From IMG/VR virus record IMGVR_UViG_3300045738_000476, positions 1 to 34,543 of that record: DNA of 34,543 bases. The stretch is one strand, 5' to 3'. The position numbers were made by a program, and so were the translations under genes. Of the stretch, positions 1 through 34,543 are shown piece by piece (position 1 is the stretch's first letter; each line of letters starts with the position of its first letter). The notes below the pieces were generated by a model. The model saw nothing but the letters and a program-made list of their open reading frames with translations, had not been told where the DNA came from and did not search any database. The stretch is from a virus.

Positions 1-444
1 AAGACTCCGAACGAGATCGCAAAGGATATGGTCGCGAAAAGGATAGTCACTCCGACTCGGAAGAAGGGAGATGTCAGCGCGAGGAACGCACTCGCAAAGG
101 CCGAGAAGTTCGCCCGTGCTGATGTGCGGCAGACCTTCAACGCGGCGAACCAGGTATCGTCGGCTGGTCAGAAGGTGAAGGGGAAGAAGAAGATCTGGAT
201 TGCGAAGATGGACGGGATCGAAAGGACCGCTCATCGAGTCGCGCATATCGAGTATGGAATAGGGGGAAAACCGGGACCGATCCCGGTGAAGAAGAATTTC
301 AAGGTAGGTGGTAAGCCGCTCATGTTCCCCGGCGATCCGAAGGGGGACGCTTGGAACATCATCAACTGCCGATGCGTATCGGTAGAGATCACGCCCGAGG
401 CTGATGCGATGATCTCGAAGAGAGGCGGGAAGAGAAAGAAATGA
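1..444 (+). CDS. Minor head protein, Mu F / SPP1 gp7-like (3' part, truncated by window start)
   Basis: Frame 1 is open from the first base, so this is the C-terminal 147 residues of the protein encoded in full at 33448-34392. It retains the family hallmark near its end, an Arg/His-rich segment with PGDP followed by NIINCRC. Mu F-like proteins sit inside the portal-proximal capsid and help head assembly. Compared with the full copy about eight residues differ (for example KK versus RR, and DAW versus KPH before NIINCRC), while most other changes are silent. It is therefore a second allele of the same gene rather than a decayed fragment. The small membrane protein gene follows after 18 bases. 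Confidence 0.85.
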   Translation, partial: KTPNEIAKDMVAKRIVTPTRKKGDVSARNALAKAEKFARADVRQTFNAANQVSSAGQKVKGKKKIWIAKMDGIERTAHRVAHIEYGIGGKPGPIPVKKNFKVGGKPLMFPGDPKGDAWNIINCRCVSVEITPEADAMISKRGGKRKK

Positions 445-595
445 ACAGAAGGAGTCAAGATCGTGGACCACTCAACTTGCAGTATGATAATAACAGGGAT
501 GGCGACCGCCATAATGGGAATGAGTGGCGCGCTCGTTCGGATCTTCCTATTCTACAAAGCGGAGAGCGAGGGGCGTCTGAAGGATGCGAAGGAAC
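1..595. repeat. Left copy of imperfect terminal direct repeat
   Basis: Bases 1-595 align without gaps to 33949-34543. I count about 39 mismatches (about 93% identity), most at third codon positions. The repeat covers the 3' end of the minor head gene and the 5' part of the next small gene. The simplest reading is that a circular or circularly permuted genome was opened here and the ends come from two strain variants. A genuine partial duplication is the alternative. Confidence 0.9.
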
Positions 596-624
596 TGAAC
601 AAGCTGATCGGGGAGGACGACTGA
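463..624 (+). CDS. Small single-span membrane protein
   Basis: A 53-residue protein starting at GTG 463 with SD GGAG at 451-454. Residues 8-32 form a Met/Ile/Ala/Leu-rich membrane segment, followed by a charged helix rich in Lys, Glu and Asp. The second copy of this region (from 34411) differs at five positions within the shared part, all silent in this frame, which is direct evidence that the frame is translated and under selection. The stop codon overlaps the next start (TGATG). Size and single span would fit a holin-like or head-associated membrane protein, but I do not recognise a family. The longer overlapping frame from ATG 441 is rejected for the upstream part. Confidence 0.75.
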   Translation: MDHSTCSMIITGMATAIMGMSGALVRIFLFYKAESEGRLKDAKELNKLIGEDD

Positions 625-848
625 TGCAGTTGAAAAGTTCCAAGGATGCCGAAGGGATGCACAACCGGAACCTCGCCAGGATCAAAACCCTTATCGCCCG
701 TTTCAAGAATCCAGCGACCTCAAGGGAGGACCGGGACCGGATACTTGAAAAGTTCAAGACGATCATCGCTCACGTTGACGGGAAGGCACAGGCGCAACAG
801 GAAAGCATCTTCATTCGGATGGTGAAGTTCACGAACGGGAAACAGTAG
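624..848 (+). CDS. Small conserved-looking phage protein, unknown function
   Basis: A 74-residue, Lys/Arg-rich, probably helical protein. The start at ATG 624 overlaps the preceding TGA, and GGAGG at 612-616 supplies the SD. No membrane segment, cysteine motif or known domain is visible. It lies between the minor head protein and the capsid fusion, so a head-associated or scaffold-related role is possible, but this rests on position only. An in-frame ATG at 441 would lengthen it, but that upstream stretch codes for the small membrane protein in another frame. Confidence 0.65.
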   Translation: MQLKSSKDAEGMHNRNLARIKTLIARFKNPATSREDRDRILEKFKTIIAHVDGKAQAQQESIFIRMVKFTNGKQ

Positions 849-876
849 GGAGGAATTTAGCGTGGCCCCTTCGTGC

Positions 877-888
877 TTTGACGACTAA
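877..888 (+). promoter_or_regulatory. TTTGACGACTAA box, copy 1
   Basis: An exact 12-base box also present at 14164-14175 and 31978-31989. Here it begins 33 bases before ATG 910 of the capsid fusion; the other two begin 32 bases before their starts. Constant spacing to structural gene starts suggests a late promoter element or a conserved 5' leader. No sigma-70 -10 element follows at the right distance. Confidence 0.55.
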
Positions 889-909
889 AGAGATGTGAAG
901 AAGAAACAC

Positions 910-3645
910 ATGAAACCAACCCCGAAGAAGCGGGTCAGGGTAAAGGCAAGTCGGAAGAAGAAGACAGCCCCCCTCAAGGAAATGATCAAACAGGTCGAGG
1001 GCGAATTCTGCATATTCTCCGAGGATGGAGAAACCAGTCTGGAATGCTTCGCGACCGAGGAGGAGGCGAATGCCAAACTCTACGGAACCGATATTGACCA
1101 GATCGAATCCATAGTACAGGAACAGGCTCCAGCCATTACAACCCAACCCGATCCCGTTGACGGTCATATCCACGAAGTGACTGACCTTGACGAAGAGGGC
1201 AACGGATCGACGAGCGAAGCGGGTGAACCCGTTCACGCTCATGAGGTCGTGGCTTTCGAGGTTCAGCCTTACGAATCAGAAGGATATATCAGCGAGCATC
1301 CTGGCGAACTGGTAAAGGCCGAAGAGGAACCCGCCCCTTCGGAAGAGCCAGCACCGGAAGAAGCCCCGGCAACGGAAAGTCTGATCCCCTTCTCGAAGCA
1401 CAAAGGGATCATCTCTCGATTCGGTGAAGCGGGTCCGAAGGATTCAGCGGGTTCCATCTGGGATGTGATCCTCATCGAGGAAGGCATGAGCAAGAACGGT
1501 CGGCTATATACTGCCGAAGTCCTGAAGGATGCCCATGAGCGGAAGGTCTTCGAGGGTATCCCTGCTTTCGCTTTCGTCTATCGGACGGAAGACGGGCTTG
1601 TCCTCGATCATGCCCCGGACGGATTGGACACGACCAACTTCCCGAAGGACGTGGCGGGATTCTATAAAAACGTCCGCTTCGAGGAAACCAGCGGCGGCAA
1701 GATGGGACTGATCGGAGAGTTCCATTTCGTAGATGACACTCTGAGAAAGAAACACCTCGCCGCATTCAAGGCGGGAAACAAAGCCCTATTCGGTTTAAGC
1801 ATCGACGCGATTGGGGAAGGCGAACAGCTTTCCCCCGATACGGTCGAGATCAAATATATCGTTCGTGCGAACTCGGATGATCTTGTCAGCTTCCCTGCGG
1901 CGGGGGGGCGGTTCATCAGAATGGTCGCGTCAGTTGCGAAGAAACACAGAAAGATTACGGAGGGTAAACCAATGGAAGGCAAAGACGCCTTGATTGAAAT
2001 CATCAATCAGGTCAACCCGGCTTCTCTTGAGGGGAAGAATCTCGCAGACATCACTCTCGAAGAGTTGAAGGGAATCGTCCAGGGAACAGAATTTGATAGC
2101 GTTCGGTCGACGCTTGCGGAGTTGCTCGGAGTGGGAACCTCCTCCCCAGCAGATTCCTCCCATCCCGAAGTTTCCACTCCGACCGCTCCCGCCTCGTCCG
2201 AAGTGGCGATGGCGAACCTGGTGAACGAGTCGGTCAAGAAGGCACTCGCTCCGATGAAGGCCAAAGCGCACAAGACGAGCGTGGAGTCTGCCATCAAGGA
2301 GGCGGGGCTGGAAGGTCACGCCGCTGAACTCGTTCGGGAACGTGCGGGTCAGAAGGTTGGCGATGTGAAGCATCTGACGGAATCCATTCACCGCGTTCAG
2401 AAGATCGTTGAAGGCGCAGGATGGAACGATCCGAAGATCACGGAAGCTACGGTAACCGATGCAAAAGAGGACAAGTGGACCAGGGCGATTGAAGGCGCGA
2501 TGGCGGGTCGTCCGCAGAAGGGTACGCCCCCTTTCAAGAGCCTTCGTCACATGGTCGGTGTGGTTTGTGGGGACGTCAACCCGACTCCTCAGAAGCAACT
2601 CCAGATCGCGAACGCCCTGATGGGTGGAGTCGTTGCCCGTTACAGCGAATGGCGAGATAGCGAGAACTGCGCGGGACTGACTGAGTCCTATAATCGCAGA
2701 CTCAACGAATCCGCTCGGAAGCGTTTCTCCTTGAAAGAAGCGATCAACCTCGCCCAGCTTGCTACCATCTTCGGCGAGGGAGTCAATCGGTCGCTGATTG
2801 CGGACTACGAACTTCCGCAGATGAACGACTGGCGGTCGATCACCTCCAAGATCGGGTTTGTGGATGATACCCGAGTCCAGCGGCCTCAACAGCTTGGCTA
2901 CTATGGGGATTTGGCAACGGTCGCTGAAGGTGCGGCGTATGTTCAGATAACCTCTCTCACCGATCAGGAAATCACGTTGTCACTTACAAAGTACGGCAAC
3001 TTTGAGAGCCTGACGATGGAGGCGATTCTTCGGAACGACCTCGGATGGTTTGCAAAGGTTCCGCAGAGGTTGGCACAGGCGGCTAATCAGAAGGTCAGGA
3101 AGACGGTCTGGGCGCATCTCGTGTCCAACTCGGCGATCTACGATTCGGTCGTTCTGTTCCATTCTGGTTCCCATGCGAACACCGACACGAACACCCTGTC
3201 GGTGACAAACCTCGGAACGGCTCGCGCCGCGATGAGGGCGCAGACAACCTACGGTTCGACCAACAACGAACTCGGACTCTCCAACATTCCGAAGTTCCTG
3301 ATCGTGCCCCCGGAATTGGAAGACACCGGAAACTCGATCACGGCGAGCCAGTTCGAGCCGACTTCCAACCTGTACCAGGTCGCGAATATGCATAAGGGCT
3401 TGGCCCTCATCGTGCTCGACCACATGACGGATGCCGATTCTTATATGCTCGTCGCAGACCCGGCCAACACTCCGACCATCGAGGTCGACTTCGTGGGCAA
3501 CAGCGATGCCCCTGAACTCTTCACCCAGGATGATCCCACGCAGGGAGCGTCCTTCGACGAAGACGAGGTGAAGGTGAAGGTCCGCACTTGGTTTGGTTCT
3601 GCGGTCCTCGACTGGAGAGGTTTCTACGCGGGAATCCCATCGTAG
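910..3645 (+). CDS. Prohead protease / scaffold / major capsid protein fusion
   Basis: A 911-residue polyprotein. Residues 1-30 are basic, and about 95-160 are acidic and Pro/Glu-rich. Residues 180-340 look like an S78/U35-type prohead serine protease, with His234 in a DHAP context and Ser297 in a GLSIDA context as likely catalytic residues. Residues 355-510 are helical and scaffold-like. Residues 520-911 resemble the Mu gpT-type major capsid protein. Protease, scaffold and capsid are usually separate genes, so self-processing is expected. A strong SD and in-frame ATG at 1972 could give a separate scaffold-capsid product. ATG 910 is preferred because it keeps the 32-33 base spacing from the TTTGACGACTAA box; GTG 895 is the alternative start. 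Confidence 0.85.
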   Translation: MKPTPKKRVRVKASRKKKTAPLKEMIKQVEGEFCIFSEDGETSLECFATEEEANAKLYGTDIDQIESIVQEQAPAITTQPDPVDGHIHEVTDLDEEGNGSTSEAGEPVHAHEVVAFEVQPYESEGYISEHPGELVKAEEEPAPSEEPAPEEAPATESLIPFSKHKGIISRFGEAGPKDSAGSIWDVILIEEGMSKNGRLYTAEVLKDAHERKVFEGIPAFAFVYRTEDGLVLDHAPDGLDTTNFPKDVAGFYKNVRFEETSGGKMGLIGEFHFVDDTLRKKHLAAFKAGNKALFGLSIDAIGEGEQLSPDTVEIKYIVRANSDDLVSFPAAGGRFIRMVASVAKKHRKITEGKPMEGKDALIEIINQVNPASLEGKNLADITLEELKGIVQGTEFDSVRSTLAELLGVGTSSPADSSHPEVSTPTAPASSEVAMANLVNESVKKALAPMKAKAHKTSVESAIKEAGLEGHAAELVRERAGQKVGDVKHLTESIHRVQKIVEGAGWNDPKITEATVTDAKEDKWTRAIEGAMAGRPQKGTPPFKSLRHMVGVVCGDVNPTPQKQLQIANALMGGVVARYSEWRDSENCAGLTESYNRRLNESARKRFSLKEAINLAQLATIFGEGVNRSLIADYELPQMNDWRSITSKIGFVDDTRVQRPQQLGYYGDLATVAEGAAYVQITSLTDQEITLSLTKYGNFESLTMEAILRNDLGWFAKVPQRLAQAANQKVRKTVWAHLVSNSAIYDSVVLFHSGSHANTDTNTLSVTNLGTARAAMRAQTTYGSTNNELGLSNIPKFLIVPPELEDTGNSITASQFEPTSNLYQVANMHKGLALIVLDHMTDADSYMLVADPANTPTIEVDFVGNSDAPELFTQDDPTQGASFDEDEVKVKVRTWFGSAVLDWRGFYAGIPS
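1959..1974 (+). promoter_or_regulatory. Internal ribosome binding site and start within the capsid polyprotein
   Basis: GGAGGG at 1959-1964 lies seven bases before an in-frame ATG at 1972. The position falls exactly between the protease domain and the scaffold-like segment. Translation from here would give a 557-residue scaffold-capsid protein without the protease, analogous in logic to the nested scaffold gene of lambda C/Nu3. Confidence 0.55.
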
Positions 3646-3667
3646 TAATCTGACGGACTTAATTGGG

Positions 3668-3709
3668 AAGGTCAGGGAGTCCTTACGGGCTCCTTGGCCT
3701 TTCTCTTTA
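3668..3709 (+). terminator. Rho-independent terminator after the capsid gene
   Basis: AAGGTCAGGGAGTCC pairs with GGGCTCCTTGGCCTT across a TTAC loop, with small mismatches, and is followed by a T-rich run ending near 3709. It lies 22 bases after the capsid stop, which fits partial termination that keeps capsid transcripts abundant. Confidence 0.75.
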
Positions 3710-3725
3710 TACGAAGGGGTGAGCT

Positions 3726-4505
3726 ATGGCGAGCGATGCTGATGTCAACCAGATCATCAAGAATAGAACGAGCGTCAACATACAGGCATCCGCTCCCCTT
3801 ACTGGGTTGAGCGATATCCTCCAAGCCAATATCAATTTCGAGATCGACGGGGCGATTCGTGACTACTCGATGGACGAGCCTTTGGTGGTCATGCAGGAGA
3901 TCGCCGCAAGTGCATTGACGGATGTCTCGGGCGTGAAGTTCTACGAACTCGCTTCATGGGACTTCGATACATCGAGCGCGTCCGATGTCGAGATCGAGTT
4001 CCCGATTGACCTTGCGACGAGGTCGCTGTTGTTCCAAGGGCCGGACATGGACTTCGAGATCGTGGAACGGTTGGACTCGGGAACCCGGAAAACATACATC
4101 AAGTTCTTCTCTCCTCCTTCCGGTTCTCCTGGTACTTGGAGGCTGAAGTATTCCGGTCGGTATCAAACTCTCGCAGAAAGCGCAACCCTGGCAAACCTGA
4201 CCCATCGAGCGATCCAGTTGGTAGGACTGTTGGCGGCTTCTTATGTCGCTCGATTCCTGTCTGGCAAGTTTGCGAAGACCTCGGATGCAACCATCGATGC
4301 GGACGTAGTGGATCATGGCGGGAAGGCTACGGAATACGCGACCATCGCGGATAACCTGTTCACGGAATATCAGGACAGGATCGACAGGCCGAGCCGGGTA
4401 AAGCGAGTCGGTCAGGACATGGGGATAGTTGATCTGGATATTACGCTCGGGAGATCCAATCGGTATGGCCGGGACTTCCTCATTCACAGGAAGCGGAGAC
4501 GTTGA
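3726..4505 (+). CDS. Probable head-tail connector / adaptor protein
   Basis: A 259-residue protein that starts at ATG 3726 with a purine-rich SD (GAAGGGG). The first half is mixed beta-rich sequence with several Asp/Glu clusters. The second half, about residues 150-225, is helical and alanine-rich, and the C-terminus is strongly basic (RKRRR). It is the first gene after the major capsid protein and precedes an HK97 gp10-like protein, the usual place of the head-tail adaptor. I do not recognise a named family, so the role is inferred from order. It is co-transcribed with the tail-completion genes that follow within four bases. Confidence 0.6.
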   Translation: MASDADVNQIIKNRTSVNIQASAPLTGLSDILQANINFEIDGAIRDYSMDEPLVVMQEIAASALTDVSGVKFYELASWDFDTSSASDVEIEFPIDLATRSLLFQGPDMDFEIVERLDSGTRKTYIKFFSPPSGSPGTWRLKYSGRYQTLAESATLANLTHRAIQLVGLLAASYVARFLSGKFAKTSDATIDADVVDHGGKATEYATIADNLFTEYQDRIDRPSRVKRVGQDMGIVDLDITLGRSNRYGRDFLIHRKRRR

Positions 4506-4508
4506 AGC

Positions 4509-5063
4509 GTGACAGTATCGGTAATGTCCAAAGGCGGCATCGAGATCACGGTCGGATTCCCGATAAAGGGAAGGCGGGAAATGACGATCACCACGGCAAT
4601 CGGAAAGGGAATGGAGATAGGATCAAAGGAAGCATTGAAGATCATAAAGAAACTGACCCCGGTATTTAGTAGAAAATTGAGACGGTCAATCAAGTTCAGA
4701 TATAACCGCGCACAGCAAAAGGGGACCATCGGATCGAAGGTGAAGTATCTTTCAATCATGGAATACGGAAGAAGACCTGGAGCAAGGATGCCTCCCGTCT
4801 CTGCCCTGATCCCGTGGGTGAAAAAGAGATTCAAGATTACAGGGAACAAGGAAGCCCGACGAGCGGCATGGGGAGTGGCAATCAATATCAAGAAACACGG
4901 AATAGAAGTCAGCGCAAGGACAGGACTCAAACATGATGAGCATAGTCCGAAGAGGGGGGCGATGTTTACGAGAGCGGCAAAGAAGAAAGAGATCAAAAGG
5001 GGGACGGTATTCAATAAGGGGATCAAGGCCGAGGTTGCTCGGGTCAGGGCAAGGGTGAAATAA
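4509..5063 (+). CDS. HK97 gp10-like tail-completion / neck protein
   Basis: A 184-residue basic protein. The segment around residues 80-105 reads EYGRRPGARMPPVSALIPWVKKRF, split here as EYG, then GARMPP, then an IPWVKKRF helix. This is the characteristic core of HK97 gp10-family proteins, which join the tail terminator to the head connector. The start at GTG 4509 has a weak SD; ATG 4524 is an in-frame alternative. The stop codon shares a base with the next ATG. Position and motif agree, so the family assignment is fairly secure. Confidence 0.7.
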   Translation: MTVSVMSKGGIEITVGFPIKGRREMTITTAIGKGMEIGSKEALKIIKKLTPVFSRKLRRSIKFRYNRAQQKGTIGSKVKYLSIMEYGRRPGARMPPVSALIPWVKKRFKITGNKEARRAAWGVAINIKKHGIEVSARTGLKHDEHSPKRGAMFTRAAKKKEIKRGTVFNKGIKAEVARVRARVK

Positions 5064-5533
5064 TGGCAACTGCCCCGACACTTTCGGCGATCCTGGCGAA
5101 CATCAAGACGCAACTCGAAGCGGTTGACTCTATCGGGAACGTCCTCGACCGGCCCCGGGATGCGGTCAATCCCGAGGACTTCGATACCCTCTTCATCGAC
5201 ACGACAAGCGGAACGGTTCGCTGTTGGATCATCGATGTGGGAACGAGCGATGCCCTTGAAGACGTGTCGGGAAACCTGTTCATCACGACGAGGACGGTAA
5301 GCGTTGAAGGATTCCTCGCATTCAATCAGACGGACAATTCTCAATCCACGTTTCAAGCCCTGGTCGATGCGGTACAAAGCAAGATCAACGGAAACTCGAA
5401 CATATTCGGAACCTGCCCCCTCTTTGCCGACACGGGGACGAGCATCCAGGTTGACTTTGCAACTCTCGGGAATGTTCTCTGTCACCATGCCTCGATTCAG
5501 TTCCTCGTTGAATCGACGGAGGTGGTATCGTGA
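5063..5533 (+). CDS. Probable tail terminator protein
   Basis: A 156-residue protein, starting at ATG 5063 on the previous stop. It opens with a helix (LSAILANIKTQLEAVDSI) typical of small tail terminator/completion proteins, followed by alternating beta-rich segments. These proteins cap the tail tube and meet the connector. Length and location between the gp10-like protein and the tail tube match that role. No catalytic motif is visible. The end overlaps the next GTG start by four bases, suggesting translational coupling to the tail tube gene. Confidence 0.55.
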   Translation: MATAPTLSAILANIKTQLEAVDSIGNVLDRPRDAVNPEDFDTLFIDTTSGTVRCWIIDVGTSDALEDVSGNLFITTRTVSVEGFLAFNQTDNSQSTFQALVDAVQSKINGNSNIFGTCPLFADTGTSIQVDFATLGNVLCHHASIQFLVESTEVVS

Positions 5534-6510
5534 CGGAGACGAACCGAAGAGTGGGACGGTGTGGAAGATTGCTCGCGTCCTTCCAGTCCGCGAAGGGAAC
5601 GGTGGTGACGGACTTCACCACATCAGCTACGGTGACACTCTGGGCTGAGAATGTGCAGATACCGGCGGGTCGCAGGAAATCGGTCGCTGGCCCTTGGATG
5701 ACAACGGGGGAAACAGAGAACACAACCGGACGGTATAGCCTCCCTGAAAACCCGGAGGGGCAACTGCTCATCAACGCAACAGAGGAATCCGTGGAGTGGC
5801 TCCTTCGTTCCAACTGGGGTCAGTTGGCGGGGGGGTCGTTTACTCTGGCAACGCAAGTCAACGAATGGCTGACGCTCGCCTGGATCGAGGACAACCAGAG
5901 CGGCGCGACCGACTACCTGATACGCCTTCCCGATGTCTGGATTCATACGTTGGAATTACAGATCAGCGAAGGGCGCGGGATCATGCAGTTCCTCGCTTCT
6001 TATGCCGGGTCTGACGACATACTGGTTCATGCTCTGAACTCCCTTCCGGGAGGAGTGACGCTTCCGACAGCACCAGCACAGCCGAGCGACTTCGACAAGT
6101 TCTGCACCGCTTCGGCCACGGTCGTTCGAGATCCCGCAAGCGCAAACGTGACGCTGAACCATATCGAGGCAACCGTGACGTTCAACCAGGGATTAAGAAC
6201 CGAGTACACGATGACGAACGGATGGGAAGTCTCGAAGCGGGGGAAGACCAAGGCGGGGGTTGTTCTTCGGGCGAATACTTCGGATGAATCCTGGGTGATC
6301 CTTACGAACAACCGGGCGGGAACTCTTCAGCGGTTCAAGATCACAGCGGCATCTGACGCGGGAACTCCGAAGACGTTGACGATGAACTTCTACAACATGG
6401 ACTTCGAGGTTGCGCCCCTCGGAAGGGCCGGGCTTGATAGCGTGGAGTTTGTAGGAACTGGACAGGCGCATACGGACGGAACGAACTTTGTAACTATTGC
6501 ATTCGCATAA
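5530..6510 (+). CDS. Major tail tube protein
   Basis: A 326-residue, beta-rich, mostly neutral protein starting at GTG 5530. The composition (many Thr, Ser, Gly, Val), its size and the duplicated beta-domain look match phage tail tube proteins, which stack as hexamers to form the DNA conduit. It follows the tail terminator directly and precedes unknown tail genes. No sheath gene is visible next to it, which argues for a non-contractile tail. The identification rests on composition and gene order rather than a diagnostic motif. Confidence 0.65.
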   Translation: MTETNRRVGRCGRLLASFQSAKGTVVTDFTTSATVTLWAENVQIPAGRRKSVAGPWMTTGETENTTGRYSLPENPEGQLLINATEESVEWLLRSNWGQLAGGSFTLATQVNEWLTLAWIEDNQSGATDYLIRLPDVWIHTLELQISEGRGIMQFLASYAGSDDILVHALNSLPGGVTLPTAPAQPSDFDKFCTASATVVRDPASANVTLNHIEATVTFNQGLRTEYTMTNGWEVSKRGKTKAGVVLRANTSDESWVILTNNRAGTLQRFKITAASDAGTPKTLTMNFYNMDFEVAPLGRAGLDSVEFVGTGQAHTDGTNFVTIAFA

Positions 6511-6519
6511 GGAGGGGTC

Positions 6520-7719
6520 ATGGCTGTCGACTACACCAACACATTTACCCAACTCGGGGCCGAGATGAAGGTCATCAGGAAGACGGAAGCCCTGTGGGTT
6601 CAGAGTCACTTTTCGAGCGATGCGGCATATTCAAAGCGGCTTCTGGACAGTTCGTACTCGTCTTCAAACGACAACGAGGACAACGCCCAATCAAGAGGCA
6701 AGATCTTCCTCGAAGACAACGTGACTCCATCCCTCACCTCGATCCATGCTTCGCAAGTGTCCAGCTTCGAGGATCGGTTCTTCCCGGTTCTCGATGATGA
6801 GTTGGACACATCCCAGACCGACATCGATGCCGGGGCAATCAGTTACATCTACACCGTAACGGGAAGTGGAGAGGTTTCGATCAAGGAGCGGACGGGTCGG
6901 CTCGGGGCGTTGCGGCGTCAGATGATTTCAGACTCGAAGGAGATCCAAGAGAATACGGTCAGCCTCGGATCTCTTGCGACGATAGGGACGAACACGGGAG
7001 TTCTGAGTCTGACAACTGCGACCGGGGAAGACCATTGTCTTCCTGGCAATATCCTCCTCGAAGTCATAAACGATACGGTCGGGTCGACAACCTTCAGCGT
7101 CCAGTTGAAACTCACGACCCCGATCATAGGTGGAGACAAGAACGGAATCATCAACGCCGACAATGCGTTGACTCTCGGTCAGACTATGGAAGACGGATGG
7201 ACGGGAGCGACCTTGAAGGTTGATCTCGGTTCGGTTGTCGAAGCGGGAGACAACGGGAACTTCTTCTCTTCGACAACGATCACCTCGGCCAAGTCGGGCG
7301 ATACGGACAACGGGAAGATCTATATCAAGGTGACTCGACAGGCAACCGCCCCGATCTGGCTGATTGAATACTATTCGGATGGAAGCCTCACGACTCTCGA
7401 AGGAACTCAGACGGCAGACGGGACGAGTGGAACGGTTGCGATATCCATCACGGGATCAGCGGGAACCGTCTTCGCCTCTACGTTCAGCAAGGCGAATGCC
7501 CATACCGATATGCCCTCCGCTCCTGATTCCGATTCAGACATCACCTTCGATATCGTCAACCCTAGGATTGGGGACAGATGGAAAATTCCTGTAACCAATA
7601 ACGAAGGTGGAAATTTCGCCACCAAACTTGCGCGAACTCTTGGATACCGGGCGAGCCTGAGTAGTGACGGAAGCCCGACACAAACGGACTCCCTTGCGGC
7701 GAGTGCCTCTTTCAGTTAA
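6520..7719 (+). CDS. Tail-region structural protein, unknown function
   Basis: A 399-residue acidic protein with AAGGAGG just before ATG 6520. Residues 1-150 are polar with a Ser/Asn/Asp-rich stretch and a helical segment. Residues 150-340 are rich in Thr, Gly and Ser and look like repeated beta-sandwich modules. The C-terminus is Ser/Ala-rich. It lies between the tail tube and the putative assembly chaperone, where a second tube-like or decoration protein would be plausible. I do not recognise a family. Confidence 0.6.
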   Translation: MAVDYTNTFTQLGAEMKVIRKTEALWVQSHFSSDAAYSKRLLDSSYSSSNDNEDNAQSRGKIFLEDNVTPSLTSIHASQVSSFEDRFFPVLDDELDTSQTDIDAGAISYIYTVTGSGEVSIKERTGRLGALRRQMISDSKEIQENTVSLGSLATIGTNTGVLSLTTATGEDHCLPGNILLEVINDTVGSTTFSVQLKLTTPIIGGDKNGIINADNALTLGQTMEDGWTGATLKVDLGSVVEAGDNGNFFSSTTITSAKSGDTDNGKIYIKVTRQATAPIWLIEYYSDGSLTTLEGTQTADGTSGTVAISITGSAGTVFASTFSKANAHTDMPSAPDSDSDITFDIVNPRIGDRWKIPVTNNEGGNFATKLARTLGYRASLSSDGSPTQTDSLAASASFS

Positions 7720-7739
7720 CAAAACGAAAGGAGAATTTC

Positions 7740-8141
7740 ATGCGTTGGATCTGGGATGGAAACAAAGTTACGTTCGGGGAAGGATCTTCCTACACTCTTT
7801 CCCCCTGCCGGGAAAGCGAGGTCACGGAGTTCATGTCCCGGGTCGCTCGGATCAGGGAGATATACGCCACGCTTTCAGCGGCCCGGGTTTCGTTCGCAGG
7901 AGGGAAAGCGACCTACCAGGATTCGTTGCAGAACCTCGACAACCTGATCGACCAGCATGAGGTGTCGGGTCGGTACTGCTCCCAGGTCTGCGGGGAGATT
8001 GATACGTTCTTCACCCCTGCGGGTTTGTCCGAAGAGTTCGGAGACAAGGAAGAGTTGATGAAGTTCGTCCTCGATGCCCTGGTACATCTCGAAGGCGCGA
8101 CGAAGCAACCGGCGAAAGAAGCTGTAAACGACAATGCCTGA
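7740..8141 (+). CDS. Candidate tail assembly chaperone
   Basis: A 133-residue mostly helical protein, with AAAGGAGAA ahead of ATG 7740. Two cysteines occur in the central segment (YCSQVCGE). Tail assembly chaperones are small helical proteins encoded between the tail tube and the tape measure, and this gene occupies that place and overlaps the tape-measure candidate by eight bases. I see no clear slippery sequence for the programmed frameshift that often makes a longer chaperone form. The function is inferred from position. Confidence 0.45.
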   Translation: MRWIWDGNKVTFGEGSSYTLSPCRESEVTEFMSRVARIREIYATLSAARVSFAGGKATYQDSLQNLDNLIDQHEVSGRYCSQVCGEIDTFFTPAGLSEEFGDKEELMKFVLDALVHLEGATKQPAKEAVNDNA

Positions 8142-8730
8142 AGATGTAAAACTCAACATCTCGGGGAATATGTCGAAGCTCAAGGGTCAGTTTTCAAAAG
8201 CTGATAATGATCTCAACAAGAAGTTCGCCCGACTACAAACCCTGAAGACACAAATCAGCGCGACTGAAGCGCGGATGTCTGCGATGAGGGCGAGGATGGC
8301 GGCAACGGCTGTCGGTGTGGGGAAGGGTGCGGCGGTAGGTCTGGCAACGGGAGCCCTGACGATAGCCCTTCAGGAAGGGTTTACAGTTTTTGGAATGGAG
8401 GGGAGTTTCCTTGCAAACGTAGGAGTAGCATCTGCAATCGGTGCGGCAGGGGGTGGACCTGTCGGCGCGGCTGTCGCGGCGTTGGCTGTCTCTGTCGCAC
8501 ATATTGTAACAAAACTCGGAGAACTGGGTGATCGCGTTGCAAGGATGGATGGACTGGTCGAGTCAGAGAAAATGCGCCTCCGATCTATAGATGCCGAAAA
8601 CAAACAATATAGGAAGATGTTGACGAAACAACTGGGGGAGTATTTCAAGACGCTTGAAGAGTTGACCAAAAACAGGGTGAAATCCATGAGCCACAATATT
8701 CTCCGAGAGACGATAGCGAGGGAGAACTAA
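8134..8730 (+). CDS. Candidate very short tape-measure-like protein
   Basis: A 198-residue protein with a helical coiled-coil segment (about 10-60), a Gly/Ala-rich hydrophobic centre (about 62-130) and a second charged helix (about 130-198). Coil, hydrophobic region, coil is the architecture of tape measure proteins, which set tail length and pass into the cell. However, typical examples have 600-2000 residues, and no longer candidate exists in the window. It follows the chaperone-like gene and precedes the baseplate genes, as a tape measure should. A small membrane-active tail protein is an alternative. Confidence 0.45.
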   Translation: MPEDVKLNISGNMSKLKGQFSKADNDLNKKFARLQTLKTQISATEARMSAMRARMAATAVGVGKGAAVGLATGALTIALQEGFTVFGMEGSFLANVGVASAIGAAGGGPVGAAVAALAVSVAHIVTKLGELGDRVARMDGLVESEKMRLRSIDAENKQYRKMLTKQLGEYFKTLEELTKNRVKSMSHNILRETIAREN

Positions 8731-9771
8731 ATGGGATGGACTATTGAGATCGCAGGGGTGACGCCGCTGACGATTGACGAGAATGCCAAGTTCAATCTGA
8801 GGACTCAGGCAATATACAACGAGTCGGGGTACAAGGAGTTCATCGAGACGTATATTGATATCGAGGTGGATATCGTTGATTCCACCCCTTCCGCTATTGC
8901 GAACAGTCTCACAACTGTTCGGGAACAGGTGTCAGCATTACACGCCCCCCGGAATGTCACTATAAAACTGAATGGAACGACGAAGTTCGAGTTCCTAACG
9001 AGCAAGTCAATAGCCTCGCCTCGTATCGACTTCCATGAAACGGTAGACGAGGAGGGGAACGGGGATTCCCATTGGAGATACAAGCTCGGGATATATGTCA
9101 AGCAAGTAGGTAATGCCGGGGGAGGAGTCGAGAATATCTTCGAGTTGGCGACCTCGATTAACATCATCAAGGATCAGAACAGAGTAACTCGGAAAATATG
9201 GAAAGCATCCTGTAAGGCGAAGTCAATACAGGAGGCACATTCGTTTATCCTTGCGGTGAAACCGTATAAATTCGATCACGAAGAAATAGAGAGACTGTTC
9301 CAGGATCAACGGGTAACGGGTTCGTGGGTCTGGGTGGCCAGGGCTGAGAATGGATATACAATCACCGAAGGTCCGATGGAAGTATCGGGGAATGGACAAC
9401 CCTACATCACTACCCCGATGGCCGGTGGGAAGATGCCGATCATTCACGAAGGTCGAAAGCAGGAAATCAAGATCCGCATCCGGGGGGTTGTCCGGGGAGA
9501 TGACCGATCAGCTGTATCGGGGGGAGTACCCGGACCGCACTTCTCGGAATCGAGTGAGATGGTACGATTACAGACCGAGGAAACAATGGGATGGGATGAG
9601 CCCATTCTGATTGATCCCGTCAATGGTATATATGAGGCGCATTACGAGGAGGTCTGGCTGTCGGTAATGGGTAGCGGATTCCCCGCCCCCAATCATGGAC
9701 ATCACTCGGTTGCCGGTGACATTGAGAAGGCACCCGCTGACGGTTCGATGCCGTCATATTCAAACGCCTAG
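8731..9771 (+). CDS. Probable distal tail / baseplate protein, unknown family
   Basis: A 346-residue mixed alpha/beta protein whose ATG abuts the preceding stop. The first 150 residues look beta-rich (alternating short hydrophobic strands with Asp/Glu/Thr), followed by a helical middle and a C-terminal part ending in a His/Gly/Pro-rich stretch. It sits where siphophages encode the distal tail protein, immediately before the large hub-like gene. No motif confirms this, so it is a positional inference. Confidence 0.5.
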   Translation: MGWTIEIAGVTPLTIDENAKFNLRTQAIYNESGYKEFIETYIDIEVDIVDSTPSAIANSLTTVREQVSALHAPRNVTIKLNGTTKFEFLTSKSIASPRIDFHETVDEEGNGDSHWRYKLGIYVKQVGNAGGGVENIFELATSINIIKDQNRVTRKIWKASCKAKSIQEAHSFILAVKPYKFDHEEIERLFQDQRVTGSWVWVARAENGYTITEGPMEVSGNGQPYITTPMAGGKMPIIHEGRKQEIKIRIRGVVRGDDRSAVSGGVPGPHFSESSEMVRLQTEETMGWDEPILIDPVNGIYEAHYEEVWLSVMGSGFPAPNHGHHSVAGDIEKAPADGSMPSYSNA

Positions 9772-9780
9772 GATGATTCA

Positions 9781-12228
9781 ATGACGACGATGAGGCACGA
9801 GGTATTTTATCAAAACTTTCCATGCACCAGGATGGAGTTCACAAGGTCAACAGGTTTGGCACCTGACAAGGGTTACGTCGAGATCAACATGGAAGACCTC
9901 GGGGAGATTCGTCTATATCCATTGTCCTTCCGATTCCGGTCAACGAACACCCGGGGGTATGAAAGTGGCTTGCCTCTGGCCGCCTTCTTGAAAATAAAAC
10001 TGACCGCAACCGTCCGACCTCCCTACCAATCCAGGGGGAGCGGTTTGAACGAGTTCGGGGAGTTGGTCATACAATCGTATGTCGATGGAAATAAGTCCAC
10101 GACGATAACGTATCACGATGTATATGTTGACCCTTCTGGTCTTCAGGAGGTGACGGACGATCTGTCAAACGTATTGAATCACACGGAGGGGGTTGTCAGG
10201 GTTCCGCTCACGGATATTCGGCAATTCTATAGTGGGCATTCTCCGGTATATCAGAGAATCAATGCTCGGTATCCATCCGGTCAACACGATACGGACTCGA
10301 TCTACTTCGAGGATATGGCAGTAACGATTACGGAAGAGGGCAGAAAGACAGGGAAACCCTATACCGCATATCAGGTGTTCCGATACCTTTTCAGTCAGTT
10401 GCCAGGATCACCCGACTGTAAGGATGTGGGAGGGGTCGGGTTGAAATCGCTACCAGATCCGCAGGACATCGCGGGGGATGGGCAACCCGCAGTCGAGATG
10501 ATTCAACGCCTCCTCGACCAGTACGGTCTTGAGGCTTGCTTTCAACCTGACGGAAATTACATTTTGAATCATAAGATCGTGGCCGAGGATATAGGTCAAA
10601 AGGTTCCTACTGCTCCGGGGAAACTGTCAGACATTCCCTATATAAACTATGAGCGAAAGACTCATTCCCTGAGTCCACGCCCCCCCGTTGTCGAAGTCAT
10701 CGGGAAGAAGAAGGTTCAACAGCATCGGATACTATTCAAGGCGGCTGTCCTCGACCTGGATGGAGTATACAGGGCTCTTGATGATATCGAAGAGCTATGG
10801 GGTTACGAGAGAGGGTCAATCGCAAAGCAGATCGGGGTGAGTTCCGACAAGGCATTCGATGATGTACCTCCCGGGGACGAGGTAAGGGGAGCGGATGCGA
10901 AGTTGTATCATCAGCGGAGGGAGATCCTTCGGGATCAAGCATACAAGGTCTTCGTTCCCGCCTGGTTGCTGTCGATGGACAAGATTGCCCCCTCGTATGG
11001 AGGACCGTCCAAATTCGGTTTCAGGCCAGGGAATGTCGAATGGTTGCCAACCCTTCCCGTAATGGAATGCCCTCTCTACGAAAAGCAGATGAAGGGTCTT
11101 CCTTTTATGATGCCGTCACCTACGGGAGTTCCAGAAGCGGGAAAGGTTGTCTGGGTTCCTCCCATCGTCAGCGGATCATATTTCACATCGGGATTGTTCA
11201 GAGATTTTGCGGCAGTGGAACGGAGATGGATGACGCTAGATGCTATAAACCAGTCGATGTACAACGAGACAAAAGCGGGGAGATCTGCATCGAAAAAATG
11301 GTTGAACAAATTCAAAACCGAAAACCAGGAGTGGAAGAAAGCAAGAGGGGCGAACAGAGTCTGGGGAAGTGATCTATTGACGGGAGTCAAGGATCGAGTC
11401 GGTGCGTTCTTCGGATTCAGCGATGTGGAATTTAGAGACAGGTTCGCACAGCAAACGGCTCACATCAGGGAGAGATCCTTCGCCATCATCCAGAAAGAGA
11501 TCCAAGGATATGATGAGGAACTGAATACGATAAACAAGTTTAAAGTTGAGCAGGACGAAGAGTATAAAAGGTTCAAGACGGTTTATGAGAAGTTCGGCGT
11601 CATGTGGTTGCATTACAACGTATCGAATCAGATTATACGGGGGGGATACGCGATAGACCGGAAGACGGGCATACTGAAATTCAACGATCATATGTATCTC
11701 ACGGTCACCCCGTTTTACTTCGACAGGGAAACGGTGGTTCCCCATCGACCAGCGGTAATCGAAATGATGTATGGAGTCGAGTCGAATACAAACACCAAGT
11801 ACGACTACACGACCATCCAGGTTGCAGGTGATACGGAATCGGGTGCCGTTGATGTCGTGGGGGTTCAATGCCTGGGGGTCATTCCTCCCTACATCATGCA
11901 AGCTCCATCCCTGCAATTCGCGCAGGAGATGGATGGAACTCCGATGAACGTCGAGACGGTAAAGACAGCCGCCCTCGAAATGGCGCGGCCCATACTGAGT
12001 CAGCCGAGATCCGCGACCGGGTATGATCGGGATTACAACGGTCTTTGGAAAGTCGTTCTTGATATGGGCGTATCAAGGATTGTGCATGAATTCGATGGGG
12101 ATGTCGGCTATACGAGGGTGGATATAAACAACCACTCCAAGAACTTCAAACCCAAACCCGGAATGGTTGGACAGAATGTGGCGTCTCATCTTGCTAGAAC
12201 TATGGGGTCCGGTCCATATGCCAAGTAA
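9781..12228 (+). CDS. Large baseplate hub / tail tip protein
   Basis: The largest tail protein, 815 residues, starting at ATG 9781. The N-terminal third is beta-rich. Around residues 235-265 it has AVEMIQRLLDQYGLEA followed by a PDGNYILNH turn, reminiscent of the helix-strand region in hub proteins of the gp27/gpD type. A helical coiled segment lies near 500-610, and the C-terminal part is again beta-rich. Such proteins close the tail tube and carry fibres. I see no lysozyme or peptidase catalytic motif. The assignment combines size, order and weak sequence resemblance. Confidence 0.55.
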   Translation: MTTMRHEVFYQNFPCTRMEFTRSTGLAPDKGYVEINMEDLGEIRLYPLSFRFRSTNTRGYESGLPLAAFLKIKLTATVRPPYQSRGSGLNEFGELVIQSYVDGNKSTTITYHDVYVDPSGLQEVTDDLSNVLNHTEGVVRVPLTDIRQFYSGHSPVYQRINARYPSGQHDTDSIYFEDMAVTITEEGRKTGKPYTAYQVFRYLFSQLPGSPDCKDVGGVGLKSLPDPQDIAGDGQPAVEMIQRLLDQYGLEACFQPDGNYILNHKIVAEDIGQKVPTAPGKLSDIPYINYERKTHSLSPRPPVVEVIGKKKVQQHRILFKAAVLDLDGVYRALDDIEELWGYERGSIAKQIGVSSDKAFDDVPPGDEVRGADAKLYHQRREILRDQAYKVFVPAWLLSMDKIAPSYGGPSKFGFRPGNVEWLPTLPVMECPLYEKQMKGLPFMMPSPTGVPEAGKVVWVPPIVSGSYFTSGLFRDFAAVERRWMTLDAINQSMYNETKAGRSASKKWLNKFKTENQEWKKARGANRVWGSDLLTGVKDRVGAFFGFSDVEFRDRFAQQTAHIRERSFAIIQKEIQGYDEELNTINKFKVEQDEEYKRFKTVYEKFGVMWLHYNVSNQIIRGGYAIDRKTGILKFNDHMYLTVTPFYFDRETVVPHRPAVIEMMYGVESNTNTKYDYTTIQVAGDTESGAVDVVGVQCLGVIPPYIMQAPSLQFAQEMDGTPMNVETVKTAALEMARPILSQPRSATGYDRDYNGLWKVVLDMGVSRIVHEFDGDVGYTRVDINNHSKNFKPKPGMVGQNVASHLARTMGSGPYAK

Positions 12229-12242
12229 AGGGGTGAACTGAG

Positions 12243-12608
12243 ATGGCAGATATACTATTGAGCGTCCGACAGAATACCAGGCCGACGATAACTAGGGTGA
12301 TGAGAGATTTCCGAAACGAGTCGAACCCGAACGCGGTCGTAAACATCACGGGATACGCTCTCAAGTTGTCGGTGAAGAGAGCGATCACGGACGCGGATTC
12401 AGACGCGGTCTTCGACCTGTCGGCTTCCATCGTGACAGCCGCGTCTGGAACGTACAGATTCACCCTTACCCCGGAGCATACCTTCCTCCCTACGGGAGTA
12501 TATCCCGGCGAGATCAGATGGTGGACGGACGGGACGACGACGAATCCTCCACATGATGCGTTGTCGGTTGACTTTGAAATACAAACCTCCGTGGATCAGG
12601 TGGTGTAG
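12243..12608 (+). CDS. Small beta-sandwich baseplate protein (BppU N-domain-like)
   Basis: A 121-residue protein preceded by AAAGGGGTGA. The sequence alternates short strands, with a central NITGYALKLSVKRA segment and a later GTYRFTLTPEHT..PGEIRWW segment. This resembles small immunoglobulin-like baseplate or receptor-binding-platform proteins in which a polar field (here D/T/P-rich) links two sheets. It ends one base before the next gene. It is probably part of the adsorption apparatus; the family call is tentative. Confidence 0.45.
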   Translation: MADILLSVRQNTRPTITRVMRDFRNESNPNAVVNITGYALKLSVKRAITDADSDAVFDLSASIVTAASGTYRFTLTPEHTFLPTGVYPGEIRWWTDGTTTNPPHDALSVDFEIQTSVDQVV

Positions 12609-14162
12609 ATGGGAAGCGCATTCGGTGGATTCATCAACTCGGTTACCAGCCCGAACGTGCGGACGTTCGGCGTTGCACGGAACCTGTTCATCCCGTGGGA
12701 TATGTCGAAGGGTCCGAAAGACAACTCCGACAAGGTGAAAAAGTACGGGTCCGGTGACGGTTCCCATGCAATCGCTATCAAGTCGTTCGATTATGACGGA
12801 TTTAAACATGGAATGAAAAAGGCCGATCTTGCTGATGGATTCACGGGACAGTATCCGACCGGGACTACCAGTTTCGCCCTCTTCGATCCTGCCGCATGGG
12901 TTCTTCGGATGCACGAACCTGAAGGAAAGGGGAAGGACAACAATTGGACGGTCAGGCTACAGACGGATCACGGGGAGAGTTCCCAGACGAGGAAACACAG
13001 GTCAACGATCTTTGTTGATAACTGCGACGAACAGAACTGGGCGTGGGCGCAGGATCTCACCTGGATCATCAAAACGGATACGTCAATAAGCGATGCGGAG
13101 ATCAAGTTCGACAAGGCGGGGTTCCTTCCACAGTTGAAGTTTAAGGGGAAGAAGGGGGAGTCAACTCGGGGAGCCTTGGCGTTGAACGTCTCGAAGCGGG
13201 GGGGCTTCGTAACAGACGGTGTGAAGTATGGGCAACTGTGGCACGTTTTGAACTTGCCAAGTGCGGGAGCGGCACCAACACCCCCCCCGGGAACGACTGT
13301 GGTCAGCGGAGGCGGGAGCGGAGGAACTACCGTGAGCGGGGGAGGATCAACGTCCTCCGGGTCTTGCGCTAATGCAGTCGAGGGTCAACTTGCCCTCCGA
13401 GGGGATGTTCTATTTGATACGAAAGACGGCCTTGCACATCTGAAACTTTCGGGCGGCGGCGAACCGACGAACGGGAAACTTCTAGTGGGTTGGTTGTTTG
13501 TAAGCGGCCCTGGACCGAGTAAGCCGCCGGTTGAAACCGCCCGAGATGCAAGCTCAAATCAAAAGGAACTGAACAAGAAGAATCCAAGAGGGATATGGTG
13601 TTGGGTCAAGGATGACGACATGGGGGTCCCCGCCGACAAGGGATCGTGGAACCCGGTAGGATCTGGATTCCCCTCCCTGCCAGGATCGACCGGGGAAACG
13701 TCTGATGTAGAGAGGGGGGTCTTCCATTGTAAGCGATTCACGGATAACGGGAACCCGACCGGAATATCTGCTTCTTTCGTGATCCCTGAAGAGATCACCG
13801 GGAACCTGGATTGGGGCTTTACTCTTGACGTGAACTTCGTGACTCCCTCAAGCGGGTTTTCATCGACGGTCGACCTTCAACTCGACTACTGTACGATGGC
13901 ATTGGGAGCGGACGCTTCCCCGGCATCCTTGACGGGAACTCTCGCGCAGACGATCAACGCGGCTACCCATGCAGGAAGCGAGGTCGTTCAGCGGGTATTG
14001 TTCTTCATCCCCCACGCGGACTTGCAGGGGAAGGGGGGAGGGAAATTGGCGTTTGCCTTCTATCGTCGTGCTGATACGGACGGGGATGGGGACAAGTTTG
14101 ACATGGTCAATGTTGTTGCAAACTACGGTCCCGAGATCGTGGCAACAACATACGGACATTAG
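12609..14162 (+). CDS. Tail fibre / adsorption structural protein
   Basis: A 517-residue protein, Gly/Ser-rich and beta-rich. Two globular halves are separated at about residues 222-255 by a linker of Pro, Gly and Ser with repeated GGGS-type units, as seen between modules of virion fibres. The C-terminal half contains a DTDGDGDKFDM stretch resembling a calcium-binding loop. It lies between baseplate and fibre genes. I recognise no enzymatic motif, so receptor binding or a structural role is inferred. TTTGACGACTAA begins two bases after the stop. Confidence 0.5.
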   Translation: MGSAFGGFINSVTSPNVRTFGVARNLFIPWDMSKGPKDNSDKVKKYGSGDGSHAIAIKSFDYDGFKHGMKKADLADGFTGQYPTGTTSFALFDPAAWVLRMHEPEGKGKDNNWTVRLQTDHGESSQTRKHRSTIFVDNCDEQNWAWAQDLTWIIKTDTSISDAEIKFDKAGFLPQLKFKGKKGESTRGALALNVSKRGGFVTDGVKYGQLWHVLNLPSAGAAPTPPPGTTVVSGGGSGGTTVSGGGSTSSGSCANAVEGQLALRGDVLFDTKDGLAHLKLSGGGEPTNGKLLVGWLFVSGPGPSKPPVETARDASSNQKELNKKNPRGIWCWVKDDDMGVPADKGSWNPVGSGFPSLPGSTGETSDVERGVFHCKRFTDNGNPTGISASFVIPEEITGNLDWGFTLDVNFVTPSSGFSSTVDLQLDYCTMALGADASPASLTGTLAQTINAATHAGSEVVQRVLFFIPHADLQGKGGGKLAFAFYRRADTDGDGDKFDMVNVVANYGPEIVATTYGH

Positions 14163-14163
14163 T

Positions 14164-14175
14164 TTTGACGACTAA
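14164..14175 (+). promoter_or_regulatory. TTTGACGACTAA box, copy 2
   Basis: An exact copy of the 12-base box, 32 bases before ATG 14196 of the next tail gene. It lies between two closely spaced genes, so it could start a separate transcript for the fibre genes. Confidence 0.55.
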
Positions 14176-14195
14176 CTATATGGAGGACAGTTGAT

Positions 14196-14561
14196 ATGCC
14201 AGAGATTACAGGACTCGACCAGGTTCAGATCAAAGAGACGACTACCGCCCTCGCCGGCTCGGTCACGTTTACAGGTGACAGTCGCAACATGGACAAGTAC
14301 GAGGCGGTTGGCCTGAGCATCTACATCGCCCGGGATTCCACCGATACGGATGTGGATGTTACTCCGCAACATTCCGGGGACAACTCGACCTGGCGGGACA
14401 TCGAGACGGTCAACCTCGCGGTAACTGCCGCCGATACGACCGCTACGCTCAACCGGGTGTATGCTATTTGTCGTACCCATTTCAGGATCAAGCTGGTAAA
14501 CAAGACTGCGAACGGACTCGCTACCACGGAAGCGTATGTCATGCAGAAGCCGACGAGCTAA
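14196..14561 (+). CDS. Small beta-rich tail protein
   Basis: A 121-residue protein, with GGAGGAC seven bases before ATG 14196. It is Thr-rich and predicted to be all-beta, with alternating strands and Asp-rich turns (DSTDTDVDVTP). It precedes the fibre protein by 11 bases and follows a TTTGACGACTAA box. A decoration, fibre-connecting or carbohydrate-binding role would fit, but no family is recognised. Confidence 0.5.
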   Translation: MPEITGLDQVQIKETTTALAGSVTFTGDSRNMDKYEAVGLSIYIARDSTDTDVDVTPQHSGDNSTWRDIETVNLAVTAADTTATLNRVYAICRTHFRIKLVNKTANGLATTEAYVMQKPTS

Positions 14562-14572
14562 AGGGGGAGATT

Positions 14573-16225
14573 ATGTCTGTCAAATCAACTACTCAAAAAT
14601 ATCCGATTAGTTCCACGTTTACGGCGGGGAACGATGCAACCCTGTCGATTCGATCTGGGAGTGCCACGCAATACTCCAAGATCTCGATGGGAACGAATAC
14701 CAACAAGGGAACTATAGGATGCCCCGGATCTTCTGGCACATTCTTTACCGATACCGCTCAAGGTGATCTGGTTCTCCGTGCTGACGACAACAATAGTAAA
14801 ATCCACATCGGAGCCGGGACATCCGGCCCTGCCGCTATGGTAATAACAGAGGTGGCGAATGTCGGGAAGGTCGGTATCGGAACCGTTAGCCCGACCGCTC
14901 AACTTGATATCCAGGATACCACCACAGGCAGTGCATCGACCGGGGGGCATTTAAGACTTAGTGCCAACGATGGCGCGGCTATGGGAGATAGTCATAGGCT
15001 CGGGGTCATCGAATTCACCGGGGCTGAAGATGCCGGAGGAAGTCAGACTGTTGGTGCGAGAATCGAAGCCATGACCGATGCCGCTTGGTCTGGGTCTGAA
15101 AATGGAGGGGCTCTATACTTCTACACCACAGACGGAGACGCTTCGCAATCGAACACCCTTAAACTGGATAGCAACAAGAAGGCAACCTTTTCGGGGAACG
15201 TGGTCACGGATGGATCAGTCAGCCTGAAGGAAAAGGCGGCGGCGATTGCCGATACCGCCGCTTATGGGCAGGTATGGACAAAAACAGCGACCCCGAATCA
15301 ACTCTATTTCACCACGGATGCCGGGGACGATATCCAGATTACAAGCGGAACCGGCCTTGCGGTCCCTTCGGGTCTTATCGTTGACGGTGGTAATTCTGAG
15401 TCTGCCGCAGTAACCATCGGAACCAACGATGCGAACGCACTCAACTTCGAGACAAACGGAGCTACCCGAATAACCATCACAAGTGCGGGAGAGGTTCAGA
15501 TTCCGACCGGGCTGGATTTGGCTCTGATTGACTCGAACGAGTTGCAGTTCAAAGACGCCTCTGGAGCTTATTATAGCTACATGATGTACGGTGCGGAGAC
15601 AACTGCCCTTGCAGACGAATTCATCATGCACGTTGGGTCAGGTTCTGGCGGCGCGGGAGAAATTGGGTTCAAGACTCAAGGGGCTTACAATAATTTTCTT
15701 TACCTCGATCCGTGTCCTGCTTGCGCTCAAAACTATTTTGCGTTGCGCTGTGTTGGTGGAGGAAATGACGCAGTCGAGTTGAGAGCTATCCGCAAACATG
15801 CAGTCAGTTCCACATTTGGGGAAGTTCGTTTAACAGCCGAAGGAACAAACGTCTCATTTGGTGCTGTTAGTGCCCAGTTGTCTGTCAAGGGGGATCATGG
15901 AATCACCTCTGCCGGGGCATGGCATGATAAGACCACAGCCCTGTCTTCCACAACCACGTTGGACGAAACTCACCGAAGGGTTACTGTAGATGCCACCAGT
16001 GGAGCGGTATCAATCAATCTCCCGGCCGTCTCTGGTATTACCGGCAGGGTCTATGATATCATCAAAATCGATTCAAGCGGGAACGCGGTCACCGTCGATG
16101 GTAACTCTTCAGAAACGATAAATGGAGCGACCACGTTCGTGCTGTCCGACCGATATGACAAGGTTCAGGTTTCCGCCGGAGCGTCTGAGTGGCACATCTG
16201 GGTGGGACCGCCTAACGCAACGTAA
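14573..16225 (+). CDS. Tail fibre / tailspike protein
   Basis: A 550-residue fibre protein, with GGGGGAG before ATG 14573. Around residues 100-115 it has a VGIGTVSPTAQLDIQ segment, the turn-rich repeat common in phage fibres of the endosialidase-chaperone group. The body is Gly/Thr/Ala-rich, with several SGNV and DGGNSESAA-type turns. The last 85 residues form a recurrent fibre C-terminal module (INLPAVSGITGRVYDI, then VTVDGNSSETINGA). The catalytic chaperone domain that often ends such fibres is absent. It probably mediates receptor contact. An in-frame ATG at 14468 inside the previous gene is unlikely to be used. Confidence 0.7.
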   Translation: MSVKSTTQKYPISSTFTAGNDATLSIRSGSATQYSKISMGTNTNKGTIGCPGSSGTFFTDTAQGDLVLRADDNNSKIHIGAGTSGPAAMVITEVANVGKVGIGTVSPTAQLDIQDTTTGSASTGGHLRLSANDGAAMGDSHRLGVIEFTGAEDAGGSQTVGARIEAMTDAAWSGSENGGALYFYTTDGDASQSNTLKLDSNKKATFSGNVVTDGSVSLKEKAAAIADTAAYGQVWTKTATPNQLYFTTDAGDDIQITSGTGLAVPSGLIVDGGNSESAAVTIGTNDANALNFETNGATRITITSAGEVQIPTGLDLALIDSNELQFKDASGAYYSYMMYGAETTALADEFIMHVGSGSGGAGEIGFKTQGAYNNFLYLDPCPACAQNYFALRCVGGGNDAVELRAIRKHAVSSTFGEVRLTAEGTNVSFGAVSAQLSVKGDHGITSAGAWHDKTTALSSTTTLDETHRRVTVDATSGAVSINLPAVSGITGRVYDIIKIDSSGNAVTVDGNSSETINGATTFVLSDRYDKVQVSAGASEWHIWVGPPNAT

Positions 16226-16239
16226 AGAAGGAGAAAACG

Positions 16240-16527
16240 ATGGCCAGAGAATGTGACCGGATAAACATCTATCTTGAACTGTCAAAGGTCTGGGTTCCAG
16301 ACGATCCATCCGTCCTAGACAACAGTAGCCCGGGGCATTTTGAATGGGCGAAGCAGTTCAGCGGAGGAGAGTTGAAGTTCAGCGACCCTTCGAGCGCGGT
16401 AAAGGCTGACCAGGCAGGGGGGATCTCAAGGGATACGGGATCATTCGCATTTGATACCAGCGCGACCGTCTCCTCGATGATGGACTCCCTGCAATCTGCC
16501 ATGAAGACAGCCGGGGGTTGTTCTTAA
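16240..16527 (+). CDS. Small protein after the fibre gene, unknown function
   Basis: A 95-residue protein, with AAGAAGGAGAA before ATG 16240. It is hydrophilic with Ser/Asp-rich stretches and ends in a CS dipeptide. No membrane segment or known motif is visible. Being the last gene of the tail block it could be a fibre assembly factor or a minor structural protein; both are guesses from position. Confidence 0.5.
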   Translation: MARECDRINIYLELSKVWVPDDPSVLDNSSPGHFEWAKQFSGGELKFSDPSSAVKADQAGGISRDTGSFAFDTSATVSSMMDSLQSAMKTAGGCS

Positions 16528-16593
16528 TATCAACGTCCAACAGATGAAAGTCCATTCCGATAATTCTCTGTCCTCAATTCCTGGGGGGTTCCT

Positions 16594-17001
16594 GTGAATG
16601 GACCGCGTAATGGTTTCCTGTTTGGCCTTATTTTTGTCAGCTTCCTTTTCGTAGGGTGCGCCGCGCTCGATACCGTCATAGGTCTTGACCCGGAGACGGG
16701 AGAACGCACCCCGGGAAATCCCGCTGAATCAGCCGGGGGGATTGCCGGTCTGATCGGTGGACCGTGGGGAACTCTCGCGTCAGGACTAATCGGAAGTGCC
16801 GCGACAATCTACGCTTCCTTGAGATCGCGCCGATGGAGTCGAGCCGGGTCTTCAATCGCAAGAGGAGTGAACGTCTTGAGGGAGAGAGCGAAGACGAACA
16901 CGCTTGCGATGGACGAGGCTACTCTGACTGAAATCTTCTCGGCGATTCAAGATGAGGAAGGAACTCGGTCGGCGGTTCGGGATCTGATCCGAAGGCTGTA
17001 G
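16594..17001 (+). CDS. Lipoprotein with hydrophobic Gly-rich segment
   Basis: A 135-residue protein starting at GTG 16594 behind a G-rich SD. Residues 6-21 form a hydrophobic signal followed by LFVGC, a lipobox with Cys22 as lipidation site. A Gly/Ala-rich hydrophobic stretch at about 43-72 could insert into membrane, and the C-terminal 60 residues form charged helices. Location after the tail genes is where lysis or superinfection-exclusion genes often sit. A spanin/holin-like or exclusion role is possible, but no family is recognised. The lipobox implies processing by a bacterial signal peptidase II. Confidence 0.6.
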   Translation: MNGPRNGFLFGLIFVSFLFVGCAALDTVIGLDPETGERTPGNPAESAGGIAGLIGGPWGTLASGLIGSAATIYASLRSRRWSRAGSSIARGVNVLRERAKTNTLAMDEATLTEIFSAIQDEEGTRSAVRDLIRRL

Positions 17002-17020
17002 AGTAGATGGGAGCGGGGAC

Positions 17021-17197
17021 ATGGGGGAAGAGGTCACGAGAATCATCACGGAACTCCCGACGAACCTGTCGGGCGTGATCTGCTCGAACGGGCATGGCGA
17101 GATCAAACTGAAACTCCAGTTCCCCGATACCCGCCGATGCAAGGTAAGCGACTGCTCCCGCTGTTCCCGCCGCTTCGTATCCTGGCAAGATAATTGA
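17021..17197 (+). CDS. Small Cys-rich (zinc-finger-like) protein
   Basis: A 58-residue protein starting at ATG 17021, with GGAG at 17010-17013. Cys21, His25, Cys40, Cys45 and Cys48 (C-x3-H and C-x4-C-x2-C) suggest a metal-binding knuckle, loosely reminiscent of small translational or transcriptional zinc-finger regulators such as Mu Com. It is the last + strand gene before the early promoter region. The opposite strand also shows an open frame here, but the + strand version has the better start and motif. Confidence 0.5.
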   Translation: MGEEVTRIITELPTNLSGVICSNGHGEIKLKLQFPDTRRCKVSDCSRCSRRFVSWQDN

Positions 17198-17313
17198 GGT
17201 CGGCCCCCCGTCTGGGGATTCGCATAGAGGATGACTTCTCCGGTCGTATTCTCCCCAGCGTAGACCCACGGGGGGTTCGGCCTCATTCCTAGCATGGGAG
17301 AACCTCCGTATTT

Positions 17314-17330
17314 GCCCCCAGAGGGCTTTT
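17314..17330 (+). terminator. Short hairpin with T-run
   Basis: GCCC and GGGC pair across a five-base loop and are followed by TTTTCTC. The stem is short, so efficiency may be low; together with the next hairpin it probably ends late transcription. Confidence 0.45.
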
Positions 17331-17369
17331 CTCACTCCTGAAGGTATATCCCCCCAATCCCGCCCAACA

Positions 17370-17398
17370 AAACCCCTTAGAAGCTAATTCAGGGGTTT
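17370..17398 (+). terminator. Hairpin at end of late region
   Basis: AAACCCCT and AGGGGTTT form a perfect 8-bp stem around a 13-base loop. There is no immediate T-run, so it may stabilise the 3' end or act together with the hairpin 40 bases upstream. Confidence 0.4.
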
Positions 17399-17438
17399 GA
17401 ACTATTCGCATTTTCTTTCACGAATATATGGTTTCTGC

Positions 17439-17467
17439 TTGCTTTTCCTTATGGGATAATGTATACT
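17439..17467 (+). promoter_or_regulatory. Sigma-70-like early promoter P1
   Basis: -35 TTGCTT (17439-17444), a 17-base spacer and -10 TATACT (17462-17467). The expected start point is 17474-17475, immediately before the ATGAGCAA leader box. It reads into the early small-gene region. Confidence 0.75.
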
Positions 17468-17474
17468 CTTATTA

Positions 17475-17502
17475 GATGAGCAAGACAGGAGAACGAACCA
17501 TG
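17475..17502 (+). repeat. Early leader cassette, copy 1
   Basis: GATGAGCAA followed by GGAGAACGAACC and ATG. Related cassettes occur at 17641, 19062 and 19357, and the first part alone recurs at 19702. In each full copy the first ATG is in frame with the gene start (24, 24, 39 and 27 bases apart). It supplies the SD of the gene and may encode a short N-terminal extension of the MSNxGERTM type. Confidence 0.75.
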
Positions 17503-17634
17503 AAGAAGGTAATCGCGGCGGTTTTGGGACTCGCAATTTTCGCGATCCTCTTGGCGGGGGTCAGCACCCTGGCGAAGTCCGCTGACAGCCGAGGTTATAA
17601 CGAGCTTCCGAGAACGAACGCGGTGAAGGGATAG
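17500..17634 (+). CDS. Small secreted or single-span membrane protein
   Basis: A 44-residue protein directly behind P1 and leader cassette 1. Residues 1-3 are basic, 4-24 form a hydrophobic Ala/Leu/Ile segment (signal or membrane anchor), and the rest is polar. A signal peptidase site could lie after the ALAKSA-like junction near residue 28. Use of the upstream in-frame ATG 17476 would add eight residues. First genes of early operons often inhibit host functions; I do not recognise this one. Confidence 0.55.
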   Translation: MKKVIAAVLGLAIFAILLAGVSTLAKSADSRGYNELPRTNAVKG

Positions 17635-17665
17635 ATTTTTGATGAGCAACAAAGGAGAACGAACG

Positions 17666-17851
17666 ATGACGGAACTGATGAAGAAACTAAACGCCCTTCT
17701 TGATGACGCAGTCGCGGATCTCAAGACCGCCCGGGAGCAGTATGTTCTCCCCCGCAACCGGGAGATCCACCGCGCTTTCATGCGGGAGAACGAGGGCGAG
17801 GTCAAGGGGATCAGGATGGCAATCGAGATCGTGAAGAAGGAGGCGAACTAA
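17666..17851 (+). CDS. Small helical early protein
   Basis: A 61-residue protein, very charged and probably all-helical (Lys/Glu/Arg/Ala), with leader cassette 2 (17641-17668) supplying GGAG and ATG. ATG 17642 is an in-frame alternative that adds eight residues. The final codons contain AAGGAGGCGAACTAA, which is the SD of the next gene. Function unknown; its place in the early operon suggests a host-takeover or regulatory role. Confidence 0.55.
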   Translation: MTELMKKLNALLDDAVADLKTAREQYVLPRNREIHRAFMRENEGEVKGIRMAIEIVKKEAN

Positions 17852-17852
17852 A

Positions 17853-18143
17853 ATGAAAAAGCGGAAGAAGAATTCAAATATGGATTACAACGTCTTGGCT
17901 GACATCTTTTATGTTCCCGGCAAGAAGAAGACCCGGAAGCGTGTTGGACTTCCCAGCACCTACGTCAATGCGGAGGGTCGGAAGTTCACCGTTGAAAAGG
18001 ACGGGTCTGAATGGAGGGGATTCTTTGAAGACGATTTCGGAAGTACCGAGTATGTCGCTTCGACAAAAAAGGAAGTGCTTATAGATGCGCTGGGACTCCC
18101 TCTTAATCATTTCGGATGGAAGCTCACAAAGGAGGCGAACTAA
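17853..18143 (+). CDS. Early protein, unknown function
   Basis: A 96-residue protein with a strongly basic start (MKKRKKN) and a second basic stretch (GKKKTRKRV). The segment around residues 38-65 (a KFTVEKDGSEWRGFFEDDFG-like run with alternating strands) suggests a small beta-rich nucleic-acid-binding or enzyme-inhibitor fold. It ends in KEAN, because the shared SD GGAGGCGAACTAATG is embedded in the last codons; the stop overlaps the next ATG. No family recognised. Confidence 0.55.
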   Translation: MKKRKKNSNMDYNVLADIFYVPGKKKTRKRVGLPSTYVNAEGRKFTVEKDGSEWRGFFEDDFGSTEYVASTKKEVLIDALGLPLNHFGWKLTKEAN

Positions 18144-18442
18144 TGAGAGACGCACCGACAAATCTGGACGAGCTTTTGGAACTCTTGGAGAAATATGACA
18201 ACGGTCCCGATCACATCTGTATGGGCGATGTGTCGGAGTGGGAAGCCCATCGAGCCACGCCCCCCTGGCAGGGAGCCCCAATGGCCCACGGCGAACTCGA
18301 CATGACATCCCTCCCCACTTTCGGTGGAATGGAACCCGCCGACACAAGCGGGGTCTGGAGTTGGGATTCAACCCGGCTCCTCGTTGGTGATGGATCTGAT
18401 GACCTTGAAATAGTTTCCCGAAAATACTGGAAGGCGAACTAA
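18143..18442 (+). CDS. Early acidic protein, unknown function
   Basis: A 99-residue acidic, Trp- and Pro-containing protein starting at ATG 18143 on the preceding stop (TAATG), with GGAGG seven bases upstream. Its N-terminus has LDELLELLEKYD, a short amphipathic helix. It ends in WKAN from the same embedded junction sequence (GGAAGGCGAACTAATG) used by its neighbours. No motif is recognised; acidic small early proteins sometimes mimic DNA or bind host enzymes, but nothing here shows that. Confidence 0.5.
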   Translation: MRDAPTNLDELLELLEKYDNGPDHICMGDVSEWEAHRATPPWQGAPMAHGELDMTSLPTFGGMEPADTSGVWSWDSTRLLVGDGSDDLEIVSRKYWKAN

Positions 18443-18792
18443 TGAAACCGAAAGAAGCAACGCATACACCAGGGCCGTGGACTAACAACGATTCGTATGA
18501 TTCCGTTCGAGGAGCAGACGGAGAGGTTGTTTGTCACACATTCGGGGCCGTCGATCCTGTCGAGAGGTTGAACGCTAAACTAATCGCCGCCGCTCCCGAA
18601 CTCCTGCGTTTCGCGGAGATGATTCGGGATTCTGGTTTCGAGTATTCGGATGAGAAACTCAAAACCCTTCACGATGCCCTTGACCAAGTATCGGGAGAAA
18701 ACAAGATCACCCGCATGGAGGATGAACACCGCAAGGCGAAAGAGGTGGGAGTCTGTCCAGAATGTTTCAGCTCTCCCTATTGCAATTGTTAG
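18442..18792 (+). CDS. Phage protein of the HTPGPW / LIAAAPELL type
   Basis: A 116-residue protein starting with the HTPGPW motif at residues 8-13 and containing NAKLIAAAPELLRF at about 44-57. These two motifs together mark a widespread phage protein of unknown function. The C-terminus has a cluster of four cysteines (CPECFSSPYCNC), a likely metal-binding knuckle not always found in the family. It is translationally coupled to the previous gene by TAATG. The family identity is fairly sure; the function is unknown. Confidence 0.7.
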   Translation: MKPKEATHTPGPWTNNDSYDSVRGADGEVVCHTFGAVDPVERLNAKLIAAAPELLRFAEMIRDSGFEYSDEKLKTLHDALDQVSGENKITRMEDEHRKAKEVGVCPECFSSPYCNC

Positions 18793-18827
18793 GAAATGAA
18801 AGTGAAATTTGGAAAGGAGGAAGGACG

Positions 18828-18995
18828 ATGAAGAACTGCTTAAACTGCAAAGAGTCGATGACGATCCCGGTTCGGCCTTACGACCGGAACCGGAAGAAGT
18901 TCTGTTCAAGAGAATGCGGAATCAATTACAGGCAAAGAGAGTACGAACGGGAAAAGGCGGCGAAGAAGCGTCTACAAGCCCCTGAGAGGGGTTAG
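18828..18995 (+). CDS. Small zinc-ribbon protein
   Basis: A 55-residue basic protein starting at ATG 18828 behind GGAGGAAGGACG, the same leader found before the gene at 19836. Cys4 and Cys7 (CLNC) and Cys26 and Cys30 (CSREC) form a probable zinc site, followed by a highly charged helix (REYEREKAAKKR). This layout is common in small phage DNA- or RNA-binding proteins. A hairpin at its 3' end may terminate the first early transcript. Confidence 0.6.
   Translation: MKNCLNCKESMTIPVRPYDRNRKKFCSRECGINYRQREYEREKAAKKRLQAPERG
18977..18993 (+). terminator. Weak terminator-like hairpin at end of first early unit
   Basis: CCCCT and AGGGG pair across a three-base GAG loop, and the pairing can extend by A-T and G-T pairs. 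An AT-rich run ending in TTTT follows. It overlaps the last codons of the zinc-ribbon gene and precedes promoter P2. Confidence 0.5.
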
Positions 18996-19024
18996 AATAT
19001 ATTTTGGAATTCGTATCCACCCTA

Positions 19025-19053
19025 TTGACTTTATCCAATAAAGAGGGTATAGT
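19025..19053 (+). promoter_or_regulatory. Sigma-70-like early promoter P2
   Basis: -35 TTGACT (19025-19030), a 17-base spacer and -10 TATAGT (19048-19053): near consensus. The expected start is about 19060, just before the GATGAGCAACAC leader box (ATG at 19063), the same geometry as P1 and P3. Confidence 0.85.
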
Positions 19054-19061
19054 TATAAGTA

Positions 19062-19104
19062 GATGAGCAACACGAACACGAACAACGAAGGAGAACGAAC
19101 CATG
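19062..19104 (+). repeat. Early leader cassette, copy 3
   Basis: GATGAGCAACACG, a spacer, then AACGAAGGAGAACGAACC and ATG. It differs from the 17475 copy by an insertion of 15 bases that keeps the two ATGs in frame. Confidence 0.7.
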
Positions 19105-19296
19105 CTGACAAACTGGAAAATCACAAAAACCTTTGTAAGCGGAACCCTCGCCGGATTAACAATCGTGGATGATTTGAAACGCCACGACATCCAGTTGGGC
19201 GCACCTTTCGAGATCGGGAAGGTTTACGGATCAGCTTTCGGCGGTTCCTCTTATCGGGTCGATAAAGTTAAGAGGGTAGAGGACTACAAGGGATAA
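19102..19296 (+). CDS. Small early protein, unknown function
   Basis: A 64-residue protein, first gene behind promoter P2, with GGAG in leader cassette 3. It is beta-rich (FVSGTLAGLTIVDDL, then GAPFEIGKVYGS) and looks like a small barrel domain. Starting at ATG 19063 would add a 13-residue MSN...GERT extension. A terminator follows within 11 bases, so this gene forms its own short transcript. No family recognised. Confidence 0.55.
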   Translation: MLTNWKITKTFVSGTLAGLTIVDDLKRHDIQLGAPFEIGKVYGSAFGGSSYRVDKVKRVEDYKG

Positions 19297-19306
19297 GACT
19301 CCAACC

Positions 19307-19330
19307 ACTCCCCCCTTCCTGGGAGTTTTT
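19307..19330 (+). terminator. Rho-independent terminator
   Basis: ACTCCC and GGGAGT form a perfect 6-bp stem with an 8-base loop, followed directly by TTTT. A competing longer pairing of the same C-rich strand with AGGAGGGGGGAG just downstream is also possible. Confidence 0.65.
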
Positions 19331-19384
19331 GAGGAGGGGGGAGACTTGGGATCTTTGATGAGCAACAACGAAGGAGAACGAAAG

Positions 19385-19669
19385 ATGAATCAGGAAAAAC
19401 GGGAAACCGCTATTAATCAATCATTCGACCTGGGGCATGAGATGGGACGGAACGAAATCTTCCGACAGGTGCGCGACATTCGGGCGAGTCAAAAAGCGCA
19501 TGAGCGCAAGGTCCGCCGGGAGAATGACGACGAACTCGGGCGGTCGGGACTCTACGCCTTGGCGGTCGCGCAACTCAAGGAAATCGACGAGATCCTGTCG
19601 ACCGAATTTAATGGTGTGTACAAGGAACAGACAAGCCGAGACGAAGAGACGAAACGGGAAACTCTTTAA
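19385..19669 (+). CDS. Helical early protein, unknown function
   Basis: A 94-residue highly charged helical protein (Glu, Arg, Lys, Gln), starting at ATG 19385 with leader cassette 4 (19357-19387) supplying GGAG. The in-frame ATG 19358 would add nine residues. No promoter of the P1/P2 type lies in front; it follows the terminator at 19307-19330 and may be expressed by read-through. Coiled-coil potential is high along residues 15-80. Function unknown. Confidence 0.55.
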   Translation: MNQEKRETAINQSFDLGHEMGRNEIFRQVRDIRASQKAHERKVRRENDDELGRSGLYALAVAQLKEIDEILSTEFNGVYKEQTSRDEETKRETL

Positions 19670-19693
19670 ATTAGCAAACCCAAAACCTATAAT
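19665..19693 (+). promoter_or_regulatory. Sigma-70-like early promoter P3
   Basis: -35 TTTAAA (19665-19670, imperfect), a 17-base spacer and -10 TATAAT (19688-19693, consensus). The expected start is near 19700, immediately before GATGAGCAACACA. It drives the attenuator-like leader and probably the recombination genes behind it. Confidence 0.7.
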
Positions 19694-19701
19694 GGAGACA
19701 C

Positions 19702-19817
19702 GATGAGCAACACAGACGAATCAAAAATCAGGAGTCACCTCGGCGTTCCAGTTCTCCTAATGTGTTGCTCATCACACCACAAATCAGACGGGACTCGGGG
19801 TGACTCTTATTTTTTTC
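19702..19817 (+). promoter_or_regulatory. Attenuator-like leader with two mutually exclusive hairpins
   Basis: GATGAGCAACACA (19702-19714) is perfectly repeated in inverted form at 19761-19773. Inside that loop GAGTCACC (19732-19739) can pair perfectly with GGTGACTC at 19799-19806, and weaker pairs extend this. TTATTTTTTT follows at once, giving a rho-independent terminator. The two pairings interleave, so forming one should hinder the other, as in an attenuator or antiterminator. It lies directly behind promoter P3 and upstream of the zinc-ribbon, Bet and exonuclease genes. Confidence 0.55.
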
Positions 19818-19835
19818 ATCGAAGGAGGAAGGACG

Positions 19836-20066
19836 ATGATGCCACTCGGAATGGATCTATCAGACTTCGCCAGGAAGAATGATCCACGCTTCCCCAAGTC
19901 GCTCGGCCTTTGTGCCGAGTGCGGGGAAGAGTTCGATGTCAGCGACATGGAAGATTGCGATGATTGTTTAGAAGATCGCAAGACGGGAATCACTCCCGCT
20001 CTCTGCTCGGACGAGTGCAAAGAAGGACACGACAAACGGAAACACAATGAGGAGGTGATCGTATGA
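19836..20066 (+). CDS. Small zinc-ribbon protein
   Basis: A 76-residue acidic protein with two ATGs in tandem (19836 and 19839) behind GGAGGAAGGACG. It carries CAEC, then CDDC, CSDEC spacing in order, giving five to six cysteines that could bind one or two zinc ions. It is the first gene after the attenuator-like leader. The stop overlaps the next ATG by four bases, and its 3' end contains a perfect extended SD (AGGAGGTGATC). Function unknown; a nucleic-acid-binding regulator is plausible. Confidence 0.6.
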   Translation: MMPLGMDLSDFARKNDPRFPKSLGLCAECGEEFDVSDMEDCDDCLEDRKTGITPALCSDECKEGHDKRKHNEEVIV

Positions 20067-20209
20067 AGAAGGGTATTCAGAGGTTGTTGGCTTATGAACT
20101 CTTTCCCGAGGGGGACCGGGTTCAGGAGTCGTTGTTTGTTTGTCGCTGGTGTTTCTGGATGGCAGTCGTGATCGTTATATTTCGCGGCGTCCTGGGAATC
20201 GGCGGCTAG
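20063..20209 (+). CDS. Small membrane protein
   Basis: A 48-residue protein with an exceptionally strong SD (AGGAGGTGATC) before ATG 20063. The N-terminal half is polar; residues 29-46 (a CFWMAVVIVIF-type run) form a membrane segment near the C-terminus, with a CRWC motif just before it. Strong translation suggests a functional product, perhaps a membrane-acting early protein, but it matches nothing I know. Confidence 0.5.
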   Translation: MKKGIQRLLAYELFPEGDRVQESLFVCRWCFWMAVVIVIFRGVLGIGG

Positions 20210-20231
20210 TTTTTCATCGAAGGAGGGTCAT

Positions 20232-21236
20232 ATGACTCAGGCAATCGAAGTATCCACGCCCACTCCGATTTCGTCAACGACATCGGGAGGATGGACAAGG
20301 GAGCAACTGGACTTGCTCAAGGAAACCCTGGCAAAGGATTTGACGGATAACGAGTTCAAGCTCTTCTCATTCATCTGCCAGAAAACCAATCTCGATCCGT
20401 TCGGTCGTCAGATCTACGCGGTGAAGCGCGGAGGGAGAATGGTTATCCAGACGGGGATCGACGGGTTCCGAATCATCGCAGGACGCACCGGGGAACACGG
20501 TGGAACCTCTGACATCGAATACGACTCCGACGATGGACCCAACCCGAAATGGGCGAAGGTGACGGTGACTCGGTTGGTTGCCGGGAAGGAACGGTTCTTT
20601 TCCTGTACCGCCAGGTGGAACGAGTTTGCGGTCTTGGGACATGATGGCAAGCCCAACACCTTCTGGAGAAAGATGCCGTTCCATATGCTGGGCAAGGTCG
20701 CGGAGAGTCACGCTTTGAGAAAGGCATTCCCGAATGAGTTGTCCGGTCTTTACACATCGGACGAGATGGGGCAAGCCGACAATCCGGTACGACCGCAGAT
20801 CCAGAAACCGCAACCGAAGGCGAAGATCAAAACGTATACAGCACCCGAAATAGTGGCGATGACAGAAGAGGAATTAGTTAGAGCAGAGGAGGAGTCCTTT
20901 TCTGAGCCAGAGCCTCTCGTTATACCGGAGGTCGCGCCTGTTGCCTTGGAATCGGGGGGGGAGTTCGTGGATCAGCAGGATGGGTTTGTGACGGTTACGG
21001 TAAAGGCTGTCGGTCCAACCAAAGAGGGAACGAATAGCAAAGGGCCGTGGACGAAGTTCGGATTCCTCCTCATCGACGAAGCGACCGGCTCGGATATCGG
21101 TTGGGCGAACACATTCTCAAAGACGGTTGGTGATATATGCCGAGACGCTCACCACACGGAAGCCGCCGTACAAGTCAAACTCAAGGAAAGCAAGTACGGG
21201 TTTGACATCTTGGAAGCGGTCGGCGGCGATGAATAA
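20232..21236 (+). CDS. bet: Bet/RecT-type single-strand annealing protein with C-terminal OB-like domain
   Basis: A 334-residue recombinase. Residues 20-180 match the Bet family of phage annealing proteins, including TNLDPFGRQIYAV, VIQTGIDGFRIIA and the late GKVAESHALRKAFPNEL block. Such proteins anneal single strands produced by the partner exonuclease during phage recombination. Residues 180-245 form a Pro/Glu-rich linker, and 250-330 look like an added OB-type nucleic-acid-binding domain (WTKFGFLLID..WANTFSK), which lambda Bet lacks. The SD is GAAGGAGGG. The last codons overlap the exonuclease start, as expected for an annealase-exonuclease pair. Confidence 0.88.
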   Translation: MTQAIEVSTPTPISSTTSGGWTREQLDLLKETLAKDLTDNEFKLFSFICQKTNLDPFGRQIYAVKRGGRMVIQTGIDGFRIIAGRTGEHGGTSDIEYDSDDGPNPKWAKVTVTRLVAGKERFFSCTARWNEFAVLGHDGKPNTFWRKMPFHMLGKVAESHALRKAFPNELSGLYTSDEMGQADNPVRPQIQKPQPKAKIKTYTAPEIVAMTEEELVRAEEESFSEPEPLVIPEVAPVALESGGEFVDQQDGFVTVTVKAVGPTKEGTNSKGPWTKFGFLLIDEATGSDIGWANTFSKTVGDICRDAHHTEAAVQVKLKESKYGFDILEAVGGDE

Positions 21237-21804
21237 TCTCACCTTCGACGAAGGATCTCACATCTACCGGGTGGATGGTGAGATCGTCCCGAGCGTTACG
21301 CAGATTCTCAAAGGCGCGGCCCTGACTCCCTCCTTCCGGGGGGGGTCAGGCAGGGCTATGGAGAAAGGATCTAATGCTCACCTTGCTACAGAACTCGATG
21401 ATAGAGACAATCTGAACGAGGCAACGGTGGACCCTGAGAATCGGGGACATCTCGAAGCGTGGCGAAAGTTCAAGATCGAATCGGGCATCGAGATCCTGGC
21501 AATCGAGGAGCGGGTCTACAATGATCTGTACCGATTCGCGGGGACGCTGGATCGGCGGGTGATGTACCAGGGGTGGGAAGCCGTTATCGACATCAAGACG
21601 GGGAACTCGTACCCGTGGCATCCTATCCAGACCGCCGCCTATGCGATGGCGTTGGGACGGGATGTTTCCCGGTTCTCTGTCTACCTTTCGGATTCAGGAT
21701 CTTACAAACTGGTGGAACACAGCGACAAAAACGATCAACTTGTTTTTATGGCGGCGATACGACTTGCCGATTGGAGGAGTCAAAATGGCATCGAAGAAGA
21801 ATAG
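21229..21804 (+). CDS. PD-(D/E)XK exonuclease, RecB/Cas4-like
   Basis: A 191-residue nuclease starting at ATG 21229, which overlaps the end of bet. The core is visible: His51 in GSNAHL, a GTLDRR block with Asp108, VIDIKTG with Asp121 and Lys123, and Gln134 in IQTAAYA. This order matches RecB-family and Cas4-type nucleases that resect double-stranded ends. With Bet it forms a two-component recombination system for genome circularisation or repair. It has no four-cysteine iron-sulphur cluster, unlike Cas4. It overlaps the next gene by 20 bases. Confidence 0.82.
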   Translation: MNNLTFDEGSHIYRVDGEIVPSVTQILKGAALTPSFRGGSGRAMEKGSNAHLATELDDRDNLNEATVDPENRGHLEAWRKFKIESGIEILAIEERVYNDLYRFAGTLDRRVMYQGWEAVIDIKTGNSYPWHPIQTAAYAMALGRDVSRFSVYLSDSGSYKLVEHSDKNDQLVFMAAIRLADWRSQNGIEEE

Positions 21805-22477
21805 CATCATCCCCGGCGAAGACCAGATCGAGGCGAGGACAACGGACATCATCAAAGAGGCGCAAGCCCTGACGATCACCAACCCGGAGCAGTACACGAA
21901 GGCGGCGCACTTCCTGAAGGGCGTGAAGACGCTCGGGAAGGAGATCAAGGCAACCTTCGACGAACCGATCAAAGCCGCCCATGCCGCCCACAAGGCAATC
22001 GTCGCGGCGAAGAAGAAGCACGAAGGTCCGTTACTGGAAGCGGAGTCTCTCGTCAAGGGGAAGATCTCAACCTGGACGGAAGCGGAATCCCGAAGGATGG
22101 AAGGGGAACGGGAAGCCAAGGCGAAGGGCGGCATGGAGATCGAGGAGGCGAAAAGGAAAGCGGAAGTCGAAGCCCTCCGGTCTGCCGGTCGGAACCATGA
22201 AGCGGATTTTCAGGAATCCCAACCCGTGACGCCTCCGGTTGTCAAGGTCGAGACGGAAACCCCCAAGGTGGATGGAGTGCATACACAAGAGAAGTGGAGC
22301 GGTGAGGTGACGAGCCTTATCCTACTCATCCGATACGTTGCGGAGTTCCCCGACTTTATCCATCTTCTGAAGCCCGACTCCACCGCGATCAACTCGATGG
22401 CGAGGGGTCAGAAGGAACGGTTGAGGATCCCCGGAGTCCAGGCTGTGAAGAAGACAACAGTTGTCGCGGCTGGTTAG
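21785..22477 (+). CDS. Coiled-coil protein associated with the recombination module
   Basis: A 230-residue protein, with GGAG eight bases before ATG 21785. Residues 10-150 are a long Lys/Glu/Ala helix, including FDEPIKAAHAAHKAIVAAKKKH, a segment that recurs in phage proteins coded next to RecT or Erf recombinases. After a Pro/Val-rich linker, the last 65 residues form a small domain (TSLILLIRYVAEFP.. to IPGVQAVKKT) seen at the end of the same proteins. Its role is unknown; binding of DNA ends or host nuclease inhibition, as for Gam, are candidate roles that I cannot confirm. Confidence 0.65.
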   Translation: MASKKNSIIPGEDQIEARTTDIIKEAQALTITNPEQYTKAAHFLKGVKTLGKEIKATFDEPIKAAHAAHKAIVAAKKKHEGPLLEAESLVKGKISTWTEAESRRMEGEREAKAKGGMEIEEAKRKAEVEALRSAGRNHEADFQESQPVTPPVVKVETETPKVDGVHTQEKWSGEVTSLILLIRYVAEFPDFIHLLKPDSTAINSMARGQKERLRIPGVQAVKKTTVVAAG

Positions 22478-22489
22478 TTTATGTAGAAA

Positions 22490-22545
22490 GAGGTCGAGGT
22501 TACGGGGGGTCGCTACCTTCTTCGATGGAAGCACCCCTCGGCCTC
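22490..22545 (+). terminator. Long hairpin after recombination genes
   Basis: GAGGTCGAGG (22490-22499) pairs with CCTCGGCCTC (22536-22545) with one G-T pair, and the interior can fold further. An ATTTATC tail follows. It probably causes partial termination or protects the upstream mRNA. Confidence 0.5.
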
Positions 22546-22567
22546 ATTTATCGAGAGAGAGGAATGC

Positions 22568-22972
22568 ATGACCGATCTATTCCAACCCCTCCCCCTGGTC
22601 GATCCCGAGTACACCCGCAAACAGAACGATATCGAAATGATCGAGGGAATCCCCTTCAAGTCTCCCCGCCATGAGGAGGAGAACGATCACAACAACCCGG
22701 ACGGGAAAGATCTCAGAGTAGAGACAGCCCGATGGATCAAGAAGCATCCCGAGGTTGCCCGTCTCTTCCTCCGGTATGCAAACGCCCTCGCCCGAAAGGA
22801 AAGACCCTTCGGGATGAAGCTGGTCGCGGAGCGGGTTAGATGGGAGACGTACTTCGAGAAGGGCGAATCCTACAAGATTTCCAATAACCATACCGCCTAT
22901 ATCGCCAGGTGGATCATCGCCAAGGATCCTACCATCGAAGCGTTCTTGAGGTTTCGGAATGTCAAGTATTGA
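22568..22972 (+). CDS. Phage protein of unknown function, helical
   Basis: A 134-residue protein starting at ATG 22568. The C-terminal half has a run of conserved-looking helices (WIKKHPEVARLF..YANALARK..KLVAERVRWE..KISNNHTAYIARWI), a pattern I associate with small phage proteins in replication modules. It is basic and might bind DNA. Its 3' end overlaps the methyltransferase start by 14 bases, and its stop codon overlaps the ATG of the alternative frame inside that gene (TGATG). Function unassigned. Confidence 0.6.
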   Translation: MTDLFQPLPLVDPEYTRKQNDIEMIEGIPFKSPRHEEENDHNNPDGKDLRVETARWIKKHPEVARLFLRYANALARKERPFGMKLVAERVRWETYFEKGESYKISNNHTAYIARWIIAKDPTIEAFLRFRNVKY

Positions 22973-23912
22973 TGATATTCGGGTCTTGGATCTGTTCTCT
23001 GGAATTGGAGGATTCAGTTATGGACTCAAACAAACGGGAGGGTTCCGCACCGTTGCCTACTGTGAAATCGAAGAGTACCCGAGGGAAATACTCCTCCATC
23101 GGATGGAAGAAGGGCAACTGGATCCTGCCCCCATCCATACCGACATTACCCGATTGGATGGAAGACCGCTCCGGGGACACGTTGACCTCATCTGCGGAGG
23201 ATTCCCCTGCCAGGATCTCAGCGTTGCCGGGAAACAAGCAGGAATCGACGGAGAGCGTTCCGGTCTTTGGGGAGAATACGCCCGACTCATTCGCGAGATT
23301 CGACCCCGATACATCCTCGTGGAGAACGTCCCAAACCTCCTTGTTCTCGGGATGGATCGAGTACTCAGAGACCTGGCCGCAAGCGGGTACGATGCGGAAT
23401 GGAGTTGTATTTCAGCGGCAGAGATGGGTGCCCCCCATCGAAGAGATCGCGTCTGGATCATCGGGGAACTGGCCGACTCCGACTATTGCCGGGAACTACA
23501 ACCGGAAGGGAGCAAGCCCAAACAGCGGGGACGGTTTGGAAACAGCAGTGAAAAAGGACAACTGGCCGATTCCGAGAGCAATCGAGTACAAGAATCCAGG
23601 GATGTCAATCGAGAGGAGACAGAAGGGGATGGCCCCCGAACACCTTTCGGAGGCAGTAAGAATGTGGCCGACTCCGACGAGCAGGGACCACAAGGATACG
23701 GGGGACTCGATAATGAACGGGACTGTCCCTGTCAATGGGCTACTTGGTCGTGCTGTCGCGCCCACGAAGATGAAAGGCTCACTCGATCCCGCATTCGTAG
23801 AATATCTAATGGGATACCCCATCGGGTGGACCGTCTTAAAGCCCTTGGAAATTCGATAGTGCCGTCCATAGCGGAATTCCTTGGCCATCGGATCTTGGAG
23901 TCTTCCCGATGA
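22959..23912 (+). CDS. DNA C5-cytosine methyltransferase
   Basis: A 317-residue enzyme that transfers a methyl group from S-adenosylmethionine to C5 of cytosine in DNA. Motifs appear in order: I (DLFSGIGG, 11-18), IV with catalytic Cys84 in GGFPCQD, VI (ENV, 122-124), VIII (PHRRDRVW, 159-166), a target-recognition region with repeated ADSD/ADSE units (about 171-285), and X (ALGNSIVPS near 297). The sequence is complete and should be active. It could protect phage DNA from restriction or, with downstream enzymes, provide 5-methylcytosine for further modification. Its coding region also carries a long open frame in another reading frame. Confidence 0.92.
   Translation: MSSIDDIRVLDLFSGIGGFSYGLKQTGGFRTVAYCEIEEYPREILLHRMEEGQLDPAPIHTDITRLDGRPLRGHVDLICGGFPCQDLSVAGKQAGIDGERSGLWGEYARLIREIRPRYILVENVPNLLVLGMDRVLRDLAASGYDAEWSCISAAEMGAPHRRDRVWIIGELADSDYCRELQPEGSKPKQRGRFGNSSEKGQLADSESNRVQESRDVNREETEGDGPRTPFGGSKNVADSDEQGPQGYGGLDNERDCPCQWATWSCCRAHEDERLTRSRIRRISNGIPHRVDRLKALGNSIVPSIAEFLGHRILESSR
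22972..23859 (+). CDS. Possible overprinted protein inside the methyltransferase gene
   Basis: A 295-codon open frame, +1 relative to the methyltransferase, starting at ATG 22972 on the stop of the upstream gene. It contains FDPDTSSWRTSQ, ETWPQAGTMRNG, repeated WPTPT units and a final EYLMGYPIGWT. I recognise these motifs from proteins repeatedly predicted in phages. They correspond codon by codon to conserved methyltransferase blocks (ADSD gives WPTPT; SNGIPHRVD gives LMGYPIGW). It may therefore be a genuine overlapping gene, or a shadow kept open by conservation of the methyltransferase. No other shadow of this length occurs on the + strand here. Confidence 0.35.
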   Translation: MIFGSWICSLELEDSVMDSNKREGSAPLPTVKSKSTRGKYSSIGWKKGNWILPPSIPTLPDWMEDRSGDTLTSSAEDSPARISALPGNKQESTESVPVFGENTPDSFARFDPDTSSWRTSQTSLFSGWIEYSETWPQAGTMRNGVVFQRQRWVPPIEEIASGSSGNWPTPTIAGNYNRKGASPNSGDGLETAVKKDNWPIPRAIEYKNPGMSIERRQKGMAPEHLSEAVRMWPTPTSRDHKDTGDSIMNGTVPVNGLLGRAVAPTKMKGSLDPAFVEYLMGYPIGWTVLKPLEIR

Positions 23913-24268
23913 TCTGGGAGTTTGAAATAGAAGGTCCGCTTGTCGCGGCAGTCAGGACGACGAGCAGACAGAAATGGGTATGCCCCCGATGGAAGAAGTA
24001 CGCCGCCTTCAAGAAACAGGTGAGGCTCTTGGCATCCTTGGAGGGAATCCCCGAAGTGCTGGAGAAGAACGACGAGGTACGGGTCGAGATCGATGTCCGA
24101 TGGAGACTCAGGGCAAGGGCTGATGGGGATAATATAATCAAGGGGATCATCGACGCCCTTTTCTTTCAGGATCGGAGGGTTTTGGGTATAATTTATTCGT
24201 CCCGAGAGCATGAGGGATGCGAAGGGGCGAGCGTCAAGATCACCTTAATGAGAGAGGACCGGCAATGA
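23909..24268 (+). CDS. rusA: RusA-like Holliday junction resolvase
   Basis: A 119-residue protein starting at ATG 23909, overlapping the methyltransferase stop. The RusA signature lies at about 70-92: Asp72, Asp74, Asn75, Lys78 and Asp82 in a DGDNIIKGIIDAL block, followed by a QDRRV segment with Asp88. RusA enzymes are metal-dependent dimeric resolvases that cut four-way junctions during phage replication and packaging. The length is typical. It belongs with Bet and the exonuclease as the recombination-resolution step. Confidence 0.8.
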   Translation: MIWEFEIEGPLVAAVRTTSRQKWVCPRWKKYAAFKKQVRLLASLEGIPEVLEKNDEVRVEIDVRWRLRARADGDNIIKGIIDALFFQDRRVLGIIYSSREHEGCEGASVKITLMREDRQ

Positions 24269-25083
24269 AATCGAAGAAGAAATCCAAATCCACCAAACTA
24301 CCCTCGATGCAATTCTATCCGGGCGATTGGAAGAAGGATCCGGGGATCAAATCCCTGTCGATTGCCGCTCGGGGTTTATGGTTCGAGATGCTTTTGATTA
24401 TGTGGGAAGCGGAGAACCGGGGCTATTTAGTTGTCGGAAATGTCCCGATGAACTCCCAACAGTTGGCAAGAAACGTAGGAATCGACCGAACAGAATGTGA
24501 ACAGTTATTGAAGGAACTGGAAGAGGTAAACATCTATTCCCGATCTGATGAAATCGGGGTTATATACTGCCGTAGGATGGTCAAGGACGAGAATCTCCGG
24601 TTGTCAAAGTGTCGGGCCGGGGTCATATCAGGTGAACAGAGACGGAACAGAAGGGCAACAGAGGGGGCAACAAAACAGGGGTCTTCCTCTTCCTCTTCAT
24701 CTTCTACTTCATCTTCATCTTCGGAAAGTAAGAGCAATTCCTCTCTCGAAGGGGGGGGACAGTCGGAAGGCTGGTCCCCTCCCTCTCCTAAATCCGGGTC
24801 GGTATCCTCGATGATAGCATCTGCCTATCTGAGACAGAATCCCGGGATGATATCCCAGGAGAAGGCAACTCAACAGGTCGAGTTCTATATCGCCCGTGGA
24901 ATGAAGGCGAAGGAAGCGGAAGCGGCTGTATTGAATCCCTCGGCCAAGGGGGAGCGAATCTGGGATATCCTTGAGCCTATCACGCCGATACCGAAGGGAA
25001 AGGAGATCGACCATCAAGCGGAGGTCTTCAAGATGTTTATCGAAGGCGGGAAGAAACCGAAAGCGAAGAGAGGTGCAAAATGA
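24265..25083 (+). CDS. Replication-initiator-like winged-helix protein
   Basis: A 272-residue protein starting at ATG 24265, overlapping the rusA stop. Residues 14-110 match the DUF1376-like N-terminal domain of phage replication proteins (MQFYPGDWKKDPGIKSL, then ARGLWFEML, then QLARNVGI). This domain is a winged helix thought to bind the origin. A run of Ser at about 140-153 forms a flexible linker, and residues 185-270 form a second helical domain. It probably recruits the host replisome, since no phage polymerase or helicase is seen. The family call is good; the mechanism is inferred. Confidence 0.7.
   Translation: MKSKKKSKSTKLPSMQFYPGDWKKDPGIKSLSIAARGLWFEMLLIMWEAENRGYLVVGNVPMNSQQLARNVGIDRTECEQLLKELEEVNIYSRSDEIGVIYCRRMVKDENLRLSKCRAGVISGEQRRNRRATEGATKQGSSSSSSSSTSSSSSESKSNSSLEGGGQSEGWSPPSPKSGSVSSMIASAYLRQNPGMISQEKATQQVEFYIARGMKAKEAEAAVLNPSAKGERIWDILEPITPIPKGKEIDHQAEVFKMFIEGGKKPKAKRGAK
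24681..24735 (+). repeat. TCT/TCC/TCA microsatellite encoding a poly-Ser linker
   Basis: A run of pyrimidine-rich Ser codons (TCT, TCC, TCA) encodes Ser 140 to 153 of the replication protein, interrupted by one Thr. Such tracts can change length by slippage in steps of three without breaking the frame. Confidence 0.7.
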
Positions 25084-25658
25084 GACGGGACGAGCTTGTC
25101 GAAAGCATGGGGCGTATCCTTTCCCTTTATCGTCTACCGAAAACGGAGTCGGAGAAGAACCATCAGAACGAATACCTTGCAACGATCTTCGATTCGGTTG
25201 GATGGATGAGTCCTCTCCAGTTCGACGAAGTTTGCGTGATGATCGCCCAGACCGCCGGGGGCATGAAGAAGCCTATGCCGCGGGACTTCATCTCCACCTT
25301 CAAGGATCTTTCCTCGAAGCGGAAATGGACCCGACCGCAGGGGGAAGCCTGTCAGCGATGCGAGGGGATCGGGTTCGTCAATACCATCCTCACGAATATC
25401 GAGACGCTTGAGAAGAGAGCCACAATGCGCCCGTGTCCTAGTTGTAAACCTTCCGAGGATATCGCGGAGGGATACCGGGAGGATCCACCGTCTCCCCCCA
25501 AGAGCGAGAACAAGGCGATCAACTGGATGCTGAATGAAATCGAACAGGACTACTACTCGCCGAAAGCGGCACAGGATGTTCTTGCCAGGATTGACGAAGA
25601 GAAGATCAACTTCCCCGACGAGGTCGTAAGTGCCTTGGTCGAGAAGGCGGGGAAGTGA
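25080..25658 (+). CDS. Zinc-ribbon protein in the replication module
   Basis: A 192-residue protein starting at ATG 25080, overlapping the preceding stop by four bases. The N-terminal 80 residues are helical; a DnaJ-like zinc ribbon follows, with Cys91 and Cys94 (CQRCEGIGF) and Cys119 and Cys122 (CPSC). The rest is helical and acidic. Phage helicase-loader or primosome-accessory genes often sit directly after a DUF1376-type initiator, so a loader-adaptor role is possible, but there is no AAA+ domain. Function unproven. Confidence 0.6.
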   Translation: MRRDELVESMGRILSLYRLPKTESEKNHQNEYLATIFDSVGWMSPLQFDEVCVMIAQTAGGMKKPMPRDFISTFKDLSSKRKWTRPQGEACQRCEGIGFVNTILTNIETLEKRATMRPCPSCKPSEDIAEGYREDPPSPPKSENKAINWMLNEIEQDYYSPKAAQDVLARIDEEKINFPDEVVSALVEKAGK

Positions 25659-25704
25659 AACTTTACGCCCCCAAAGTGGTCTTTGGAATGGACAACTGAT
25701 TGGA

Positions 25705-25729
25705 CCCTCCTCCCCTGTCGGGAGGAGGG
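25705..25729 (+). terminator. Perfect 10-bp GC-rich hairpin
   Basis: CCCTCCTCCC and GGGAGGAGGG pair perfectly around a 5-base loop. The following sequence (GGGGCGTATTCTTC) is not T-rich, so it may act as a pause, an mRNA 3' end stabiliser or a weak terminator before the modification cargo. Confidence 0.5.
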
Positions 25730-25757
25730 GGGGCGTATTCTTCAAAGGGGAGGGGAT

Positions 25758-25988
25758 ATGAAGAGATCGGAACAGAAAGATTTGTTGATGCGTTACCGAA
25801 AAACGATGACTAAAAACAAAATCCCCGAAATTGTTCAGAAGGCAAATATCAAGAACATGGAACATTGGTTATCTTCCGGGAAAAAGAACCAGGAGGACTA
25901 CGCTCTTTCGGTAATTGATTCTTCGGAGCAGAATTTCACACGGAAGAAGGAACGGAAGAAAGCTACCTACAACCGGAAGACTTGGTGA
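25758..25988 (+). CDS. Small basic protein upstream of the DpdA-like gene
   Basis: A 76-residue Lys/Arg-rich protein starting at ATG 25758 after AGGGGAGGGG. It is helical and strongly basic at the C-terminus (RKKERKKATYNRKTW), which suggests nucleic-acid contact. Its stop overlaps the next start (TGATG), so it is translationally coupled to the transglycosylase gene and may be part of the same system. I do not recognise it. Confidence 0.5.
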   Translation: MKRSEQKDLLMRYRKTMTKNKIPEIVQKANIKNMEHWLSSGKKNQEDYALSVIDSSEQNFTRKKERKKATYNRKTW

Positions 25989-26662
25989 TGGACGTTTACC
26001 TTGCGTCCCCCCGGAGTCAAGTGCAAGCCGATAAGGTCAAGGGTATGCCAGTACTTATGAGCTTCGGATGCTATTCAAATTGGATGGATCGCTATGTCCC
26101 CAGTTATGAAAAACTCCTGATCGACTCAGGAGCCTATTCAGTTCTCAATTCAGGAACACAGATAGATATAGGTGAGTTCAGCGAATGGTCAGAAAGGTTT
26201 GAACCTGTAGCGGAAGCAGTCGCAGGACTGGATGACATTTCCGGTAACTGGAAACAAGGATTGAAAAATTACGAAGCTGTTCCCTGGTCGTTCCCCACAT
26301 GGCATGACACAGATCCCATTGAACTTATACCTGATCTTGTAGCTCTTGCGTGTGAACGGAAAACATGGATCGCAATCGGGTTGGATCCTCCCCGATATGG
26401 GAAGGAAAGAATCGTTCGGGATTTCCTCGAACAGATACCAGATGACCTCCACGTTCATGGTTGGGCTTTACGAGCCTACACCCACCTCCCCGGTATAGAT
26501 TCCGTTGATTCCACAAACTGGTTCAGGGATTCAATAGGACTGGCAAAGGAATTCCCTTGGTTGACCCCTGCGGAATGTCTCGAAATTGTGGTGAAGCGAT
26601 ACAAAAGACAACCAACAATCGAAGCAATCCAACCAAAGAGGGAGGGGGATTTTTGGGGATAA
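25988..26662 (+). CDS. dpdA: DpdA-like 7-deazaguanine DNA transglycosylase (TGT fold)
   Basis: A 224-residue protein of the tRNA-guanine transglycosylase superfamily in its short phage form. IDSGAYS (Asp46) resembles the substrate-recognition Asp of the family, GLDD follows at 80-83, and HVHGWALRAYTHL..IDSVDSTNW at 155-178 contains Asp174, the likely nucleophile. The zinc site of tRNA enzymes is absent. DpdA enzymes exchange guanine in DNA for a 7-deazaguanine base, protecting phage DNA from restriction. QueD, a pathway enzyme, lies two genes downstream, which supports the call. ATG 25988 is chosen because it overlaps the upstream stop; TTG 25982 and GTG 25985 are alternatives. A tRNA-directed enzyme is less likely. 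Confidence 0.65.
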   Translation: MDVYLASPRSQVQADKVKGMPVLMSFGCYSNWMDRYVPSYEKLLIDSGAYSVLNSGTQIDIGEFSEWSERFEPVAEAVAGLDDISGNWKQGLKNYEAVPWSFPTWHDTDPIELIPDLVALACERKTWIAIGLDPPRYGKERIVRDFLEQIPDDLHVHGWALRAYTHLPGIDSVDSTNWFRDSIGLAKEFPWLTPAECLEIVVKRYKRQPTIEAIQPKREGDFWG

Positions 26663-27132
26663 CGAACAATCAAAGATACTCCCTGATCGAAGCGATTCAT
26701 GGATATGCAGATAATTTGATGGATGACGCGGGGGGGCTTGAACTTTCGCGGAACGATTTCCCCGAATACGAAACTTGGAGACACTTCCGCGATGAAGGGA
26801 TCATTCTGTTTCCTGCGGCGTTGGAGATGGGGCGCATGGTGATGTTGAAATCTATAGAGTCATCTGCCGAGTGCAATCCTCCAGGTTCCTATACCGAACA
26901 AATTAGCGAAGAGTTTTTTGATGAGATGGGTATTGATACTGAGATAGAACCTTGGAATATCATGGATGTGTCTCCTGCTGATTTGCTCCCTATAGTCATC
27001 AAAATGAAACTACTCCAAAGAGATGCTTTCTGTTGTGATCTTTGTAAAGCACTTATCAAAGAAGACGCCTCCTGGTCAATCATTGATGGGAAACGTCAAC
27101 ATATCATCAAGTCCGATTGCAAGGCAAAATGA
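26653..27132 (+). CDS. Unknown protein between dpdA and queD
   Basis: A 159-residue acidic protein. TTG 26653 is the best start: GGAGG lies seven bases upstream and it overlaps the dpdA stop. The N-terminal part is helical with many Asp/Glu; the last 40 residues hold Cys residues (CCDLC, then a terminal C) that may bind metal. It overlaps queD by four bases. Placement inside a dpdA-queD operon suggests a role in base modification or in controlling it. Base composition is visibly richer in A/T than the structural genes. I recognise no family. Confidence 0.55.
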   Translation: MGITNNQRYSLIEAIHGYADNLMDDAGGLELSRNDFPEYETWRHFRDEGIILFPAALEMGRMVMLKSIESSAECNPPGSYTEQISEEFFDEMGIDTEIEPWNIMDVSPADLLPIVIKMKLLQRDAFCCDLCKALIKEDASWSIIDGKRQHIIKSDCKAK

Positions 27133-27599
27133 AATTGAAAGAGGAGTGTCCTGATTGTGGTTATGACAGGTTGTACGGACCCGTGTCGGATTATTGGGGA
27201 CAATCATGCCCTGATTGTGGATGGGAGGGGAAGGAGATGATACGAAACACAGGCAGGATCCGAGCCGTGGCAAAATGCACCCTGGTGGCCGGTCACTTTC
27301 TGCGTCCTCCATACAAAGGGAAATGCTCCCGGCCCCACGGTCACAACTTCGAGATCGAGGCGGTATTCGAGACAGACAAACCGGATGCTCGGGGATTTGC
27401 AGGAGTAGACTTTGACGATTTCAAAAATGCCTTGATGAAATACGATCACCAGATGCTCAACGATATCCCACCCTTCGACCAGATCCAACCCTCTGCGGAG
27501 AACATCGCCATCGTCCTTGGAAGGTTGTATCCCTCTTGCGTCCGAGTCAGAGTAGCAGAAACGGCAAACGGATATGCTGAATGGGTGACAATGTGCTAG
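27129..27599 (+). CDS. queD: QueD-type 6-carboxytetrahydropterin synthase with N-terminal zinc ribbon
   Basis: A 156-residue protein. Residues 37-156 form a complete QueD: His56 in AGHFL, catalytic Cys66 and zinc ligands His70 and His72 in GKCSRPHGHNF, DFDDFKN, Asp106-His107 in DHQMLN, and SAENIAIV. QueD makes 6-carboxytetrahydropterin, the precursor of CDG and preQ0, which DpdA can insert in DNA. Residues 7-30 add an unusual four-cysteine ribbon (CPDC..CPDC). A strong SD before ATG 27237 would also allow a 120-residue QueD without the ribbon, the normal family length. FolE, QueE and QueC are not seen and would have to come from the host. Confidence 0.8.
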   Translation: MKLKEECPDCGYDRLYGPVSDYWGQSCPDCGWEGKEMIRNTGRIRAVAKCTLVAGHFLRPPYKGKCSRPHGHNFEIEAVFETDKPDARGFAGVDFDDFKNALMKYDHQMLNDIPPFDQIQPSAENIAIVLGRLYPSCVRVRVAETANGYAEWVTMC

Positions 27600-27630
27600 A
27601 ATAACCCAGTCGGTCAAACCTTCCCAACAG

Positions 27631-27683
27631 CAAGGGGGGGGGAGCGTTGACTTCGGTCGGCGTGATCTCTCCCTTGTTTTTTT
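27631..27683 (+). terminator. Strong rho-independent terminator after queD
   Basis: CAAGGG at 27631 pairs with CCCTTG at 27671-27676. The interior forms a second stem, GCGTTGAC with GTCGGCGT, closed by a TTCG tetraloop. Seven T residues follow (27677-27683). This ends the recombination-replication-QueD transcript. Confidence 0.85.
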
Positions 27684-27724
27684 AGTTGATTAGTTTTGGG
27701 GATATTGGGGATATTGGCTAAAGG

Positions 27725-27931
27725 ATGAGAGAAACAATCACCGGGGGGATATGCCACAGGTGCAAAACCAGGGGGAAACCTGTAGGATTGTGCCTGACTG
27801 AGCGGGGACGGGGGTATCAGTCCTGGGATCTGATCCGTCCCCATTGTGTTGCTTGTTGTTCGTCTTCCAAGAACTGGAGAGAACTCGGAAAGACGAACGG
27901 GGGGGAAAATGGGAAGCAGATCAAACGGTAG
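27725..27931 (+). CDS. Small zinc-ribbon protein
   Basis: A 68-residue basic protein starting at ATG 27725 with a weak SD (AAAGG). Cys9 and Cys12 (CHRC) and a later HCVACC cluster form a probable zinc site, a layout found in small phage HNH-less zinc-ribbon proteins. It is the first gene after the strong terminator and overlaps the next gene by 23 bases. Function unknown. Confidence 0.5.
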   Translation: MRETITGGICHRCKTRGKPVGLCLTERGRGYQSWDLIRPHCVACCSSSKNWRELGKTNGGENGKQIKR

Positions 27932-28403
27932 TAAAAACGGGGTTTCACTTCTTCATGCCATCGAGTCATCATTCTCCGCAATCCCGAAGACGATCCGCAA
28001 GTCTTACGAACGGGAGGAACTCGTCTCTTCAACTTGGCTGATCCTCAAGAGCCGGGGAGCGAAACGCCCGACGAAGGTTCAGATCAAGTTCGCGGCTATC
28101 GACTTCCATCGGACGAATACCCACTATCGAGCGAAGAAGCACGGTCAGCGGCATGGGGACTTGTTTACCAATCATCCTTCGGTGGATCCCGTGAGTAGCA
28201 ATGAGGTCGTCCCCGACAAGACCAGGGACCATTCCGAAGTGGTTGAACACTTCCACGACCTACGGAGGAGATTCGGGACGGATGGGTTCCTGATCTTCCT
28301 CCTCTCCCGCGTATTGGAGTTCTCCCGTCGAGACATCAACCAGATCATGGACTTTGAACCAGACTCAGCCTTGAGTCGATCTTTCGGAGAAATGGGGAAA
28401 TGA
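27909..28403 (+). CDS. Possible sigma-factor-like / helix-turn-helix regulator
   Basis: A 164-residue basic protein starting at ATG 27909 behind a G-rich SD. The segment RKSYEREELVSSTWLILKSRG resembles helices of small phage sigma-like proteins, and the C-terminal region (DGFLIFLLSRVLEFSRRDINQIMDF) could form a DNA-binding helix-turn-helix. If so it could direct late transcription, perhaps through the TTTGACGACTAA boxes; that link is pure inference. A packaging-associated DNA-binding role is an alternative. It overlaps the ParB-like gene by four bases. Confidence 0.45.
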   Translation: MGSRSNGSKNGVSLLHAIESSFSAIPKTIRKSYEREELVSSTWLILKSRGAKRPTKVQIKFAAIDFHRTNTHYRAKKHGQRHGDLFTNHPSVDPVSSNEVVPDKTRDHSEVVEHFHDLRRRFGTDGFLIFLLSRVLEFSRRDINQIMDFEPDSALSRSFGEMGK

Positions 28404-29035
28404 ACCTTCAGACGCTTACCCTCTCGACGCTCAAACCCGCACCCTACAATCCCCGGAAGATCTCCGACGATGCGATGGGCCGCTTGGAGAAGTCAGTCAA
28501 GGAATGGGGGATAGTTGACCCCCTAATCGTGAACAAGGCAACCGGCTACACCATCATCGGGGGCCATCAGCGGTTCAAGGTTCTCCAGAAACAGGGAGCG
28601 CAGACCGCCGATTGTGTCGTCCTCGATCTCCCGCCGGCTAAAGAGAAAGCCCTCAATATCGCCTTGAACAATCAGAAGATGGCGGGAGAGTATGAGTTCT
28701 CCACCCTGGCCGATATCCTTCAAGAGATCGATACCGGAGAGTTCAGCGTTCCAGACCTGACGGGATTCTCCGAGGAGGATCTGGAATCAATCGCAACGTG
28801 GGCTACGTCTCCAGATCATACACCAGATGATCCGAATACCGAATGGGAGGGGATGCCAGAATTCAAGAATGAGGAAGTTGAGAAAGCATATAAAAGCCTT
28901 ATCGTTCATTTCCAGACTGAAGAATCATTCGATGAGTTTGCAAAGAAAACTGACCAGACCATAACGAGCGAGACGAAGTTTATATGGTTGCCATACAAGC
29001 CGAAGAAGAATCTGAAAGCATTTTCGTGTGAATAA
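28400..29035 (+). CDS. ParB/sulfiredoxin-fold protein linked to DNA modification
   Basis: A 211-residue protein. Residues 1-95 form a ParB-like N-domain: the opening LKPAPYNPRKI, a PLIVNK..YTIIGGHQRFKVLQ box with GGHQR, and an ALNIALNNQK segment. This fold is common in phage DNA-modification operons, where it is thought to guide enzymes to DNA or act as a nuclease. The C-terminal 70 residues (WEGMPEF, then IVHFQTEESFDEFAKKTDQ, then TKFIWLP) recur in such modification-linked proteins. It directly precedes the glycosyltransferase gene with an 8-base overlap, which strongly suggests they act together. Confidence 0.72.
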   Translation: MNLQTLTLSTLKPAPYNPRKISDDAMGRLEKSVKEWGIVDPLIVNKATGYTIIGGHQRFKVLQKQGAQTADCVVLDLPPAKEKALNIALNNQKMAGEYEFSTLADILQEIDTGEFSVPDLTGFSEEDLESIATWATSPDHTPDDPNTEWEGMPEFKNEEVEKAYKSLIVHFQTEESFDEFAKKTDQTITSETKFIWLPYKPKKNLKAFSCE

Positions 29036-29873
29036 TGAATACCCTGTTTTCGTACCAACAAAGGGGCGATATGAAACGCTTCACACGATTAAGGCTTTCG
29101 AGTCTATCGGGGTCCGATATAAAGCGGTAATCGAGAAGCAAGAATATACGCAATACGCAGAAGCAATCGGGAAAGATAATTTGATCGTGGTCCCGCATCA
29201 GAATAAGGGACTCACAACGACACGAAACTGGATATGGGACTATGCCGAGAATGAACTGAAGACCCCCTACTTTTGGACATTCGATGATAACATCATAGAA
29301 TTTTATCGTCTCCATCAAAACATCAAGTATCGAATAGCGTCCCCGACATTCCTGAAGGTGATGGAAGACTTCGCCACTAGGTATGAAAACCTGATCGTAT
29401 CAGGGATGCAGTACGAGATGTTCGTTCCCAGAAAGAGGAAGCACAAGCCCTATACATTAAACACACGGGTCTATTCCAATATGTTAATAAAAGCAGATTC
29501 GGGATATCGGAACGAATTGTTCTATAACGACGATACGGATTTGTGCTTGCGAATCTTAAAGGACGGGAATTGTACCCTTCAATTTTATGCGTTCCTCGCT
29601 AACAAAATTGCAACGATGACAGTCAAGGGGGGAATGACTGACTATTATAAGAAAACAAAGCAGGGCGATGGTCGCCTTTTAATGGCTCAAGCCCTTATGG
29701 AAAAACATCCAGATGTAACCCAGATCGTTAGGAAGTGGGGACGGTGGCAACATAAAGTGGATTATTCTAAATTTAGAAATAATAAACTAAGGAAAAAGCC
29801 GAAGGTCGCAATACCAATCGGAATAGACAATTACGGGATGAATCTGAAACGATCTAAAGTTGGAATCGATTAG
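29028..29873 (+). CDS. Glycosyltransferase of the TET-associated (TAGT) type
   Basis: A 281-residue enzyme starting at GTG 29028. The N-terminal VFVPTKGRYETLHTI is the nucleotide-sugar fold start, a DD motif lies at Asp86-Asp87 (WTFDDNI), and NDDTDLCLR (168-175) and VKGGMTDYY (199-207) match late motifs of the TAGT family, described from phages that glycosylate hydroxymethyl-pyrimidines in DNA. Usually a TET/JBP dioxygenase makes the hydroxyl group; none is visible here. The sequence is more A/T-rich than the adjacent packaging genes, consistent with acquisition as cargo. Substrate base and sugar cannot be read from sequence. Confidence 0.72.
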   Translation: MNNEYPVFVPTKGRYETLHTIKAFESIGVRYKAVIEKQEYTQYAEAIGKDNLIVVPHQNKGLTTTRNWIWDYAENELKTPYFWTFDDNIIEFYRLHQNIKYRIASPTFLKVMEDFATRYENLIVSGMQYEMFVPRKRKHKPYTLNTRVYSNMLIKADSGYRNELFYNDDTDLCLRILKDGNCTLQFYAFLANKIATMTVKGGMTDYYKKTKQGDGRLLMAQALMEKHPDVTQIVRKWGRWQHKVDYSKFRNNKLRKKPKVAIPIGIDNYGMNLKRSKVGID

Positions 29874-29875
29874 AT

Positions 29876-30424
29876 ATGAGCGTTGTCTCATATATCAAAG
29901 AGATCCAAGGCAAGAGGGTGAACTTCAAAGCGTTACCCCAAAAGCACAGGATCGCCATCGTGGGCTTCCTCAAGTCTGATGGATTGCTCGTCGAAGAGAT
30001 CGCCAATATGTGCGGGATCTCTGTCCCGATGGTCTACCACTACTGGAAGAAGTATCAGACAACGCTTGCGGATATGGTCAAGAGATCAGCGGGTCAGTTC
30101 ATAGGTCGGCTGATCGCAAAGGGGGAACACCTCTACAAGAGCGCGAAGAAGGCCGGGAAGCTGGAACTCTGCTGGAAGATTGAAACAGACCTTCTCGACC
30201 GCCTTATAAAACTGGGATGGATAGAGAGCAAGCCGCAACAGATCGAGTTGGTAGTTGGTAAAGGTGCGGAGTCTCCCGAGATATTAGAGGCGCAACTTGC
30301 AGATGATCTGTCCCTATTGGAAAGGTTAAGGCAACGTGCAGAAGGATCGAAAGAGAAAGACATCATCGACATCGAGCCAAGCGGAAACGGAAACGGAGCC
30401 CCTGGTAATGGTCGAACAGAGTGA
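29876..30424 (+). CDS. terS: Terminase small subunit
   Basis: A 182-residue protein with an N-terminal helix-turn-helix (LLVEEIANMCGISVPMVYHYWKKY), which recognises the packaging site, followed by helices for oligomerisation and a C-terminal Gly/Asn-rich tail. It lies immediately before the large subunit, whose start overlaps it by 17 bases. Size and layout are normal for TerS. The start at ATG 29876 has only a weak SD, so expression may depend on the preceding gene. Confidence 0.78.
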   Translation: MSVVSYIKEIQGKRVNFKALPQKHRIAIVGFLKSDGLLVEEIANMCGISVPMVYHYWKKYQTTLADMVKRSAGQFIGRLIAKGEHLYKSAKKAGKLELCWKIETDLLDRLIKLGWIESKPQQIELVVGKGAESPEILEAQLADDLSLLERLRQRAEGSKEKDIIDIEPSGNGNGAPGNGRTE

Positions 30425-31982
30425 GTACGCGAAAGTCGTAGAGTCTGCCTTCGTCAAGTCGAGGGCGATGATCTACCAGAACGCTCCGAACGACTTCGCC
30501 TGTTTCTGTCGTGCCGTTATCAAAGACGAGGAGACGAGGGAACACATCAGCCTTGCTCCTCATCAACTCGAATGGCTCGATCATATCGACAGGTGCAGAG
30601 CCGAGGGGAAGTTTGCGGGAATCCTCGCTCCTCCTGGTTCGGGCAAGTCTCAACTCTTCTCGATAGCCTTTCCCCTTTGGAGTGTCGGGTCTGCTCCCCG
30701 TTTGCGTTGTGCCGTTGTCGGTAGTGATTCAAAGCTGGTCAAGCGAAGAGTCCGACCGGCGAAGGAGTACGTTCAATACGATCCAGACTATCGCGCCATC
30801 TTCCCGAACGCTCTCCCTGAGAAACCGGAGAAGTGGACGGAGCAGGAGTTCTCGATTCAAAGGCCGAGAGGAATCAAGGATCCGTCATACCTCGGAGCGG
30901 GTATAACGCAACCGCCGCAAGGATCCCGCATCGACCTCTTGGTGAACGATGACATCTGCGATTACGACAACACGATCAGCGAACCCGCCATGCGGGACAA
31001 GGTGATTGACCTCTGGTATAACGGCTTCGATACACGCCTCGGACCTAGCGGTTTCGTCGTTCATATCGGCGGTATCATCCATGCTCGGGATCTGAACGTC
31101 AGGCTGACGAACGATCCACGTTTCTGGTTTATCAAGCAATCAATCTCGAACGACTTTCAAAGCCTGATCCATGAGGACATGAGAACGGGAGAGACGAAGA
31201 CGCTCGAACTCTGGTCAAGGGCATGGACTCCCGAGTTCCTCGAACAGAAGAAGCGGAGTAACCCCAGATCCTATAAACGTGCGTACCAGCACGTTGGATA
31301 CGACGATAGTGAGAGGACATTCTCAGAGACTTCCATCAAGGCGTCAATCCGCAAGCCGCCCTCCTCGATCCCTTCCGGGGTTGCGTACTTCATCGGCGTT
31401 GATCTCGCGGGGAAGAACCGGGCGGGGAACGTCATCGCAACCATCGCGGTCGGAGACAAGAGAACCGTGGTCAATATCGAGCGCGGTGCCTGGAGTAGTG
31501 ACGAGACGGCGCGGAGGATCATCGCGGCATATGACCGATACCATCCGTCCGTAATCATGGTCGAGAACAACGCATACCAACAAGCGATTATCGACTGGAT
31601 CGGGATTGTATCTGAAAGACCGCTACCCATCGAGCCGTTCACTACAGGCAGGCAGAAGGCCGACGAGGTTCTCGGGCTTCCTGGCATGAGTGCGGAATTC
31701 CTAAACGGGATGTGGGAGATCCCATTCGACGAGGATCACATCGTCGCTATGGGTTGCGACTGCGGTCAATGCGCTTTAGTATCTGAACTCCTCGATCATC
31801 CCTTCGGCAGTTCTGACGCGGTGATGGCGGTATGGTTTGCCAGATGCGGAGCCATGAAATACGGAAGCAGATTCGAGCCTGAGTTCGTACAGGCGAAGGG
31901 GATAGGGCGGTCGGCTGGTGCTGGAGGGAAGAGGGACCGGAGTCGGTTGAACTCGTTCCGTAATTCCCGAAAGGGTATTTGA
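30408..31982 (+). CDS. terL: Terminase large subunit
   Basis: A 524-residue packaging motor. Walker A is APPGSGKS (74-81), Walker B is IDLLVNDD (175-182). The C-terminal nuclease has the RNase-H-like triad Asp332 (VDLAGK), Glu386 (MVENNAY) and Asp470 (GSSDAVMAVW). It uses ATP to drive DNA into the prohead and cuts genome units. ATG 30408 is favoured because of GGAG upstream and overlap with terS; GTG 30336 would add 24 residues of low-complexity sequence. The TTTGACGACTAA box overlaps its stop codon. Confidence 0.92.
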   Translation: MVEQSEYAKVVESAFVKSRAMIYQNAPNDFACFCRAVIKDEETREHISLAPHQLEWLDHIDRCRAEGKFAGILAPPGSGKSQLFSIAFPLWSVGSAPRLRCAVVGSDSKLVKRRVRPAKEYVQYDPDYRAIFPNALPEKPEKWTEQEFSIQRPRGIKDPSYLGAGITQPPQGSRIDLLVNDDICDYDNTISEPAMRDKVIDLWYNGFDTRLGPSGFVVHIGGIIHARDLNVRLTNDPRFWFIKQSISNDFQSLIHEDMRTGETKTLELWSRAWTPEFLEQKKRSNPRSYKRAYQHVGYDDSERTFSETSIKASIRKPPSSIPSGVAYFIGVDLAGKNRAGNVIATIAVGDKRTVVNIERGAWSSDETARRIIAAYDRYHPSVIMVENNAYQQAIIDWIGIVSERPLPIEPFTTGRQKADEVLGLPGMSAEFLNGMWEIPFDEDHIVAMGCDCGQCALVSELLDHPFGSSDAVMAVWFARCGAMKYGSRFEPEFVQAKGIGRSAGAGGKRDRSRLNSFRNSRKGI

Positions 31983-31989
31983 CGACTAA
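31978..31989 (+). promoter_or_regulatory. TTTGACGACTAA box, copy 3
   Basis: The third exact copy, overlapping the terL stop codon and beginning 32 bases before ATG 32010 of the portal gene. The three copies share ATG again 4-6 bases after the box, but the following sequence otherwise diverges. Confidence 0.55.
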
Positions 31990-32009
31990 AGGTATGAAGC
32001 GAGGATAAC

Positions 32010-33482
32010 ATGGGAATTATGAAATCAGTTCGGAATGGCGTTGCCAAGATGGTCGGCGCGAAACTTCGGGAAGACCTCTTGACGGATTACCAGGGGGATG
32101 ACGAGCCAACGCACAAATACTACAGGAAACTAGCGGGAGGGCGTGGAGGCTTCCGATCCGCTCAACGTGATCTCCGGTCCTCGCTTCAGGAGGAACAGAA
32201 TAAGCAAGCGTTCAAAGCCTTCATCGAGAATCCATTCATCAGGCGAATCGCCAAGATGACCGCAGAGTTCATAGTCGGGAACGGAGTATCAGTTCGGAGC
32301 GAGAACGAACAGGTACAGGCCGAGCTTGACGAATGGTGGAGTGATCCCGTCAACGACATGGACCGCCGCCACTACCAGCTTGCCCTTGAGCTTCCCCTTT
32401 ACGGAGAAGTGATCCTTGAGAGGGTGACGAACGTATTTACAGGGCGGCATCGATACAACGCCCTCGATCCTCTCTTCGTTCGACAGGTTGTTCCGCATTC
32501 CAAGTACCCGACCATTCCCGCCGAGTTGGAATTCTCAAGCCAGGCCGGGGAGGTCATCATCGGGAAGGTCATCAACGGAGTTCCTGAAACCTCGATGCTC
32601 TCGATGAAGCCGACACTCGACGATCTGCCGATGTGCTTCTATTTCAGAACGAACAATCTGAGCGGTGCGCTTCGCGGTCACTCCAATTACTATCCTCTCT
32701 TGGAATGGGCGGACGTTTTGGACAACGCCACCTTCACTATGGGCGAGCGGATGGTTCTCCTCCTCAACTTCGTCTGGCATCTGAAAGCGGACAACCTCGA
32801 TGGACAGACGAAGGAGAAATATAAGCAAATGCTGAGCGAAGCGAATCCAGGTTCCGCTCTCATCACCGGGAAGAACATAGACCTGACGGCAGTAACGCCA
32901 GACCTCAAGAGCGCGGACTTCACCGAAGGAGCGCGATTCATTCGGAACCTGATCGCCGGGTCTGCCGGTATCCCCGAACATTGGATGGGCGAGGGTGGAG
33001 ATGTCAACCGTGCAACTGCTATGGCTATGGATCTCCCAACCCTTCGCTCGTTCCTTCAGCAACAGCAGGAGTTCGTGACGATGATCCGAACGCTTGCCCG
33101 TGCCAACCTTGTAAGCGTTGCGGGTCATGGCAGAATCCCGATGGAAGAGGTGGACAACTTCACCGTCCAGGTCACGCCGATTGCAACCAAGGATATGGGC
33201 GCGTTGGCTTCCTCCCTCTCTACCCTGATGGGCGCACTCTCGAATGCGAAGATGGAAGGCTGGATCAGCGACCAGGATGCTCGGAACATGGTCCGCAATA
33301 TGCTCGATGGAGTGGTTGAACTGGAAGAGGACGCAACAGGCGAAGCCCCGGAAGAGGAACTTCCCGCCGAAGTGCAAGCCGCGATGGATCGCCTGAGAAA
33401 GGGATTCGCGGGAGGATATGACGACGAGGAAGACGAAGGGGCGAACAATGGAAATGGAACTCCTCACAGTTCCGCTCTATAG
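32010..33482 (+). CDS. Portal protein
   Basis: A 490-residue protein with GCGAGG before ATG 32010. It has portal features: an N-terminal KAFIENPFIRRIAKMTAEFIVGNGVSV block, a middle domain ending with LEWADVLDNATF..MVLLLNFVWHLKADN (long stem helix), NPGSALITGKNIDLTAVTPDLKSADF, then GIPEHWMGEGGDVNRATA, the conserved clip/crown region. The last 60 residues are very acidic. Portals form the dodecameric gate for DNA and contact TerL. The end overlaps the minor head gene by 35 bases. Confidence 0.9.
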   Translation: MGIMKSVRNGVAKMVGAKLREDLLTDYQGDDEPTHKYYRKLAGGRGGFRSAQRDLRSSLQEEQNKQAFKAFIENPFIRRIAKMTAEFIVGNGVSVRSENEQVQAELDEWWSDPVNDMDRRHYQLALELPLYGEVILERVTNVFTGRHRYNALDPLFVRQVVPHSKYPTIPAELEFSSQAGEVIIGKVINGVPETSMLSMKPTLDDLPMCFYFRTNNLSGALRGHSNYYPLLEWADVLDNATFTMGERMVLLLNFVWHLKADNLDGQTKEKYKQMLSEANPGSALITGKNIDLTAVTPDLKSADFTEGARFIRNLIAGSAGIPEHWMGEGGDVNRATAMAMDLPTLRSFLQQQQEFVTMIRTLARANLVSVAGHGRIPMEEVDNFTVQVTPIATKDMGALASSLSTLMGALSNAKMEGWISDQDARNMVRNMLDGVVELEEDATGEAPEEELPAEVQAAMDRLRKGFAGGYDDEEDEGANNGNGTPHSSAL

Positions 33483-34392
33483 GCTGATCGAACAGGGGAA
33501 GATCAACCGGAAGCAGTTCGAGAAGCGGGTCGGTCGATGGAGCGCGAAGGTGGACAAGCTGGAAGTCCAGGCCGCATCCGAGGTGAAGGGTCTTCTCGGC
33601 GATCTCGATAAGGACATCCGTTCAGAGATCACCAGCTTTGCAGACAACGATTCACTAGACCGATCCGATATCAACAAGGCTATCGACAATGCCGTTGACA
33701 AGTTCGAGGCGAAGAGAAAGGTGGTCATGCGGAAGACGAGGCAGAAGGCTGTCGATGTATCGCATGAGTTCAGGCAAGACGTAACGGGAATGACGAAGGA
33801 CCAGGCTACCTCTTCTCCGATGGGCGGCAAGGGATCGAAGAAGATGGTCCGAGACTTGAGCAAGATGCAGGACGAGGCGAACAAGGGGTTCGGCAAGTTC
33901 CTTCGGAAGAAGATCAAGTCCGAGATTGCGGACGGAGTTCTGAAAGGGAAGACTCCGAACGAGATCGCAAAGGATATGGTCGCGAAAAGGATAGTCACTC
34001 CGACTCGGAAGAAGGGAGATGTCAGCGCGAGGAACGCACTTGCAAAGGCTGAGAAGTTCGCCCGTGCTGATGTGCGGCAGACCTTCAACGCGGCGAACCA
34101 GGTGTCGTCGGCTGGTCAGAAGGTGAAGGGGAAGAAGAAGATTTGGATTGCGAAGATGGACGGGATCGAAAGGGCCGCTCATCGAGTCGCTCATATCGAG
34201 TATGGGATTGGGGGGAAACCGGGACCGATCCCGGTAAGACGGAACTTCAAGGTCGGAGGGGAGCGGCTTATGTTTCCCGGTGATCCGAAGGGGAAGCCCC
34301 ACAACATCATCAACTGCCGATGCGTATCGGTAGAGATCACGCCCGAAGCTGATGCGATGATCTCGAAGAGAGGCGGGAAGAGAAAGAAGTGA
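33448..34392 (+). CDS. Minor head protein, Mu F / SPP1 gp7-like
   Basis: The complete 314-residue version of the gene cut at the window start. The N-terminal half is a long Lys/Asp-rich helical region; residues 190-310 carry the Mu F-like domain (RADVRQTFNAA, RVAHIEYG, then PGDPKGKPHNIINCRC). These proteins enter the prohead with the portal and aid assembly or DNA ejection. ATG 33448 has AAGGGGCG as SD; ATG 33418 upstream is inside the portal and less likely. Confidence 0.85.
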   Translation: MEMELLTVPLYRLIEQGKINRKQFEKRVGRWSAKVDKLEVQAASEVKGLLGDLDKDIRSEITSFADNDSLDRSDINKAIDNAVDKFEAKRKVVMRKTRQKAVDVSHEFRQDVTGMTKDQATSSPMGGKGSKKMVRDLSKMQDEANKGFGKFLRKKIKSEIADGVLKGKTPNEIAKDMVAKRIVTPTRKKGDVSARNALAKAEKFARADVRQTFNAANQVSSAGQKVKGKKKIWIAKMDGIERAAHRVAHIEYGIGGKPGPIPVRRNFKVGGERLMFPGDPKGKPHNIINCRCVSVEITPEADAMISKRGGKRKK

Positions 34393-34543
34393 GCAGAAGG
34401 AGCCAAGATCGTGGATCACTCAACTTGCAGTATGATAATAACAGGGATGGCAACCGCCATAATGGGAATGAGTGGCGCACTCGTTCGGATCTTCCTATTC
34501 TACAAAGCGGAGAGCGAGGGCCGTCTGAAGGATGCCAAGGAAC
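33949..34543. repeat. Right copy of imperfect terminal direct repeat
   Basis: It matches 1-595 without indels at about 93% identity. It ends within the small membrane protein gene at exactly the base where the left copy continues. See the left copy for interpretation. Confidence 0.9.
34411..34543 (+). CDS. Small single-span membrane protein (5' part, truncated by window end)
   Basis: The first 44 codons of the gene present in full at 463-624, starting at GTG 34411 with AGAAGGAG upstream. All five differences from the other copy are third-position silent changes, so both copies encode the same residues. The open frame runs off the window end. Confidence 0.7.
   Translation, partial: MDHSTCSMIITGMATAIMGMSGALVRIFLFYKAESEGRLKDAKE

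Follow-up and report, generated by a model that had tools for sequence, protein, structure and literature searches.

A TET-free branch of the phage TAGT glycosyltransferases and its CT partner domain, here the tail of a ParB-like protein

The TAGT family of glycosyltransferases is named after TET and its members are usually explained by TET. TAGTs without TET are already known from phages T2 and T6 (PMC13216743, PMC13390438), where the enzyme (ggt, the beta-glucosyl-HMC alpha-glucosyltransferase) has an established DNA substrate, a 5hmC-derived base, and adjoins a dCMP hydroxymethylase (PMC13216743). A 'solitary TAGT', without an alpha- or beta-GT, has moreover been reported in 288 of 753 phages (PMC13216743). 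The glycosyltransferase of phage Aeh1 is listed with an 'unknown base' in PMC8056088, which cites Iyer 2013 for it, and both Aeh1 and Aeromonas phage 65 are without genes 42 and 56 (PMC2993671). ParB_N proteins have likewise been noted near phage cytosine-modifying enzymes, their function being given as unknown (PMC12783734). The preliminary description of the locus treated here had associated TAGTs with phages that first oxidise 5-methylcytosine with TET; given T2, T6 and Aeh1 the link is not an exclusive one, whilst the second half of the statement, that the present genome is TET-free, holds.

The window, meaning the whole 34.5 kb stretch of DNA that was analysed, is a virus record whose two ends (1-595 and 33949-34543) share an overlap of about 596 bp (94% identity), most of which falls in a Mu-F-like head gene. 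This suggests that the genome is circularly permuted and that two strains went into its assembly. On account of the overlap the genome is probably near complete, which makes the absence of TET from it meaningful. A megablast comparison of the right part of the window with phage records gave no match. The relevant features are:

22959-23912, plus strand: C5-cytosine DNA methyltransferase (PF00145, E=1e-44)
25982-26662, plus strand: DpdA/TGT-like gene (PHROG 887, E=2e-13)
27117-27599, plus strand: QueD (PF01242, E=1e-20)
28400-28837, plus strand: ParB_N domain and linker, residues 1-146 of the ParB-like protein (PF02195, E=1e-11)
28838-29035, plus strand: CT domain, residues ~147-211 of the ParB-like protein (from conservation; without a Pfam match)
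29028-29873, plus strand: TAGT-family GT-A glycosyltransferase of the CT-linked clade (PF20691, E=5e-36)
29876-31982, plus strand: terminase small-subunit-like and large-subunit genes (PHROG 38 terminase, E=1e-52)

Two further genes, at 26557-27132 and 27846-28403, have no family match; the latter extends 4 nt into the start of the ParB gene.

The glycosyltransferase, a protein of 281 amino acids, matches the whole of the PF20691 TAGT profile (1-205 of 205) and also PHROG 842 (E=1e-37), which carries the name T-even beta-glucosyl-HMC alpha-glucosyltransferase. Its AlphaFold model (mean pLDDT 92) has a GT-A fold, and the Foldseek matches of the model are GT-A enzymes, for example WrtF fucosyltransferase, collagen galactosyltransferase and GnT-I; PDB sequence searches with the protein or with its 56-sequence profile gave no meaningful solved relative. 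The motifs DDN and NDDTD lie at residues 86-88 and 167-171, and within these D86, D87, N88 and D169 are invariant in 109 TAGT sequences of the CT-linked clade, the third DxD position being Asn. Histidines 227 and 242 are nearly invariant in this clade and missing from the TET-linked TAGT set. The protein is thus an intact GT-A enzyme. The preliminary description had placed it beside a ParB-like partner, and the profile matches listed above bear out both genes and their positions.

The partner gene (28400-29035) encodes 211 amino acids and overlaps the glycosyltransferase gene by 8 nt. That its N-terminal part is a ParB_N domain is indicated by the Pfam match and by an AlphaFold model that matches ParB and Noc structures. 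Among phage proteins, this domain is closest to the N-domain found in ParB-adenine methyltransferase fusions (41-43% identity over ~140 amino acids). Such fusions thus also place a homologous ParB_N beside a DNA-modifying enzyme, although there the partner is a methyltransferase and the match to the window protein ends before CT. Splitting the protein into its domains shows that strong conservation resides, rather than in ParB_N, in the last ~64 residues, the CT domain, with the motif EW.GMPEF...VHF....DV..FA.L..Q..T.KTKSIWYP. No Pfam model recognises CT, which has a weak match to PHROG 22103, a family of unknown function. The domain occurs as the tail of a ParB_N protein, as a small separate protein and as a fusion to the TAGT N-terminus. 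In Pelagibacter phage HTVC112P (contig L209, 3375-5597) a ParB_N protein without CT immediately precedes TET and an FkbM methyltransferase, which suggests that ParB_N can partner TET and that CT is the partner of TAGT.

The TAGT branch to which the enzyme belongs comprises at least 537 stretches confirmed by tblastn, the best 80 loci of which were examined. Upstream sequence of 500 bp or more was available for 95 TAGT loci, and in 88 of these a ParB/CT protein is adjacent or fused to the TAGT, usually with overlapping genes. A search with CT alone gave 75 further loci, and all 75 have a TAGT (65 directly next to CT and 10 within 3 kb); this co-occurrence is strong but not fully independent, since the CT-seeded set partly shares contigs with the TAGT search and the CT alignment was built from TAGT-linked examples. 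Fusions, of CT to TAGT and of ParB to CT to TAGT, were found repeatedly; of the ten TAGT proteins examined in nine cultured phages of the clade, every one is fused to CT. The TAGT and the C-terminal CT domain of the ParB protein constitute the real unit. The distances of the two partners correlate weakly (Mantel rho 0.13, p=0.06), too weakly for co-divergence to be retained as support for docking, and the docking claim consequently depends upon co-occurrence and fusion. Vibrio phage Kuja (contig L173, 2084-4772) and contig L043 (8683-10819) each carry two CT-TAGT fusion genes in tandem, an arrangement that might allow two sugars to be added one after the other.

Base composition divides the ParB gene at the same place. 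In the window the GC content of ParB_N (residues 1-90) is 0.57, against 0.40 for CT and 0.42 for TAGT, with a recovery just past the stop codon of TAGT. Of 1676 sliding 1-kb windows across the genome, only 4 are as low in GC as CT plus TAGT, and all of these overlap it, so that the pair occupies about the most GC-poor kilobase in the genome, with its boundary lying within the ParB gene. Across 53 loci the corresponding values are 0.53 for ParB_N and 0.44 for CT plus TAGT, without a difference between CT and TAGT; at third codon positions they are 0.62 and 0.47, with the drop seen in 46 of the 53 loci (p=6e-9). Given this break, CT and TAGT form what looks like a single cassette, attached to a local ParB_N.

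A comparison of 26 phage records (the window and 25 records of 27 kb or more) showed that, beyond ParB/CT and TAGT, the large terminase is the sole other gene that is widely common to them, and a TerL cluster is present in 54 of 101 TAGT loci, mostly 2-3 genes downstream. That the module so often adjoins the terminase would suit an enzyme that glycosylates a protein or glycan, such as a virion protein, the terminase or CT itself, with the ParB domain being incidental. The nearest solved folds, which are protein and glycan glycosyltransferases, and the frequent occurrence of CT as a small separate protein directly upstream point in the same direction. Yet CT contains no invariant Ser, Thr, Asn or Cys that could serve as an acceptor, frequently forms one protein with the enzyme, and sits in the window behind a ParB_N of the DNA-methyltransferase type, and the precedent within the family is DNA. 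A protein or glycan substrate is hence considered unlikely.

If the substrate is DNA, the source of the acceptor has to be considered. Six-frame family searches of the record and Pfam protein scans found no recognisable TET/JBP, no other 2OG oxygenase and no thymidylate-synthase-type hydroxymethylase in the window, although a very divergent hydroxylase might escape such searches; gp26 of Nonlabens phage P12024L, the positive control of the TET search, was recovered at E=3e-29. The report of a missing TET was in this way upheld, as was its corollary that any acceptor must come from elsewhere, there being no recognisable TET in the window to make it. The window TAGT is accompanied in its own phage neither by TET/JBP, as in the TET-linked glycosylation pathway, nor by dCMP hydroxymethylase, as in the T-even glycosylation of HMC. 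Among 50 TAGT-branch records (the window and 49 relatives), many of which are fragments, TET (PF12851) and the thymidylate-synthase family (PF00303) are both found in none, and TET is absent from all ten cultured phages of the branch. Eight of those ten have a thymidylate-synthase-family gene, and in the cases that were resolved, Aeh1, phiAS5, henriette and PTm1, it has the thymidylate-synthase Asn where the hydroxymethylase T6 gp42 has Asp.

The clade structure separates the window enzyme from its TET-linked counterparts. The P12024L TAGT, gp27, shares the Pfam family and ~25% identity with it, but adjoins TET gp26 and a methyltransferase, has neither CT nor ParB and belongs to a separate clade. 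The TET-linked TAGTs form a supported clade of their own with DDD, in contrast to DDN in 109 of 109 CT-clade sequences. The T6 enzyme likewise resembles that of the window in its PF20691 match, TET-free phage and reported GT-A fold (PMC13216743), but differs in its position beside dCMP hydroxymethylase, its lack of CT and its DDD; it is very divergent (PF20691, E=1e-8) and is missed by a profile of the CT-linked clade. The Aeh1 and phage 65 glycosyltransferases belong to the same clade and carry CT, with the difference that CT is fused to the enzyme and ParB_N is lacking. The window TAGT is accordingly a member of a distinct TET-free branch with its own partner domain and not part of a TET pathway that lacks one gene.

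An ordinary hydroxymethylpyrimidine glycosyltransferase, whose 5-hydroxymethylpyrimidine comes from the host or from a divergent hydroxylase of the phage, would be in keeping with the action of the T2/T6 TAGT on a 5hmC-derived base (PMC13216743) and with the C5 methyltransferase in the window. This explanation is regarded as rather improbable, since TET and hydroxymethylase are missing from the 50 records, fragmentary as many of these are, no third gene apart from the terminase is common to the 26 phages, and the TET-linked TAGTs are set apart by clade and DxD motif. Moreover, a C5 methyltransferase occurs in only 3 of 50 TAGT-bearing records. The methyltransferase gene of the preliminary description is real, but on this co-occurrence it is probably not part of a glycosylation system, and it was rejected as a pathway partner. 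Its motifs are ordinary (PCQ, ENV and GNS). A CmoX-type enzyme, as in the formation of carboxymethylcytosine, is marked by an SPPC motif in the C5 methyltransferase (PMC12783734); the window protein has GFPCQ and GNS instead, which rules this type out. The gene (317 amino acids) lies over a second long open frame of 316 amino acids in another frame (22909-23912).

It had also been proposed that the transferase may decorate the 7-deazaguanine made nearby, and the DpdA-like and QueD genes do lie less than 4 kb upstream. A TGT-like gene is, however, present in only 1 of 58 records of the TAGT branch and QueD in only 2 of 58, which leaves the proposal unsupported; a 7-deazaguanine acceptor was rejected as very improbable, and the genes at 25982-27599 are probably separate from the TAGT unit. 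DpdA/TGT-like and QueD genes without a recognised QueC, QueE or FolE represent a reduced 7-deazaguanine set, which would need a host-made precursor.

A probability of roughly 0.55 is given to the reading that the pair at 28400-29873 is a CT-partnered DNA glycosyltransferase, tethered by its ParB domain and using a TET-independent acceptor. It draws upon the near-constant pairing of CT and TAGT, their fusions and matched GC content, the absence of TET and PF00303 from the 50 records, the methyltransferase-type ParB_N and the DNA precedent of T2/T6 (PMC13216743). For the CT-linked TAGTs that precedent would hold by analogy, given how far the T6 enzyme has diverged from them. The enzyme would consist of two parts, a catalytic GT-A TAGT and a small CT partner carried on a ParB_N protein. 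CT would dock on TAGT, and ParB_N may tether the complex to the phage DNA, as it may in the phage ParB-methyltransferase fusions. The TAGT would then take a sugar from a nucleotide-sugar of the host and attach it to a base in the phage genome, and the added sugar may protect this genome from host nucleases. The acceptor would derive neither from TET, nor from a thymidylate-synthase-type hydroxymethylase, nor from the 7-deazaguanine pathway, and may be one of the canonical bases, or one that different phages prepare with different enzymes. It is possible, if doubtful, that the CT-linked TAGTs glycosylate an unmodified DNA base directly in one step, with CT providing acceptor recognition. The dCMP of T4 relatives without gene 42 is believed to be for the most part unmodified (PMC2993671), so dense glycosylation fits poorly.

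TET-less TAGTs were known beforehand; the CT partner, its near-obligate pairing with TAGT and the DDN clade appear to be new here, and no description of these three was found in the literature covered, Iyer et al. 2013 and Pyle et al. 2024 lying outside its scope. A large TAGT branch in which, where tested, neither TET nor hydroxymethylase is recognisable thus seems to have a partner domain of its own, and the 'solitary TAGT' category gains a concrete two-part hypothesis, for which Aeh1, 65, phiAS5 and Vibrio phages 1.076 and 1.124 are available in culture. Should the substrate be DNA, a new acceptor chemistry is to be expected, and if the direct one-step reaction is true, DNA would be glycosylated without prior hydroxylation across many unrelated phages.
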